64,000 nucleotides of DNA from Duganella sp. (GTDB lineage Bacteria > Pseudomonadota > Gammaproteobacteria > Burkholderiales > Burkholderiaceae_D), in assembly GCA_026225475.1 (NCBI GenBank), contig JAMFSU010000053.1:62001-126000 (forward strand), written 5' to 3'. How positions within the stretch are numbered: position 1 is the first letter of the stretch; every line of letters starts with the position of its first letter. This document shows positions 1 through 64,000 of the stretch, piece after piece. The notes below the pieces were generated by a model. The model ran no database searches, was not told the origin of the DNA, and saw only the letters and a list, made by a program, of their open reading frames with translations. Position numbers and translations under genes: made by a program.

Positions 1-367
1 TTTCGCCGGCAAGGGTTTTGGTCGTCACAAGCTGGCCCCATCGATTTCTCCAGGGAAATCCTGGGAGGGAGCTGTCGGCGGTTGGCTTGCTGTGTTGGTG
101 ATCGCTGCGGCATCGGTCATGTTCCTCGACGAAGAGACCTTTGCTGGGCGCCTGTATGGGCGTTTCGGCTGGCCCGGCTTTATCGTGGTGATGAGCATGC
201 TGGTGGTTGCAAGCGTGGTGGGCGACTTGTTTGAGTCGCAACTTAAGCGTCGCGCCGGTATCAAGGACAGCAGCAATCTCCTGCCCGGCCACGGTGGCGT
301 GCTTGATCGTATTGATGCGCTGATTCCGGTGTTGCCGTTGGCAGCACTGATTGATCTTTGGTTGTAG
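1..367 (+). CDS. cdsA: Phosphatidate cytidylyltransferase, C-terminal part
   Basis: This is the 3' end of a gene that begins before the window; the frame is open from base 2. CdsA makes CDP-diacylglycerol from phosphatidic acid and CTP in the inner membrane, the entry to phospholipid head-group synthesis. The visible part has hydrophobic membrane segments, and near its end the family signature, read as SQLKRR followed by [12 protein letters not shown] and DRID, which carries the conserved Lys, Asp and His-Gly-Gly residues. The stop is at 365-367, only seven bases before dxr, so the two genes are surely co-transcribed. The order cdsA-dxr-rseP-bamA is standard in beta- and gammaproteobacteria. 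The 5' part of the protein cannot be judged. Confidence 0.95.
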
Positions 368-374
368 GAATTTC

Positions 375-1544
375 ATGCAGGCAATAAGCGTACTGGGTTC
401 TACCGGTTCCATCGGCGTATCAACGCTGGACGTCGTGGGGCGCCATCCTGAGCGTTATCGCGTCTACGCGTTGACCGCCCATGCCAGCGTCGACACGTTG
501 GCAGAGCAATGTGCGCGTTTTCGGCCGCAGGTCGCGGTGGTCGGTTCGGCACAGGCCGCCACAGCGTTGCAGCAAAAACTCACAGCGCTGCATTTGCGCA
601 CGGAAGTACTCTACGGTCAGCAAGCATTGTGTGATGTTGCTGCCAGCCCTGAGTGCAATATGGTCATGGCGGCCATTGTCGGTGCCGCCGGACTGGCTTC
701 GACGCTGGCTGCTGCACGCGCCGGCAAGAAGATCCTGCTGGCCAACAAGGAGGCCTTGGTGATGTCGGGCCAGTTGCTCATCGACGCGGTCGCTGCGCAC
801 GGTGCCAGCCTGCTGCCGATCGACAGCGAACATAATGCAATTTTTCAATGCCTGCCGGCACAATTCAAGCGTTCACTGGGTGAGTCGGGCATCGCCAAGA
901 TTTTGCTGACGGCCTCGGGTGGCCCTTTCCTCAAACGCGCTGTTGAAACACTCGACAGTGTCACGCCTGACGAAGCCGTTGCGCATCCGAAGTGGGTCAT
1001 GGGGCGCAAGATTTCGGTTGATTCTGCGACCATGATGAACAAGGGGCTGGAAGTGATCGAGGCGCATTGGCTGTTTGGCGCGCCGGCTGACAAAATCGAG
1101 GTGATGATTCACCCGCAAAGCGTGATTCACTCGATGGTGTCCTACATTGATGGCTCGGTGCTGGCGCAATTGGGTAATCCCGATATGCGTACGCCAATTG
1201 CCAATGCGCTGGCTTACCCTGAGCGTATTGATTCCGGTGTGGCTCAACTGGATCTGGCACAAATCGGCCAGTTATTTTTTGAGCGCCCCGACTTCGCCCG
1301 CTTTCCCTGTTTGAAACTGGCGTATGATGCACTGCAGGCCGGTGGCAGCGCCGCTGCCACCCTCAATGCTGCCAATGAAGTTGCCGTTCAGGCATTTCTG
1401 AATCAGGAAATCGGATTTCGCATGATTGATCAAGTGATCGCCCGCGTCATGGATAAATTGCCCCATGGCCCGTTGGCCGATATCGAAGGCCTGATCGAGC
1501 AAGACTTGTTGGCGCGCTCAGTGGCGCAGTCCTGCCTCTCATGA
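375..1544 (+). CDS. dxr: 1-deoxy-D-xylulose 5-phosphate reductoisomerase
   Basis: Dxr converts DXP to 2-C-methyl-D-erythritol 4-phosphate with NADPH, the committed step of the non-mevalonate isoprenoid pathway in the cytosol. The 389-residue product has the usual length. The nucleotide-binding motif GSTGSIG lies at residues 8-14, the NKEALVMSG motif in the middle, and the metal ligands are in [11 protein letters not shown], where Asp150 and Glu152 have the same numbers as in the E. coli enzyme; a third acidic ligand sits in MMNKGLE near residue 226. The ATG at 375 was chosen over an upstream in-frame ATG at 351 because it follows an AGGAA ribosome site and gives the normal N-terminus. The gene overlaps rseP by four bases (ATGA). 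Confidence 0.97.
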
Positions 1545-2905
1545 ATTTTCTCCATACGTTACTGGCCTTTGCGGTCGCCCTCGGCACGTTGGTGGTGGTG
1601 CACGAACTCGGTCATTACTGGGCGGCGCGCTGGTGTGGTGTCAAAGTACTACGTTTTTCGGTCGGTATGGGACGGGTAGTGTGGTCGCGTCGCTTTGGTC
1701 GCGATCAAACCGAGTGGGCCTTGTCGATCCTGCCGTTGGGCGGCTACGTCAAGATGCTCGACGCGCGTGAACAGGATATCAGCGAGATCGCGCCCGAAGA
1801 TTTGTCGCGCGAATTCACGCGGCAGTCGGTATGGCGTCGCATTGCCATCGTTGCTGCCGGGCCGATTGCCAATTTCATCCTGGCAATTTTGCTGTTCGCC
1901 GGCCTGTTCATCCATGGCATTCCCGAGCCGTTGGCCAAGGTGCGAGCCATGGGCAGTCAGACCGCAGCTTATCAGGCTGGTCTGCGCGGTGGCGAGACGA
2001 TTACTGCGATCAATGGTGTGGTTGTGCAAACCTGGTCCGATGTACGCTGGCAGTTGATGTCGCAGGTGCTGGCCAAGACGTCGGCGCGGTTAGAGGTTGA
2101 GAGCCCGAATCCTGTGCAAACCGGCGGCAAGTTGCTAAACAGTGTAAATCTTTCACTCGATTCGGTTTCTAGTAAGGACTTGGAGAGTGATTTTCTGGCA
2201 AAGTTGGGCCTGTCGTTGGCACGGCCGCCTGCGATCCTGGGCAAGATCATGGCGGGACCGGCGCAGTTGGCAGGTTTGCAGCAGGGTGATTTGATTCTGG
2301 ATGTCAACGGTGTCGGGGTGACCGATGGTTTGGCGCTGGTGCAACTGGTGCGTGCATCACCAGGCAAACAATTGATCGTGCATGGCATGCGTGGCAGCAG
2401 CGAATTTAAACTCGCGGTTACTCCAGAAGCGGTGTCGGATAACGGTCAGGAGATTGGTCGCATCAAGGTTGAGGTGCCGATGACGCCAGCCATGACACTG
2501 GTCAGGGACGCGCCCTGGACAGCCGTAGTCAAGGGAGCGCAGAAGACTTGGGACACCAGCACCATGACACTGACAATGATCGGCAAGATGATCGTCGGTC
2601 AGGTTTCCTGGAGAAATATCACTGGCCCAATCACTATCGCTGATTATGCCGGTCAGACCGCCAAAGTAGGTTGGGTCAGCTATTTGAGCTTTATTGCTTT
2701 CATCAGTATCAGCTTGGGCGTGATGAACCTGTTGCCTATCCCGGTTTTAGATGGCGGGCATTTGCTGTATTATTCGCTGGAGATTTTGACTGGACGTCCC
2801 GTTTCCGAACGTTTTGGCGAAATAGCACAACGCGCGGGGATGGGGATTTTGATGACGTTGATGCTGGTCGCTGCGTTCAACGATATTGTCCGTCTGATGT
2901 TGTAA
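1541..2905 (+). CDS. rseP: Site-2 intramembrane metalloprotease RseP
   Basis: RseP is an inner-membrane zinc protease that cleaves anti-sigma factor RseA after DegS, releasing sigma-E, and also clears signal-peptide remnants. The 454-residue protein has the catalytic HELGH motif at residues 21-25 in the first membrane helix, two central PDZ domains (about residues 115-200 and 210-290), and the second metal-ligand motif LDGGH with Asp404 in a late helix. Length and architecture match E. coli RseP (450 residues). The start codon overlaps the dxr stop, indicating translational coupling. Placement directly before bamA agrees with its role in envelope stress control. Confidence 0.97.
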
Positions 2906-3014
2906 AGATTTGCTGGAAGCCGTCCTGTCGCTCTGGATGGCTTTTGGCTTTTAAATATGGCGGACTATTCCTCCTGAATAGCCGGCAAAAAACATAGTTA
3001 ATAAACGATAGCTA

Positions 3015-5390
3015 ATGAAATTACATTCCGCGCATTTCACTGCACCGACATTTTCCCGTCGCCTGATTGCCGCTGCTGCGATTGCCCTGTGCTCAGGCCA
3101 GGCATTTGCTGCCGATCCGTTTGTGGTCAAGGACATCCGTGTCGAAGGCATTCAGCGTACGGAAGCGGGCACGGTATTCAGCTACCTGCCGGTGCGCGTC
3201 GGCGATACCTTCACCGATGAAAAAGGCACAGCAGCCATCAAGGCCTTGTACGCCACTGGTTTCTTCAAGGATGTGCGGATCGAAGCCGAAGGCAATGTGC
3301 TGGTGGTGCAGGTGGAAGAGCGTCCGGCGATTGCCAGCGTTGACTTCACCGGCATCAAGGAATTCGATAAGGATCAACTGACCAAGGCGCTCAAGGAAAT
3401 CGGCGTGGCTGAGTCGCGTATCTTTGACAAGTCGCAGGTTGATCGCGCCGAGCAAGAGCTCAAGCGCCAATACCTGTCACGCGGTCTCTACGGCGCCAAG
3501 GTCACTACCACCATCACTCCGGTCGAGCGCAATCGCGTGGCCGTTTCGTTTGCGGTCGATGAAGGTGAAGTGTCGCGCATCAAGCAAATCAGCTTCGTCG
3601 GTAACAAAGTGTTTTCCGACAAGGAATTGCTGGCGCAGATCAAGTTGACCACACCCGGTTGGTTCACCTGGTATAGCAAGGCTGACCAGTATTCCAAGCA
3701 AAAACTGGCCGCCGACATTGAATCCCTGCGTTCCTACTATCTGGATCGCGGTTATCTGGAAATGCAGGTGGAATCGACTCAGGTCTCGATTACACCGGAT
3801 AAGAAAGACATCTACATCACCGTCAATCTCAATGAAGGTGACAAGTACACAGTTTCCGACATCAAGCTCGACGGCGAAATGCTTGGCCTCGATGCCGATC
3901 TGGCGTCATTGGTGCAATTGAAGAAGGGTGATATCTACAATGGCTCCAAGCTGACCGACAGCACCAAGAAGATCAGTGAACGTCTTGGTAACTTCGGTTA
4001 TGCGTTTGCCAACGTCAATGCCAATCCCAACGTTGATCGCGACAAGAAGGAAGTAGCCTTCACGATCATGGTCGATCCGGGCAAGCGCGTGTATGTGCGT
4101 CACATCAATATTGCCGGCAACACCAAGACCCGCGATGAAGTGATCCGCCGCGAATTCCGTCAGTTTGAAGACTCGTGGTACGACGGCGAACGCATCAAGC
4201 TCTCGCGTGACCGCGTTGACCGCCTCGGCTATTTCAAGGAAGTTACGGTCGAAACGCCGGAAGTGCCGAATAGCACCGATCAGATCGATGTCAACATGAA
4301 GGTCGAAGAAAAGCCGACCGGTAACATCATGGTCGGTGCCGGTTTCTCGCAAACCGACAAGCTCAGCCTGACCGGTTCGATCTCGCAGGAAAATGCCTTC
4401 GGTAGTGGTAACACGGTCGGTATTGAAATCAATACCAGCAGCACCTATCGTACGATTGCGGTGTCGCAGACCAATCCCTACTTCACCGATGATGGTATCA
4501 GCCGTACCTATGACGTGTATCTGCGCAAGACGCAGAACTCGACTTACACAACGGGTGACTATCGCGTCAAGACCATTGGTGGCGACGTCAAGTTCGGTGT
4601 GCCATTCTCTGAGCTCGATCGCGTCTTCTTCGGCGTCGGCGTGGAAAATACCAGCGTTGAAACCGATCTGACCAGCCCGAGCTTGTATCGTCAGTATGTG
4701 CGTGACTTCGGTAATGCTGGCACGGCCGGTTGTGACGTCACTGCGACCACCGGCGATTGCGGTGTTGGCACCGCCACGACTACCAGCTTCCCGCTGACCG
4801 TGGCATGGCAGCGTGACAGCCGCGACAGTGCATTGATCCCGACTAAGGGGCGTTATCAACGTGCCAACCTGGAAGTGTCTTCGTTTGGTTCCTTGCAATA
4901 CTACAAGGCGACTTACCAAAACCAGTACTTCCAACCATTCTGGGGCAATGCAGCGACGCTGGCGCTCAATGGTGAAGTTGACTATGGTCGCGGCTTCGGT
5001 GGCAAGGCTTACCCGATTTTCAAGAACTTCTATGCCGGTGGTATCGGTACCGTGCGTGGATATGAATCTTCCTCGCTGGGTGCGCTCAAAGATCAGTACG
5101 GCGATTCCATGGGTGGTGCGTCGCGCTTGATTGCCAATGCCGAACTGCAATTCCCGTTTGCCGGTTCTGGCCAGGATCGTACGCTGCGTTGGTTTGTCTT
5201 TACCGATGGTGGTAACGTGTTTGCCGACGGCGCACCGATGAAGGTCAGTGATTTGCGTTACTCGACCGGTTTCGGTATCAGTTGGCTGTCGCCGATCGGA
5301 CCGCTGAAGTTGAGCTACGGCAAGCCTTTGAATGCGAAGCCCGGCGATAAAGCGCAAAATTTTCAGTTCCAGTTGGGAACCGGATTCTGA
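3015..5390 (+). CDS. bamA: Outer-membrane protein assembly factor BamA
   Basis: BamA is the central barrel of the BAM complex, which folds and inserts beta-barrel proteins in the outer membrane. The 791-residue precursor begins with a signal peptide ending AFA|ADP near residue 32. Five POTRA domains fill roughly residues 33-430, beginning with VVKDIRVEGIQR. The C-terminal 16-strand barrel (Omp85 family) carries the hallmark loop motif VRGY (in GTVRGYESS) and ends in a terminal Phe, as expected for an outer-membrane barrel. The 109-base gap after rseP has no clear terminator. The downstream partner skp is also an OMP-assembly factor. Confidence 0.97.
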   Translation: MKLHSAHFTAPTFSRRLIAAAAIALCSGQAFAADPFVVKDIRVEGIQRTEAGTVFSYLPVRVGDTFTDEKGTAAIKALYATGFFKDVRIEAEGNVLVVQVEERPAIASVDFTGIKEFDKDQLTKALKEIGVAESRIFDKSQVDRAEQELKRQYLSRGLYGAKVTTTITPVERNRVAVSFAVDEGEVSRIKQISFVGNKVFSDKELLAQIKLTTPGWFTWYSKADQYSKQKLAADIESLRSYYLDRGYLEMQVESTQVSITPDKKDIYITVNLNEGDKYTVSDIKLDGEMLGLDADLASLVQLKKGDIYNGSKLTDSTKKISERLGNFGYAFANVNANPNVDRDKKEVAFTIMVDPGKRVYVRHINIAGNTKTRDEVIRREFRQFEDSWYDGERIKLSRDRVDRLGYFKEVTVETPEVPNSTDQIDVNMKVEEKPTGNIMVGAGFSQTDKLSLTGSISQENAFGSGNTVGIEINTSSTYRTIAVSQTNPYFTDDGISRTYDVYLRKTQNSTYTTGDYRVKTIGGDVKFGVPFSELDRVFFGVGVENTSVETDLTSPSLYRQYVRDFGNAGTAGCDVTATTGDCGVGTATTTSFPLTVAWQRDSRDSALIPTKGRYQRANLEVSSFGSLQYYKATYQNQYFQPFWGNAATLALNGEVDYGRGFGGKAYPIFKNFYAGGIGTVRGYESSSLGALKDQYGDSMGGASRLIANAELQFPFAGSGQDRTLRWFVFTDGGNVFADGAPMKVSDLRYSTGFGISWLSPIGPLKLSYGKPLNAKPGDKAQNFQFQLGTGF

Positions 5391-5444
5391 TGGCATGATC
5401 ATCAGCTAGTGGCATAATTGAAATCTGTATTACGGAGAATCATC

Positions 5445-5963
5445 TTGAAGTTCATGACTAAATCTTTGTTGTCGATCCAGGCCTTGACCTTGGCTGTGGG
5501 TATGTTGGCATTTGCAAATGTACAGGCGCAGGAGTCGTCGAAGATCGCTTTCGTCAGCACCGAGCGTATCTTCCGTGAAGCGGCACCGGCCAAGGCGGCG
5601 CAAGCCAAGCTGGAACAGGAATTCGCCAAGCGCGAAAAAGACCTGGCCGATATGGCCGCACGTCTGAAGGCGACGTCGGAAAAGCTGGATAAGGATGCGG
5701 CAGTCCTGTCCGAGTCCGACCGCGTCAAGCGTCAGCGCGATCTGGCGGATCAAGATACAGAATTCCAACGTCGTCAACGTGAGTTCCGTGAAGACCTGAA
5801 CCAACGCCGCAACGAAGAGTTGTCGGTGGTGCTGGAGCGTACCAACGGCGTGATCCGCAAGATCGCTGAAGCCGAAAAATACGACATCGTGTTCCAGGAA
5901 GCCGTCTATGCCAGCAAGCGCATCGATATCACCGATAAAGTGCTGAAGGAACTGTCCAAGTAA
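5445..5963 (+). CDS. skp: Periplasmic OMP chaperone Skp/OmpH
   Basis: Skp is a trimeric periplasmic holdase that carries unfolded outer-membrane proteins to BamA. The product has a signal peptide ending near VQAQ|ESSKIAFVS, then the short beta segment KIAFVSTERIF and a long charged, alanine-, lysine- and glutamate-rich helical region typical of Skp tentacles, ending in VYASKRIDITDKVLKEL. Start choice is uncertain: a TTG at 5445 lies seven bases after GGAG and gives MKFMTKSLL; an in-frame ATG at 5454 is 16 bases from it. I prefer TTG 5445 for spacing. Length (172 or 169 residues) is normal. It follows bamA by 54 bases and precedes lpxD, the standard order. Confidence 0.93.
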   Translation: MKFMTKSLLSIQALTLAVGMLAFANVQAQESSKIAFVSTERIFREAAPAKAAQAKLEQEFAKREKDLADMAARLKATSEKLDKDAAVLSESDRVKRQRDLADQDTEFQRRQREFREDLNQRRNEELSVVLERTNGVIRKIAEAEKYDIVFQEAVYASKRIDITDKVLKELSK

Positions 5964-6011
5964 ACGGACGGTCATCTCTCTCTTGTTTACCATGCCTAGC
6001 TTGGTCTCGCG

Positions 6012-6034
6012 AAATGCCACAAACAGTGGCATTT
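6012..6034 (+). terminator. Hairpin between skp and lpxD
   Basis: A nine-base perfect stem, AAATGCCAC (6012-6020) and GTGGCATTT (6026-6034), with a five-base loop is followed by only a short T run. It may be a leaky terminator or attenuator that lowers readthrough from bamA-skp into the lpx genes, or an mRNA 3'-end stabiliser. Confidence 0.5.
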
Positions 6035-6076
6035 TGCCGTGGTCGGGCAGGTAATACCATAATCTAGAAGGCCAGG

Positions 6077-7165
6077 ATGAGTATTCGGCTAGAACAGTTG
6101 GTCGAACACTTGGGTGGCCAACTTAAGGGAAATGCACACATCAGTGTCAGCGGGATTGCGCCGCTCGATGCTGCGTCGGTGTCGCATATTACCTTCCTTT
6201 CCAATGCCAAGTTTCGTGCTCAGGCCGAACAGACGCAGGCTGCTGCGCTGATTCTGTCGGAAGCCGATGATGCCGCGATCGTTGCCTATCAGGGCGCGCG
6301 TATTGTCACCAAAAATCCTTACGCCTATTTTGCCCGCGCCTTGCAGTTGTTCGTTGCTGAGGCAGCAGTACCAGTGCCCGCGGGCATCCATGCCAGTGCT
6401 TGCGTGGATGCAACGGCTGAGATTGCTGCCAGCGCGGTCATTGGTCCGCACGTCGTGATTGAAGCCGGCGCCGTGGTGGGAGAACGCGTTGTCATCAATG
6501 CGGGCAGCTATATTGGCCGCAATGCGCGTATCGGTGCCGATACCCATTTTTACGCCCGAGTGACATTTCAGGCCGCCTGTGAAATCGGTGAGCGTGGCAT
6601 CTTGCATTCGGGCGTGGTGATTGGATCCGATGGTTTCGGTTTTGCCAACGAAGGCGGCGAGTGGATCAAGATTCCGCAAGTTGGCCGCGTGATGATCGGC
6701 AATGACGTCGAAATCGGTGCCAATACCACAATCGATCGTGGCGCCTTGTCCGACACCGTGCTCGAAGACGGTGTCAAGCTCGACAACCAGATCCAGATTG
6801 CACATAACTGCCATATCGGTGCCCATACGGCGATTGCCGCTTGCGTCGGGATTGCCGGCAGTGCCAAGATCGGTAAATATTGTTCGATTGGTGGCGCGGC
6901 CATGATTCATGGTCATATCACCATTGTTGACCGGGTACACGTCTCAGCCGGTACGCTGGCGTTGAGGTCGATACTTGAGCCTGGGCAATATACCGGCTTT
7001 TATCCAATTGCCAAGCATGGCGACTGGGAAAAATCGGCTGCTTTGGTGCGCAATCTGAGCACAATGCGTGAGAAAATCCGTGCGTTGGAAAAAACTATCA
7101 AATCGCTGAGCCCGCAAGCGACTCAGCAGCCTAACCCGCAGAATACAGAGCAAAATAATGACTAG
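6077..7165 (+). CDS. lpxD: UDP-3-O-acylglucosamine N-acyltransferase LpxD
   Basis: LpxD adds the N-linked 3-hydroxyacyl chain from acyl-ACP to UDP-3-O-acyl-glucosamine, the third step of lipid A synthesis. The 362-residue protein has the N-terminal uridine-binding domain (about residues 1-100) and a left-handed beta helix made of hexapeptide repeats (about 105-310), with the catalytic His in QIAHNCHIG. The C-terminal helix is rich in polar residues and ends in a Gln/Asn-rich tail. The gene overlaps fabZ by eight bases, so the two are translationally coupled. The order lpxD-fabZ-lpxA-lpxB is conserved across proteobacteria. Confidence 0.97.
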
Positions 7166-7622
7166 TCTCGATATCAATCAAATCAAAGAATACCTCCCGC
7201 ATCGCTATCCGCTATTGCTGGTTGACCGTGTATTGAGCTGGGAAAGCGGCAAGGACATTACCGCGATCAAGAACGTGACCGTCAATGAAGAGTTTTTCAA
7301 CGGCCACTTTCCGCACAAGCCAGTGATGCCAGGTGTGTTGATGATCGAGGCACTGGCGCAGACTGCAGCGTTGCTATCGTTCCTGACCGAAGGCCGCAAG
7401 CCTGATGCCAGCACAGTGGTGTATTTCGTTGGTATCGACAATGCCCGCTTCAAGCGTCCGGTCGAACCGGGTGATCAGCTCAAGATGCACGTGGAAATCA
7501 CCCGGCGGGCACGGGGTATCTGGAAGTACAGGGCCGTGGCAACAGTGGACGGTCAAGTCGCGGTCGAAGGCGATCTGATGTGCACTATGCGCAACGCCAA
7601 CGACGCCAGTCAGGCTGGTTGA
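7158..7622 (+). CDS. fabZ: 3-hydroxyacyl-ACP dehydratase FabZ
   Basis: FabZ dehydrates 3-hydroxyacyl-ACP in fatty-acid elongation and competes with LpxA and LpxD for the same hydroxyacyl-ACP pool, which explains its place in the lipid A operon. The 154-residue hotdog protein has the active-site His in [14 protein letters not shown] (His50) and the catalytic Glu in MIEALAQ shortly after. Its N-terminus [18 protein letters not shown] is typical of the family. It starts inside the end of lpxD and ends 12 bases before lpxA. Confidence 0.97.
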
Positions 7623-7634
7623 GCGGAGCTGCCC

Positions 7635-8435
7635 ATGTCCTTGCTTAAGCAGCGCATTCATCCTAGCGCCATCATCGAGGCTGGCGCCGAACTTGATTCA
7701 TCGGTTGAGGTAGGTGCCTATTCGGTCATTGGTCCGCATGTGCGCATTGGCGCCGGCACCAAGGTCGGCCCGCATGTGGTCATCGAAGGCCATACCACGA
7801 TCGGTCAAGACAATCAGATCTTCCAGTTCGGCTCGCTCGGTGCGGCACCGCAGGATAAGAAATACGCCGGTGAGCCAACCCGGCTGGAGATCGGCGACCG
7901 CAACACCATACGCGAGTTCGTGACCTTCAATCTGGGCACCACCCAGGATGCTCACGTCACCCGCATCGGTAGTGACAACTGGATCATGGCCTATGTGCAC
8001 ATCGCCCATGATTGTCAGCTCGGCAACAATATCATCCTGGCCAACAATGCGACCCTGGCCGGTCACGTCCATCTGGACGACTGGGTGTTCTTGGGCGGAT
8101 TCACGTCGGTGCACCAATTCTGCCGTATCGGCGCGCATGCGATGACGGCCTTCACTGCGGCGGTCAGTCAGGATGTGCCCCCATTCGTTACTGCGGCCGG
8201 CAATCGCGCGGTACCGGCTGGTATCAATAGCGAAGGCCTGAAGCGGCGCGGATTCACTCCGGAGCAGATTGCTGCCATCAAACGCGCCTACAAGGCGATC
8301 TATCGTGCCGGCTTGCCGCTCGAACAAGCCATGCTTGAGTTACAGCAGCAAGAGCAAAAATCGCCCGAAGCAGCCGAGCATATCCAAACAATGCGTGACT
8401 TTATCGCTGCATCTGCCCGTGGCATCATCCGCTGA
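7635..8435 (+). CDS. lpxA: UDP-N-acetylglucosamine O-acyltransferase LpxA
   Basis: LpxA transfers a 3-hydroxyacyl chain to the 3-OH of UDP-GlcNAc, the first reaction of lipid A synthesis in the cytosol. The 266-residue protein is a hexapeptide-repeat left-handed beta helix from about residue 8 to 190 with an alpha-helical C-terminal domain that stacks the trimer. The catalytic His in HIAHDCQLG is residue 125, the same number as in E. coli, and the family motifs [11 protein letters not shown] and [16 protein letters not shown] are present. Its 3' end overlaps the proposed start of lpxB. Confidence 0.97.
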
Positions 8436-9591
8436 TCTGTCGATTGCCATGGTCGCCGGCGAAAGCTCCGGTGATCTGCTGGCAAGCCGTCTGTTGTCCG
8501 GCTTGCGTCCGCGCTTGCCGGATGTACGTCTGCACGGTATCGGTGGCGCCCATATGGCGGCGCATGGTTTTGTCAGTGATTGGCCGATGGACAAGCTCAC
8601 CGTGCGTGGCCTGTTTGAGGTAATTCCGCGCTATCGCGAAATCAAGAGCATCCAAAATGCCTTGCGCGATCAATTGCTGGCCGAGCGTCCGGCTGCCTTC
8701 ATCGGGGTTGATTATCCAGGCTTCAATCTCGGCCTGGAGCTGCAATTGCGCGAGGCCGGCATCCCCACCATGCATTTCATCGGGCCGCAAATCTGGGCAT
8801 GGCGCGGCGGTCGCATCAAGAAAATTGCGCGTGCGGTATCGCACATGCTGGTGATTTTCCCGTTTGAGGAAGCGATTTACCGCAAGGCCGGAGTGCCGGT
8901 CACCTATGTCGGCCATCCACTGGCAGAAATCATTCCCATGGTGCCCGATACTGTGGCCGCACGCGCCGCGTTGCGATTGCAGCAGGAGCGTCGGGTAGTG
9001 GGGATTCTGCCTGGCAGCCGCATGGCGGAACTCAAATACAATACGCTCAGTTTTCTCGGCGCAGCGCGATTGCTGGCGCAGCGTGAGCCCGGTTTGCAGT
9101 TCATCGCGCCGATGGCTGGCGAGCGTCAGCGTGCCTTATTTGAAGAGCTGGTGCAGCAAAGCGGCAGCGCCGATCTTGGCATTCAGGTCGTCAGCGGCCA
9201 GTCGCATCTGGTCATGGAGGCCGCCGACGTTGTATTGGTGGCATCTGGTACCGCGTCGCTGGAAGTGGCCTTGTACAAGAAACCGATGGTGATTGCCTAC
9301 AAGGTGATGGCGGCGTCGTACGCCATCATGCGCCATATGAATTATCAGCCGTGGGTCGGCTTGCCGAATATCCTGGCGCGTGAATACCTGGTGCCGGAGC
9401 TATTGCAAAATGCCGCCACGCCGCAAGCGCTGGCCGATGCGTTGTGGCATCAGCTCGACGATGTGGCGCATCAACAGCGCTTGCGCCAGCGCTTTACCGA
9501 CATGCATCATGCGCTCTTGCGCGATACTGCCCATGCCAGTGCCGAGGCGGTTTGCGCCTTGCTGGAGCGGCAACAGGCACGCAGGGCCTAA
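8419..9591 (+). CDS. lpxB: Lipid-A-disaccharide synthase LpxB
   Basis: LpxB condenses UDP-2,3-diacylglucosamine with lipid X to form the beta-1,6 disaccharide of lipid A; it is a GT19-family, peripheral inner-membrane glycosyltransferase. The N-terminal motif [14 protein letters not shown] and the later [15 protein letters not shown] and [11 protein letters not shown] motifs are clear. The frame is open much further upstream inside lpxA, so the start must be chosen: GTG 8419 gives [15 protein letters not shown] and a 390-residue protein, the usual length, overlapping lpxA by 17 bases. GTG 8395 or ATG 8449 are possible alternatives. Confidence 0.94.
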
Positions 9592-9608
9592 CCAGTTTCA
9601 GGACCAAG

Positions 9609-10238
9609 ATGGCCAAGAAAAGCGACTCCAATTTATCCTTGTTCGTGGTGGAAGACTACGCCGGCGAAGTGCTGTGCGGCGTCGATGAAGCCGGACGCGG
9701 TCCATTGGCCGGGCCGGTGTTTGCAGCTGCCGTGATTCTCGACCCGGCACGGCCGATCATTGGTTTGCGCGACTCCAAAAAACTCAGTGAAGCCAGTCGC
9801 GATGCACTCGCGTTGGAAATCAAGGAGCATGCGCTGGCCTGGGCCATTGCCGAATGCTCGGAAGCGGAGATCGATCAGCTCAATATTTTGCAAGCCAGCA
9901 TGCTGGCCATGAAGCGCGCCGTCGAATTGCTTAAGATTGTTCCGACACTGGCCTTGATCGACGGCAATCGCTGCCCGGTCATGCGTATCCGTTCAGAAGC
10001 GATCGTCAAGGGGGATGACAAGGTGCCAGCCATTTCGGCCGCCTCGATTCTCGCCAAGACAGCACGCGATGCCGCCTTGCATGTGTTACATGCGCAATAT
10101 CCGGTCTATGCGTTCGATCAGCACAAAGGCTATCCGACGGCATTGCATCTGGAACGTTTGCGGCTGCATGGGGTGTCGCCGGTGCATCGCAAATCGTATG
10201 CGCCAGTGCGCGCCTTGCTGACGCAAGCGGACACGTGA
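9609..10238 (+). CDS. rnhB: Ribonuclease HII
   Basis: RNase HII nicks DNA 5' of misincorporated single ribonucleotides and degrades RNA in RNA:DNA hybrids. The 209-residue product has the catalytic DEAGRG motif in [14 protein letters not shown], then LRDSKKLSE and a downstream ALIDGNR Asp, and ends with the [13 protein letters not shown] segment that is conserved in the family. The ATG at 9609 was preferred to upstream in-frame starts because those lie inside lpxB. It shares its last base with the ATG of the next gene. Confidence 0.96.
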
Positions 10239-11029
10239 TGAAAGACATCTCTTCGCGCGACAATCCACTCTATAAAGAGCTCAAACAACTAGCCACCAGT
10301 GCCCAGGCGCGCCGCAAGGCAGGGTGCAGTTTGCTCGAGGGCGTGCATCTGGCGCAGGCATTTTTGCAGCAGCAGGGCCGTGCCGACTATTGCGTGCTCG
10401 CCGAAAGTGCCGTGCACCACGCCGAAGTGGTGCCGCTGCTGGCGCAGTGTGAAGTCGCGGGCAGCCAATGTGTCTGCCTGCCCGACGCGCTGTATCAGGC
10501 GCTCAGCCAGGTTGAAAATGGCGTTGGCCTGTTGCTGGTGATTGCGACGCCGCAGCCGCAGGTACCGGCCCGATTGACGCGTTCTGCGGTATTGCTCGAT
10601 GGCTTGCAGGACCCCGGCAATCTCGGCTCGATCTTGCGCAGTGCCGCCGCAGCCGGGATCGCCCAGGTATTTTGCTCTCCCGGCACTGCCGCCGCCTGGT
10701 CACCCAAGGTTTTGCGCGCTGGCATGGGGGCACATTTCTTGCTGGAGATCATTGAGAATGCTGATTTGCTGGCCCTGAGCCGCAACACCGATATTCCATT
10801 GTTGGCGACCAGTTCGTATGCACAACATACAATCTTTGAAGCCGATCTGCGTCAGGATGTGGCATGGCTGTTCGGCCATGAAGGGCAGGGCGTCAGCGCG
10901 GCCTTGCTGGCGTCTGCCAGCACGCAGGTGGTGATTCCTCATCTGGGGGCAATGGAGTCGCTCAATGTGGCGGCAGCCGCGGCCGTGTGTTTCTTTGAGC
11001 AGGTTCGGCAACGGCAATTGAGTCGTTGA
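10238..11029 (+). CDS. SpoU/TrmH-family RNA 2'-O-methyltransferase
   Basis: This 263-residue protein belongs to the SPOUT class of S-adenosylmethionine-dependent rRNA or tRNA ribose methyltransferases. An N-terminal substrate-binding region (residues 1-100) begins SSRDNPLYKELKQLA. The C-terminal knot holds all three motifs: DGLQDPGNLGSILRSA, LFGHEGQGVS and PHLGAMESLNVAAAAAV, the last two forming the SAM pocket. The exact target (23S rRNA as for RlmB, or another) cannot be told. The ATG at 10238 overlaps the rnhB stop (TGATG); a GTG three bases earlier is also possible. It is coupled to the next gene in the same way. Confidence 0.9.
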   Translation: MKDISSRDNPLYKELKQLATSAQARRKAGCSLLEGVHLAQAFLQQQGRADYCVLAESAVHHAEVVPLLAQCEVAGSQCVCLPDALYQALSQVENGVGLLLVIATPQPQVPARLTRSAVLLDGLQDPGNLGSILRSAAAAGIAQVFCSPGTAAAWSPKVLRAGMGAHFLLEIIENADLLALSRNTDIPLLATSSYAQHTIFEADLRQDVAWLFGHEGQGVSAALLASASTQVVIPHLGAMESLNVAAAAAVCFFEQVRQRQLSR

Positions 11030-11517
11030 TGTCGCAGATGACCGCGTTACCCGCGACAATGTCTGATGTGCTCGCCTATTTTTGCGGGGGCTGGACTTTT
11101 ACGCGTGCCATGCAAGGACTCGATGGCAGTCCGCTCGGTAGCGCTGAAGGGCGTGCAGAGTTTCGGCCACAGGTCGCTGCGAATCACTTGCACTACGTTG
11201 AATCGGGCAAGCTGCAATTGCAGGCCGAGAAGCGCGCAATCAGCTTTTCGCGGCGCTTTGATTACCGCTGGCAGGATAGCTTGCTGGAGGTGTTCTTCGC
11301 CGACGGTCCGCAAATGGGCCAGCGCTATCAACACTATCGTTTTGATCCAATATCGCAAGTCTTGTTGCCAGTGGCCACGCATGTTTGCATAGATGATCAC
11401 TATGAAGGCCGTTACCAACTGATCGACCACGATCATTTCCGTTTGCAGACCCGTATTGAAGGGCCGCACAAAGCCTATCTATTGTTAAGTCATTTCAGCC
11501 GTGCCGCTGAAGCCTGA
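11029..11517 (+). CDS. DUF6314 family protein
   Basis: This is a 162-residue soluble protein that I recognise as DUF6314-like; its function is unknown. It shows a pattern of short beta strands with many aromatic residues, such as YFCGGWTFTRAM near the start, then SGKLQLQAEKRAISFSRRFDYRW, and HVCIDDHYEGRYQLID near the end, suggestive of a small ligand-binding barrel. There is no signal peptide or membrane segment. Its ATG overlaps the methyltransferase stop, so it is the last gene of the long lipid A/rnhB operon. It meets ppsR convergently with a 27-base gap. Confidence 0.7.
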   Translation: MSQMTALPATMSDVLAYFCGGWTFTRAMQGLDGSPLGSAEGRAEFRPQVAANHLHYVESGKLQLQAEKRAISFSRRFDYRWQDSLLEVFFADGPQMGQRYQHYRFDPISQVLLPVATHVCIDDHYEGRYQLIDHDHFRLQTRIEGPHKAYLLLSHFSRAAEA

Positions 11518-11544
11518 AGGCGTCAGCGGGCAGTCTGGGCCTGC

Positions 11545-12399
11545 TTAGCGGTTTTCCGGCTTGATTTCCTGCAGAATGGTCGCGGCAATTTCTTCAATCG
11601 ATTTGGCCGTCGATGACATCCAGCGTATGCCTTCTCTGCGCATCATCTTTTCCGCTTCATTGACTTCATAACGGCAATTCTCGATGGCAGCATATTTACT
11701 GCCGGGACGACGCTCATTACGTACTTCGGCCAGACGTTCTGGCGCAATGGTCAGACCAAAAATCTTCTTCTTGAAATTGATCAAGCCGCTCGGTAATTTA
11801 TCGCGCTCGAAATCATCGGGAATCAGCGGGTAATTGGCCGCCTTGATGCCATATTGCATGGCCAGATAGAGGCTGGTCGGGGTCTTGCCCGAACGCGATA
11901 CGCCGACCAGGATCACATCTGCCGCCGACAGGTTCTTGTTGGACTGTCCGTCATCATGTGCTAGCGAGAAATTGATCGCTTCAATGCGATTCTTGTACTC
12001 TTCTGAATCGGCGGTGTTATGGCTGCGACCAATGGTATGCGTGGACTTGACGCCGAGTTCCTGTTCCAGCGGTTCGACGAAGGTCTGGAACAAATCCATA
12101 TGCATCGCGCGCGCCTTACGAATCACCACTGACAAATCGGGCTTGACCAAGGTGGAAAACACGATGGGTGCCTTTCCGTCGACATCGGCCACTTCATTGA
12201 TGCGACGGGTTGCGTCATGGGCCTTGTCGAGTGTATCGACAAATGGCAGTCGAACTTGTTTAAAGCGCAACTCGAACTGGCTGAGCACAGAGTGGCCCAA
12301 AGTTTCGGCGGTAATGCCGGTACCATCGGAGACGAAGAAAACTGTGCGGTTGGCCAGAGGCAGCGGAACGGGGTAGGACGATGGCGCGAGATCGAGCAT
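11545..12399 (-). CDS. ppsR: PEP synthase regulatory protein (bifunctional kinase/pyrophosphorylase)
   Basis: PpsR (PSRP, DUF299) inactivates PEP synthase by ADP-dependent phosphorylation of a Thr and reactivates it by phosphate-dependent dephosphorylation. The 284-residue protein shows [17 protein letters not shown] at the N-terminus and the P-loop-like [15 protein letters not shown] near residue 155, both family hallmarks, plus the C-terminal segment [13 protein letters not shown] 12399 was chosen because the upstream extension to 12477 has no family similarity; there is no strong ribosome site. The target gene ppsA is transcribed divergently 338 bases away, the usual arrangement. Confidence 0.95.
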
Positions 12400-12737
12400 G
12401 ATGTTGTTGAAAATAAACAATAAAAAATAAATGGTGGAATGAACAAAATGCTGGCTAGCCTGTAAAATGCCATGCAACAGATTGAGAAGCTAGCTCAAAA
12501 TGATTCAAAACGTGTTGCGTAAATTGACCGAATACATGTGGCTGTTTGCGTTGCCAAACAGTGTCGGCATGGTCGCGCGCCGTTCGTGTCATGTCATGCT
12601 CCAGGTCAGCAAGGCAGTTGCTAGTGCTATTGCTTCAGCAGTTATACCGATTATGTCGCCTTCGTCACAGAAAAACAAAGAACAAATGACGCCGGGTGTG
12701 CACGCACAGATTTCTTATCATCAAACTAGAGGTTGTT
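12400..12737. other. ppsR-ppsA divergent intergenic region
   Basis: This 338-base stretch must hold the promoters of both ppsR and ppsA. A perfect seven-base inverted repeat CTGTTTG/CAAACAG with a six-base spacer lies at 12542-12561 and could be an operator or leader hairpin. An open frame of 98 codons crosses into ppsA but has no ribosome site and no family resemblance, so I do not call it a gene. The AGAGG just before ATG 12738 is the ppsA ribosome site. Confidence 0.5.
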
Positions 12738-15164
12738 ATGTCCAACGCAGTAAACATGGGTTCTGCCCAGGGGGCCGCTTACGTAGTCTCCTTTGAAAAT
12801 CTTCGCATGACGGATGTGGAATCCGTCGGTGGCAAGAATGCCTCGCTGGGTGAAATGATCAGCCAATTGGCTGGTGCTGGGGTGCGTGTCCCTGGTGGCT
12901 TTGCGACCACGGCACAGGCTTTTCGGGACTTTCTGGAACACAGCGTCAATGGCGGCGCAACCTTGGCGCAACGCATTGCCGATCGCCTTGCCACGTTAGA
13001 CATCGAAGATGTGCGGGCACTGGCGCAAGCTGGTGGCGAGATCCGTCAGTGGATCATCGATACGCCGTTCCAGCCGCGTCTGGAACAGGAAATCAACGCA
13101 TTCTACGAAAAGCTGGTCGCTGACTCGACCGCTGAAATGTCGTTCGCCGTGCGCTCGTCTGCGACGGCAGAAGACTTGCCTGATGCATCTTTTGCTGGTC
13201 AGCAAGAAACCTTCCTCAATGTCGTCGGTATCGACAACGTGCTCGAAGCGATGAAGCACGTATTCGCTTCGCTATACAACGACCGCGCGATTTCGTATCG
13301 CGTTCACAAGGGCTTTACCCACGCGGAAGTCGCGTTGTCGGCTGGCGTGCAGCGCATGGTGCGTTCCGATGTTGGTGCTGCCGGTGTGATGTTTACCCTC
13401 GACACCGAATCGGGCTTCAAGGATGTGGTGTTCATTACTTCCAGCTACGGCCTCGGTGAAACCGTGGTGCAGGGGGCGGTCAATCCTGACGAATTCTATG
13501 TCCACAAGCCGATGCTGGAACAAGGCAAGCTGCCGATCATCCGTCGCAACATCGGCTCCAAGCTGATCAAAATGGAGTTCACCGGTGAAGCTAAGGCGGG
13601 CCGTTCGGTCAAGACCGTCGACGTGCCGGTGGAAATGCGTAACCGTTACTCGCTCAACGATGCCGAAATCGTCGAATTGGCCAAGTACGCCACCATCATC
13701 GAAAAGCATTATCAACGTCCGATGGACATCGAATGGGGCAAGGATGGCCGGGACGGCAAGCTGTACATCCTGCAGGCACGTCCAGAAACCGTGAAGTCGC
13801 AGCAAAAGGCCACTGACGCGCAACAGCGCTTCAAACTGAAGGGTTCCAGCAGCGTGTTGGCAACTGGTCGTGCAATTGGCCAAAAGATCGGTGCCGGTCC
13901 GGTGCGCGTGATTCGCGATGCGTCTGAAATGGAACGCGTGCAACCTGGCGACGTGCTGGTGGCTGACATGACCGATCCTAACTGGGAACCGGTCATGAAG
14001 CGTGCCGCAGCGATCGTCACCAATCGTGGTGGCCGTACCTGCCATGCGGCGATCATTGCGCGTGAACTGGGTGTACCGGCAGTGGTTGGTTGTGGCGATG
14101 CAACCGATGTGCTCAAAGACGGCACGCTGGTGACGGTTTCCTGCGCCGAGGGCGATGAAGGCAAGATTTACGACGGTTTGCTGGAAACGGAAATCACCGA
14201 AGTGGCGCGCGGCGAATTGCCTGCGATTCCATTGAAGATCATGATGAACGTCGGCAACCCGCAACTGGCATTCGACTTCCAGTCGATTCCGAACAACGGC
14301 GTCGGTCTGGCACGTCTGGAATTCATCATCAACAACAATATCGGTGTGCATCCACGCGCGATCCTGGAATACCCGAATATCGATGCTGATCTGAAAAAAG
14401 CGGTGGAATCGGTAGCACGCGGCCATGCCTCGCCGAAGGCATTCTATGTCGACAAATTGGCCGAAGGAATTGCCACGATTGCCGCCGCGTTTTGGCCCAA
14501 GCCGGTCATCGTGCGCTTGTCCGACTTCAAGTCGAACGAGTACAAGAAGCTGATCGGCGGTTCGCGCTACGAGCCTGATGAAGAAAACCCGATGCTGGGT
14601 TTTCGTGGTGCGGCACGTTACCTGTCGGCTGATTTTGCCGAAGCATTCGAAATGGAATGCCAGGCCATGAAGCGTGTGCGTAACGACATGGGCCTGACCA
14701 ACGTCGAAATCATGGTGCCATTCGTGCGTACGCTGGGCCAAGCCGAAAAAGTCATCGGCTTGCTCGGCAAGAACGGCCTCAAGCGCGGTGAAAACGGTTT
14801 GCGCGTAATCATGATGTGCGAAGTGCCATCCAATGCGATTTTGGCGGAACAATTCTTGGAGCATTTCGACGGCTTCTCGATCGGTTCCAATGATTTGACC
14901 CAGTTGACGCTGGGCCTGGACCGCGATTCCGGCATGGAATTGCTGGCGGCCGATTTCGATGAGCGTGATCCTGCCTTGCAGGCCTTGCTGAGCAAGGTTA
15001 TCTCGACTTGTCTGGCCAAGGGTAAATACGTTGGTATCTGTGGTCAGGGTCCTTCGGATCATCCTGATTTCGCCGAATGGCTGATGAAGCAAGGGATTGA
15101 GTCTATTTCTCTTAATCCTGATTCGGTCATCGACACTTGGCAGAAGCTGGCCACCGTGAAGTAA
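12738..15164 (+). CDS. ppsA: Phosphoenolpyruvate synthase
   Basis: PpsA converts pyruvate, ATP and water to PEP, AMP and phosphate, the gluconeogenic entry from pyruvate or lactate. The 808-residue protein has the N-terminal ATP-grasp-like domain with [14 protein letters not shown], the swivelling phosphohistidine domain with [15 protein letters not shown] (catalytic His), and the C-terminal PEP/pyruvate-binding barrel with [11 protein letters not shown] and the catalytic Cys in [17 protein letters not shown] 12738 follows AGAGG by a few bases and gives the normal N-terminus. It stands alone, ends at a strong terminator, and is presumably controlled by the divergent ppsR product. Confidence 0.97.
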
Positions 15165-15200
15165 GGCCTAACACAGGCAAGTTAGCTTGCTTAAATACGA

Positions 15201-15236
15201 AAACGCGGACTTATCGTCCGCGTTTTTGTTTTTTTG
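15201..15236 (+). terminator. Intrinsic terminator of ppsA
   Basis: A ten-base perfect stem, AAACGCGGAC and GTCCGCGTTT, with a five-base loop at 15201-15225 is followed by a long T-rich run to 15236. It lies 36 bases after the ppsA stop. Confidence 0.92.
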
Positions 15237-15333
15237 GGGGTGTAGACTGTTAAAGTTTGGTCCGCAAGCGCAATAATTTTGCTTTCAACTTGGCTTTTCC
15301 GGCGTGCAGTTAGTCGAATAATGAGGAAACAAC

Positions 15334-15768
15334 ATGATGGGATGGGCAATATGGTGCATTGCAGCTGGCGTGGCCGTCGGCGTGGAGATGTTCACCGGCA
15401 CCTTCTACTTATTAATGATTGCTATCGGTCTGCTGGCGGGTGCGCTAGCGGCCTGGCAGGGCCTGATGGCGGAGTGGCAGTTGTTGGTTGCCGCCATCGT
15501 CGGATTGATTGCATTAGGCTTGTTGCGGCGCAGCCGTTTCGGTCGTCGTCCTGGTGCTGATGCGGCACGCGATCCCAATATCAATCTGGATATTGGGCAA
15601 GGCATTTTGGTGGATGGCTGGAGCGAAATCGATGGTCGACATACAGCGCGGGTACGTTATCGCGGCGCTGAATGGGACGTTGAACTTGCCGCAGGCAGTC
15701 CGGTGCAAGCCGGTAATTTCATCATTCGAGAAATCCGAGGCAGTCGCTTGATTGTCTCTCATTGTTAA
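15334..15768 (+). CDS. NfeD-like membrane protein (short form)
   Basis: This 144-residue protein has two or three N-terminal hydrophobic helices (about residues 5-25, 28-46 and 48-64) and a small C-terminal beta domain starting near GQGILVDGWSEIDG, resembling the OB-fold of NfeD proteins. Short NfeD proteins partner SPFH/stomatin proteins in membrane microdomains and membrane-protein quality control, and the SPFH gene follows after 11 bases. The ATG at 15334, preceded by GAGGAAAC, was chosen; ATG 15337 is equally possible. It corresponds to E. coli YbbK/QmcA-associated YbbJ by context. Confidence 0.88.
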   Translation: MMGWAIWCIAAGVAVGVEMFTGTFYLLMIAIGLLAGALAAWQGLMAEWQLLVAAIVGLIALGLLRRSRFGRRPGADAARDPNINLDIGQGILVDGWSEIDGRHTARVRYRGAEWDVELAAGSPVQAGNFIIREIRGSRLIVSHC

Positions 15769-15779
15769 GGAGAATTCCC

Positions 15780-16694
15780 ATGTTCGGTAGCGTAACTTTA
15801 GTTATTTTTCTCATCGTCGTCATTTTCGTGGTCAAGACCATCAAGGTCGTACCGCAGCAACATGCCTGGGTGGTCGAGCGGCTCGGCAAATATCACGCCA
15901 CGCTGGGGCCTGGCTTGAATATCGTGGTGCCGTTCATCGATCGCATCGCCTACAAGCATGTGCTCAAGGAAATCCCGCTCGATGTGCCACCACAGGTTTG
16001 CATCACGCGCGACAACACGCAATTGCAGGTCGACGGCATCCTGTATTTCCAGATCACCGATCCGATGCGCGCTTCCTATGGCTCGTCGAACTATATCGCT
16101 GCCATTACCCAGTTGGCGCAAACCACCTTGCGTTCGGTGATCGGCAAGATGGAACTCGACAAGACCTTTGAGGAACGCGATCACATCAACACCACCATCG
16201 TCAGCGCCATTGATGAGTCGGCGCAAAACTGGGGTGTGAAGGTGTTGCGTTACGAAATCAAGGACTTGACGCCACCGAAGGAAATTCTGCACGCGATGCA
16301 GGCGCAGATCACTGCCGAGCGTGAAAAGCGCGCATTGATCGCGGCGTCGGAAGGGCGCAAGCAGGAACAGATCAATATCGCTACCGGTGAACGTGAAGCC
16401 TCCATCGCCAAATCCGAAGGTGAGAAGCAAGCCTCGATCAACCGCGCCGAAGGTCAGGCTGCAGCGATTCTGGCCATTGCCGAAGCGAGTGCCGAAGCGA
16501 TCCGCAAGACAGCATCAGCGATTCAGTCTCCGGGTGGTTCGGATGCAGTCAATCTGAAAGTGGCGGAGCAATATGTCGCCGCCTTTGCCCAACTGGCCAA
16601 GACCAATAACTCGGTAATCGTGCCCGCCAATCTGGGGGATATGAGTTCCTTGATTGCCAGTGCGATGCAGGTGGTGAAGTCGCAAAGTAAATAA
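15780..16694 (+). CDS. qmcA: SPFH/stomatin-family protein (QmcA-like)
   Basis: This is a 304-residue stomatin/prohibitin-like protein: an N-terminal membrane anchor (residues 3-22), then the SPFH domain from VVPQQHAWVVERLGKYHATLGPGLN to about residue 190, and an alanine/glutamate-rich helical tail with repeated EGEKQASINRAEGQAAAI heptad-like sequence. Members form oligomers in lipid microdomains and modulate FtsH or other membrane proteases. ATG 15780 follows AAGGAG with seven-base spacing, which decides the start over an upstream TTG. It is co-transcribed with the NfeD-like gene and ends at a shared bidirectional terminator. Confidence 0.92.
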   Translation: MFGSVTLVIFLIVVIFVVKTIKVVPQQHAWVVERLGKYHATLGPGLNIVVPFIDRIAYKHVLKEIPLDVPPQVCITRDNTQLQVDGILYFQITDPMRASYGSSNYIAAITQLAQTTLRSVIGKMELDKTFEERDHINTTIVSAIDESAQNWGVKVLRYEIKDLTPPKEILHAMQAQITAEREKRALIAASEGRKQEQINIATGEREASIAKSEGEKQASINRAEGQAAAILAIAEASAEAIRKTASAIQSPGGSDAVNLKVAEQYVAAFAQLAKTNNSVIVPANLGDMSSLIASAMQVVKSQSK

Positions 16695-16712
16695 AGCCAG
16701 TCGAGAAGTTTG

Positions 16713-16750
16713 AAAACGCCTGACGCCTTGGTTGCGCTCAGGCGTTTTGT
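16713..16750. terminator. Bidirectional terminator between qmcA and sensor kinase
   Basis: An 11-base perfect stem, AAAACGCCTGA (16713-16723) and TCAGGCGTTTT (16738-16748), gives T runs on both strands. The right arm includes the TGA stop codon of the minus-strand kinase, so the last codon of that gene is part of the hairpin. Confidence 0.9.
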
Positions 16751-18159
16751 CTTTCTGGATGGAGGATATTGTGGTTCTCTGGATGCTGGTCAGCTTCATC
16801 GGCGACATCGAGTGCGTCATACGGCAACAGAATATCCACGCACAATCCACGCTCCAGGCGATTGAACGCCTTGATGGTGCCGCCATGGGCTTCAATAATG
16901 CGGCGTGCAATCGTCAATCCCAGGCCATAGCCATGGCTGTTTTTCTGGGTGCGGCTGCTGCGGAAAAACGGTTCGAAGATCAACTGCACTTCCTCTTCCG
17001 GCACGCCTGGCCCGTGATCGATCACCGAAATCAGCAAACGTTGTTTGTCTCGGTCGACCTGAGTATTGATGGCAATCGTGGTGCCAGTGGCGGTTTGCTT
17101 GATGGCATTACGTACGACGTTTTCGATTGCCCGATGCAGTAGTTCGGCGCCACCTTTGATGATCACATTGCAGCGAGCGCAGCCGTCGACATGACGATCG
17201 TTGGCTTCCGCTTCGAAGCGGGCATCATTGATGATGTCGTCGAGCAATTCTTCCATGCGTATTGGCTCTTCCATGGTGCCGGTTACACCGGCTTCCAGCC
17301 GCGACAGGGTCAGCAATTCGCCGACCAGGCGATCCATGCGTACGCCTTCGCGCTCTATTCGTTCTATCGTTGCTGCGGTTTTTTCCGGTTGCAGGCGCGC
17401 CAGCCCGATTGAGGCCTGCATGCGCGCAATCGGCGAGCGCAACTCATGCGAGACGTCATGCAGCAGGCGACGCTGGCTATCCATTGCAGCGCGCAACTTG
17501 TCGGTCATGCCGTCAAAGTCGCGGCCGAGGTCAGACAGTTCGTCATTGCGTTTGCCCATCCGCGGTTCCAGACGGCTGCTGAGATTGCCCGAAGCGGCGT
17601 CGGCAAAGGCAGACTTGAGCTGACGTATAGGTTGCGAGAAATACCAGGCCAGCAGTAAGGCGAAGATGAAACTGGCGATCGTTGAGATGGTCATCGGCAT
17701 CACCGGCAAAAACGGCCGTGGCGGCCGGTCTTCGTGCAACAATAAACCCAGGCCGGAACCCGTTGGCGAGGACATGAACATGAGGTAAGTATGCCCGTCG
17801 CTGGCCGTGACTTGCCCTACGACATTGATGTCGGGATGGTCATTGAGCACCGAGCGCGCTTCTTTGATTAGTTGCTGCGGCACGTCGCGGCCCAGCAATT
17901 CGTGTTGATTTTCATCGACGGCATAGATGCGGCGCCGTTCACCACTGAGAATGAGCTTACGCAAGGCATCCGTGCCACCGTATTGCAAGGTGGCGACGGA
18001 AGATTTGATCAGGAAGGCGGCTGGCGGACTAAGGTCGAGGTCGTTGCTGCGCTGGTTGCGGGCGCGGTTCTCCAGCGAGAACATGAAGCCCACCGTGAAC
18101 GTGGTGGTCAGTTGCGCCACCATGATGAAGAAAAAGAATTTCCAGAACAGCCGGCCCAT
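16738..18159 (-). CDS. CpxA-like sensor histidine kinase
   Basis: This 473-residue inner-membrane kinase pairs with the response regulator three bases upstream. It has an N-terminal membrane helix (residues 8-27), a periplasmic sensor of about 130 residues, a second helix (about 155-175), a HAMP domain beginning YFSQPIRQLKSAF, the H-box LLHDVSHELRSPIARMQ, an N-box ENVVRNAIKQT, and the G-boxes DHGPGVP and GYGLGLTIARR. The periplasmic start LDLSPPAA and overall layout resemble CpxA/RstB kinases. A CARC pair lies between the H- and N-boxes. The ligand is unknown. Its stop codon lies inside the bidirectional terminator. Confidence 0.92.
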   Translation of the reverse strand: MGRLFWKFFFFIMVAQLTTTFTVGFMFSLENRARNQRSNDLDLSPPAAFLIKSSVATLQYGGTDALRKLILSGERRRIYAVDENQHELLGRDVPQQLIKEARSVLNDHPDINVVGQVTASDGHTYLMFMSSPTGSGLGLLLHEDRPPRPFLPVMPMTISTIASFIFALLLAWYFSQPIRQLKSAFADAASGNLSSRLEPRMGKRNDELSDLGRDFDGMTDKLRAAMDSQRRLLHDVSHELRSPIARMQASIGLARLQPEKTAATIERIEREGVRMDRLVGELLTLSRLEAGVTGTMEEPIRMEELLDDIINDARFEAEANDRHVDGCARCNVIIKGGAELLHRAIENVVRNAIKQTATGTTIAINTQVDRDKQRLLISVIDHGPGVPEEEVQLIFEPFFRSSRTQKNSHGYGLGLTIARRIIEAHGGTIKAFNRLERGLCVDILLPYDALDVADEADQHPENHNILHPERQNA

Positions 18160-18162
18160 TCA

Positions 18163-18852
18163 TCACTCCTTGATGAATTGGTAGCCTAATCGATAAACGG
18201 TTTGAATGCAGGATTTGTCACTGCCCAGCGAAGCGATTTTTTGGCGAATGCTGCTCAGGTGGACATCGATATTGCGGTCGAAGCGCGCCAGTGGACGGCC
18301 CAGGCCTTGTTCAGACAGATTTTGCTTGCTGACCGGCTTGCCGGCATTGCGCGCCAGCACTTCGAGCAGATTGAATTCGCTGCTGGTCAATTCCAGTGGC
18401 TTGCCGGACCAGGTAGCGCGGCGTTGTTCCGGCCACATTGACAATGCACCTACGGCCAACGGCGAATAGGGGCTGTGTTCGGTATTCTCGGTCACAGTGC
18501 GACGCAGAATCGCCCGCACACGTGCAGTCAGTTCGCGCGGCGTGCAGGGTTTCGGCACATAGTCGTCAGCGCCCAGTTCCAGTCCGATGATGCGGTCGGT
18601 ATCGTCGCCCTTGGCGGTCAGCATGAGGACCGGCAAATTGCTCTTGGCACGGATGCGGCGCAGGGTTTCCAGGCCGTTGAGGCCCGGCATCATGACATCC
18701 AGCACGACAATGGCGTATTGATTGGTCAGCGCTTCAGTGACGCCGGATTCACCATCATGGGCGACGCGTACTTCAAATTTTTCTTGCTCCAGATATTCTC
18801 TGAGCATGTCAACGAGTTCAATGTCGTCGTCGATCAACAATACTTTAGACAT
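18163..18852 (-). CDS. CpxR-like OmpR-family response regulator
   Basis: This is a 229-residue two-domain DNA-binding regulator. The receiver has the acidic pair in LLIDDDIELVD, the phospho-acceptor Asp in VVLDVMMPG near residue 52, and the Lys in DYVPKPCTPREL. The C-terminal winged helix contains LELTSSEFNLLEVLA and ends YRLGYQFIKE. The segment LSEQGLGRPLARFDRNIDVHLS is close to the corresponding stretch of E. coli CpxR, so envelope stress is a plausible signal, by inference. It is the first gene of a two-gene operon with the kinase; the region upstream carries a long inverted repeat that may be its operator. Confidence 0.92.
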   Translation of the reverse strand: MSKVLLIDDDIELVDMLREYLEQEKFEVRVAHDGESGVTEALTNQYAIVVLDVMMPGLNGLETLRRIRAKSNLPVLMLTAKGDDTDRIIGLELGADDYVPKPCTPRELTARVRAILRRTVTENTEHSPYSPLAVGALSMWPEQRRATWSGKPLELTSSEFNLLEVLARNAGKPVSKQNLSEQGLGRPLARFDRNIDVHLSSIRQKIASLGSDKSCIQTVYRLGYQFIKE

Positions 18853-19224
18853 CGTCGTTTATTCGCCTTATATGGTTTCTGGGTTACTTTGATTCGTGCA
18901 ATGATATTCTCAAAATAGTTCAATACATATCTCGGTAACGATTGGTGTCTTGATCTTTACATTATTTAACGGAACTTTTTTGTGGATAAATAACTTCAGT
19001 AACTGAAGTTGTTTATTTGCAATTGTTCAAGTCCGTCAGGGCGGTACGACGGGTTCTTGCGGGCAGTAGACTGGTTTTTTGCCGCTAGGATAAGAGGGTT
19101 GCGTCGATATAATTTCACATTGTTATACTGAAATTTACATAAGTGAGCATTTGAAATTGAGCAAATAAATCTGGATTTAAAACTGGAGCACGGTCTGCCC
19201 CATGCATGAAGAACAGGAGGGATC
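18853..19224. other. Divergent intergenic region, two-component operon and TPR gene
   Basis: This 372-base AT-rich stretch holds no gene I can support. It separates the minus-strand response regulator from the plus-strand TPR gene, so it should carry both promoters. It contains a long inverted repeat (18986-19016) and a TTTAC-N4-TTTAA pair (18956-18969) that faintly resembles a reversed CpxR box. The AGGAGGG at 19214-19220 is the ribosome site of the TPR gene. Confidence 0.5.
18986..19016. repeat. 14-base inverted repeat upstream of response regulator
   Basis: The arms ATAAATAACTTCAG (18986-18999) and CTGAAGTTGTTTAT (19003-19016) are complementary with one mismatch and a three-base centre. 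The inner eight bases, AACTTCAG/CTGAAGTT, are perfect. There is no T run, so an operator is more likely than a terminator. Confidence 0.6.
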
Positions 19225-20826
19225 ATGCTGCATGAGAAGCTGTTGCGCGATCCTGCGCATCTGCATGAATTGATGGATTTACTGACACAAAGCATTAGCG
19301 CAGAGCTAGCCGGGCACACCGGTGAAGCGCTAGTCTTGCTGGATCGTGCTGTGACGCTCAATCCTGCGTTTGTGCCGGCCGCCATACGACGTGGCGATCT
19401 GTTGTTGGGGGCGGAGCGCTATGCTGACGCGATTGCTGCCTACGAAGACTGCCTGCGTTATTTCCCGCAATTGGAAGAGGCGGCGCAGTCGCGTCATCAT
19501 GCCTTGTTGATGGCGGTCCAGCATGCCGGGCTGCTGTTGCTGGACCAGCCAGATGACATCGACTTGTGCTGTCGTCTGGCGCAGTGGCAGATAGCGCTGG
19601 GTGATATTGACGCCGCGTTGGTAACGCTGGAGCAGGCCTTGGCGTTGGCCGCTGACGCACCTCTGGTGTTGAATTTATGTGGTGTCTGCTGGTTGGCACT
19701 GGATCGCCACGAACTGGCGCTGCAGTGTTACGAGCGTATTCTGGCGCGGGACGCTAATGATGTACTGGCCTTGTTCAATCGTGGCAATGTGTGGCAAGCG
19801 ATGGGGGTATTGCAGCAAGCGATGCGCAGCTATGCGCAAGCGCTGGCATTGCAGCCGGATTTTGCCGAGGCTGAGGTCGCGCTCGGCTATTGCCTGTTGA
19901 TGCAGGGCGAGTATGCCGCCGGCTGGCGCCATCACGAAGCGCGTTGGCGTACGGGGTTGCTGCAAGGACATGGTTTGTTTCCCGCGACGCCGGCCTGGCT
20001 CGGTACGCCTGCGTTGCATGGGCGCAGCATCGTGTTATGGGCTGAGCAGGGCTTGGGCGATACGCTGCAATTTGCGCGCTATATCCCCGCCATTGCCGCC
20101 ATGGCGCAACGGGTGACCGTCTGTGTGCCACCGCCACTGTTGACGCTGTTGGCGACACTGGCGTCAGCCAATGTCGCGCTGGTCAGTAATGACAAGCTGC
20201 TGGAAACGCATGATTTTCATTGCCCCTTGATGAGCTTGCCGTTGGCATTGCAAAGCCAACTGCCGGAGATTCCAACGCAGGTGTCTTATTTGCAAGCAGA
20301 TGCGGCATTGGTAGCGCAATGGGCGCAGCGCCTGCGGCCATCATCGGTACTTGTTTCGACACGCCTGAAGGTGGGGTTGGCTTGGGCCGGGCGCCAGTTC
20401 GGCGTGCTTAACCGCACGCGCGACATCGCGTTACGTCATTTGCAGCCGCTTGCCGCCATGGATGTTGAGTTGATCAGTTTGCAGCAGCAGATACCCGCAA
20501 GCGATGTGGACGAATTGGCGCGCTGGCCAGCGTTGCAATGCTTTGAGAGCGCAATGACCGACATGGCACAGACGGCGGCGTTGATCAGCCAACTGGATCT
20601 GGTCGTCAGTGCCGACACTGCCGTGATTCATCTGGCGGCCGCTTTGGGCAAACCGGCCTGGCTATTGCTGCGCTATGAAAGTGAGTGGCGCTGGGGCTGG
20701 GGTAGCAGCAGTTCGTGTTGGTACCCCAGCGTCAGAATCTTCCGTCAACAGTCGCATGGCGACTGGCCTGGTCTGTCCGAGGAAGTCGCCGCCTGTTTGC
20801 GGGCAGCCGCTGCAGCGACCGGGTAG
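19225..20826 (+). CDS. TPR-repeat protein with glycosyltransferase-like C-terminal domain
   Basis: The 533-residue product has about six or seven tetratricopeptide repeats in residues 5-235, with consensus-like units such as ALFNRGNVWQAMGVLQQAM. After this comes ILWAEQGLGDTLQF-type sequence (residue about 270) and a C-terminal domain containing KVGLAWAGRQF and LDLVVSADTAVIHLAAALGKPAWLLL, features of GT9/GT41-like glycosyltransferases (TPR-fused SPINDLY-like proteins). A sugar-transfer role on protein or glycan is inferred only. The start ATG has a near-perfect AGGAGGG ribosome site. No signal peptide is present. It converges with smpB with a seven-base gap. Confidence 0.82.
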   Translation: MLHEKLLRDPAHLHELMDLLTQSISAELAGHTGEALVLLDRAVTLNPAFVPAAIRRGDLLLGAERYADAIAAYEDCLRYFPQLEEAAQSRHHALLMAVQHAGLLLLDQPDDIDLCCRLAQWQIALGDIDAALVTLEQALALAADAPLVLNLCGVCWLALDRHELALQCYERILARDANDVLALFNRGNVWQAMGVLQQAMRSYAQALALQPDFAEAEVALGYCLLMQGEYAAGWRHHEARWRTGLLQGHGLFPATPAWLGTPALHGRSIVLWAEQGLGDTLQFARYIPAIAAMAQRVTVCVPPPLLTLLATLASANVALVSNDKLLETHDFHCPLMSLPLALQSQLPEIPTQVSYLQADAALVAQWAQRLRPSSVLVSTRLKVGLAWAGRQFGVLNRTRDIALRHLQPLAAMDVELISLQQQIPASDVDELARWPALQCFESAMTDMAQTAALISQLDLVVSADTAVIHLAAALGKPAWLLLRYESEWRWGWGSSSSCWYPSVRIFRQQSHGDWPGLSEEVAACLRAAAAATG

Positions 20827-20833
20827 CTGACCA

Positions 20834-21283
20834 TCAACGCCGATGTTGCTTCATGGCAGACTCAATCTGGCGCGCACTGTCGCGATTTTTTTCGGTCTCG
20901 CGTTTGTCGTGTTGCTTCTTGCCCTTGGCCAGCCCGATTTCGCATTTGATGCGGCCTTTGCTGAAATGCAGGTTGAGCGGCATGAGCGTGTAGCCCGAGC
21001 GTTCCACCTTGCCGATCAGTTTGGCGATCTCGGCTGCGTTGAGCAGCAGCTTGCGCGTGCGCGTGGTTTCCGGGTGGATGTGGGTCGAGGTGCTGGTCAG
21101 TGCACTGATGTGCGCGCCAAACAGAAATATTTCGCCGTTGCGAATCGTCACATAGGCTTCCTTGATCTGCGCCTTGCCGGCGCGGATAGCCTTGACTTCC
21201 CAGCCTTCCAGGACGATGCCCGCTTCAAAACGCTCCTCGACGAAGTAATCGAAAAATGCTTTTTTGTTATCTACAATACTCAT
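20834..21283 (-). CDS. smpB: SsrA-binding protein SmpB
   Basis: SmpB binds tmRNA and delivers it to stalled ribosomes for trans-translation. The 149-residue protein shows the family features: [29 protein letters not shown] at the N-terminus, [18 protein letters not shown], the [16 protein letters not shown] motif, and the basic C-terminal tail [16 protein letters not shown] that enters the mRNA channel. Its start is 68 bases from that of the divergent ratA; this smpB/ratA/rnfH arrangement is common in beta- and gammaproteobacteria. Confidence 0.97.
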
Positions 21284-21351
21284 CTAATCGGAAAATCCGT
21301 GGTGTCGGTTAAAATTTCAACTTTGTGATTTTATCAAACGGACCACCTTTC

Positions 21352-21783
21352 ATGGCAGTCGTACATAAAACAGTTCTGATCAACTTCAGTGCCGAGCAGA
21401 TGTTCAAGCTGGTCGACCGGGTCGAAGACTATCCTGAATTCCTGCCCTGGTGTGGCGGCGTCGACGTTGACGAGCGGCAGGGCAACAAGCTGAGGGCCAA
21501 GCTCAAGATCAACTATCACGGCCTCAAACAATCGTTTACCACCGAAAACACCAATGTGCCGCCAAGCAGCATGACGATGCATCTGGTGGAGGGGCCGTTC
21601 AAGCATTTCGAGGCGCGCTGGAATTTCAAGCCTTTGCGCGAAGATGCCTGCAAGATCGAGTTCGACATGCAATACGAGTTTTCCAATCGTATTCTGGAAA
21701 CGGTGATCGGCCCGGTGTTCAGCATGATCGCCAACAGCTTCGTGGACTCGTTCTGCAAGCGCGCCGAGATCGTTTATGGCTGA
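21352..21783 (+). CDS. ratA: RatA-like START-domain ubiquinone-binding protein
   Basis: This 143-residue protein belongs to the polyketide cyclase/START (Coq10-like) family. E. coli RatA is described as a ribosome-association toxin, while other members bind ubiquinone. Recognisable sequence: VHKTVLINFSAEQMFKLVDRVEDYPEFLPWCGG at the start, then EGPFKHFEARWNFKPL and a C-terminal helix VFSMIANSFVDSFCKRAEIVYG. ATG 21352 was chosen because the upstream in-frame extension to 21325 is unlike the family. It overlaps rnfH by eight bases and lies divergent from smpB. Confidence 0.93.
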   Translation: MAVVHKTVLINFSAEQMFKLVDRVEDYPEFLPWCGGVDVDERQGNKLRAKLKINYHGLKQSFTTENTNVPPSSMTMHLVEGPFKHFEARWNFKPLREDACKIEFDMQYEFSNRILETVIGPVFSMIANSFVDSFCKRAEIVYG

Positions 21784-22069
21784 GCCCGCCCTGATCGAAG
21801 TCGAAATCTGCTATGCCACGCCAGCGTTGCAGGTGCGCAAGTTAGTGCAGGTTGCTGTCGGTGCCACAATACAAGAAGCCATTATGCAAAGCGACGTATT
21901 GCGCGAGTGTACCGCAATCGACCTGACGGTGAGTCGGGTCGGTATCTACGGCAAGCTGAAAACGCTCGATACCGTGGTGCGCGCGCAGGACCGGATAGAG
22001 ATTTATCGCTCGCTGGTCGCCGACCCCATGGCGTCGCGTCGGCGGCGTGTCGAGAAGAAGGGTGCTTGA
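21776..22069 (+). CDS. rnfH: RnfH family (UPF0125) ubiquitin-like protein
   Basis: This is a small 97-residue beta-grasp protein with the pattern IEVEICYATPALQVRKLVQVAVGATIQEAI and the conserved YRSLVADPMASRRRRVEKK tail. RnfH forms a toxin/antitoxin-like gene pair with RatA in many genomes and is named for its location beside rnf genes in Rhodobacter; its role is unproven. The start overlaps ratA by eight bases, so expression is coupled. Confidence 0.92.
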   Translation: MAEPALIEVEICYATPALQVRKLVQVAVGATIQEAIMQSDVLRECTAIDLTVSRVGIYGKLKTLDTVVRAQDRIEIYRSLVADPMASRRRRVEKKGA

Positions 22070-22158
22070 ATATCGTACGCCGATGCTGGGTTACCACAAT
22101 CGGACTGCATATTTCACAGAAAAATCAAGGGCAGTGCGACGAGCGTACAAGTTTTCTG

Positions 22159-23651
<1,493 letters not shown>

Positions 23652-23670
23652 GCTGGTGAATGTCATCAAG

Positions 23671-23706
23671 AAGGCCGCGCCACTTCAGTTTGGTAGCGGC
23701 CTTTTG
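23671..23706 (+). terminator. Hairpin after guaB
   Basis: An eight-base stem AAGGCCGC (23671-23678) and GCGGCCTT (23696-23703) is followed by a short T-rich tract. It is probably a partial terminator that sets the guaB to guaA ratio. Confidence 0.6.
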
Positions 23707-23754
23707 ATTTATTTTCGCTGCTGAATATTTTCAAACTTGCCATTCTCCACTGCC

Positions 23755-25335
23755 ATGCACTCTAAAATTCTGATTATCGATTTCGGTTCCCAGGTCACCC
23801 AGTTGATCGCCCGTCGCGTGCGCGAAGCCGGTGTATTTTCCGAAGTTTTTCCGCACGACGTCAGCGACGAGTTTGTGCGTAACTATGGCGCTTCCGGCGT
23901 GATTCTGTCCGGTGGCCCCAACAGTGTGACCGAGGGCGATACGCCGCGCGCGCCGTCTTCGGTATTTGAATTGGGCGTGCCGGTGTTGGGCATTTGCTAC
24001 GGTATGCAAACCATGGCCGCGCAACTGGGTGGCAAGGTAGAGAATGGCACGTTGCGCGAATTCGGTTACGCCGAAGTGCGCGCCCACGGCCACACCGCCT
24101 TGCTCAAGGACATTGCTGATTTCACTACGCCCGAAGGGCATGGCATGCTCAAGGTCTGGATGAGCCATGGCGACAAGGTGGAAGAATTGCCGCACGGTTT
24201 CAAGCTCATGGCATCGACCGGCAATTGCCCGATCGCCGGCATGGCTGACGAAGCGCGTCGTTTCTATGCGGTGCAATTCCACCCGGAAGTCACCCACACA
24301 GTACAAGGCAAGGCCATGTTGAGCCGCTTCGTGCTCGACATCTGCGGCTGCAAATCGGACTGGAATATGCCCGACTACATCGCCGAAGCGGTGGCGTCAA
24401 TCCGTGCCCAAGTCGGCAGCGATGAAGTCATCCTCGGTTTGTCCGGCGGCGTCGACAGTAGTGTCGCCGCAGCCCTGATTCATCGCGCCATTGGTGATCA
24501 ACTGACCTGTGTGTTCGTCGACCACGGCCTGCTGCGCCTCGATGAAGGCAAGATGGTCATGGAGATGTTCGGCAAAAATCTTGGCGTCAAGGTGATTCAT
24601 GTCGATGCCACTGCGCAATTCATGGGCCACCTGGCCGGCGTGACCGATCCGGAAGCCAAGCGCAAGATCATCGGCCGTGAATTCGTGGAAGTGTTCCAAG
24701 TCGAATCGGCCAAGCTGAAAAGTGCCAAATGGTTGGCCCAGGGTACGATTTATCCTGACGTCATCGAAAGCGCCGGCAAGGGCAAGAAGGGCGCACATAC
24801 CATCAAGAGCCACCACAATGTCGGTGGCTTGCCGGAAACATTAAATCTGAAACTGCTGGAGCCACTGCGCGAACTGTTCAAGGACGAAGTGCGCGAATTG
24901 GGTGTGGCGTTGGGGTTGCCGCCGGAGATGGTGTATCGCCATCCATTCCCAGGTCCAGGTTTGGGCGTGCGTATTCTCGGCGAAGTGAAGAAGGAATTTG
25001 CCGATCTGCTGCGCCGTGCTGATGCGATCTTCATCGAAGAGCTGCGCAACACCAAGGAAGCCGACGGCGAAAGCTGGTACGACAAGACCAGCCAGGCATT
25101 TGCCGTGTTCCTGCCGGTCAAGTCGGTGGGTGTGATGGGTGATGGCCGCACCTATGAATACGTAGTGGCCTTGCGCGCGGTACAGACGCAAGACTTCATG
25201 ACGGCGCACTGGGCGCATCTGCCGCATGAGTTGCTGGGGCGCGTGTCGAACCGCATCATCAATGAAGTGCGTGGCATCAACCGGGTGGTGTATGACATCT
25301 CCGGCAAGCCGCCTGCGACGATTGAGTGGGAGTAA
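23755..25335 (+). CDS. guaA: GMP synthase (glutamine-hydrolysing)
   Basis: GuaA aminates XMP to GMP using glutamine and ATP. The 526-residue protein has the class I amidotransferase domain (residues 1-200) with [15 protein letters not shown], the nucleophile Cys in LGICYGMQ and the catalytic His in FHPEVTHT. The ATP pyrophosphatase domain follows with the PP-loop [12 protein letters not shown] near residue 225, then the dimerisation domain ending [13 protein letters not shown], the universal C-terminus. ATG 23755 gives the family N-terminus [13 protein letters not shown]; an upstream TTG is less likely. The YcaO-like gene begins only nine bases after the stop. Confidence 0.97.
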
Positions 25336-25344
25336 AGTTTTCTC

Positions 25345-27549
25345 ATGGAAATCAAGGTCAACTTCCTCGATAAGCTACGTCTTGAAGCCAAGTTCGATGA
25401 CTTCACGGTCGTGGCCGATCAGCCTATCCGTTACAAGGGTGATGGCTCCGCGCCTGGCCCCTTTGATTATTTTCTGGCTTCATCGGCCTTGTGTGCGGCT
25501 TATTTTGTGAAGTTGTACTGCAACACGCGCAATATTCCAACTGAAAATATCCGCCTGTCGCAAAACAATATCGTGGATCCGGAAAATCGCTACCAGCAGA
25601 TTTTCAAGATTCAGGTTGAGTTGCCGTCCGATATATCAGAGGCAGACCGTCGCGGCATTTTGCGCTCCATCGAGCGTTGTACCGTCAAAAAAGTGGTGCA
25701 GGCCGGACCTGAGTTCATCATCGAAGAGGTGGAGAGTCTGGACGCCGATGCGCAGGCTTTGCTGACCTTGACGCCAGCGTCGGATGCCAGCACCTATATT
25801 GTCGGCAAGGATCTGCCGCTGGAGCAAACGATCGCCAATATGTCGGGCTTGTTGGCGGGCTTGGGCATCAAAATCGAAATCGCATCGTGGCGCAATATCA
25901 TTCCCAATGTGTGGTCGCTGCATATCCGCGATGCGCACTCGCCGATGTGCTTTACCAATGGCAAGGGCGCGACCAAAGAAGGCGCATTGGCATCGGCTTT
26001 GGGCGAGTATATCGAACGACTGAGCTGCAACCATTTCTATGCCGGCGCTTTTTGGGGCGAAGACATTGCCAATGCAGCGTTTGTGCATTACCCGAACGAA
26101 CGCTGGTTCAAACCCGGCCCTAAGGATGCGTTGCCGGTTGAGATTCTGGATGCGTACTGCCTGGAAATTTATAATCCCGATGGCGAATTGTTTGGTTCGC
26201 ATCTGATCGACACCAACTCCGGCAATGCTGAGCGTGGTATCTGTTCGCTGCCGTATGTGCGGCAGTCGGATGGCGAAGTAGTGTATTTCCCGTCCAACCT
26301 GATCGAAAACCTGTTCGTCAGCAATGGCATGAGTGCCGGTAATACGCTGGCGGAAGCACAGGTGCAATGTCTGTCCGAAATTTTCGAGCGAGCGGTCAAA
26401 CGCGAAATTCTGGAAGGTGAAATTGCTTTGCCGGATGTGCCGCAGGAAGTGCTGGCGAAATACCCCAGCATTCTGGCAGGGATTGAAGGTCTGGAAGAGC
26501 AGGGCTTTCCTGTCCTGGTAAAGGATGCATCGCTGGGTGGTACTTACCCGGTGATGTGCGTCACCTTGATGAATCCACGCACCGGCGGTGTCTTTGCCTC
26601 GTTCGGCGCGCATCCGAGCTTCGAGGTGGCGCTGGAACGGAGTCTGACGGAATTGCTGCAGGGGCGCAGTTTTGAAGGCCTCAACGATTTACCGCGGCCG
26701 ACCTTTGCCAGTGAAGCCGTGACCGAGCCAAATAACTTTGTCGAACACTTTATTGACTCCAGCGGCATTGTGTCGTGGCGCTTTTTTAGCGCCAAAGCAA
26801 CTGACCCGTTTGTGGAGTGGGATTTTTCTGGCCAGGGGGAAAACTCCAATGCCGAGGAAGCCGCAACCTTGTTCGGTATTCTCGAAGACATGGGCAAGGA
26901 AGCTTACATGGCGGTGTATGACCAGTTGGGCGCCGTGGCCTGCCGTATTCTTGTGCCCGATTATTCGGAAGTCTACCCGGTAGAGGATTTGATCTGGGAT
27001 AACACGAACAAGGCGTTGTTGTTCCGTGCCGATATTCTGAACTTGCATCGTCTGGACGATGCCGCGCTGGCGGCACTGCTTGATCGCCTGGAAAACAATG
27101 AGCTCGATGAGTACGCCGATATCGCCACCTTGATCGGTATCGAATTTGATGAGAATACGGACTGGGGGCAACTTACGGTTCTTGAGTTGAAGCTGCTGAT
27201 CAATCTGGCCTTGCAGCAATTCGAGGAGGCGCAAGAGCAGGTGGCGGCTTTCCTGCAGTACAACGACAACTCGGTCGAGCGCGGCTTGTTTTACCAGGCC
27301 TTGAGTGTGGTGCTGGAAGTGCAGCTCGATGACGACCTGGAACTGGACGACTATATTGCCAACTTCCGTCGGATGTTTGGCAATGCCAGGATGGACGCGG
27401 TATTGGGGGCAGTGGACGGCAGCGTGCGCTTCTTCGGCTTGACGCCAACGAGTATGAAGCTCGAAGGGCTCGACCGGCACCATCGCCTGATCGACAGCTA
27501 CAAAAAATTGCATCAGGCGCGGGCTAAGTCGGCAGTGACGGCCAGTTAG
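25345..27549 (+). CDS. ycaO: OsmC-YcaO fusion protein (E. coli YcaO-like)
   Basis: The 734-residue protein is a fusion. Residues 1-135 are OsmC-like, keeping both reactive-cysteine positions (Cys in SSALCAAYF and in SIERCTVKKV). From about residue 150 it resembles E. coli YcaO throughout, with PNVWSLHIRD, CFTNGKGATKEGALASALGEYIERLS, SNGMSAGNT, GAHPSFEVALERSLTELLQGR and FIDSSGIVSW, including the Glu-rich ATP/Mg sites of YcaO domains; a helical TPR-like tail fills residues 600-720. E. coli YcaO is linked genetically to RimO-dependent methylthiolation of ribosomal protein S12; YcaO enzymes in general activate amide bonds with ATP. The role of the OsmC part is not known. It sits nine bases after guaA and ends at a strong terminator. 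Confidence 0.88.
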   Translation: MEIKVNFLDKLRLEAKFDDFTVVADQPIRYKGDGSAPGPFDYFLASSALCAAYFVKLYCNTRNIPTENIRLSQNNIVDPENRYQQIFKIQVELPSDISEADRRGILRSIERCTVKKVVQAGPEFIIEEVESLDADAQALLTLTPASDASTYIVGKDLPLEQTIANMSGLLAGLGIKIEIASWRNIIPNVWSLHIRDAHSPMCFTNGKGATKEGALASALGEYIERLSCNHFYAGAFWGEDIANAAFVHYPNERWFKPGPKDALPVEILDAYCLEIYNPDGELFGSHLIDTNSGNAERGICSLPYVRQSDGEVVYFPSNLIENLFVSNGMSAGNTLAEAQVQCLSEIFERAVKREILEGEIALPDVPQEVLAKYPSILAGIEGLEEQGFPVLVKDASLGGTYPVMCVTLMNPRTGGVFASFGAHPSFEVALERSLTELLQGRSFEGLNDLPRPTFASEAVTEPNNFVEHFIDSSGIVSWRFFSAKATDPFVEWDFSGQGENSNAEEAATLFGILEDMGKEAYMAVYDQLGAVACRILVPDYSEVYPVEDLIWDNTNKALLFRADILNLHRLDDAALAALLDRLENNELDEYADIATLIGIEFDENTDWGQLTVLELKLLINLALQQFEEAQEQVAAFLQYNDNSVERGLFYQALSVVLEVQLDDDLELDDYIANFRRMFGNARMDAVLGAVDGSVRFFGLTPTSMKLEGLDRHHRLIDSYKKLHQARAKSAVTAS

Positions 27550-27859
27550 GAATTGACCGGGTACGCCTGCCGATTGCGCAGGCGTCGTTTTCTTGGTCAG
27601 GTCGACCGGCGTGCGTGCAGTCAAGTGCAATGACATGTTATTCGGCAGGTCAATTTTGTTTCTTTCGGGAAACTCACTGTCGCGCCTGGCGCGGTATTGG
27701 CCCGTGTAGCGTGCTGCGCCGGGCTCATTATCCACGTTATAATGCCCACTTACGGGCCAACTCGGACTCGGTGTCAGCATTCCTTCTTTGCGCTCACGCC
27801 GTCTGCACATTTCGGTGCCACAACCAGCGGGTTTGAATCCGCCAGTATTTCCTATCATC
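27550..27859. other. Intergenic region between ycaO and queE
   Basis: Of this 310-base stretch, the first 45 bases are the ycaO terminator. The rest has no supportable gene. A TATAAT at 27738-27743 is the best promoter candidate for the queE-queD-tadA-ldcA group, but no good -35 is visible. I looked for a PreQ1 riboswitch and did not see a convincing one. Confidence 0.45.
27563..27594 (+). terminator. Intrinsic terminator of ycaO
   Basis: A perfect eight-base stem ACGCCTGC (27563-27570) and GCAGGCGT (27578-27585) with a seven-base loop is followed by CGTTTTCTT. It ends the guaA-ycaO transcript. Confidence 0.85.
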
Positions 27860-28495
27860 GTGACCTACAGCATCAAAGAAATTTTTTATACCTTGCAAGG
27901 CGAGGGTACCCATGCCGGCCGTCCGGCGGTGTTTTGCCGTTTTAGCGGCTGCAACCTGTGGACCGGCCGCGAAGAAGATCGCAGCAAGGCAATTTGCCAA
28001 TTCTGCGATACAGATTTTGTCGGCACCGATGGCGAAGGCGGCGGCAAGTTCAAGACTGCCGAAGCCTTGGCTGCGACCATCAACGCGCTGTGGCCGATGA
28101 CTTATCCAGCTAGCAAGTACGTAGTGTTTACCGGCGGTGAACCCCTGCTGCAACTGGATGTCGCAATGATCGATGCCATGCATGCAGTCGGCTTTGAAAT
28201 TGCCATCGAAACCAATGGCACGATTCCGGTGCCGCAGGGCGTCGATTGGATTTGCGTCAGCCCGAAAATGGGTTCCGAGTTGAAAGTCTTGCAAGGTAGT
28301 GAACTCAAGGTCGTGATTCCGCAGCAAGCCCAGGTATTGGCCGATTATGAAAAACTGGACTTCCAGCATTTTCTGCTGCAACCAATGGATGGCCCAGACG
28401 CCGCGCGCAATACCAAGCTGGCGATTGAACTGGTGAAGAACAATCCCAAGTGGAAGCTGAGCATCCAGACCCACAAGCTGTTGCAAATTCCCTGA
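27860..28495 (+). CDS. queE: 7-carboxy-7-deazaguanine synthase
   Basis: QueE is a radical-SAM enzyme that rearranges 6-carboxytetrahydropterin to CDG in queuosine synthesis. The 211-residue protein begins TYSIKEIFYTLQGEGTHAGRPAVFCRFSGC. The iron-sulfur motif is the unusual C-X14-C-X2-C (GCNLW...AICQFCDTDF), the form known from the Burkholderia multivorans enzyme rather than the classical C-X3-C-X2-C. FTGGEPLLQLD is the SAM-binding GGE motif. The GTG at 27860 was chosen because it gives the family N-terminus; the open frame upstream is unlike it. No strong ribosome site is visible. Confidence 0.95.
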   Translation: MTYSIKEIFYTLQGEGTHAGRPAVFCRFSGCNLWTGREEDRSKAICQFCDTDFVGTDGEGGGKFKTAEALAATINALWPMTYPASKYVVFTGGEPLLQLDVAMIDAMHAVGFEIAIETNGTIPVPQGVDWICVSPKMGSELKVLQGSELKVVIPQQAQVLADYEKLDFQHFLLQPMDGPDAARNTKLAIELVKNNPKWKLSIQTHKLLQIP

Positions 28496-28596
28496 TGTTG
28501 TTGCTGTCTTGATAGGTGTTAATCCGGGCGGCCTGAAGCCTGATGCTGGCCGGGCATGCTTCTTATTCGAACCTCTTATTCAACTGTAAACGATTC

Positions 28597-30558
<1,962 letters not shown>

Positions 30559-30572
<14 letters not shown>

Positions 30573-31155
30573 TTTCTACCTTGATGCCGTCTTTTTCGAC
30601 GGTGATGGCGCCAGGTTCGAAACGCTTGCCATTCATTTCAAGCTGTTCCGGCTTGAAGGTATAGATCGGGTAATCCTTGAGAATTTGTTCGGCGGCGCTG
30701 TTGCCGAGGGCGTTGAGTTGTGGCGCGTATTGCGCTGGAACACCGGCGATATCAATCTTGTCGACGGTCGGTGTATCCAGCCGCACGGCGCGTGCAGCGG
30801 CATCGTATTTGAGGGCGCTGCTTATTGCCAGGGTGCCGGTGACGGGCCTGGCCAGCAACAATTGATTGTCAATTTGTGCATCAACGGTGGTGACGAGGCG
30901 GTTGTTTTGCGCATCCAGACTCAGGCGTGGATTGCTTAAATTGACCTCGAAAATTTCCATGTAGCGCAATTTGCGCGGAAATTGCGTCGCAATCGCGCTT
31001 TGTAGATCTTGCCGTGCGAACGTGTATTCATTGGTCCAGATATTGTAGGCGCCCCAACTGCTGCCGGCTACCGCCAGCAGGGTAGTGCAGAGCAGAACTG
31101 TGCTCAGGGAACGACGTATCGCTTTGGCTGTCGTGTGAAGTTGCTTGATGTGCAT
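30559..31155 (-). CDS. DUF1439 (YceB-like) envelope protein
   Basis: This 198-residue protein starts with a basic stretch and a hydrophobic segment (TVLLCTTLLAVAGSSWGAYNIW), probably a signal anchor. The rest matches DUF1439/YceB in pattern: NEYTFARQDLQSAI, FEVNLSNPRLSLDAQNNRLVTTVDAQI, and TFKPEQLEMNGKRFEP near the end. The function is unknown; the fold is thought to be lipid-binding-like. ATG 31155 is preceded by AAAGGACA on the minus strand, which decides the start over a longer frame. Confidence 0.8.
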
Positions 31156-31214
31156 GAGGCTTGTCCTTTTGTCAGCTATCCACTTTAGAGCTCGGCCGCA
31201 CAGGAATAATTCCA

Positions 31215-31239
31215 GCACTGTGGCGAGCAGGCACAGTGC
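31215..31239. repeat. Eight-base inverted repeat in divergent promoter region
   Basis: GCACTGTG (31215-31222) and CACAGTGC (31232-31239) are perfectly complementary with a nine-base spacer, between the DUF1439 gene and the ABC-F gene. It may be an operator for either; no regulator is known. Confidence 0.5.
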
Positions 31240-31335
31240 GAACGAGGCGCCGCTGCGCCAGCACCCGTGTGCAATGGTAAAATCACCAGTTTACATCCGT
31301 ATTTCGGCAATTTCCCTAAGTAAAGGCTTTCTTCA

Positions 31336-32934
31336 GTGTTATCCACAGCGAACATCACGATGCAGTTCGGCCCCAAGCCGCTGTTTGAAAACATTTCTGT
31401 CAAGTTTGGCGATGGCAATCGCTATGGCTTGATCGGCGCCAACGGCTGCGGCAAGTCGACCTTCATGAAAATCCTCGGAGGCGATCTGGAAGCCTCGGGC
31501 GGCAATGTCAGCCTGGATACCAATGAGCGCCTGGGTAAGCTGCGCCAGGATCAATTTGCGTTTGAAGAAATGCGGGTGCTCGATGTGGTGCTGATGGGGC
31601 ACACTGAAATGTGGGCGGCAATGGCCGAGCGCGATGCGATTTACGCCAATCCGGAAGCCACAGACGACGACTACATGAAGGCGGCCGATCTGGAAGCCAA
31701 GTTTGCCGAATACGACGGCTACACGGCAGAAGCGCGTGCCGGCGAATTGCTGCTGGGCGTTGGTGTGCCGATCGAGCAGCATCAAGGTCCAATGAGCAAT
31801 GTTGCGCCCGGCTGGAAGCTGCGCGTGTTGCTGGCGCAGGCGCTGTTTTCGAATCCGGACATCCTGTTGCTTGATGAACCAACCAATAACCTGGACATCA
31901 ACACCATCCGCTGGCTGGAAGATGTGCTCAATGAGCGCAATTCAACCATGATCATCATTTCCCATGATCGCCACTTCCTTAATCAAGTGTGCACCCACAT
32001 GGCCGACATGGATTACGGCACGCTCAAGGTCTATCCGGGCAACTACGATGATTACATGCTGGCGTCGTCGCAGGCGCGTGCGCAGCAACTGTCTGTGAAC
32101 GCCAAGGCCAAGGAAAAGGTCGCAGAATTGCAGGACTTCGTGCGCCGCTTCGCGGCCAACAAGTCCAAAGCGCGGCAGGCGACCTCGCGTGCCAAGCAGA
32201 TCGAAAAGATCAAGGTCGAAGACGTCAAGCCGTCGAGCCGGGCCAATCCGTTCGTGCGCTTTGATGGTGAAAAGAAGCTGCATCGATTGGCGGTGGAAAC
32301 ACAAAGCATCAGCAAGGCCTATGATCGTTCACTCTTCAAGAACTTCAACATCATGGTCGAAGCAGGCGAACGCATTGCGGTGATCGGTGCCAACGGTGTC
32401 GGCAAGACCACCTTGTTGCGCTGTATTGGTGGTGATGTCGCTGGTTTGCATCCCGACAGCGGTTTGGTCAAGTGGGCGGAAAACGCCAATGTCGGCTACA
32501 TGCCGCAGGATCCGACCGAAGAATTCGCACGCGGTGAAATCTTGACCGACTGGATGGGCCAGTGGACCCAGGAGGGCGATGACGACCAGGCAGTGCGTTC
32601 GATTCTGGGACGCTTGCTGTTTTCCGGTGACGACGTCAAAAAGGGCGTCAAGGTCCTGTCAGGCGGTGAAAAAGGGCGCATGATGTACGGCAAGCTGATG
32701 CTGGGCCGTCACAATGTGCTGCTGATGGACGAGCCGACCAATCATATGGATATGGAGTCGATCGAGTCGCTCAATATTGCGCTCGACAAATATGCCGGCA
32801 CGCTGATCTTTGTCTCGCACGATCGTGAGTTCGTGTCCTCGCTGGCCACCCGCATTCTGGAAGTGAAAGAAAACGAAGTGATCGACTTCCGCGGTAATTA
32901 CGAAGATTACCTCGCCAGCCAAGGCATCCAATAA
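31336..32934 (+). CDS. ybiT: ABC-F ATPase, YbiT-like translation factor
   Basis: The 532-residue protein has two ABC ATPase domains and no membrane segment, as in ABC-F factors that act on the ribosome. Walker A motifs are GANGCGKST and GANGVGKTT; Walker B regions are [12 protein letters not shown] and [12 protein letters not shown]; the first signature is the degenerate [10 protein letters not shown] seen in YbiT, the second LSGGEKGRM. The linker with [21 protein letters not shown] is the P-site tRNA-interacting motif region. The start is GTG 31336, giving [21 protein letters not shown], which aligns with E. coli YbiT. A perfect DnaA-box sequence overlaps codons 2-4. Confidence 0.93.
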
Positions 32935-32957
32935 ACTTTGAGAGCAGTTTGATTGCT

Positions 32958-34097
32958 ATGCAAGCAACCGCAATGAAGGTCGTGGAGTTTGAGCGACCAC
33001 AGATGGAGACAGGCAGTAGCTGCACCGCCAACGCGTGGGCCAAAGTACCGGCCACACCGTCGGCCGATGAACGCGCCGTGCTCAAGGCGCGCATCCGGCA
33101 ACTGCTGAAGGAAAAACAAGCGGTGCTGGTCGCGCATTACTATGTCGATGGCGACCTGCAGGATCTGGCCGAGGAAACCGGCGGTTGCGTCTCCGACTCG
33201 CTGGAGATGGCCCGCTTCGGCCGTGATCATGCAGCGCAGACGCTGGTGGTGGCTGGAGTCCGCTTCATGGGCGAAACCGCCAAGATCCTGAGCCCGGAAA
33301 AGCGCATCCTGATGCCTGATCTGGATGCGACGTGCTCACTCGATCTGGGCTGCCCGACTGATGAATTTGCGGCGTTTTGCGATGCCCATCCCGACCGTAC
33401 AGTAGTGGTGTATGCCAATACCAGTGCTGCGGTCAAAGCACGCGCTGACTGGATGGTGACGTCGTCGATCGGTCTGGAGATCGTCCAGTATCTGCATGCG
33501 CAAGGCAAAAAAATCCTGTGGGCACCCGACAAGCATCTGGGCAGCTATATCCAGAAGCAGACCGGTGCCGACATGCTGCTGTGGCAAGGCTCTTGCCTGG
33601 TGCATGATGAATTCAAGGGCGTCGAGCTGGAACTGCTGCGGCAACAATATCCGCATGCCAAGATCCTGGTGCATCCGGAGTCGCCCGAAGCCGTGGTGGC
33701 GCAGGCTGATGTGATTGGTTCGACCTCGCAACTGATTGCTGCGGTGACAGCGCTCGATGCGCAAGAATTCATCGTCGCCACCGACAATGGCATTTTGCAC
33801 AAGATGCGCGCAGCGGCACCGGGCAAGCTTTTCATCGATGCGCCGACCGCCGGTAACAGCGCGACGTGCAAGAGTTGCGCGCATTGTCCGTGGATGGCCA
33901 TGAACGGTTTGCAAAACCTGTTGCATGTGCTTGAAACTGGCAGCAATGAAATCCATGTCGATCCTGTCATCGGCAAGCAAGCCGTGGTCTGTATCGACCG
34001 TATGCTGGATTTTGCAGCAAAGAAAAAAACCAATGTACGCCCTAGCGGCGCGTTGGAAAACGAACAAAAACTGTTTGCAGGAATCGGCCCAGCATGA
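32958..34097 (+). CDS. nadA: Quinolinate synthase
   Basis: NadA condenses iminoaspartate with dihydroxyacetone phosphate to quinolinate using a [4Fe-4S] cluster. The 379-residue protein has the NadA hallmarks [45 protein letters not shown], the cysteines in TCSLDLGCP and in [19 protein letters not shown] 32958 was chosen; ATG 32973 is possible. It ends in ATGA with nadC, so the two are coupled. nadB lies 2 kb away on the other strand. Confidence 0.95.
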
Positions 34098-34981
34098 GTC
34101 TCATCGTCAGCAGTACGAGTAATTTGCAGAATCCGTTTGCACCGTTCGATGCCCCCTTGTCAGCCGCATTCGATGCCAATGTCAATCTGGCTATCGCCGA
34201 AGATGTTGGCAATGGTGACCATACCGGCTTGCTGGTACCGGAAAATGATTTCGTGCAGGCCCGTGTGATTGTGCGCGCACCGGCGGTGTTGTGCGGCGCA
34301 CCGTGGTTTGAAGCGGTCATGGCGCGGCTCGATCCGCGGCTGCGGGTTGACTGGCAGTATGCAGAAGGTGACCTGATGGCGGCCGACAGCGAAGTCTGTC
34401 GTATCGAAGGTCCGGCCCGCGCCTTGTTGACGGCGGAACGTGGTGCCTTGAATTTCCTGCAACTGCTATCGGGTGTGGCGACCGCCACGCGGCGTTATGT
34501 CGATGTGGTTGCAGGTACCCGCGCGCGTATTCTCGATACCCGCAAAACCTTGCCGGGGCTGCGTCTGGCGCAAAAGTACGCGGTCCGTGTCGGGGGCGGC
34601 ATGAATCAGCGGCTGGCTTTGTATGACGGCATCCTGATCAAGGAAAATCACATTGCCGCCGCAGGCGGTATTACCGCAGCGGTCAGTGCCGCGCTCAAGC
34701 TTAATGCCGGTGTCTCAATTCAGGTGGAAGTGGAAAATCTGGACGAGCTCAACGAAGCATTGGCGGCTGGTGCCAGTTCGGTGCTGCTCGATAATTTCTC
34801 ACTCGACATGATGCGTGCCAGCGTGCAATTGACTGCAGGGCGTGCGGTACTGGAAGCCTCTGGTGGCATCAATATGGAGTCCGTGCGCGCGATTGCCGAA
34901 ACCGGTGTGGATCGGATTTCAATCGGCAGCTTGACTAAGGATATTCAGGCGGCAGATTTTTCGCTGCGCATCGTGGCTTGA
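34094..34981 (+). CDS. nadC: Quinolinate phosphoribosyltransferase
   Basis: NadC makes nicotinate mononucleotide from quinolinate and PRPP. The 295-residue type II phosphoribosyltransferase shows [64 protein letters not shown], and the C-terminal [29 protein letters not shown] barrel motif. The start overlaps the nadA stop. A strong terminator follows 38 bases after the stop. Confidence 0.96.
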
Positions 34982-35018
34982 GTTGGCCTTAGATGGCGTG
35001 CCGTTGTACGCCACTGTG

Positions 35019-35060
35019 AAAACAACCCGCATCGCTGCACGCCATGCGGGTTGTTTTTTT
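35019..35060 (+). terminator. Intrinsic terminator of nadA-nadC
   Basis: A 14-base perfect stem, AAAACAACCCGCAT (35019-35032) and ATGCGGGTTGTTTT (35044-35057), with an 11-base loop is followed by further Ts. It is one of the strongest hairpins in the window. Confidence 0.93.
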
Positions 35061-35222
35061 GGAGCCCCTGGCTGCTAAAATGGACACGCACGGGTCGTGC
35101 ATGTCAATGGCGCACGAGCGCGACGTCAGACGGGAGTCAGTTCCAAGGCCGATAGTCAGACCTTCATGCTTGGCGACGATACCCGTGCGGCACAGGAACA
35201 GCTTTCCTCCAGGACCACTACT

Positions 35223-36530
35223 GTGAAATCAAATCCACTTGTTGCGCCATTGCTGTGGGCTGCACTGTATTTCATCTTTGGTTACTTTTCCTATTCCCTG
35301 AACGGTTCGTATGTGGCTACCGGCTACATCTGGTTGCCAGCCGGTATCACGGTGAGCGCCTTGTTGCTGTCGCCACCGGCACGCTGGTTTGCTGTGCTGG
35401 TATTGCTGCTGGCAGCGCAGATACTGCTGGGTTGGCTTGAGCAACGCGAACTGTGGCGCATCGCCTTGCTGGCGCTCAATGAAATCGGTGTGGCGGCCTT
35501 GGTGGTGTGGCGCGTGCGGCGTACGCCGTTGCCGATGGCGGGTTTGCATTTTGTGCGTGGCTTGCTGATGATCGCTGTCGGCACCAGTTTGATCAGCGCC
35601 GTGATCGGTGCGGTCTGGTTTGCGCTCCAGCAGGATGCGCCGTTTTGGCCGACCTTGCGGGTGTGGTTCTTATCGGATCTGGTTGGTATCTTGATCATCA
35701 CGCCGGTATTGGCTGCCTGGTCGCGCTTTAGTGTTACCCGCTGCGGCGGCATTGCGCGTAGCGAGTTCCTGCTGGGGCTGCTGGCATTCTTTGGCGTGCT
35801 GCTGTCGGCCTATGTCGCGTTCGATAGCGAGTTTGACCGCTGGTTGCTCGATATTAGTTTTTCCTCGACTTATGTACCCTTGTTCTTTATCGCTCTTGTC
35901 ACGCTACTCTGGGGTGGCCGTGGTGGTGCCTTGTCAGTGGCGGCGCTGGCATTGATTGCGTTTGTCTATAACGCGCGCGGCCAGGGGCCGTTTGCCGAAC
36001 TGGTGCAATTGCATTCGACCAATGCCTTGCTGGAGATGCAGGTTTATCTGGCAGTGGCATCCTTGCTGTCGTTATTGATCAGTGCCCTGAAAACCACGCG
36101 CGAGCAATTGCATGAGCAGGTGGCGCGCTGGAAGAGCGAAGTGGAAGTGGCACTGAGCGTGAGCCGACAACTGGTCTATAGCATCGATCCGCAGGCGTTG
36201 ACGGTGAGCTGGAGCGGTGATGTGGAAGCGGTACTTGGCGTGCCACGGCAACAACTGGCGAGCTTGGCGCAAGTGCTGGTCTTAGTGCATCCGCTCGATC
36301 AGCATCGTTTGCGGCAGCGCTGGCTGGAGCCGGATGCGCAGAACGATCACGAGGAGCCGTACCAGGGTAGCCGTCCAGACATGCCGTTCCGGCTGCAACT
36401 CAATGCTGGTCGCCTGTTGACGGTGACCGACATGAGCTACAGTCTGCGTGACGCGTCCGGCAATCTGACCTTGATTGCTGGCGCTTGGCGTTTTGATGCA
36501 ACCACGTCCAATAGTGAGTGGGCCCGGTAA
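35223..36530 (+). CDS. MASE1-domain membrane sensor with PAS-like domain, no output domain
   Basis: The 435-residue protein has eight to ten hydrophobic helices in residues 5-300 with the MASE1 pattern (YFSYSLNGSYVATGYIWLPAGI, FLSDLVGILIITPVLAAW). A short coiled region KTTREQLHEQVARWKSEVEVALS links to a PAS-like fold (about residues 325-425, LVYSIDPQALTVSWSGDVEAVLG). MASE1 normally precedes GGDEF, EAL or kinase domains, but none is present and the frame ends with a normal stop. The GTG at 35223 has AGGA eight bases upstream; in-frame ATG 35166 is an alternative. Its role is unknown. Confidence 0.8.
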   Translation: MKSNPLVAPLLWAALYFIFGYFSYSLNGSYVATGYIWLPAGITVSALLLSPPARWFAVLVLLLAAQILLGWLEQRELWRIALLALNEIGVAALVVWRVRRTPLPMAGLHFVRGLLMIAVGTSLISAVIGAVWFALQQDAPFWPTLRVWFLSDLVGILIITPVLAAWSRFSVTRCGGIARSEFLLGLLAFFGVLLSAYVAFDSEFDRWLLDISFSSTYVPLFFIALVTLLWGGRGGALSVAALALIAFVYNARGQGPFAELVQLHSTNALLEMQVYLAVASLLSLLISALKTTREQLHEQVARWKSEVEVALSVSRQLVYSIDPQALTVSWSGDVEAVLGVPRQQLASLAQVLVLVHPLDQHRLRQRWLEPDAQNDHEEPYQGSRPDMPFRLQLNAGRLLTVTDMSYSLRDASGNLTLIAGAWRFDATTSNSEWAR

Positions 36531-36567
36531 TGCGTGTTGCGGCAATCACAATATGACCAATTCGGAT

Positions 36568-36846
36568 TTATTGGTAGTAGCCGCCCACCGGTGCTGCCGC
36601 CAGCAACGTCTTGACCTGGGCGATGCTGTCGGGCGATACATGCTGCAGGGAGGCATGATGGGCATCGATGCTGTCCCAGACTTCAAGGATCACCATGCTG
36701 GCCGAGTGGACCTGGTCTTGCAGCAATTGGCAGGACTGGCAACCGGCGGAACTGCGTATGGTTGGCAGCAGCGCCAGCAGGAAGGTCTTCAGTTCGTCAA
36801 TGTGCTCGTCTAGCGCCCGAAAGGTGTTGATACGCGTGATGCTCAT
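36568..36846 (-). CDS. Small antibiotic biosynthesis monooxygenase (ABM) family protein
   Basis: This 92-residue ferredoxin-like protein resembles quinol monooxygenases of the ABM family: MSITRINTFRALDEHIDELKTFL, CQSCQLLQDQVHSASMVILEVWDSIDAHHASLQHV. Such proteins act on quinones or aromatic compounds as dimers. The start is decided by an excellent GAAGGAGATATC ribosome site on the minus strand; the longer frame upstream is a shadow of nadB. It lies 56 bases downstream of nadB in the same direction, so it may be co-transcribed. Confidence 0.82.
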   Translation of the reverse strand: MSITRINTFRALDEHIDELKTFLLALLPTIRSSAGCQSCQLLQDQVHSASMVILEVWDSIDAHHASLQHVSPDSIAQVKTLLAAAPVGGYYQ

Positions 36847-36902
36847 TGATATCTCCTTCAGTTGTGGTGATGGACACAGGTATTGTGCAATCGTGCAGAA
36901 GC

Positions 36903-38504
36903 TTATTTTTCCAGCGTAATGACCGTGGGCAAGGCTTTGGCCAGGGTATCCGGATAGTCGAGACTGTAATGTAAGCCACGGCTTTCCTTGCGCGCCAGGG
37001 CGCTGTTGACGATCAAGGCGGCGACGTCGACCAGATTGCGCAATTCCAGCAAGTCGCGCGTGATGCGGAAGTTGGCGTAATACTCGTCGATTTCTTCCTT
37101 GAGCAAAGCGATGCGATGCTGGGCGCGCTGCAGTCGCTTGTTGGTGCGCACGATGCTGACGTAATTCCACATGAAGCGGCGCAGTTCATCCCAGTTGTGC
37201 GAAATCACGACTTCTTCATCGGCGTCGCTGACGCGGCTTTCATCCCAGGCCGGCAATGTCACGGCAGCCGGTTTGGTTTGTTGTTCTATGTGTAGCGCAG
37301 CGGCGCGGCCCAGGACCAGGCATTCGAGCAGCGAATTGCTGGCCAGGCGGTTGGCGCCGTGCAGGCCGGTATAGGCAGTTTCGCCAACCGCATACAGGCC
37401 GGGCATATCCGTGCGCCCCGACATGTCGGTGACGACGCCGCCGCAGGTGTAATGCGCCGCAGGCACTACCGGAATCGGCTGCTTGGTAATGTCGATGCCA
37501 AACTCCAGGCAACGCGCCTGAATGGTGGGGAAATGTTCTTGAATGAATTCCGGCGATTGATGGCTGATGTCGAGATCGACATGATCGAGGCCGCGTTTTT
37601 TCATTTCAAAGTCGATCGAACGCGCCACGATATCGCGCGGCGCCAGTTCAGCGCGATCGTCGTGCTGTGGCATGAAGCGCATACCGGCCGCAGTGCCGGC
37701 GCTGGCCGGCAACTTCAGTAATGCACCTTCGCCGCGCAACGCTTCGCTGATCAGAAACGATTTGGCGTAAGGGTGATACAGGCAGGTCGGGTGGAATTGG
37801 ATGAATTCCATATTAGCCACCCGGCAGCCGACGCGCGCGGCCATGGCGATACCATCGCCGGTGGCGGAATCGGGGTTGGAGGTGTACAGATAGACCTTGC
37901 CGGCGCCGCCGGTGGCCAGCACAGTGTGATCGGCAGCGATCGTGACGACCTTGTTCTGCTTGACGTCTTGCACGTAGACGCCGACGCAGCGTGGTGTGCC
38001 TGGGGCGGTCGGATCGACTTTTTTGGAACTGATGACGTCAATGGCGCAGTGATGTTCCAGCAAGGTGATGTTGGGATGGCTGCGCACGCGTTGCTCCAGC
38101 GTGACTTGTACGGCATGGCCCGTGGCATCGGCGGCGTGGATGATGCGCCGCTGGCTGTGGCCGCCTTCACGTGTCAGATGGAAGCCCAGTTCAGCGCTGG
38201 CGTCGCGGGTGAACGGCACACCTTGTTCGATCAGCCATTCGATGGCGTCGCGGCCATGTTCGACGATGAAGCGGGTGGACGATTCGTCGCACAAACCGGC
38301 GCCGGCAATCAGGGTGTCGTCAATATGCTGAGCATGGCTGTCGCCCGAATCGAGCACCGCAGCAATGCCGCCCTGGGCCCAGTTGCTGGCACCATCGAGC
38401 AATTCGCCCTTGGAGATCACGACCACATTTTTTTGTTCGGCAAGATGCAGGGCTACCGACAAACCGGCTAGTCCGCTGCCGATGATGGCGACATCGAATT
38501 TCAT
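36903..38504 (-). CDS. nadB: L-aspartate oxidase
   Basis: NadB oxidises L-aspartate to iminoaspartate for quinolinate synthesis with FAD. The 533-residue flavoprotein has the dinucleotide fold [42 protein letters not shown], and the catalytic/binding region [21 protein letters not shown] followed by [17 protein letters not shown]. The C-terminal helical domain ends with the NVRFP-equivalent and a Lys tail. Its partner genes nadA and nadC are 2 kb upstream on the plus strand; such a split arrangement is common in Burkholderiales. Confidence 0.96.
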
Positions 38505-38611
38505 GAAGGCTGAGGAAAGAAATGAGATGAGCGATTATAGTCTTCCTCATCCGGTGCTGCTGAGGCGCTGCATCGCCGTGTCGGTAACGACGGCGATGCA
38601 GGCTGTGGGCA

Positions 38612-39829
38612 TTACACTATCTTGACTGGCTTGACCTTGGCGGCTGCCTGCTTGGCGCGAATGCGTGCATCTTCGACATTGTCGGCGGCTGCCAGTGCCA
38701 CGCCCATGCGACGGCGCTGGAACGACTCTGGCTTGCCGAACAGGCGGATGTCGGCGCCGGGGATGCGCAAGGCATCGGCTACGCCTTCAAACGCAATTGC
38801 CTTGGCATCGTGTTGGCCGTAGATGACGGCCGAGGCGCCAGGAGTACGCAGTGCCACATTGATCGGCAAGCCGAGGATGGCCTTGGCGTGCAATTCAAAC
38901 TCGCTCTGCACCTGGCTGACCATGGTCACCATGCCGGTGTCATGCGGACGTGGGCTGACTTCCGAGAACCAGACCATTTCGCCCTTGACGAACAATTCGA
39001 CGCCGAACAGGCCGAGGCCGCCGAGGTTTTCAGTTACCTTGCGGGCAATGTCGCGTGATTTTTCCAGCGCCACTGGATGCATGGCGTGCGGCTGCCACGA
39101 TTCGATATAGTCGCCCTTGAGCTGGACGTGACCGATTGGTTCGCAGAAGCTGGTGATGGTGTCGCCGTTTTCATTGAGCGAGCGCACGGTCAGCAAGGTG
39201 ATTTCATAATCGAAATCGATGAAACCTTCCACGATCACACGGCCGGAATCGACGCGGCCACCAGAGGCGGCGTAGTTCCAGGCTGCTTCGACTTCTTCGG
39301 CGCTATCGATCTTGGACTGGCCTTTACCCGACGACGACATGACGGGCTTGATCACACAGGGGAAACCGATCTGCGAGGTGGCAGCGCGCAACTGTTCCAG
39401 GCTGTCGGCGAAGCGGTAGGGCGAGGTGGCCAGCGCCAGGGTTTCGCCGGCCAGACGGCGGATGCCTTCGCGGTTCATGGTCAGCCAGGCGGCGCGCGCG
39501 GTTGGAATCACGCGGGCTTTGCCAGTGTTTTCCAGTTCCACCAGCGTCTCGGTGGCAATCGCTTCGATTTCAGGCACAACCAGATCAGGCTGTTCTTTCT
39601 CGATCAGCGCGGCCAGCGCCGCGCCGTCGGTCATGTCAATCACATAGGCGCGATGGGCGACCTGATGGCCCGGTGCGTCGGCATAGCGATCTACGGCGAT
39701 GACTTCTACACCCAGTCGTTGCAGCGCAATGATGACTTCTTTGCCAAGTTCGCCGGAACCGAGCAGCATGACTTTGGTGGCAGAAGGAGAAAGCGGAGTG
39801 CCCAGACGGACGGGGACAGAAGTCTTCAT
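38612..39829 (-). CDS. purT: Formate-dependent GAR transformylase PurT
   Basis: PurT uses formate and ATP to formylate glycinamide ribonucleotide, an alternative to folate-dependent PurN. The 405-residue ATP-grasp protein shows [44 protein letters not shown], the ATP-grasp lysines in [15 protein letters not shown], and [29 protein letters not shown]. The C-terminus is Lys/Ala-rich and may vary. It stands alone; about 200 bases of gene-free sequence precede it. Confidence 0.95.
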
Positions 39830-40027
39830 GTGGATAGCGGGAAAGAAAGGTTGAAAGTCGGTGAATCGCGCGACGATACCAAATCTTGACCATTTTGGAC
39901 AGCCAAAAAACGGCTAAATCTAGACCAATGTCGATTGCTCTTGAGATACTACTTTAAGAAAGTCTAATAAGTATGTGGCAGCGTTCATTAGTTACCATCA
40001 GCCGGGAATCCTGCTTCCCAAAAGTCT

Positions 40028-40339
40028 TCATGCCGCATCGGGTACTTCGATGGCCAGCATGGCACCGGAGAGACATTTGCCATGGGCGTCCAGGGCCAAC
40101 GATCGGGTGACGCCACCGCCGAGTGCGCGTTGCATGACGAAATTCAACGCTCCCAGGTGTGGCAGCGCATAGCGCACCACCTCGCCATGCACAATGCCGG
40201 CAAAATGGGCTTTGACACGTTCTGGTGTCAGATATTGTTCCAGTCGGGCGAAATCGGTCTGATCATAGGCAATCACCGAAATGTTGGAGATGTCGCCTTT
40301 GTCGCCGGCGCGGGAATGGGCAATGTCGCGTAACAGCAT
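40028..40339 (-). CDS. AtuA-like ferredoxin-fold protein (small subunit)
   Basis: This 103-residue protein begins LLRDIAHSRAGDKGDISNISVIAY, the signature of the C-terminal AtuA-like domain that in many AtuA proteins is fused behind DUF1446. Here it is a separate gene starting one base after the DUF1446 stop. It ends with a conserved RSLALDAHGKCLSGAMLAIE. Function is unproven; partners are linked to acyclic terpene (citronellol/geraniol) catabolism in Pseudomonas, but this locus has a tricarboxylate-type transporter instead. Confidence 0.85.
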   Translation of the reverse strand: MLLRDIAHSRAGDKGDISNISVIAYDQTDFARLEQYLTPERVKAHFAGIVHGEVVRYALPHLGALNFVMQRALGGGVTRSLALDAHGKCLSGAMLAIEVPDAA

Positions 40340-40340
40340 G

Positions 40341-41684
40341 TCAGCTCTCCTCGAAATGGATGGCAGGATGGATCAGTTCACGCGGCACCAGGGTCGATAA
40401 CACGGCGACGACTTCACGCGCCGTTTTGGTGGCACCACCACCACCGGCCGGGCCGCAGGTGTAGAGCGTTTCCACTTCATTGCCGATACGCACAGCTTCG
40501 CGCATGGTAGCGGTGCGGCCGCTGACGCGTGCGCGTACTTCATCAGGTTCGGCAGCGTTGGCGGCAAGCTGTGGACCGTGGATGGCGTTGACACCGATGA
40601 GGTCATATCGCAGTTCGCTGGCGACGATGCCCATGATGGTCAAGCGTTCTTTGACGATATCGAGCGCCAGTTGGCCGCGTGCCTGTGCGCCAGGGCCGGC
40701 ATAGGAAATCTGGCCTTCGCCGATATAGCTGTCGAGATAGCCCAGCGTGGTCTTCAACGTGGCTGGACGGGGGCGACCGTTGCCACCACTGATGGCAACC
40801 CGGTCAGGGCCGATCTGCTTGATCTGCACTTGTGAAAAATCAGCAATCACATCGGGCGTGTAATAGGCTTGCGGGTCGTGAATCTCATACAGTAGCTGTT
40901 CCTTACAGGTGGCTGTCGTGACCTGGCCACCAGAACCAGCCACCTTGGTGATGATGGCGCTACCGTCGGCGGCGACTTCAGCCAATGGAAAGCCCAGGCG
41001 CGCCAGCGCGGGCACATCCTTGACGCCGGGATCGGCAAAATAGCCACCGGTGATTTGCCCTGCGCATTCGAGTAAATGCCCGACCAGCGTGCCCTGGCCG
41101 AGCCGTTGCCAGTCATCGGCTTGCCAGTCGAAGGCATGGATCAGCGGTCCCAGTACCAGTGCCGGGTCGGCGATGCGGCCGGTGATGACGATGTCGGCAC
41201 CGGCTTGCAAGGCGGCCACGATTGGTTGGGCACCAAGGTAGGCATTGGCGGAAATCAGTTGCTCGCCCAGCGAGCGCACGGGCTGGCCGTTGTCTTCAAT
41301 GCGATAGTCGTCGCGCTGGACGATGTTGAGCACATCGTCGCCGGTGATGGCGGCGATCTTCAATCCAGACAGGCCGAGTGACTGCGCGATTTCCTTGATC
41401 TTGGCCGCGCCTGCCAGGGGATTGGCCGCACCCATATTAGTGATGATCTTGATGCCCTTGGCAGCGCAAGGTTTGAGTACTGCCAGCATACGCTCGGCCA
41501 GCAAGGGATCGTAACCCTTTTGCGGATCGGCGCGGCGTGCCTGTTGACCGATGGCAATCGTGCGTTCGGCCAGGCATTCAAAGATCAGATAGTCGAGATC
41601 GCCGTGTTCGGCCAACTCGACGGCAGGCTCAATGCGGTCACCCGAGTATCCGGCGCCAGCGCCGATGCGGATGGTTTTGATCAT
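40341..41684 (-). CDS. DUF1446 / AtuA-family protein (large subunit)
   Basis: This 447-residue protein shows the DUF1446 pattern: IRIGAGAGYSGDRIEPAVELAEHGDLDYLIFECLAERTIA at the N-terminus, GIKIITNMGAANPLAGA, GADIVITGRIADPALVLGPLIH, and GSGGQVTTATCKEQLLYEIHDP. Family members include AtuA of the acyclic terpene pathway, but the chemistry is not established. The gene is followed after one base by the small AtuA-like gene and preceded nine bases upstream by the CitMHS transporter, so the three form one operon. A role in catabolising the acid taken up by the transporter is inferred. Confidence 0.87.
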   Translation of the reverse strand: MIKTIRIGAGAGYSGDRIEPAVELAEHGDLDYLIFECLAERTIAIGQQARRADPQKGYDPLLAERMLAVLKPCAAKGIKIITNMGAANPLAGAAKIKEIAQSLGLSGLKIAAITGDDVLNIVQRDDYRIEDNGQPVRSLGEQLISANAYLGAQPIVAALQAGADIVITGRIADPALVLGPLIHAFDWQADDWQRLGQGTLVGHLLECAGQITGGYFADPGVKDVPALARLGFPLAEVAADGSAIITKVAGSGGQVTTATCKEQLLYEIHDPQAYYTPDVIADFSQVQIKQIGPDRVAISGGNGRPRPATLKTTLGYLDSYIGEGQISYAGPGAQARGQLALDIVKERLTIMGIVASELRYDLIGVNAIHGPQLAANAAEPDEVRARVSGRTATMREAVRIGNEVETLYTCGPAGGGGATKTAREVVAVLSTLVPRELIHPAIHFEES

Positions 41685-41693
41685 GGTTCTTCC

Positions 41694-42995
41694 TTACAGC
41701 AAGGGAAACAGTCCCAGTAGCACGCAGGCGATGGTCATCACCACCGAGGCGCCAAACAGGAACGGAATCGTGAATTTTTGGTGGTCGGCCAGTTCAATGC
41801 CAGCCAGGCCGCAGACCAGGAAAGTGGCCGGTGTCAGCGGGCTGACCGGAAAGCCTGTCGTCATCTGGCCCAGCAGCGCTGCCTGCGCTACTTGCAGCGT
41901 CGGTACGCCAAGCATGTGGCTGACTTCGGCAATCACCGGCAACACGCCAAAGTAGAACGAGTCAGGGTCGAACAGCAGGCTCAGCGGCATCGACAGCAAG
42001 CCCAGTACCACTGGGATATGTTGTGCCATTTCTGGTGGTACGAAACCGACTGCAGTTTTGGCCATGGCCGTGAGCATGCCGGACTTGGTCATGATGCCGG
42101 TAAACACGCCGGCGGCGAACAGGATGCTGGCCATCAGCAAGGCGGCCTTGGCATGGGCATCGATGCGCGCGCGCTGCATGGTGACATCGGGGTAGTTGAT
42201 CATCAGTGCCAGCACCACGCCAATCATGAACATCACGACCGGATCGACCTTGCCACTGATCATCACGCCCAGCACGAACACGGTCAGGATGATGTTGATC
42301 CAGAAGTTGCGCGGGCGGCGGATTTTCTTTTCTTCCTCGGTCAGGACATGTTCCTGGATCACGCCGGCGGCAGCGCCTTTGCTCAGGCCTAGGCGTTTTT
42401 CTTCCTTCCGGCCGAGCAGGTAAGAAGTGATGAAGACAAACGCCAGCCCGATCAACTGGATTGGAATCAACGGCGTGAAGATTTCGCTGACGGGAATATG
42501 CAGCGCGGCCGAAGCGCGGATCATCGGGCCGGTCCACGGCAAAAAGTTGACCCCGGCAGCCAGCGAGGCGACACAGGCCAGGATACGTTTGTCGATGCCG
42601 AGCCGATTGTACAGCGGCAGCATCGCGGGAATCGTGATCAAAAAAGTCACTGCACCGGAGCCATCGAGGTGGATCAACAGCGCCAGCAGCGCCGTGCCCG
42701 GCACAATGCGGCTGGGCCTGCTACCGACGGTGCGCAGGATGCGAGTGATGATGGGGTCGAGCATGCCGGCATCGGTGACGATGCCGAAGAATAGAATCGC
42801 GAACACGAACATGCCGGCCACCGGCGCAATTGCTGTTACACCGGAGACGATGAACTTGGAGGTGGCCATACCGAAGCCGCCGATCAGCGCTGCCACGATG
42901 GGAATCGCAATCAGCGCCACCAGGGGCGACATCTTTTTGGTCAGGATGGCCGTGAAGAGCAGGACGATGGTAATAAAGCCAAGCAGGGCAAGCAT
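41694..42995 (-). CDS. CitMHS-family carboxylate:proton symporter
   Basis: The 433-residue membrane protein has about 12 hydrophobic segments and matches the CitM family, which imports citrate or other tricarboxylates as metal complexes or with protons. It begins MLALLGFITIVLLFTAILTKKMSPLVALI and has LLIHLDGSGAVTFLITIPAMLPLY, GVNFLPWTGPMIRAS and TTGFPVSPLTPATFLVCGLAG. A longer open frame exists, but ATG 42995 has GGAG six bases upstream on the minus strand and gives the normal N-terminus. It is the first gene of the AtuA-like operon, divergent from a LysR regulator. Confidence 0.9.
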   Translation of the reverse strand: MLALLGFITIVLLFTAILTKKMSPLVALIAIPIVAALIGGFGMATSKFIVSGVTAIAPVAGMFVFAILFFGIVTDAGMLDPIITRILRTVGSRPSRIVPGTALLALLIHLDGSGAVTFLITIPAMLPLYNRLGIDKRILACVASLAAGVNFLPWTGPMIRASAALHIPVSEIFTPLIPIQLIGLAFVFITSYLLGRKEEKRLGLSKGAAAGVIQEHVLTEEEKKIRRPRNFWINIILTVFVLGVMISGKVDPVVMFMIGVVLALMINYPDVTMQRARIDAHAKAALLMASILFAAGVFTGIMTKSGMLTAMAKTAVGFVPPEMAQHIPVVLGLLSMPLSLLFDPDSFYFGVLPVIAEVSHMLGVPTLQVAQAALLGQMTTGFPVSPLTPATFLVCGLAGIELADHQKFTIPFLFGASVVMTIACVLLGLFPLL

Positions 42996-43206
42996 GTGTG
43001 TCTCCGAATATTGTGTGCGCTGTCTCCCGGTGGGAGCAGCGTGGATTCTTATTGATCCGTCTGTTTGTGCACTTGTGTGGATGGCACCAGACGTTATGTG
43101 CATCTGTATTCCATATGGCAAGCCGAGTGTAGGCAATAGCTGATTTTGTTGTAAAGTGCAATTTTTCGATTGATTGATCGTTTTTTTAGATTAATGGGGT
43201 GGTACT

Positions 43207-44112
43207 GTGCAAGCCAATATTTCCACTAAGTTGCTGCAGGCCTTCCTGGCGCTGCACGCCTGTCGCCATTTTGGTCACGCCGCGCAACGCTGCCATGTAT
43301 CGCAATCGGCCTTCAGCGTGATGATCCAGAAGCTGGAGGCCGCAACTGGTGCCAGATTGTTTGAGCGCGATACGCGCAATGTCACACTGACACCGGAAGG
43401 CGAGCTGTTCGTGGAAGTGGCGCAGCAATTGATGAGTGACATCGAGGCCGCATTTTCTGACATGAGCGACTATGTGGCACGGCGCAAGGGGCGGGTTTCG
43501 ATTGCGGCCTTGCCGTCGCTGGCAGCCGGTTGGCTGCCGCCGGTGATCGCCGCCTATCAGGCGCAGCATCCGGGCGTGACGGTGGAGTTGTTCGATGCCA
43601 TTTCCGACCATTGCCTGAGCTATCTGCGCCAGGGCAAGGCCGATATCGCATTGACCGCGCCTGGGCCCAATCTGATGGAATTCGATACTCAGCCTTTGTG
43701 TGCCGATCCGTTTTATCTGGTTTGTCGGCGCGACCATCGACTGGCGAAAAAACGCCTCATCCAACTGCCGCAACTGGCTGGCTGCGCGCTGATCCATCTG
43801 GCCCGCTCGACCAGTGTGCGGCAGCATCTGGATGCTCTGTTGCGGCCGGTGGGCGTGGTCAATGCCGGGTTTGAAGTCGAGCATCTGGCGACCGTGGCCG
43901 GTTTGATCGAAAGCGGTCTGGGCGTCAGTCTGGTGCCGGAGTTGACCTTGTTCCAGTTTCGCCATCCCAATCTGGTGGCGGTTCCGCTCAACGCGCCCGA
44001 GCTGGTGCGCCCGCTGTTGATCGTCAAGGCCAAGGAGCGCAGCCTGTCGATTGCGGCGCAAGGTTTGCTGGTCTTGATTCAAGAAAAAAGCCGGTCAGGA
44101 CTTTCATCCTGA
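43207..44112 (+). CDS. LysR-family transcriptional regulator
   Basis: The 301-residue protein has the N-terminal winged helix-turn-helix (residues 6-65: KLLQAFLALHACRHFGHAAQRCHVSQSAFSVMIQKLEAATGARLFERD) and the LysR effector domain (about 90-300, RVSIAALPSLAAGWLPPVIAAY). The start is GTG 43207 behind GGGGTGG. It is divergent from the CitMHS operon across a 211-base gap, the typical layout for an activator of that operon. The stop lies inside the hairpin that ends the MFS gene on the opposite strand. Confidence 0.92.
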   Translation: MQANISTKLLQAFLALHACRHFGHAAQRCHVSQSAFSVMIQKLEAATGARLFERDTRNVTLTPEGELFVEVAQQLMSDIEAAFSDMSDYVARRKGRVSIAALPSLAAGWLPPVIAAYQAQHPGVTVELFDAISDHCLSYLRQGKADIALTAPGPNLMEFDTQPLCADPFYLVCRRDHRLAKKRLIQLPQLAGCALIHLARSTSVRQHLDALLRPVGVVNAGFEVEHLATVAGLIESGLGVSLVPELTLFQFRHPNLVAVPLNAPELVRPLLIVKAKERSLSIAAQGLLVLIQEKSRSGLSS

Positions 44113-44116
44113 CCGG
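44080..44116 (-). terminator. Terminator of MFS gene (minus strand), shared core with dctA terminator
   Basis: A ten-base perfect stem CCGGTCAGGA (44091-44100) and TCCTGACCGG (44107-44116) with a six-base loop is followed on the minus strand by six Ts. Read on the minus strand the centre is CAGGATGAAAGTCCTG, identical to the centre of the dctA terminator at 49663-49678. It overlaps the 3' end of the LysR gene. Confidence 0.88.
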
Positions 44117-44156
44117 CCGGCATTGCTTTAGTCTTGGCTTACTTTGACGGACCTGC

Positions 44157-45815
44157 TTAGTCCTTGGCGTAGATATCGTTGTCCTTGGTTTCCTTGACGA
44201 ACAGCGCGCCGACCACAACGGTGATCAGGGCGATGATGATCGGATACCACAGGCCATAGTAGATATCACCCTTGAATGCCACCAATGCAAACGAGGTGGT
44301 GGGCAACAGGCCGCCGAACCAGCCATTGCCGATGTGGTAAGGCATCGACATCGAGGTGTAGCGGATACGGGTAGGGAACATTTCCACCAGCGCTGCCGCA
44401 ATCGGGCCATACACCATGGTCACGTACAGCACCAGGATGAACAACAGCAGCAACACCATCGGTTTGTTCATTTGATCCGGATCGGCCTTGCTCGGATAAC
44501 CGGCCAGTTTGATATCGTCAGCCAGTGCCTTGGAGAACGCCTTGTCCTTGGCTGCAGCATCTTCCTTGGACAAACCAGCGGCGTCGTAGGAAGCGATGGT
44601 ATTGTCGCCAATCTTGACGGTTGCCACCGAACCAGGTGCTCCAACCACGTTTTGGTAGTTCACCGAGGCAGCTGACAGCTTGGCCTTGGCGATGTCGCAC
44701 GAAGACGTGAACTTCTTGGTGCCGGTCGGGTTGAACTGGAATTGGCACGTGGCAGGATCAGCAGTGACGATCACCGGCGATTTTTGCTGTGCCATTTCCA
44801 GTGCTGGATTGGCGTAATGCGTCAGGCCCTGGAATATCGGGAAGTAGGTCAGCGCGGCGATCAGGCAACCACCGAGGATGATTGGCTTGCGGCCGATCTT
44901 GTCGGACAGCGAACCAAACACGATGAAAAACGGCGTCGCCAGCAGCAGTGCCAACGCGATCAGGATATTGGCCAACGGACCATCGACCTTGAGCGATTGG
45001 GTCAGGAAGAACAGGGCGTAAAACTGCCCGGTGTACCAGACCACGGCTTGACCTGCAGTCAGACCGACCAGCGCCAGAATCACCATTTTGAGGTTTTTCC
45101 ATTGACCGAAAGCTTCAGTCAGCGGTGCTTTCGATACCTTGCCTTCGGATTTCATCTTCAGGAACGCTGGCGACTCATTCATCGACAGACGGATCCAGAC
45201 AGAAACCGCTAATAACAGGATCGACACCAGGAAGGGAATGCGCCATCCCCAGTCGGCAAACGCTGCTTCGCCGATCGCCGTACGGACGCCCAGAATGACC
45301 AGCAGCGACAGGAACAGACCCAGTGTGGCAGTGGTCTGGATCCAGGCCGTGAAGGCGCCGCGACGGTCGTCCGGTGCATGTTCGGCTACATAGGTGGCAG
45401 CGCCACCGTATTCGCCACCCAATGCCAGGCCTTGCAGGATGCGCAGCGAGATCAGGATGATTGGTGCGGTGATGCCGATCGAATTGTAGTTCGGCAAAAT
45501 CCCCACGATGAAGGTGGATGCCCCCATGATCAGGATGGTCATCAGGAAGGTGTATTTGCGGCCGATCATGTCACCCAGGCGGCCGAACACCAACGCGCCG
45601 AACGGGCGCACGATGAAGCCGGCAGCAAACGCCAGCAGTGCGAAAATGAAGCCGGTATTGGGGTCGGTGCCGGTAAAGAATTGCTTGGCGATGATCGCCG
45701 CCAGCGAGCCGTACAGATAAAAGTCGTACCACTCGAATACGGTACCGAGTGAAGACGCAAAGATAACCTTGCGTTCTTCAGGCGTAATACTGCGCCCAGT
45801 GGATGCTGTCGCCAT
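44157..45815 (-). CDS. MHS-family MFS transporter with large extracytoplasmic insert
   Basis: The 552-residue protein is a metabolite:H+ symporter-type MFS carrier (similar to ProP, ShiA, CitA classes). Family motifs: SLGTVFEWYDFYLYG at the start, FVRPFGALVFGRLGDMIGRKYTF, LQGLALGGEYGGAATYVAEHAP, and FGSLSDKIGRKP. Between the ninth and tenth helices (about residues 345-460) there is an extra segment of about 115 residues with two cysteines (TCQFQF and SSCDIAK), which by topology should face the periplasm; normal MHS proteins have a short loop there. The substrate is unknown. A direct repeat lies upstream and a strong terminator downstream. Confidence 0.88.
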   Translation of the reverse strand: MATASTGRSITPEERKVIFASSLGTVFEWYDFYLYGSLAAIIAKQFFTGTDPNTGFIFALLAFAAGFIVRPFGALVFGRLGDMIGRKYTFLMTILIMGASTFIVGILPNYNSIGITAPIILISLRILQGLALGGEYGGAATYVAEHAPDDRRGAFTAWIQTTATLGLFLSLLVILGVRTAIGEAAFADWGWRIPFLVSILLLAVSVWIRLSMNESPAFLKMKSEGKVSKAPLTEAFGQWKNLKMVILALVGLTAGQAVVWYTGQFYALFFLTQSLKVDGPLANILIALALLLATPFFIVFGSLSDKIGRKPIILGGCLIAALTYFPIFQGLTHYANPALEMAQQKSPVIVTADPATCQFQFNPTGTKKFTSSCDIAKAKLSAASVNYQNVVGAPGSVATVKIGDNTIASYDAAGLSKEDAAAKDKAFSKALADDIKLAGYPSKADPDQMNKPMVLLLLFILVLYVTMVYGPIAAALVEMFPTRIRYTSMSMPYHIGNGWFGGLLPTTSFALVAFKGDIYYGLWYPIIIALITVVVGALFVKETKDNDIYAKD

Positions 45816-45906
45816 GCTTGTCTCCTTGATTTTTTAAATAATGGATGTACAAACGAGCGACCCAAACTGCGCGGGCGCTATTTGTGCACGCAAGGAGTGT
45901 GCGACG

Positions 45907-45938
45907 TGAAACTTACGCAAGACTTGCTTGAAACTTAC
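45907..45938. repeat. Direct repeat upstream of the MFS gene
   Basis: TGAAACTTAC occurs at 45907-45916 and again at 45929-45938, 22 bases apart (about two helical turns), some 90-120 bases before the MFS start. It fits two binding sites for one regulator on the same face of DNA. Confidence 0.55.
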
Positions 45939-45967
45939 ATAAGCTTACAGCTGGGCAAGAGCAGCGC

Positions 45968-46585
45968 TTAGGCAGCCTGTTGTTGCAAGAAAGCTGGCAC
46001 CTTGGCGGCCGGCATGCGGCCAATGGCGGCCAGCAGGGCAGGATCGATGTGGCGACATTGATAATGCTGGCGCAAGCGCTGGCCGAGCACGATCAGTAAT
46101 TCTGCCGAAACTTCGGCATCGGCTTCGGCGCGGTGGGCGTCGCCGCGAAAACGGATGCCCTGGTTGGCAGCGACATTGGCGAGCCGGTAACTGTCCAGTC
46201 CGGGCAGCAGACGGCGCGACAGCAGTAGCGAACAGACCAGTTCGCCATAACCGGTCTGCAAGTCCTGGCGTTGGCTTTCAGCTTGCAGGAACTTGTCGTC
46301 GAAGCTGGCATTGTGCGCGGCTAGCGCATCGCGGCCAATGAAACGTAGCAGTTCGGGTAATACCCGTTCGACTGGCGGGGCCTGATCGACCATCTCTTGG
46401 GTGATGCCGGTCAGTGCCGTGATTTCGTAAGGAATGTCGACATTACAATTGATCAGCGTCACAAACCGTTCGACCACGCGGCCCTCGACGATGCGCAACG
46501 CAGCGACCTCGGTAATGCGCGCGCCTTGCGCCGGGCTCAGGCCAGTGGTTTCAAAGTCCAGCATCACAACAGGTTGGTTAATCAC
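45968..46585 (-). CDS. DEDDh 3'-5' exonuclease (DnaQ/PolC-like)
   Basis: The 205-residue protein is a DnaQ-like exonuclease with Exo I in VMLDFETTGLSP (Asp and Glu), Exo II in AHNASFDDKFL, and Exo III epsilon in HRAEADAEVSAELL (His and Asp). The length and the lack of further domains fit a stand-alone proofreading-type or RNase T-like exonuclease rather than the 230-260-residue epsilon subunit; the true substrate is unknown. Neighbours give no hint. Confidence 0.88.
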   Translation of the reverse strand: MINQPVVMLDFETTGLSPAQGARITEVAALRIVEGRVVERFVTLINCNVDIPYEITALTGITQEMVDQAPPVERVLPELLRFIGRDALAAHNASFDDKFLQAESQRQDLQTGYGELVCSLLLSRRLLPGLDSYRLANVAANQGIRFRGDAHRAEADAEVSAELLIVLGQRLRQHYQCRHIDPALLAAIGRMPAAKVPAFLQQQAA

Positions 46586-46748
46586 GGTAGATCGCCATCA
46601 AAAAGACATAAACAGCGATTTTAATACGTGCCGCCGTTTTACAGGTAAGGCCGGGATGCGCATTCGAGGCAAGCGATGCAAGATCGCACAAGCTTCGCTT
46701 ATCATTACGCTTTATTTAACTATGTAATCTAAAATTTTGGAGATCGTG

Positions 46749-47051
46749 GTGCTCAAACATATCGTCATGTGGAAACTGAAAGAGAAGGCCGAAGGCGCCG
46801 ATAAAGCAACCAATGCGCGCAAGATGAAAGCATTGCTGGACGGCTGTGCCGGTCTGGTGCCGGGCATGCTGAAGTTTGAAGCGGTGCTGGCGCAGCCAGG
46901 ACTGGAAGCGACTTACGATGTGGTGTTGTATTCCGAGTTTGTGTCCAAGGAAGCGCTCGATGCCTATCAAGACCATCCTGACCATGTTGCCATCAAGCCA
47001 TTCATCGGTGCGATCCGCGAAGGCCGTCAGTGTATGGACTACGAAGTCTGA
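46749..47051 (+). CDS. Dabb (stress-responsive A/B barrel) family protein
   Basis: This 100-residue protein matches the dimeric alpha/beta barrel Dabb family: LKHIVMWKLKEKAEGADKATN at the start, YDVVLYSEFVSKEALDAYQDHPDHVAIKPFI near the end. Its function is unknown, with links to stress or small-aromatic metabolism. The GTG at 46749 lies six bases after GGAG and was preferred; GTG 46746 is adjacent. An intrinsic terminator follows. Confidence 0.82.
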   Translation: MLKHIVMWKLKEKAEGADKATNARKMKALLDGCAGLVPGMLKFEAVLAQPGLEATYDVVLYSEFVSKEALDAYQDHPDHVAIKPFIGAIREGRQCMDYEV

Positions 47052-47095
47052 GATTTACCCTGCCGGCGTTCGTCAACGTTTGCCGGGTTTGCCAC

Positions 47096-47133
47096 AATGC
47101 CGCATGTACGCGTCAACGTGGCGGCATTTTTTG
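47096..47133 (+). terminator. Terminator between Dabb and thioesterase genes
   Basis: AATGCCGC (47096-47103) and GCGGCATT (47121-47128) form an eight-base stem with a 17-base loop and a following T run. An in-frame ATG at 47104 falls in the loop, which favours ATG 47143 as start of the next gene. Confidence 0.75.
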
Positions 47134-47142
47134 TCTTTCATC

Positions 47143-47580
47143 ATGGCCCATTCCTTATCTGAAGTGTTCATCAACGGCAATCCCTATCTGGAAAGCCTTG
47201 GCGTGGTTGTGCTCGACTACGGCGACGGTCGTGCCAGCATGGCATTGGCATTGCGCTCCGAATTCATGAACAGTTGGCATGTCGCGCAAGGCGGGATATC
47301 GATGACCTTGATGGATGTCGCCATGGGTTTGGCGGCACGTACAGCAGTGGTTGATGCCAAGTCGTCGGCGACGGTCGACATGAGTACCAGCTTCCTGCGC
47401 CCGGCCGGCAAGAGCGGCGATACTCTCATCGCGCATGGTCGGGTTTATCATAGCTCGACCACCATGTGCTTTTGCGATGCCGAGTTGTGGAATGGCAACT
47501 TACTGGTCGCCAAGGCGATGGGCACGTTCAAGGCCATCAAGCGCGTCGATATCGGCAAGCGCCTGGTGCCAGAGAAATAA
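47143..47580 (+). CDS. PaaI-type hotdog thioesterase
   Basis: This 145-residue hotdog-fold protein has the PaaI/YbdB pattern: NPYLESLGVVVLDYGDGRASMALAL, then NSWHVAQGGISMTLMDVAMGLAA, where a conserved Asp/Gly region forms the active site, and TVDMSTSFLRPA. It probably hydrolyses an acyl- or aryl-CoA; the substrate is unknown. Upstream in-frame starts exist, but ATG 47143 follows the terminator of the previous gene; there is no strong ribosome site. Confidence 0.85.
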   Translation: MAHSLSEVFINGNPYLESLGVVVLDYGDGRASMALALRSEFMNSWHVAQGGISMTLMDVAMGLAARTAVVDAKSSATVDMSTSFLRPAGKSGDTLIAHGRVYHSSTTMCFCDAELWNGNLLVAKAMGTFKAIKRVDIGKRLVPEK

Positions 47581-47594
47581 ACCAAAAATTACCA

Positions 47595-48026
47595 ATGACC
47601 AAGCCACACACCTTACAAATTGCCGCCTGGGATGTCTTGCGCGCCGATGCCTCACTGATTCGCAATGAAGTCTTCGTGGTCGAGCAGCAGGTTGACGTTG
47701 CGCTGGAACTTGATGAGATGGACGTCGTTTGCCTGCATGCAGTGGCCTATGACGCCAACGGCCAGCCGATTGCAACCGGTCGCTTGCTGCCGGATGGTCA
47801 TATCGGCCGCATGGCGGTACGCAAGAACGGACGCGGGCAAGGTATTGGCGGTGCGGTGCTGCAGGCATTGATGGCCGCAGCACGTCAGCGCGGTGATCAA
47901 CAGGTGATGCTGAATGCGCAAACGCATGCTGCACCGTTTTATGCCAACCATGGTTTTGAGCAAGAAGGTGATGAGTTCATGGAAGCCGGAATCGCTCACA
48001 TTGCCATGCGCGCTGCACTGGACTAG
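47595..48026 (+). CDS. GNAT family N-acetyltransferase (ElaA-like)
   Basis: This 143-residue GNAT protein begins like ElaA, with ASLIRNEVFVVEQQVDVALELDEMD, and has the acetyl-CoA motif HIGRMAVRKNGRGQGIGGAVLQALM followed by HAAPFYANHGFEQEGDEF. The substrate is unknown. It starts 14 bases after the thioesterase and may be co-transcribed with it. ATG 47595 gives the normal N-terminus. Confidence 0.87.
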   Translation: MTKPHTLQIAAWDVLRADASLIRNEVFVVEQQVDVALELDEMDVVCLHAVAYDANGQPIATGRLLPDGHIGRMAVRKNGRGQGIGGAVLQALMAAARQRGDQQVMLNAQTHAAPFYANHGFEQEGDEFMEAGIAHIAMRAALD

Positions 48027-48214
48027 GCGCGCACCGGCAGTCGTTGTCATAGCTGCAATACGAAGGTGTCAGCGCTGCAGGCTTTGGTTGAGGATGGCGC
48101 TCGGCTTCTTTTTGGTGCAAGGCAAAAATCCAAAAAACCGTTGTGGTTTCCCACAATATCTCGCGATGTAGCGCTGGTGCATACTTCGCCCGCAGTCGCT
48201 ATATCATTGGTGCT

Positions 48215-48232
48215 TATAACAAGTTATAACAG
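48215..48232. repeat. TTATAACA direct repeat upstream of dctA
   Basis: TTATAACA occurs at 48215-48222 and 48225-48232, exactly ten bases apart, 50-67 bases before the dctA ATG. One copy could also serve as a -10 element. The 255-base gap before dctA has no gene. Confidence 0.5.
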
Positions 48233-48281
48233 TGACCTGCCTCTCATATTTTCGAGATTTACATAATAAACGGAGAATCGA

Positions 48282-49604
48282 ATGGCCAAGAAGCCACCAC
48301 TATACAAATCCCTATACTTCCAGGTCCTGACGGCGATTGTCATCGGCGTGCTGCTGGGTCATTTCTATCCGCATACCGGCGAGATGATGAAGCCGCTTGG
48401 TGACGGTTTTATCAAGTTGATCAAGATGATCATCGCACCGGTGATTTTCTGTACCGTCGTGCTCGGTATCGCTGGCATGGAAGATATGAAGAAGGTCGGC
48501 AAAACCGGTGGCCTGGCCTTGCTGTACTTTGAAGTCGTCAGTACCTTGGCGCTGGTGGTTGGCCTGGTGCTGGTCAATGTACTCAAGCCAGGTGCCGGTA
48601 TGAACGTCGATGTATCGACGATTGATACCAAGAGCATCACGGCCTTCACCAATCCCGAAAAGATGGGCGGGATTGTTGACTACATCATGAACATCATCCC
48701 GAACAGCTTGTTTGATGCCTTCGCCAAGGGCGATGTGTTGCAAGTGTTGCTGATTTCGGTACTGTTCGGTTTTGCACTACACAAGTTCGGTGGTCGCGGC
48801 ACGCTGGTGTTTGACTTCATCGAAAAAATTTCGCATGTGCTGTTCTCGGTGGTCGGTACCATCATGAAGGTCGCGCCTATTGGTGCCTTCGGTGCGATGG
48901 CATTCACCATCGGTAAATACGGTGTCGGCTCGCTGCTGTCGCTGGGCAAGCTGATGGGCACGTTTTACCTGACCTGCCTGATCTTTGTATTCGTCATTCT
49001 GGGCATCATTACCCGTCTGCATGGCTTCAGCATCTGGAAGTTCGTCAAGTACATCAAGGAAGAATTGCTGATCGTGCTGGGTACGTCGTCGTCGGAATCG
49101 GTATTGCCACGCATGCTGGTGAAGATGGAAAACCTCGGCGCCAAAAAGACGGTGGTCGGTCTGGTGATTCCAACGGGTTACTCGTTCAACCTGGACGGTA
49201 CGGCGATTTATCTGACCATGGCGGCTGTGTTCATTGCGCAGGCGACCAATACGCCGATGACGCTGGTGCAGGAACTGACACTGCTGGCGGTGTTGTTGCT
49301 GACGTCCAAGGGCGCGGCAGGGATCACAGGTAGCGGCTTTATCGTGCTGGCGGCAACCTTGTCGGCAGTGGGACATGTCCCGGTTGCCGGTTTGGCGTTG
49401 ATTCTCGGTATTGATCGTTTCATGTCGGAGGCGCGCGCCTTGACCAATACTGTGGGTAACGGTGTTGCTACCCTGATTGTGGCCAAGTGGAGCGGTGAGC
49501 TCGACGAGAAGCGCTTGCATGCCGAACTCAACAATGAGACCTCGGAAGCGGCTAACACACCGGAAAAGGTGCTCGATCGCACTGAGGCCAAGCTGCATTT
49601 GTAA
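48282..49604 (+). CDS. dctA: C4-dicarboxylate transporter DctA
   Basis: DctA imports succinate, fumarate and malate with protons or sodium. The 440-residue DAACS-family protein shows [46 protein letters not shown], the hairpin sequence [19 protein letters not shown], and [25 protein letters not shown], with [24 protein letters not shown] at the end. The ATG has GGAGAATCG upstream. A strong terminator follows. A sigma-54 DctD-type promoter was looked for and not seen. Confidence 0.95.
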
Positions 49605-49651
49605 TCGGCTTTAGTCATGTCAGATTGGGCCAGTCCTGATTTGATCGAAGA

Positions 49652-49695
49652 AAAAACGGCGACAGGATGAAAGTCCTGTCGCCGTTTTTCTATTG
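49652..49695 (+). terminator. Intrinsic terminator of dctA
   Basis: A 16-base perfect stem (49652-49667 and 49674-49689) with a six-base loop TGAAAG and T-rich end. The centre, CAGGATGAAAGTCCTG at 49663-49678, is identical to the centre of the MFS terminator at 44096-44111 when each is read in the direction of its own gene. Confidence 0.92.
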
Positions 49696-49766
49696 TCTGA
49701 TCATCAATTGTAGGGAGACACTGCAACAAAACAAAGCCTTGTCAAAAAAGCAAATCCCCAAAAGCA

Positions 49767-49801
49767 AAGACCCATAACGATAATCTGGCGTTATGGGTCT
49801 T
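49767..49801. repeat. 13-base perfect hairpin of unknown role
   Basis: AAGACCCATAACG (49767-49779) and CGTTATGGGTCTT (49789-49801) pair perfectly around a nine-base loop. There is no T run on the plus strand; on the minus strand TTTGCTTTT follows, so it may be a weak terminator for a minus-strand RNA. Confidence 0.55.
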
Positions 49802-49920
49802 GGTCTCCTCACAGCCTCTTAAGGACTGGATCTATTTGATGCTATTGTGTTCGCTTTATTTCCAGAAGTCATTCTGCGGTGCAGCATGAAAATAAGGGCG
49901 GAAATGGGGTGGAAAAGACA

Positions 49921-49954
49921 TAAAAAAAGCCCGCAACCTTGCGGTTGCGGGCTT
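49921..49954 (-). terminator. Minus-strand intrinsic terminator
   Basis: A 12-base perfect stem AAGCCCGCAACC (49927-49938) and GGTTGCGGGCTT (49943-49954) with a four-base loop is followed on the minus strand by seven Ts in all. It ends the NRDE transcript or a small RNA. Confidence 0.92.
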
Positions 49955-50040
49955 AAATCCAATTCTTTAAGGAGGAAATTGGAGGAGACAGGTGTAACTT
50001 TAATGCTCTGCACCAAATTCCACTACTTTATTTTGCAAAT
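49921..50040 (-). ncRNA. Candidate small RNA with anti-Shine-Dalgarno loop
   Basis: On the minus strand this region reads CTCCTCC (49987 to 49981), then a seven-base stem TCCAATT/AATTGGA (49983-49977 and 49964-49958) with loop TCCTCCTTAAAG, then a strong intrinsic terminator. CU-rich loops that bind ribosome sites followed by a terminator are known from several proteobacterial small RNA families. The 5' end and promoter are not clear (TATA-rich sequence at 50070-50095), so the given start is arbitrary; the RNA might instead be cut from the NRDE mRNA 3' end. Confidence 0.35.
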
Positions 50041-50112
50041 ATCAGATATATGTTTTGTTAATGTCTCGTCTTTATATATAGTTAAATTGATATCAATACG
50101 GCCATGCTGGAA

Positions 50113-50934
50113 TCAGCTTGGACTTTCAGCACCGGGGTTGATCTTCATTTTGCAGGGCGCGCGCTTTTGCTGCGGTTCGGTCGTTGGCGCAGCCTGGCAT
50201 GAAGTGAAGGGGTCCGAGACTTGTTCCGACAAGACCGGTTCGCCGATGATGGGAATGCGCACGACGGTGGAAGCGCGCGTGCCATAGTCGGGAGAACAGA
50301 TGAAAATCGACGATAGAATGCGTTCCCATTCCAGGCTAACGCCGGTACTAGGAAGGCGGCAATCATTGGCGCGCGTGCTATCGCTGAGTAGCTCGAAGAA
50401 GGTTTCTTCCGGTGCTCCCTGGCACAATAAGCTGGCAAACTGCGCCTTGGCGCGCGTCACCTTGGGCCAGGGGGTATCGAGCAAGGCATTCGACAAACCG
50501 TAGACGCCATAGTCGAGCGGCTTGCCATTGCGCGGATCGTCGTTGCCGCGATTGGAATACCAGAGTAGATTGTCGCGATCGCCGACGATCAGGTTGAAGC
50601 CATTGTATTGGTCCGCAGTGGGGCGGATTTCTTCAATATATTGCTCAGGCGTCATCTCGCCTGCCAGATAATTCGACACCAGTTTGCCGCGCGTGGGTGC
50701 GCCAGGATTCTTCTCGGCGGGCGCACGCACATTGGTCAGTGCCGCAAAGCGGCCACTACGGGTTACGCCAAGCCAAGTACCACCGGCTTGCAGGTCACGA
50801 CCGGCAAAGATGTCCGGGCGGTCTTCCCACCAGCCGGCGGCGCTGGCCGGACGTTGATAGAACTCGTCGCGGTTGGCGGCAGCGATCAGCGGCATGCCAG
50901 GAATGACTTTCCACGCAAAAATGATCAGGCACAT
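50113..50934 (-). CDS. NRDE (TANGO2-like) family protein
   Basis: This 273-residue protein begins MCLIIFAWKVIPGMPLIAAANRDEFYQRP, with the family's Asn-Arg-Asp-Glu motif and the N-terminal Cys that may be the nucleophile after Met removal. Further hallmarks: DLQAGGTWLGVTRSGRFAALTNVR, LSNALLDTPWPKV, and GTRASTVVRI near the end. Human TANGO2 and bacterial homologues have been tied to heme or lipid metabolism, but the reaction is not settled. It overlaps the DUF4936 gene by ten bases. The tail beyond TRASTVV is Cys-, Pro- and Gln-rich. Confidence 0.85.
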   Translation of the reverse strand: MCLIIFAWKVIPGMPLIAAANRDEFYQRPASAAGWWEDRPDIFAGRDLQAGGTWLGVTRSGRFAALTNVRAPAEKNPGAPTRGKLVSNYLAGEMTPEQYIEEIRPTADQYNGFNLIVGDRDNLLWYSNRGNDDPRNGKPLDYGVYGLSNALLDTPWPKVTRAKAQFASLLCQGAPEETFFELLSDSTRANDCRLPSTGVSLEWERILSSIFICSPDYGTRASTVVRIPIIGEPVLSEQVSDPFTSCQAAPTTEPQQKRAPCKMKINPGAESPS

Positions 50935-51212
50935 GGTGAAAAGTCCAGAAAGTGTTCGATGTGACGCGGGCCGTCAATCAGGGCATCCAGTTGCAGCTCG
51001 GCCACGGCGGCCTTGAGCGCCAATTCGAAGCCGTCTGGTATATCGAGATAGACCTCCATCCAGGTATACATGCCGTCATTGGCTTGCGGGCTGCGTTTGA
51101 ATTCAGTGGCGATCTTGTATTGCTGGGCCAACCCGGCCTGCATGACAGAGACGCGCTGTTGCAGCACAGCTGTGTTTTCAAGGGACACGCGATAATAAAG
51201 GTAAAGATCCAT
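50925..51212 (-). CDS. DUF4936 family protein
   Basis: This is a 95-residue soluble protein that I recognise as DUF4936-like, of unknown function, common in betaproteobacteria next to ygfZ. It starts MDLYLYYRVSLENTAVLQQRV and has YTWMEVYLDIPDGFELALKAAV, a ferredoxin-like alternation of strands and helices. ATG 51212 was chosen over the longer frame starting at 51281, whose extra residues overlap ygfZ and look unlike the family. Confidence 0.75.
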   Translation of the reverse strand: MDLYLYYRVSLENTAVLQQRVSVMQAGLAQQYKIATEFKRSPQANDGMYTWMEVYLDIPDGFELALKAAVAELQLDALIDGPRHIEHFLDFSPCA

Positions 51213-51258
51213 CGGCAAACTCGTCAACGCTGCGGCAGAGTGGGAGCAGGGTACCGCT

Positions 51259-52335
51259 TCATTGCGGCTCTGCCAGTTCATACGGCAGCGTCAGTAATTT
51301 CAAGGCCGGACCAGCGACGCTGCCGACATGGATGCTGCCATTGTCGGCTGCGGCCAACTTGATTTCGACCAGGCAAGCCGAGTTGCCGTCATTGGCTACT
51401 TCGGCATTGACCACCATGCCACATGGCTGGCCGGGATCTTCGCTGGAAAAGACTTCATTGCCAGCCGTCACATCGATGCCGTCGACCAAGGCCAACACGC
51501 TACGGCGCTTGAGTTTGCCCAGATACTGGCTGCGCGCAACGATTTCCTGACCTGGATAGCAACCCTTTTTGAAATTGACGCCGCCGATCAGTTCGAAATT
51601 GATCATTTGCGGCACAAATTGCTCCTGCGTTGGCTTGGTGATGCTGGGCACGCCGGCATATATATCGCTCAAACGCCAGACCTGGGTCGCCGCCGGTGTC
51701 AATTTTTGGGTCAGCAGCGGCCAAGCGACGATCGCTTGCTCGACCGTAGTGATCCATTGATAACGCGGTGCCTGGCGGCTGTCGGCCAGACGGATCAACG
51801 TGCCATGTTCATTGTCGAGCTTGGCATAGGCATGTGCGGGCATCACTGGAAACCATTGCTGCAAGACCTCGGTCGCTTTGCTGCCAGCCAGGCCGAGCGC
51901 CACACGCTGCTCGCTTTGATCGACCAGTTTGACCTTGGCGCGCAGCACAAACATCTGCAAGCGCTTCTGGATCGTCGTCTGCAATGGGCGTGGCAATTGC
52001 AGCATGATTTGCTGGCTGTCTTTCCAAAGTAAAAAAGTCGCCAGCAGACGGCCTTTCGGTGTGCAATAGCCCGCCAGGCGCGCGCTGCCGAGGTCGAGTT
52101 TTTCGACATCGTTGGTGATCTGGTTGTGCAGGAAGCTGACGGCATCGTCGCCGCTGAGCGAAATCAGCCCGAGATCGGTCAGCGGCGCGACGAAATGCTC
52201 AGGCACAGCCGCGCCGGCAACTGCACCAAAGCCGCTTGCTTCAGCGCCGTGCAGACTGTCGTCGCTGGCGAAAACAGCGCCTTGTTGGGCCAGGAATGCC
52301 TGCCAGGAAGTGGCGGCGGAAGTCGTTTCAGTCAT
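51259..52335 (-). CDS. ygfZ: Folate-binding protein YgfZ
   Basis: YgfZ (IBA57-like) uses tetrahydrofolate and supports repair or maturation of iron-sulfur proteins such as the radical-SAM enzyme MiaB. The 358-residue GcvT-like protein has FLHNQITNDVEKL near residue 70 and the diagnostic KGCYPGQEIVARSQYLGKLKRR motif with its conserved Cys near residue 260. It is divergent from mltG across 98 bases, as in many proteobacteria. DUF4936 follows after 46 bases. Confidence 0.94.
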   Translation of the reverse strand: MTETTSAATSWQAFLAQQGAVFASDDSLHGAEASGFGAVAGAAVPEHFVAPLTDLGLISLSGDDAVSFLHNQITNDVEKLDLGSARLAGYCTPKGRLLATFLLWKDSQQIMLQLPRPLQTTIQKRLQMFVLRAKVKLVDQSEQRVALGLAGSKATEVLQQWFPVMPAHAYAKLDNEHGTLIRLADSRQAPRYQWITTVEQAIVAWPLLTQKLTPAATQVWRLSDIYAGVPSITKPTQEQFVPQMINFELIGGVNFKKGCYPGQEIVARSQYLGKLKRRSVLALVDGIDVTAGNEVFSSEDPGQPCGMVVNAEVANDGNSACLVEIKLAAADNGSIHVGSVAGPALKLLTLPYELAEPQ

Positions 52336-52433
52336 AAATTAGGTCACTCAGCTATACAGCGATTATCATTGATGCCTTGATTATAGTGGCGCTGTAAAAA
52401 GTGCGTCGGATTGCGCTTCATTTTTGCTCAACA

Positions 52434-53414
52434 ATGAAAAAACTATTTAACACGTTTATCCTATTGTGCGTTGTCTTTGCTTGTGGCGGCGCGTATTGGG
52501 TGTCCCAACCGATCTTGTCGCCCGATCAGAAACCGCTGGATTTCACGATCACTGCTGGCAGCGGCATCAACGGTGCAGCGCAACAGATCGCCGACGCTGG
52601 CGCGCCGCTCAATCCTGTTTTGTTCGCCTTGCTGGCACGCGGCAGCGGCAAGGGCAATCGCATCAAGGCTGGCAGTTATGAGCTCAAGCCGGGCACCACG
52701 CCGCTGCGCTTGCTGGAACAACTGGTGCGCGGTGAGTTTGCGCAAGAGTCGTTGACCATCATTGAAGGCTGGAGCTTCAAGCAAATGCGTCAGGCGATTG
52801 CTGCGCATCCAGACCTCAAGCATGACACCGCGAGCTGGACCAATGCCGAATTGCTGGCCAAGATCAGTCCTGAGTTCAGCGATCCCGAGGGTTTGTTTTT
52901 TCCTGACACCTATTTGTTTGCGCGCGGCGCCAGTGATCTGCAGATTTACCGCCAAGCCTTCACGCTGATGAACAAACGCCTTGGTGAAGCCTGGAGCAAG
53001 CGTGATTTATCCTTGCCCTACAAGACACCCTATGATGCCTTGATCATGGCATCCATTGTCGAAAAGGAAACTGGTCAAAAATCCGAGCGCGGCATGGTGG
53101 CAGGCGTTTTCGTCAATCGTCTCAAGACCGGCATGCTGCTGCAAACCGATCCTACCGTGATCTATGGCATGGGCGAGCGTTACCAGGGCATGATCCGCAA
53201 AAGCGACTTGTTGACAGATACCCCCTACAATACCTATACCCGCCGCGGCATGCCGCCGACACCGATTGCCTTGCCGGGAGCGGCATCGCTGGCGGCGGCG
53301 ATGAATCCAGATAAGACCGATGCCTTGTACTTTGTTGCGCGGGGCGACGGCACCAGTCATTTTTCCAGCAATCTGAGCGAGCATAATCAGGCGGTCAACA
53401 AGTATCAGCGTTGA
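52434..53414 (+). CDS. mltG: Endolytic murein transglycosylase MltG
   Basis: MltG cleaves nascent glycan strands in the inner membrane and may set strand length. The 326-residue protein has an N-terminal membrane helix (residues 5-24), a LysM-like subdomain, and the YceG catalytic domain with the active-site Glu in IMASIVEKETGQKSERG, then LQTDPTVIYGMG and TPYNTYTRRGMPPTPIALPG. ATG 52434 gives the normal short cytoplasmic start. The order mltG-tmk-holB is conserved. Confidence 0.95.
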   Translation: MKKLFNTFILLCVVFACGGAYWVSQPILSPDQKPLDFTITAGSGINGAAQQIADAGAPLNPVLFALLARGSGKGNRIKAGSYELKPGTTPLRLLEQLVRGEFAQESLTIIEGWSFKQMRQAIAAHPDLKHDTASWTNAELLAKISPEFSDPEGLFFPDTYLFARGASDLQIYRQAFTLMNKRLGEAWSKRDLSLPYKTPYDALIMASIVEKETGQKSERGMVAGVFVNRLKTGMLLQTDPTVIYGMGERYQGMIRKSDLLTDTPYNTYTRRGMPPTPIALPGAASLAAAMNPDKTDALYFVARGDGTSHFSSNLSEHNQAVNKYQR

Positions 53415-53473
53415 AATCAGCGCTGATCCGCTGCTATCGGTAGCGTTATTGAACCTTTTTTACTATTTTTAAT

Positions 53474-54091
53474 ATGGTCACGATGGCAACAGGTAAATTC
53501 ATCACCTTTGAAGGCATAGACGGCGCCGGCAAATCGACCCATATCGCGTTTGTCGCCGAATTGTTGCGCGCGCGCGGATTGACTGTCGTGACCACGCGCG
53601 AACCGGGTGGCACAGCATTGGGCGAAAGCCTGCGCGAAATGGTACTGCACCAGACCATGCATCTGGAAACCGAAGCCTTGCTGATGTTCGCCGGTCGTCG
53701 CGAACATCTGGCGCAAGTGATCGAACCGGCGCTGGCGCGCGGTGACTGGGTCATTTCCGATCGGTTTACCGATGCCACCTTCGCCTATCAGGGCGGTGGC
53801 CGTAAACTGGCGCTGGACAAGCTTGATGTGCTGGAGCAGTGGGTCCATCCGCATTTGCAACCCGACTTGACGCTGTTGTTTGATGTGCCGTTGGAAGTGG
53901 CAAGGGCGCGCCTCGATGCCGAGCGCACCCTCGACAAGTTCGAGCAGGAAAAGGCGGATTTTTTTGCGGCCACACGCGCTGAATATTTGCGTCGCGCCGG
54001 GCAATTCCCGCAGCGATTCCGGATACTCGATTCGACCCGCGCCATTGCCGCAATTCAAGACGAGATTCGGCAATTGCTGGCCGCTGTCTGA
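53474..54091 (+). CDS. tmk: Thymidylate kinase
   Basis: Tmk phosphorylates dTMP to dTDP. The 205-residue protein has the P-loop [11 protein letters not shown], the TTREPGGT motif, the DRF motif in [19 protein letters not shown], and a LID region around [15 protein letters not shown] 53474 was taken; ATG 53483 three codons later is equally plausible. It sits between mltG and holB, its usual place. Confidence 0.96.
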
Positions 54092-54136
54092 GCCCTTGAG
54101 GCGATTCAATCACTGCTTTATTTTTGAAGAGCACGA

Positions 54137-55168
54137 ATGAGCAATACCGTTTTCCCCTGGCTAGAAGATGCCTGGCTGCAATTGCAGCAATTGCGCGCAC
54201 GGCTGCCGCATGCCATTTTGTTCTATGGCGCTGAAGGCATCGGCAAGACTAATTTTGTCGAGTCATTTGCCCAATCGCTGTTGTGCGAGGCAGTGCAGGC
54301 CGACGGCCATGCTTGCGGCGCCTGCGCGTCCTGCGGCTGGTTTTCGGCGTACAACCATCCCGACTATCGCCGCGTGCGTCCGGAAGTTCTCGATGGCGAG
54401 GATGCTGCCGATGACGGCGAATCCAGCGAAGAAAAGAAAACTGCCAAGGCCACCAAGGCGCCGTCCAAGGAAATCAAGATCGACCAGATCCGCGCGCTGG
54501 CCGATTTCATGAATATATCTACGCATCGCTCCGGCATGCGCGTGGTGGTGCTGTATCCGGCCGAAGCGTTGAACACGGCGGCTGCCAATTCCTTGCTCAA
54601 GACACTGGAAGAGCCACCACCGAATACCATGTTCCTGCTGGTATCGAATCGTCTGGACCGTTTGCTGCCGACCATTCTGTCGCGTTGCCGTAAATTCGCC
54701 CTGGCGTTGCCGTCGGCAGAAGCTGGTCTGGCCTGGCTCAAGCAGCAAAACGTCAAGGATGCCGATGTCTGGTTGTCCGAGCAGGGCGGTGCGCCACTAG
54801 CAGCACTCAACGCCTCACAAGGCGATGGTCGTGAGTTGATGGATGAGTTCTTGCGTTCATTGAGTCACCCTGGTATCGACGTTGCACTGAAAACCGCTGA
54901 ACGCTTGCAAAAGACACCGGTGGTCGATCTGGTCGGCTGGCAGCAGCGCTGGCTCTACGATTTGTTTGCGCTCAAGTCGGGTGGCGCGATTCGTTACTAT
55001 CCGCGTTACGGCAAGGAATTGGCAGCATTGGGTGCGCGTGTCGATACGGTGATAATTGCCGGCGCCTTGAAGGCGGCCAACGACAGGCGGGCGATTGCCG
55101 ATCATCCATTGTCGGCGCGCTTGTTCATCGAGGAAATGCTGCTTGAATATGCGGGTTTGTTTGCGTAG
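54137..55168 (+). CDS. holB: DNA polymerase III delta' subunit
   Basis: HolB is the clamp-loader delta' subunit. The 343-residue AAA+ protein has a P-loop-like GAEGIGKTNF, the zinc module CEAVQADGHACGACASC, and the arginine finger in ILSRCRKFAL. There is an acidic/lysine-rich insert (EDAADDGESSEEKKTAKATK, about residues 90-115) longer than in E. coli. In many Burkholderiales a PilZ gene follows and then tatD; here a GNAT gene follows and tatD is 5 kb away. Confidence 0.94.
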   Translation: MSNTVFPWLEDAWLQLQQLRARLPHAILFYGAEGIGKTNFVESFAQSLLCEAVQADGHACGACASCGWFSAYNHPDYRRVRPEVLDGEDAADDGESSEEKKTAKATKAPSKEIKIDQIRALADFMNISTHRSGMRVVVLYPAEALNTAAANSLLKTLEEPPPNTMFLLVSNRLDRLLPTILSRCRKFALALPSAEAGLAWLKQQNVKDADVWLSEQGGAPLAALNASQGDGRELMDEFLRSLSHPGIDVALKTAERLQKTPVVDLVGWQQRWLYDLFALKSGGAIRYYPRYGKELAALGARVDTVIIAGALKAANDRRAIADHPLSARLFIEEMLLEYAGLFA

Positions 55169-55206
55169 TAATTGATTTCTATTTTTCCAACACACAGTTT
55201 GCATTT

Positions 55207-55710
55207 ATGAGCGTGAGTTACAGCCACCGCCTTGCGCGCCAGGAAGACCTGGACGCCATCGTCGCCATCTACAACAGCACCATCGCCTCGCGTCAAGTCA
55301 CCGCCGATACTGAGCCAGTATCGGTGGCGTCACGCCAAGCCTGGTTCGACGAACATACACCGGAAAAGCGGCCGTTGTGGGTCGCCGAACACGACGGTAC
55401 CGTGATTGGTTGGTTGTCGTATTCCAATTTCTATGGTCGTCCCGCCTATGCGGGCACGGCGGAATTGTCGGTCTATCTGCATGAGAGCGCGCGCGGGAAG
55501 GGCCTTGGTCGTTATTTTCTGGAGCAGGCGATGGCGTTTGCCCCGACGATCCAGGTGCATACCTTGCTGGGGTTTGTGTTCGGGCACAACGAGCCTAGCC
55601 TGAAGCTGTTTGAGGCGCTGGCGTTTGAGCGTTGGGCAAACATGCCGCGCGTGGCGACCTTGGATGGGGTGGAGCGTGATCTGGTGATTTTAGGGAAGCG
55701 GGTGGCTTGA
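55207..55710 (+). CDS. Phosphinothricin acetyltransferase-like GNAT protein
   Basis: The 167-residue protein matches the Pat/Bar (COG1247) type of GNAT: HRLARQEDLDAIVAIYNSTIASRQVTADTEPVS, LWVAEHDGTVIGWLSYSNFYGR, the acetyl-CoA loop ESARGKGLGRYFLEQAM, and GHNEPSLKLFEALAFERWANMP. Family members acetylate phosphinothricin, methionine sulfoximine or related amines; the real substrate here is unknown. It is followed by a bidirectional terminator and faces the TonB receptor gene. Confidence 0.88.
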   Translation: MSVSYSHRLARQEDLDAIVAIYNSTIASRQVTADTEPVSVASRQAWFDEHTPEKRPLWVAEHDGTVIGWLSYSNFYGRPAYAGTAELSVYLHESARGKGLGRYFLEQAMAFAPTIQVHTLLGFVFGHNEPSLKLFEALAFERWANMPRVATLDGVERDLVILGKRVA

Positions 55711-55738
55711 GGTTTTTGTGGTTTGCATCACCGTAATG

Positions 55739-55769
55739 AAAAAAGCAGATCCGAGGATCTGCTTTTTTT
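55739..55769. terminator. Bidirectional terminator
   Basis: AAAAAAGCAGATCC (55739-55752) and GGATCTGCTTTTTT (from 55755) form a tight hairpin with T runs on both strands, ending the GNAT gene on the plus strand and the TonB receptor gene on the minus strand. Confidence 0.9.
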
Positions 55770-55799
55770 GTGCGGCTAACTTGTCGAGCGATTACAGCA

Positions 55800-58037
55800 T
55801 TAGAAATCGACTGCGGCGGACAAGACGAAGGTGCGTGGCGAACCCAGAACCAGATAGCCTAGGCCGGATCCACCACCCGACGATGCCCAGTAGTTCTTGT
55901 TGGTCACGTTGTCGATGCGGCCTCGGAAGGTAACAACTTTACCTCCAAGTGTCGTCACGTAACGTGCGCCAAGGTCGTAGCGAACCCAGGATGGTACTTC
56001 CTGCGTATTTGCTGCATCAATGTACTGGTTGCCTGTATAGACTGCACGTGCACTGGTGCTAAGTCCTTGAACACCAGGTACATCCCATTCGACGCCAGCT
56101 TTTGCTTGTTGCTTAGCTGCACCAATGACGTATTTGCCATCGGTCGTGCCACCATCTGTACCTTGTTGTTTCGCATCAAGCAGAGTCAAGCCTGCAAGCA
56201 AACGCACGCCACGCATTGGCGTGCCGAAGGCGGTGAATTCTACGCCGCGATTGCGCTGCTGACCGTTCGGGCCATAAAAGTTAGTGGTCGAATTTTTATA
56301 CAAATTTGGCTGTGAGAGCGTAAACAAAGCTGCAGTCATACCGACTTTGCCTGCATCATATTTCATACCAACCTCTTTTTGGCGGGAAATATAAGGGGCA
56401 AAAATCTGACCCGTATTCGATGCACCAAAGGCGGTAACAGGAGCGGATGCCTGCAAACCTTCGACATAGTTAGCGTAGACCGACAAGTCCTTGAGCACTT
56501 TGAAGACAACGGCTGCCATTGGTGTCGTGGCGCTTTGATTGTAATAAGCGTTCGCGCTCTGAATGCCGGTGGCGTAGGCGTAACCCGTAGTCTTGACGCG
56601 TTGATCACGCACACCCAACGTCACTTGCATCCGCTCGTCGAAGAATGATGCCGTATCGGCAATGGCGATGCTGCTCAGTTGCTCGCTATTGGTGATATGT
56701 GGTGCCGCCAGGTCGCCACCACCGGCCGAGGTAATTGCGGGAATGGCATAGTTGGTCGGAGTGTAGATATTGGTTGTCAAACCGTAAAAGTCGCTATAAC
56801 CGTAGGCATTGCGCGAGTCGAGTTGATAAATCGATGCGGTCGCACTCAGTTCGTGTTTGACCGGACCGGTTGTCAACTTGGTGCGGATACCTACTTCGCC
56901 AGTATTGACAGTATCTTCACGCGCATTATCAAATCGATAGGTAGCGGCAGCACCATTAGCACCGGTTACTTCAACACCAGATAGGGAGTTCCTTTCGTAA
57001 CTGTGCCGCATGCCATAGGCCGCCCATGCTGTTGTATTTGAGCTTAAATCCCATTCGCCGCGCAAGGTACCGAACTGGTCTCGCTCGTTGGAATATGACC
57101 AAGGTTGGCTGAAGTTGCTAGAGGCATTAGGTGCAGCTGGCATGGCCACGCCGGAAGCTAGCGCTACGCTGGTACGCGCATTGATCAGGCGTTGTTCTTG
57201 AAAGCCGAAATCGGCGGAAAGGCGGAAATTATTGCCACGATAGTCCAGTCCGACTGAGCCGAGACTGAGTTCAACGTTTTCGTTATCGACACCGGTGCCA
57301 CCTTCGCGACGGACTGCGTTGACCCGGACGCCAATACGGTCGTCGGGGCCAAAGCGACGGCCAATATCCGCTGCATAATAGCCTTGGCCACCGGTTTGCC
57401 AGCCTACCGACACTTGGGTGATCGGATCATTTGTTGCGCGCTTGGGCAATAAATTGACGGTGCCACCGATACCGCTGCTGCCTGGCGTCATACCATTAAG
57501 GAAAGAGCTGGCGCCGCGTAAGACTTCAACGCGTTCGAGCAATTCAGCTGACACATATTGGCGCGGCAACAGTCCGTAGAGACCGTTGTACGCTACGTCG
57601 TCCGAGTTGAGTGCCATGCCTCGAATCACATACAACTCCTGGAAATTGCCATAGCCACGGGTGATGCCAATGCTTGGATCGTTTTGCAGAATATCGCCAA
57701 CACTTTGCGCTTGCTGATCTTTGATGAATTCCTGGGTATAACTGGTGGTGCTGAATGGCGTATCAAGGAAATCCTTATTGCCCAGGAAACCAACTCGACC
57801 ACCGCGTGCAACCTGGCCGCCCGCGTAAGGAACAGGCAAACCATCGGCCGAAGCGTCGGCAGAGGCGTTGACGTTAACTGTCGGCAGCACCTTGTCAGTA
57901 GTTGCGGCGTCGCTGCTAGTCGATGAAGTCGACTCAGTAGTCGAGGCCGTTTGCGCTTGGGCCAGACCGGCGACACTCATTGGAACAATGAAAGCGACTG
58001 CCAGTGCGGCGGCGAGGGGGGTAAGGCGATATTGCAT
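55800..58037 (-). CDS. TonB-dependent siderophore receptor
   Basis: This is a 745-residue outer-membrane receptor for ferric siderophores. A signal peptide ends near GLAQAQ|TAS. A Ser/Thr-rich linker leads to the plug domain (about residues 80-210, with FSTTSYTQEFIKDQQAQSVGDILQNDPSI and the VEVLRGASSFLNG motif) and a 22-strand barrel ending in the terminal Phe of SAAVDF. It resembles ferrichrome/ferrioxamine-type receptors, but the ligand is unknown. A good Fur box lies about 100 bases upstream, so iron starvation should induce it. No siderophore synthesis gene is nearby. Confidence 0.93.
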   Translation of the reverse strand: MQYRLTPLAAALAVAFIVPMSVAGLAQAQTASTTESTSSTSSDAATTDKVLPTVNVNASADASADGLPVPYAGGQVARGGRVGFLGNKDFLDTPFSTTSYTQEFIKDQQAQSVGDILQNDPSIGITRGYGNFQELYVIRGMALNSDDVAYNGLYGLLPRQYVSAELLERVEVLRGASSFLNGMTPGSSGIGGTVNLLPKRATNDPITQVSVGWQTGGQGYYAADIGRRFGPDDRIGVRVNAVRREGGTGVDNENVELSLGSVGLDYRGNNFRLSADFGFQEQRLINARTSVALASGVAMPAAPNASSNFSQPWSYSNERDQFGTLRGEWDLSSNTTAWAAYGMRHSYERNSLSGVEVTGANGAAATYRFDNAREDTVNTGEVGIRTKLTTGPVKHELSATASIYQLDSRNAYGYSDFYGLTTNIYTPTNYAIPAITSAGGGDLAAPHITNSEQLSSIAIADTASFFDERMQVTLGVRDQRVKTTGYAYATGIQSANAYYNQSATTPMAAVVFKVLKDLSVYANYVEGLQASAPVTAFGASNTGQIFAPYISRQKEVGMKYDAGKVGMTAALFTLSQPNLYKNSTTNFYGPNGQQRNRGVEFTAFGTPMRGVRLLAGLTLLDAKQQGTDGGTTDGKYVIGAAKQQAKAGVEWDVPGVQGLSTSARAVYTGNQYIDAANTQEVPSWVRYDLGARYVTTLGGKVVTFRGRIDNVTNKNYWASSGGGSGLGYLVLGSPRTFVLSAAVDF

Positions 58038-58136
58038 GCTATCCTTTTTTTTCGAGTACGAATGCTGTTTTATTTCGACCGGTTCAACCTCAACCTATCG
58101 ATGTGCCTGAGCAGAATGGGGTCTTGAAATTATAAA

Positions 58137-58151
58137 TGAGAATAATTATCG
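58137..58151. promoter_or_regulatory. Fur box upstream of the TonB receptor gene
   Basis: TGAGAATAATTATCG matches the 7-1-7 Fur consensus (TGATAAT-N-ATTATCA) at 12 of 14 arm positions. It lies 100-114 bases before the receptor start codon on the minus strand, at a promoter-like distance. Confidence 0.8.
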
Positions 58152-58171
58152 CTATGATTTCCAACTTGGTT

Positions 58172-58194
58172 TTTTACAACTAACTGTTGTAAAA
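58172..58194. repeat. Perfect nine-base palindrome in regB/receptor region
   Basis: TTTTACAAC (58172-58180) and GTTGTAAAA (58186-58194) are perfectly complementary around the five-base centre TAACT. It sits 20 bases beyond the Fur box and about 170 bases before regB. It looks like a dimer-binding operator; the regulator is unknown. Confidence 0.6.
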
Positions 58195-58351
58195 CCACAC
58201 CTAATTTTGTTGAAAAACTCGATAAGTTCAGCTATTTATCAGTCCCGATATGTAATTATTTTCATATTTCTGCATGGCTGCCTGACGTGGATATTGGCGC
58301 TGTTGCATCGCTTGGCTACCACGACTCTCTTTGAATTCCAGATCGGCGGCA

Positions 58352-58357
58352 TATAAT
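58352..58357 (+). promoter_or_regulatory. Probable -10 element giving a leaderless regB transcript
   Basis: A consensus TATAAT ends seven bases before the regB ATG at 58364, and a TTGAAT sits 15 bases upstream of it. Transcription would then start at or next to the A of the ATG, and no ribosome site is present, so the mRNA may be leaderless. Confidence 0.45.
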
Positions 58358-58363
58358 TCCCCC

Positions 58364-59704
58364 ATGCCTATCCTTCCCATTTCCCGCCCCTTGCTGCAGC
58401 ACCAGCTCTTGCTACGGCTGTTTTGGATGCGTTGCGTTGCTACGCTGGCGCAGGCCTTGCTGGTTGCGGCGGCCGTATTTGGCATGCGGTTGCCGTTGCC
58501 GCTCACACCGCTGTGCACGGTATTGAGCTTGATGCTGGTGTTTAATGGCTGGACCTGGTGGCGTACCCGGATGGCTTACCCGGTGCGCGAACAGGAGTTG
58601 TTCGCGCAGTTGTTTATCGATATCAGCGCCTTGTCGGCGTTGCTGTATTTCACCGGTGGCGCGACCAATCCATTTGTGTCGTTTTACCTGCCAGCACTAG
58701 CGGTGGCGGCGGCCATTCTGCCGTCGCGCTATGCCGTTGCGCTGGCCCTGTATTCGCTGTTGTGCTACTCGGCCCTGACCTATGTGTACCGACCCTTGCA
58801 CATCCATGATGCCAATCAGGGCATGGCCTATCATTTGGCCGGGATGTGGCTCAATTTTCTGGTGTCGGCGGCATTGATTACCTGGTTTGTTACACGCATG
58901 TCGGCCACCGTGCGCGAACGCGAAAATCAACTGGCGCAGGCACGTGAACTGAAATTGCAGGATGAGCGTATTGTCGCGCTGGGCACCCAGGCCGCCAGCG
59001 CTGCCCATGAAATGAGTACGCCTTTGGCAACGGTGGCTGTGATTGCCGGCGAGCTGCGCAACGAGGCCGTGCGCAATGCGGCATTGGCACAGTATCGCGA
59101 TGAGCTGGCGATCATCGAAGAGCAGATCGAGGCGTGCAAGCAGGCGCTCGATCGCATGGGCATGGAAGTGCCGACGCCGCATGTTGCGGCCAGTACAGCA
59201 GTCGGTTTGGGCGAGTGGTTGCACCACTTTGTCGACTTGTGGCGGCTGCGCCATCCTGCCGTGGCGTTACGCATGTCTTTACCTGCCACCAGCGGTCCCG
59301 TGCTTGACCAGCAACTGCTGGGACAAATTGTGCTGACCTTGCTCGATAACGCCGGCAAGGCGGTCGCCGAGCATGGCAAGATTGAATTGGAGCTGACCGT
59401 CGATACACATGAGGCGGTATTGCGTGTCGCTGATGATGGACCAGGCATCCCCGCTGACTTGCTCAAGCGGCTCGGGTATGAGCCGGTACGCAGCAGCACT
59501 GGCGGCCAGGGTATCGGTCTGATGCTGGCGTTCGCCACTGCGCGCCAGCTTGGCGGCCGGCTGATTCTGGCGTCGCCGTCGCGCCAGGGCGTCAATGCCA
59601 TTCTGCATTTACCGTTGCGTGGTCCGGTCCCTGTTTTGCCGCAATCCGCTATCACCTCCACCATGCCGTCAGTTCCGCTGAGTGGCCGAAAGACTGATTC
59701 ATGA
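58364..59704 (+). CDS. regB: RegB/PrrB-type redox sensor histidine kinase
   Basis: The 446-residue kinase has five or six membrane helices in residues 20-175 with the quinone-binding motif GGATNPFVSFYLPALAVAAAI, diagnostic of RegB. The H-box is ASAAHEMSTPLATVAVIAGEL, followed by IEEQIEACKQALDRMG, which places a Cys where RegB has its redox-active Cys. The ATPase domain has LDNAGKAV (N-box), ADDGPGIP and GGQGIGLMLAFATARQLGG. It overlaps regA by four bases (ATGA). RegBA controls respiration, carbon fixation or nitrogen genes by redox state in many bacteria; targets here are unknown. Confidence 0.93.
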   Translation: MPILPISRPLLQHQLLLRLFWMRCVATLAQALLVAAAVFGMRLPLPLTPLCTVLSLMLVFNGWTWWRTRMAYPVREQELFAQLFIDISALSALLYFTGGATNPFVSFYLPALAVAAAILPSRYAVALALYSLLCYSALTYVYRPLHIHDANQGMAYHLAGMWLNFLVSAALITWFVTRMSATVRERENQLAQARELKLQDERIVALGTQAASAAHEMSTPLATVAVIAGELRNEAVRNAALAQYRDELAIIEEQIEACKQALDRMGMEVPTPHVAASTAVGLGEWLHHFVDLWRLRHPAVALRMSLPATSGPVLDQQLLGQIVLTLLDNAGKAVAEHGKIELELTVDTHEAVLRVADDGPGIPADLLKRLGYEPVRSSTGGQGIGLMLAFATARQLGGRLILASPSRQGVNAILHLPLRGPVPVLPQSAITSTMPSVPLSGRKTDS

Positions 59705-60249
59705 GTGCTGCTTTTTTGATTCTCGATGACAATGATGTTTTTGCCGACACACTGGCGCGTTCGCTGACGCGGCGCGGTTATCAAACGACCGTCGCCTATA
59801 GCGGTGAACAGGCGTTGGCTGCCGCAGCGGCTACCCGTTTTGATTACGCCACGATTGATCTGCAATTGCAGCAGGATTCCGGTTTGCAGTGGATCGCGCC
59901 GCTGCGCCAGCAATTGCCACAGGCGCGTTTGCTAGTGTTGACCGGTTATGCCAGCATCGCCACGACTGTGCAGGCGATCAAGGCTGGCGCCGACAATTAT
60001 CTGTCCAAGCCGGCTAACCTGGATTCGATTCTGTCGGCATTGGCGGTCAATGCCAACGACAACGGTGTCGATGTCGCCAACGCTGCCGCGTTCAATGCCA
60101 CGCCGCTGTCGGTAGATCGGCTCGAATGGGAGCATATTCAGCGCGTGCTGAGCGAGCATCAGGGCAATATTTCTTCAACGGCACGGGCCTTGAACATGCA
60201 TCGTCGCACTTTGCAACGCAAGCTGGCCAAGCGTCCAGTGGCCAAGTAG
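59701..60249 (+). CDS. regA: RegA/PrrA-type response regulator
   Basis: The 182-residue regulator has a receiver with FLILDDNDVFADTLARSLTRRGY, the phospho-acceptor Asp in YATIDLQLQQDSGL, LTGYASIATTVQAIKAGADNYLSKP with the Thr and Lys, and a Fis-type helix-turn-helix GNISSTARALNMHRRTLQRKLAKR, almost identical in pattern to RegA. The linker is proline-poor compared with Rhodobacter. It is translationally coupled to regB and lies 51 bases before tatD. Confidence 0.94.
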   Translation: MSAAFLILDDNDVFADTLARSLTRRGYQTTVAYSGEQALAAAAATRFDYATIDLQLQQDSGLQWIAPLRQQLPQARLLVLTGYASIATTVQAIKAGADNYLSKPANLDSILSALAVNANDNGVDVANAAAFNATPLSVDRLEWEHIQRVLSEHQGNISSTARALNMHRRTLQRKLAKRPVAK

Positions 60250-60300
60250 GCGCATGTAACCCTGCTGGCAACAGGGCGATGGCGTAAAATAGCGGCCATC

Positions 60301-61092
60301 ATGTATATCGATTCCCATTGCCATATCAATTTCCCCGACCTAGCGGCGCGCTTGCCGGAGATTCTCGACAAAATGACGGAGAACTGCGTCAGTCATGCCC
60401 TGTGCGTCTCGGTCAATCTGCCTGATTTTCCGCAAGTACTGGCGCTGGCGGAGCAATACCCGCATATTTACGCTTCGGTCGGTGTGCATCCCGACTACGA
60501 AGACACGCCTGAGCCTAGCGTTGAACAACTGGTGGCGTTGGCCGACCATCCGCGCATCGTCGCCATTGGCGAGACTGGTCTTGACTATTTTCGTTTGCAA
60601 GGCAATCTGGAGTGGCAGCGCGAACGCTTTCGCACGCATATCCGTGCTTCGCGCATGACGGGAAAGCCGTTGATCATTCATACGCGCTCGGCTTCCGAAG
60701 ACACCATCCGCATCATGCGGGAAGAGGGCGCCAATCCTGAAGCTGGTGGCGCCGCTGGTGTCATGCATTGCTTCACCGAGTCGCAGGAAGTGGCTGATGC
60801 TGCCATTGCCTTGGGATTTTATATTTCCCTGTCTGGTATTGTGACATTCAAGAGCGCCAAGGCCTTGCAGGAAGTGGCGCGTACGATTCCGCTGGAACGC
60901 ATGCTGATTGAAACCGATTCGCCCTATCTGGCGCCGGTGCCGCATCGCGGCAAGACCAATGAGCCTGGACTGGTGCGGCATGTGGCGGAATTCATCGCTG
61001 ACTTGCGCGGTATTTCGGTGGAGGAAGTGGCGCGCCATACCAGTGATAATTTCTTCCGTTTGTTCAAGATGGCCAAGAGGGATTTATGCTGA
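60301..61092 (+). CDS. tatD: TatD-family metal-dependent hydrolase
   Basis: The 263-residue TIM-barrel hydrolase has the metal motif DSHCHINF at residues 4-11, GVHPDY, GETGLDYFR, the His in IIHTRSASED, MHCFTES and the terminal motif LIETDSPYLAP. TatD proteins are DNases or D-aminoacyl deacylases; the YcfH branch usually follows holB in this neighbourhood. It overlaps the ankyrin gene by seven bases. Confidence 0.93.
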   Translation: MYIDSHCHINFPDLAARLPEILDKMTENCVSHALCVSVNLPDFPQVLALAEQYPHIYASVGVHPDYEDTPEPSVEQLVALADHPRIVAIGETGLDYFRLQGNLEWQRERFRTHIRASRMTGKPLIIHTRSASEDTIRIMREEGANPEAGGAAGVMHCFTESQEVADAAIALGFYISLSGIVTFKSAKALQEVARTIPLERMLIETDSPYLAPVPHRGKTNEPGLVRHVAEFIADLRGISVEEVARHTSDNFFRLFKMAKRDLC

Positions 61093-61766
61093 AAGCGGTG
61101 CTGGCGCGTTGTCTGCCGTGTTGTCTGATGCTGGCGTTGCTGGTACCGATGCAGGCGCATGCCGGCAGCTACGACGATTATTTCACCGCCGTCAAAATGG
61201 ATGCGCCGCGTGAATTGAAACAATTGATTGCGCGTGGCCTGGGGCCGAACATGGTCGAGCCGCAACGCGGCTATACGGCCTTGATGCTGGCCATACGCGA
61301 AGATTCGTTGAAGGTGGTTGATGTATTGCTCAGCACGCCCGGTATTGATCTCGAAGCGAAAGCCAAAAATGGTGATACGGCGTTGATGCTGGCGGCGTTT
61401 CATGGCTACCTGCCGCTGGTGAAGACCCTGCTCAGCCGTGACGTCGAAGTCAATCGGCCCGGCTGGACTGCTCTGCATTACGCCGCCATCAACGGCAATC
61501 CGGACATCATCAAGGTCTTGCTCGATGCCTCGGCCTATATCGATGCAGAGTCACCGGAAGACAAGATGACACCGGTCATGCTGGCGGCAGTGCGCGGTCG
61601 TACGGCGGCAGTGCAGATATTGATGCAAGAGGGCGCCGATATCAGCCTCAAGAACGCCGATGGCATGACCGCGCTGGATCTGGCGCGGCACTTTCAGCAG
61701 GCGGAAGTGGTCGATGTATTGACCAACAAAATCACGCCGTGGTCACGGCAGCCACCCGCAGAATAA
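61086..61766 (+). CDS. Periplasmic ankyrin-repeat protein
   Basis: The 226-residue protein has a signal peptide ending near MQAHA|GSYDDYF and then about five ankyrin repeats (residues 35-215), for example GDTALMLAAFHGYLPLVKTLLSRD and GWTALHYAAINGNPDIIKVLLDAS. It has no enzymatic domain and probably mediates protein contacts outside the cytoplasm. The association with tatD is common in Oxalobacteraceae and Burkholderiaceae. A terminator follows. Confidence 0.88.
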   Translation: MLKAVLARCLPCCLMLALLVPMQAHAGSYDDYFTAVKMDAPRELKQLIARGLGPNMVEPQRGYTALMLAIREDSLKVVDVLLSTPGIDLEAKAKNGDTALMLAAFHGYLPLVKTLLSRDVEVNRPGWTALHYAAINGNPDIIKVLLDASAYIDAESPEDKMTPVMLAAVRGRTAAVQILMQEGADISLKNADGMTALDLARHFQQAEVVDVLTNKITPWSRQPPAE

Positions 61767-61778
61767 AACACTGCCTCC

Positions 61779-61823
61779 AAAAAAATCCCGGCCTGCGTAC
61801 GCTGACGCAGCCGGGATTTTTTT
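61779..61823. terminator. Bidirectional terminator after the ankyrin gene
   Basis: A long stem AAAAAAATCCCGGC plus CTGCGT pairs with ACGCAG plus CCGGGATTTTTTT around a short loop, with one bulged base and T runs on both strands. It separates the convergent ankyrin and lldD genes. Confidence 0.9.
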
Positions 61824-61840
61824 ATGTGCTGAGACGTTGC

Positions 61841-62980
61841 TCAGCGGCGGATCAGAATTTGCGGACCGACTTGCTTGATGTCCTTGGTGCCGGTCAATGC
61901 CATGCTTACATCGAGTTCTTTTTGCAGGATTTGCAGCATCTTGGTCACGCCTTGCTCACCCATTGCACCGAGGCTGTAGAGGAAGGCACGGCCGATCATG
62001 GTGCCTTTGGCGCCCAAGGCGGTCGCTTTGAGAATATCCTGGCCGGAGCGAATGCCGCCGTCGAACCAGACTTCAATTTGATCGCCGACCGCTTCGGCAA
62101 TGGCTGGCAGCGCCTCAATCGACGACATCGCGCCGTCGAGCTGGCGGCCACCGTGATTGCTGACGACCAGCGCATCGGCACCGGTCTGGGCCGCCAGTTT
62201 GGCATCTTCGACATCGAGAATGCCTTTGAGGATCAGCTTGCCGCCCCATTGTTCCTTGATCCAGGCGACATCGTCCCAGTTCAGGGTCGGATCGAACTGG
62301 CTGGCAGTCCATTGGCTCAGCGTCTGGATGCCTTTGCCGCCGCCGGTGATGTGGCCGGACAGATTGCCGAAGGTCTTGCGTCCGGTCAAGGCACGCAAGG
62401 CCCAGGCCGGTTTGCTGGCGAGGTCGAGCAGGGTGTCGAGGGTCAGTTTGGGTGGCACCGACATGCCATTTTTGAGGTCCTTGTGGCGCTGGCCGAGGAT
62501 TTGCAAATCCAGTGTCAACACCAGTGCCGAACATTTGGCAGCCTTGGCGCGGTCGATCATCGATTTGACGAAACCACGGTCGCGCATCACATACAACTGG
62601 AACCAGAATGGTTTGGTGGTAACGCTGGCGACATCTTCGATCGAGCAGATACTCATGGTCGACAAGGTGAAGGGAATACCAAATTTTTCTGCGGCAATCG
62701 CGCCTAGCATTTCTCCATTGGCCCATTGCATGCCGGTCAGCCCGGTCGGGGCAATCGCCACTGGCATGCTGACGTCGTGGCCGATCATGGTAGTGCGCGT
62801 GCTGCGCTGGTCGACATTGATGGCCACGCGCTGACGCAGCTTCAAGGCAGCCAGATCATCGCTGTTGGCGCGGTAGGTGCTCTCGGTATAGGAACCGCTG
62901 TCGGCGTAATCGTAAAATGCCTTGGGCACCCGTTTCTTGGCCAGAATACGTAGGTCTTCGACGCAGGTGATGACAGGCAT
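61841..62980 (-). CDS. lldD: FMN-dependent L-lactate dehydrogenase / alpha-hydroxyacid oxidase
   Basis: The 379-residue TIM-barrel flavoprotein belongs to the LldD/glycolate oxidase/mandelate dehydrogenase family. Motifs: AFYDYADSGSYTESTYRAN, VAIAPTGLTGMQWANGE, QLYVMRDRGF, and the active-site SNHGGRQLDGAMSSIEALP with the catalytic His, followed by WFDGGIRSGQDILKATALGAK. L-lactate is the most likely substrate, but glycolate or mandelate cannot be excluded. The start ATG at 62980 has CCGGAGAATC upstream on the minus strand. Confidence 0.9.
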   Translation of the reverse strand: MPVITCVEDLRILAKKRVPKAFYDYADSGSYTESTYRANSDDLAALKLRQRVAINVDQRSTRTTMIGHDVSMPVAIAPTGLTGMQWANGEMLGAIAAEKFGIPFTLSTMSICSIEDVASVTTKPFWFQLYVMRDRGFVKSMIDRAKAAKCSALVLTLDLQILGQRHKDLKNGMSVPPKLTLDTLLDLASKPAWALRALTGRKTFGNLSGHITGGGKGIQTLSQWTASQFDPTLNWDDVAWIKEQWGGKLILKGILDVEDAKLAAQTGADALVVSNHGGRQLDGAMSSIEALPAIAEAVGDQIEVWFDGGIRSGQDILKATALGAKGTMIGRAFLYSLGAMGEQGVTKMLQILQKELDVSMALTGTKDIKQVGPQILIRR

Positions 62981-63115
62981 GTTGATTCTCCGGAAAAAGG
63001 TTGCGATAGATTTGATTGAATTGGCTCGTATCGTAGATCAATCCGCCGCCTTATGGGGTGAATCCCTTTAAGCCAAACGATGAAAAATTTCGCTGTATGC
63101 GACGGTGTCAGCGCG

Positions 63116-64000
63116 TCAGTTGCCCTTGAGCAGCCGTTTAGCGGCGGCAATGCCGCTTTGGCATGCGGCTTCTAGTGTGGCAGGGTAATCGCCGGCAACA
63201 TAATCGCCAGCCAGCGCCAGGCCTGCCGGCATCGCATCATTATCCGGTCGTTGCAGACCGGGCGTGCAGGAAAAAGTGGCGCGCTTTTCGGAGATGACTT
63301 TGCTCCATTGCGGGGTCAGTAAGGCGGGATCTTGCAATTGTTGTGCCAATTGCGCTGCCACCGCGCTCGTGAGTGCGGCATGTCCTTGTGCAATGGCTTC
63401 GCCTGAGGCACTGATCACTACCGCCAGCAAACCGGCATCGTTGCCGTCGCTATTGAGCTGGCCGCGATCGAAGACAAATTGTCCCCAATGGTTCTGTTCG
63501 GGACTGTCAAGCAAGGCAAACAACGGCTGCGCCAGGCGCAATTGCGCAGGATATTGCAAATAGCAGGTGGTGATCGCTTCGTAGTCAAACGCCCGTAGCG
63601 CTGTGGTGTCGATCACCTCATTGAGCAAGTCGGCGGCGGTTTCTGCTGTGGTTGCTACAATCACGCCAGCAAAGGCTTCGCTGCGGGCATCCTGTTTGAA
63701 GCGGATGTTCCAGCCGGGCGTCGCTGCTGAAGCGCTGGCAGTAACCGATACTGCGCTTTGCCCGGTGCTGACGGCGCCGCCGTGGCGCGCCAAAAACGCT
63801 GCCGCTTGATTCGGCAGCAGTTCGCTCAAATCAGTGCGCGGGATCAGCATATCGGACGCGGCTCGCCGTGCCCCGAAGCTGTCGCGCAATACGTTCAGAA
63901 ACACCTGGGCAGAAGCACGCTGCGGCGGGGTATTGAGCGCGGCAATGCACAAAGGCGTCCACATCAGGCGGTTCAGGCGTTCAGTTTGATCGAAGCGTTC
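63116..64000 (-). CDS. hpnE: Hydroxysqualene dehydroxylase HpnE, C-terminal part
   Basis: The gene runs off the right edge; the frame is open to base 64000. The visible residues include LMWTPLCIAALNTPPQRASAQVFLNVLRDSFG, a FAD-dependent amine oxidase/desaturase region typical of HpnE, and the C-terminal FAD motif LAGDYVAGDYPATLEAACQSGIAAAKRLL. HpnE works with HpnC and HpnD to make squalene for hopanoids. The first part of the gene and its partners would lie beyond the window. Confidence 0.88.
   Translation of the reverse strand, partial: ERFDQTERLNRLMWTPLCIAALNTPPQRASAQVFLNVLRDSFGARRAASDMLIPRTDLSELLPNQAAAFLARHGGAVSTGQSAVSVTASASAATPGWNIRFKQDARSEAFAGVIVATTAETAADLLNEVIDTTALRAFDYEAITTCYLQYPAQLRLAQPLFALLDSPEQNHWGQFVFDRGQLNSDGNDAGLLAVVISASGEAIAQGHAALTSAVAAQLAQQLQDPALLTPQWSKVISEKRATFSCTPGLQRPDNDAMPAGLALAGDYVAGDYPATLEAACQSGIAAAKRLLKGN

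Follow-up and report, generated by a model that had tools for sequence, protein, structure and literature searches.

A double-hairpin small RNA of family RF02278 behind an NRDE gene, with a candidate sponge RNA beside it

What is encoded behind the NRDE/TANGO2-type gene of this contig, on whose strand two pyrimidine motifs stand just before a strong terminator? In the window, by which we mean the whole 64-kb stretch of DNA analysed, the first-pass annotation had taken this place for a possible small RNA of the kind that blocks ribosome-binding sites (RBSs), and had left undecided whether it is an RNA of its own or a product cut from the 3' end of the NRDE mRNA. According to our analysis, the stretch is very probably the gene of an RF02278 double-hairpin small RNA (sRNA) that has its own promoter and acts at RBSs, and a second conserved block beside it raises the further question of a sponge for this RNA (Table 1).

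Table 1. Features of the locus and their coordinates in the window
Feature	Position	Strand	Basis
sRNA, RF02278 (70 nt; predicted 5' end about 49990)	49921-49990	-	Rfam match and fold
Site 1 of the sRNA, CUCCUCC, 5' end mostly unpaired	49981-49987	-	fold and pattern search; invariant in 29 NRDE-linked copies
Site 2 of the sRNA, UCCUCC, loop of hairpin 1	49971-49976	-	fold and pattern search
Hairpin 1 of the sRNA	49958-49983	-	fold; compensatory changes in 61 family sequences
Intrinsic terminator of the sRNA, 12 pairs, then T run	49927-49954	-	terminator scan and fold
Putative -10 of the sRNA promoter, TAAAGT	49997-50002	-	conserved column block; position by eye from alignments
Upstream box of the sRNA promoter, TATCTGATAT-N5-AAATAAAG	50026-50048	-	conserved at -58
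NRDE/TANGO2-type gene, upstream of the sRNA	50113-50934	-	Pfam PF05742, E 1.2e-67
Candidate sponge RNA (about 80 nt, predicted ends)	49758-49837	-	conserved in 9 distinct genomes; covariance model R2
GAGGAGAC of the candidate sponge, complementary to Site 1 (GUCUCCUC)	49803-49810	-	invariant in 9 of 9
Terminator hairpin of the candidate sponge, then T-rich tail	49769-49799	-	conserved
Putative -10 of the candidate sponge, CACAAT	49844-49849	-	architecture kept in 28 of 29 elements
Putative -35 of the candidate sponge, ATGACT, 17 nt from -10	49867-49872	-	conserved
TGCTGCACCGCAG in the candidate sponge promoter, PhbF-site-like and PhaR-site-like	49874-49886	-	motif likeness
MFS/sugar-transporter-type gene, RBS AGGAGACA (AGGAGACA-AGC-ATG), predicted sRNA target	44157-45815	-	

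Membership, fold and distribution of the sRNA

The Rfam search matched 49990-49921 of the minus strand to the complete RF02278 model (positions 1-64 of 64) at 57.2 bits against a cut-off of 50, with an E-value of 7.2e-9 (64 kb, 4227 families), and this is the only match of gathering level in the 64-kb window. Against RF00519 (suhB/mmgR, alphaR8) the same RNA scored 25.0 bits, below the gathering score of 41, and against RF02877 (NmsRb) 29.8 bits, below 52. Both pyrimidine motifs, CTCCTCC and TCCTCC, lie on the minus strand exactly as had been claimed, and CTCCTCCAATTTCCTCC at 49971-49987 of that strand gives one match with at most three mismatches, where shuffling expects a mean of 0.16. The first motif is correctly placed, but its last three bases (TCC) are already inside the stem; the second lies in the hairpin loop, as the fold bears out. 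That hairpin (TCCAATT/AATTGGA) is real, but its size had been put at seven bases, and in the RNA fold it has eight pairs (seven Watson-Crick and one G-U) around a 10-nt loop containing CCUCC. The strong terminator described after the motifs is found 3' of hairpin 1 as a 12-pair hairpin followed by a U tract. The 70-nt sRNA folds at -30.0 kcal/mol, compared with -12.85 +/- 2.67 in 200 dinucleotide shuffles, none of which was as good (z -6.4). The RNA shows the traits expected of an RF02278 member, namely the double hairpin, the anti-Shine-Dalgarno (anti-SD) sites and the terminator, in a betaproteobacterial host that holds several copies. That no gene lies here likewise stands: the overlapping frames in the list of open reading frames are all short and have no other support.

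Across 61 distinct family sequences, 92.1% of the cells of hairpin 1 are paired, four of the seven pairs tested show changes on both sides, and the covariation score was reached by none of 500 shuffles and was lower in all slides by 1-3 columns; the 61 rows are mutually related, and the covariation is therefore to be read as support and not as proof. One pair fails in 24 sequences, where a second subclass, with the core TGTCTCCTCCAC, is shifted in register. At the level of sequence, then, the membership in RF02278, the two hairpins and the compensatory changes in hairpin 1 are established. This family has also been published as the double-hairpin RNAs (NcS27/bdhR1) and as S17, which act at RBSs, and the sRNA of the window is a new copy of an already known family; the anti-SD design proposed for it is borne out by the match, and by published members that, in the available text of PMC5688073 and PMC11722255, act at RBSs.

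The own genome has eight RF02278 matches at E <=0.001, three of them above the cut-off. Matches were found in 50 of 61 relatives (43 above the cut-off). A sample of 85 genomes from the order gave 57 with a match, 33 of them above the cut-off, and a sample of 229 from the class gave 67, of which only three pass it, all three from the order; none was found in 14 control genomes. Two of the copies of the own genome, L004 and L005 on contig 138, lie 642 nt apart on one strand, with cores that differ in the first base only, and resemble as a tandem pair the sibling sRNAs of Neisseria. Another locus, L208 (G027), likewise holds two sRNAs of RF02278 type in tandem, about 215 nt apart, each with the upstream box of Table 1.

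Kimelman 2012, as later papers cite it, is the founding paper on the toxicity of the family. Growth inhibition in Escherichia coli upon expression is reported for RF02278 in the accessible part of PMC4603805, and S17 is described as non-toxic to exponential E. coli (PMC11722255, in part), so the word "toxic" in the family name may mislead. Burkholderia cenocepacia grows more slowly when ncS27 is overexpressed and faster when the CU region of this RNA is silenced, as the available text of PMC5688073 has it; NcS27 affects genes of amino-acid and carbohydrate use, according to passages of a review (PMC10987360). Bordetella pertussis without S17 has 92 genes up, of which 70 match S17 at or near the RBS, many of them for transporters (PMC11722255, the part available), and in Herbaspirillum seropedicae four family members are expressed, with a function given as not known in the text accessible of PMC7011215.

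Of known systems, those nearest to the window sRNA are the following. The B. cenocepacia RNAs ncS03/05/27/62 (NcS27/bdhR1) have, as here, two hairpins and CU-rich unpaired stretches (PMC5688073, in part), Hsnc059/063/086/107 of H. seropedicae are of the same double-hairpin kind with such stretches (PMC7011215, in part), and published members share with our locus several copies per genome, the terminator and an upstream motif common to some copies (available parts of both papers); the NRDE-linked place and the promoter box are, by comparison, Herbaspirillum features of the present analysis, and the available parts make no mention of the candidate sponge. S17/S17S of B. pertussis has, as here, a 5' region with two RBS-complementary sites, a short form (S17S) of about 67 nt and many transporter targets, and RNase E releases S17S from a long RNA (accessible text of PMC11722255). 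For the window sRNA, by contrast, the conserved box suggests a start at the corresponding base or close to it. Unlike the window sRNA, S17 sits between other genes. The Neisseria siblings NmsR / NgncR_162-163 (RF02877) also have CU-rich unpaired stretches, complementary to RBSs, and control metabolism (PMC5688073, in part), and the alphaR8 RNAs (SisA-D, MmgR; RF00519) are sibling anti-SD sRNAs, one of which lies behind a conserved gene (PMC12559287, in part). The RNA ncS35 was dropped as a possible relative, having no Rfam match according to its authors.

Place behind the NRDE gene and origin of the sRNA

The best 30 places, the own one included, gave NRDE loci from 29 relatives of the genus (L040-L068; L069, L070 and L072 are duplicate records of L043 (G029), L045 and L068). 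An RF02278 match stands directly 3' of the NRDE gene, on the same strand, in 28 of these 29 loci (the exception is L067), about 83-128 nt behind the stop codon. The conservation of the CU loop and the flanking stem in relatives had been proposed as a check on the first reading; both are kept in 28 of the 29 loci, with compensatory stem changes across the family, and Site 1, stem and loop are nearly invariant across the 29 genomes. The place behind NRDE is conserved in most Herbaspirillum genomes examined, and four loci of other genera (L074 Collimonas, L076 Lacisediminimonas, L078 Undibacterium, L079 Glaciimonas) have no such match behind NRDE.

About 70 nt preceding the sRNA are far more conserved than the end of the NRDE gene. 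The -35 of the window sRNA promoter is poor, and its putative -10 reads TATAGT in several copies elsewhere. Every one of the 29 NRDE-linked copies, that of the window among them, has the box TATCTGATAT-N5-AAATAAA at -58 with 0-3 mismatches; with at most four mismatches it stands at -57/-58 in 19 of 57 other copies in one set and in 9 of 19 in another; the remaining copies, mainly of the second subclass, show 5-10 mismatches, mostly scattered. The own genome has the box with at most one mismatch only before the window copy and a copy on contig 9 (C9), and a third match, with three mismatches, is at the level of a reversed-pattern control. This promoter region is conserved and common to other copies. 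Because the box recurs at a fixed distance in copies not beside NRDE, the sRNA most likely has a promoter of its own, and of the two origins left undecided in the first reading that of an RNA in its own right is better supported than cutting from the NRDE mRNA. Copies of B. cenocepacia also have a common upstream motif, in the available text of PMC5688073. A sigma-54 promoter before the sRNA was considered by eye and rejected for its misfitting spacing, and a search for a plasmid origin gave no match.

An sRNA made as the processed 3' end of the NRDE mRNA, with no promoter of its own, would fit the common strand, the 83-128 nt from the stop codon and a scan that found no terminator between this codon and the sRNA, as well as the cutting of Bordetella S17S from a longer RNA by RNase E (PMC11722255, in part); the stronger conservation of the region before the sRNA than of the NRDE end, and the box that recurs before copies away from NRDE, nevertheless make such an origin improbable. 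The stretch does end the NRDE unit, and could be taken for a mere NRDE terminator with a chance pyrimidine motif, yet the RF02278 match, the covariation, the matches dispersed in the genome and the near invariance of Site 1, stem and loop in 29 genomes have already refuted this on sequence grounds, and it deserves next to no credence. An sRNA transcribed from its own promoter is the reading with which we proceed, although some of it may in addition come from processing of the NRDE mRNA, the scan having shown no terminator in between.

A second conserved element downstream

Comparison with the relatives revealed a second conserved block at 49759-49888, which reads, on the minus strand and in this order, a TGC-N3-GCA box, ATGACT, 17 nt, CACAAT, 6 nt and AAATA(A/G)ATCCAGTCC, followed further on by GGCTG-N-GAGGAGAC and then by a terminator hairpin that runs into a T-rich tail. 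Nine of the 29 NRDE-linked loci, from 9 distinct genomes, carry the element (three further rows are duplicate records); the other 20 lack it, and among these L050 has only 287 nt downstream. No Rfam family covers it on its own strand, and in L043 a promoter-finding tool recognised no sigma-70 site under its own rules. A sodium:dicarboxylate symporter family gene (PF00375) lies on the plus strand at 48282-49604, and behind it, at 49652-49689, a 17-pair terminator-like hairpin flanked by A and T runs, which possibly works in both directions.

The 5' half of the element pairs with nt 1-40 of the sRNA at -29.5 to -31.7 kcal/mol in the 9 distinct genomes, and none of 300 dinucleotide shuffles matches this energy in any of the nine rows. 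The complementarity to the site through which the sRNA would act thus exceeds chance, as it should in a sponge. Six of the eight family matches of the own genome (L001-L005, L007) are among the best 0.2% in pairing with the window element, as judged against 3000 random genomic 40-mers; L006 and L008, weak members, are outside it. The sRNA of the 9 genomes with the element has a T after TTGGATT, which would pair with an invariant A, and 19 of the 20 genomes without it have another base there, a difference that coincides with a single clade boundary and amounts to no more than one event. The consensus fold pairs GAGGAGA of the element with its own U-rich tail, and the register of its hairpin differs between the two subclasses of the element.

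R2, a covariance model built from the 9 NRDE-locus elements, locates the element on the same strand behind 20 other sRNA copies, after a gap of about 80-215 nt; its E-values, as with any model of this sort, are only approximate. One is L003, the typA-linked copy of the own genome (30.0 bits, E 2.7e-6), where TypA is recognised by TIGR01394 at 608.9 bits, under the cut-off, as the locus cuts the gene; the others are L038 (34.0 bits, E 1.6e-7), L319 (29.0 bits, E 3.2e-7) and L284-L300, where 17 of 17 loci are positive (21.9-40.6 bits, E <=6.2e-5), a biased rate, these loci having been picked after partial matches in shorter similar pieces. The C-terminus of TypA was seen upstream in seven loci (L151, L152, L154, L156, L158, L160, L163), and other loci hold too little sequence for it. 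R2 found no element at the second-subclass sRNA loci L009-L037 (best 14.1 bits, E 0.21), at the class-2 loci L301-L303, at 19 of the 20 loci of a last batch of seven genomes, in which only L319 was positive, or elsewhere in the 1.34 Mb scanned, about one quarter of the own genome (best 16.1 bits, E 0.25). A hit at L310 (13.1 bits, opposite strand) was excluded from the count, and the opposite strand of the window element itself scores 27.2 bits. At 19 loci the duplex of the recurrent element with its own sRNA has an energy of -26.6 to -30.9 kcal/mol, which is equalled by 0-2 of 300 shuffles. The architecture TGC-N3-GC(A/G), 2 nt, ATGAC(G/T), 17 nt, CA-N-(A/T)-AT is kept in 28 of 29 elements, after the pattern, which fitted 18 of 19 in a first pass, had been loosened by one base.

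From its complementarity to the seed of a sibling sRNA family, its separate encoding and the promoter-like sequence of its own, we lean to the view that the RNA at 49837-49758 is a sponge, like CrfA for SisA-D in Caulobacter. CrfA is a separate RNA, complementary to the common core of SisA-D, that inactivates them, and one CrfA is described (available text of PMC12559287). The candidate sponge, by contrast, has its place immediately after the sRNA gene and is found again beside several sRNA copies. The proposed likeness lies in the way of working. The same RNA may be an independent sRNA whose G/A-rich seed pairs with mRNAs, an interpretation given to CrfA too at first (PMC12559287, in part), and the linker of the element is partly paired in the consensus fold; we consider this unlikely in view of a complementarity to the linked sRNA that spans several segments and beats the shuffles at 28 distinct loci tested (9 + 19), and of homologues found, among the loci searched, only behind copies of the same sRNA family. 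A decayed, inverted copy of an RF02278 gene, with the complementarity as its relic, would account for the weak match of the plus strand to the family model (11.5 bits, E 0.017), but a relic would lose the minus-strand hexamers with their fixed spacing, the terminator and the T-rich tail, all of which are conserved, and we give this origin little weight.

Possible targets, the proposed circuit and its meaning

A scan of duplex energies over 1087 predicted starts showed no enrichment: duplexes of nt 1-26 at or below -14 kcal/mol had a frequency of 0.036 at starts, 0.028 inside genes and 0.056 in shuffled fragments, and the target ranking derived from it was discarded as a noisy list. Motif counts gave a signal. 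GAGGAGACA, the complement of UGUCUCCUC, occurs 2-12 nt before ATG 704 times in 34 genomes of the genus, compared with 223 for GAGGAGCAA and 335 for GAGGAGAAC, and exceeds these two flank permutations in 33 and 34 of the 34 genomes; sites that lie antisense to sRNA genes (2 of 19 in the list for G030) are included in the count. In 1.34 Mb of the own genome, a GGAG at RBS position is followed by ACA 12 times out of 130, compared with 1.2% in gene bodies. The same 1.34 Mb hold 18 AGGAGACA-N-ATG sites, 15 of which open a frame of at least 60 aa, one being the antisense of the window sRNA, two without and 12 with a Pfam match. Uptake functions make up 8 of these 12 (two porins, five solute-binding proteins and one MFS transporter), the other four being a pyruvate dehydrogenase E1, an AMP-binding enzyme, a LysR regulator and a hexapeptide protein; they make up one of seven among the Pfam-matched frames of the permuted-flank controls, for which 9 of 10 frames were scanned, leaving out 51262-51606 of the window.

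Among 85 genomes of the order, the median AGGAGACA ratio is 1.05 with an sRNA above the cut-off (n=33) and 0.64 with none (n=28; Mann-Whitney p 0.0009), and lowest, 0.55, with only weak matches (n=24), phylogeny not being corrected for. The AGGAGACA bias is strongest in G167, which has 105 sites where the permuted flanks have 12 and 52. These counts at RBSs suggest that the targets may be numerous, with an emphasis on uptake systems.

We propose that the sRNA would be transcribed from a promoter of its own, starting at about 49990 and ending at 49921, would be helped by Hfq, by analogy with S17, and would pair GUCUCCUCC (Site 1) and CCUCC (Site 2) with the RBSs of many mRNAs, many of them probably for uptake systems, lowering their translation. 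The neighbouring RNA at 49837-49758 would then, somewhat more probably than otherwise, pair with the 5' domain of the sRNA and free the mRNAs under separate control, and one such sponge could neutralise most copies of the family. We regard as an evenly poised proposal, judged from sequence, that Herbaspirillum carries modules of an anti-SD sRNA of an RF02278 subclass and a same-strand sponge gene about 80-215 nt downstream, recurring at NRDE, typA and other places; each half of such a module would have a conserved promoter region of its own.

Further out stands a possible tie to metabolism. The PhbF site of H. seropedicae is TG[N]TGC[N]3GCAA and the PhaR site of R. sphaeroides CTGC[N]3GCAG (PMC3206438, in the part available); TGCTGCACCGCAG differs from the former by one mismatch and resembles the latter as well. 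TTGC-N3-GCA, which resembles half of the PhbF site, stands 60-76 nt before the core in 28 of 29 second-subclass copies (L009-L037), and a TATATT-like hexamer follows it in many of them. Through the TGC-N3-GCA boxes of the sponge promoters and of these 28 of 29 second-subclass promoters, the circuit might be linked to PhbF, a PHB-responsive repressor, and the AGGAGACA RBS might be the imprint of a very large regulon.

Since the sRNA itself is known, what would be new is the sRNA-sponge module, if it is valid. A limited search of open papers found no description of such a module, none of the paper titles among the matches listed concerned a sponge RNA for Herbaspirillum or Burkholderia, and the word "sponge" is absent from the main texts of PMC7011215 and PMC11722255; this silence is weak evidence of novelty. 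If the neighbour is a sponge, Betaproteobacteria too would restrain anti-SD siblings by a dedicated RNA, as CrfA does for SisA-D. The switching-off of broad repressors would then become testable in a plant-associated genus with existing tools, and so would the reason for the many near-identical copies per genome.
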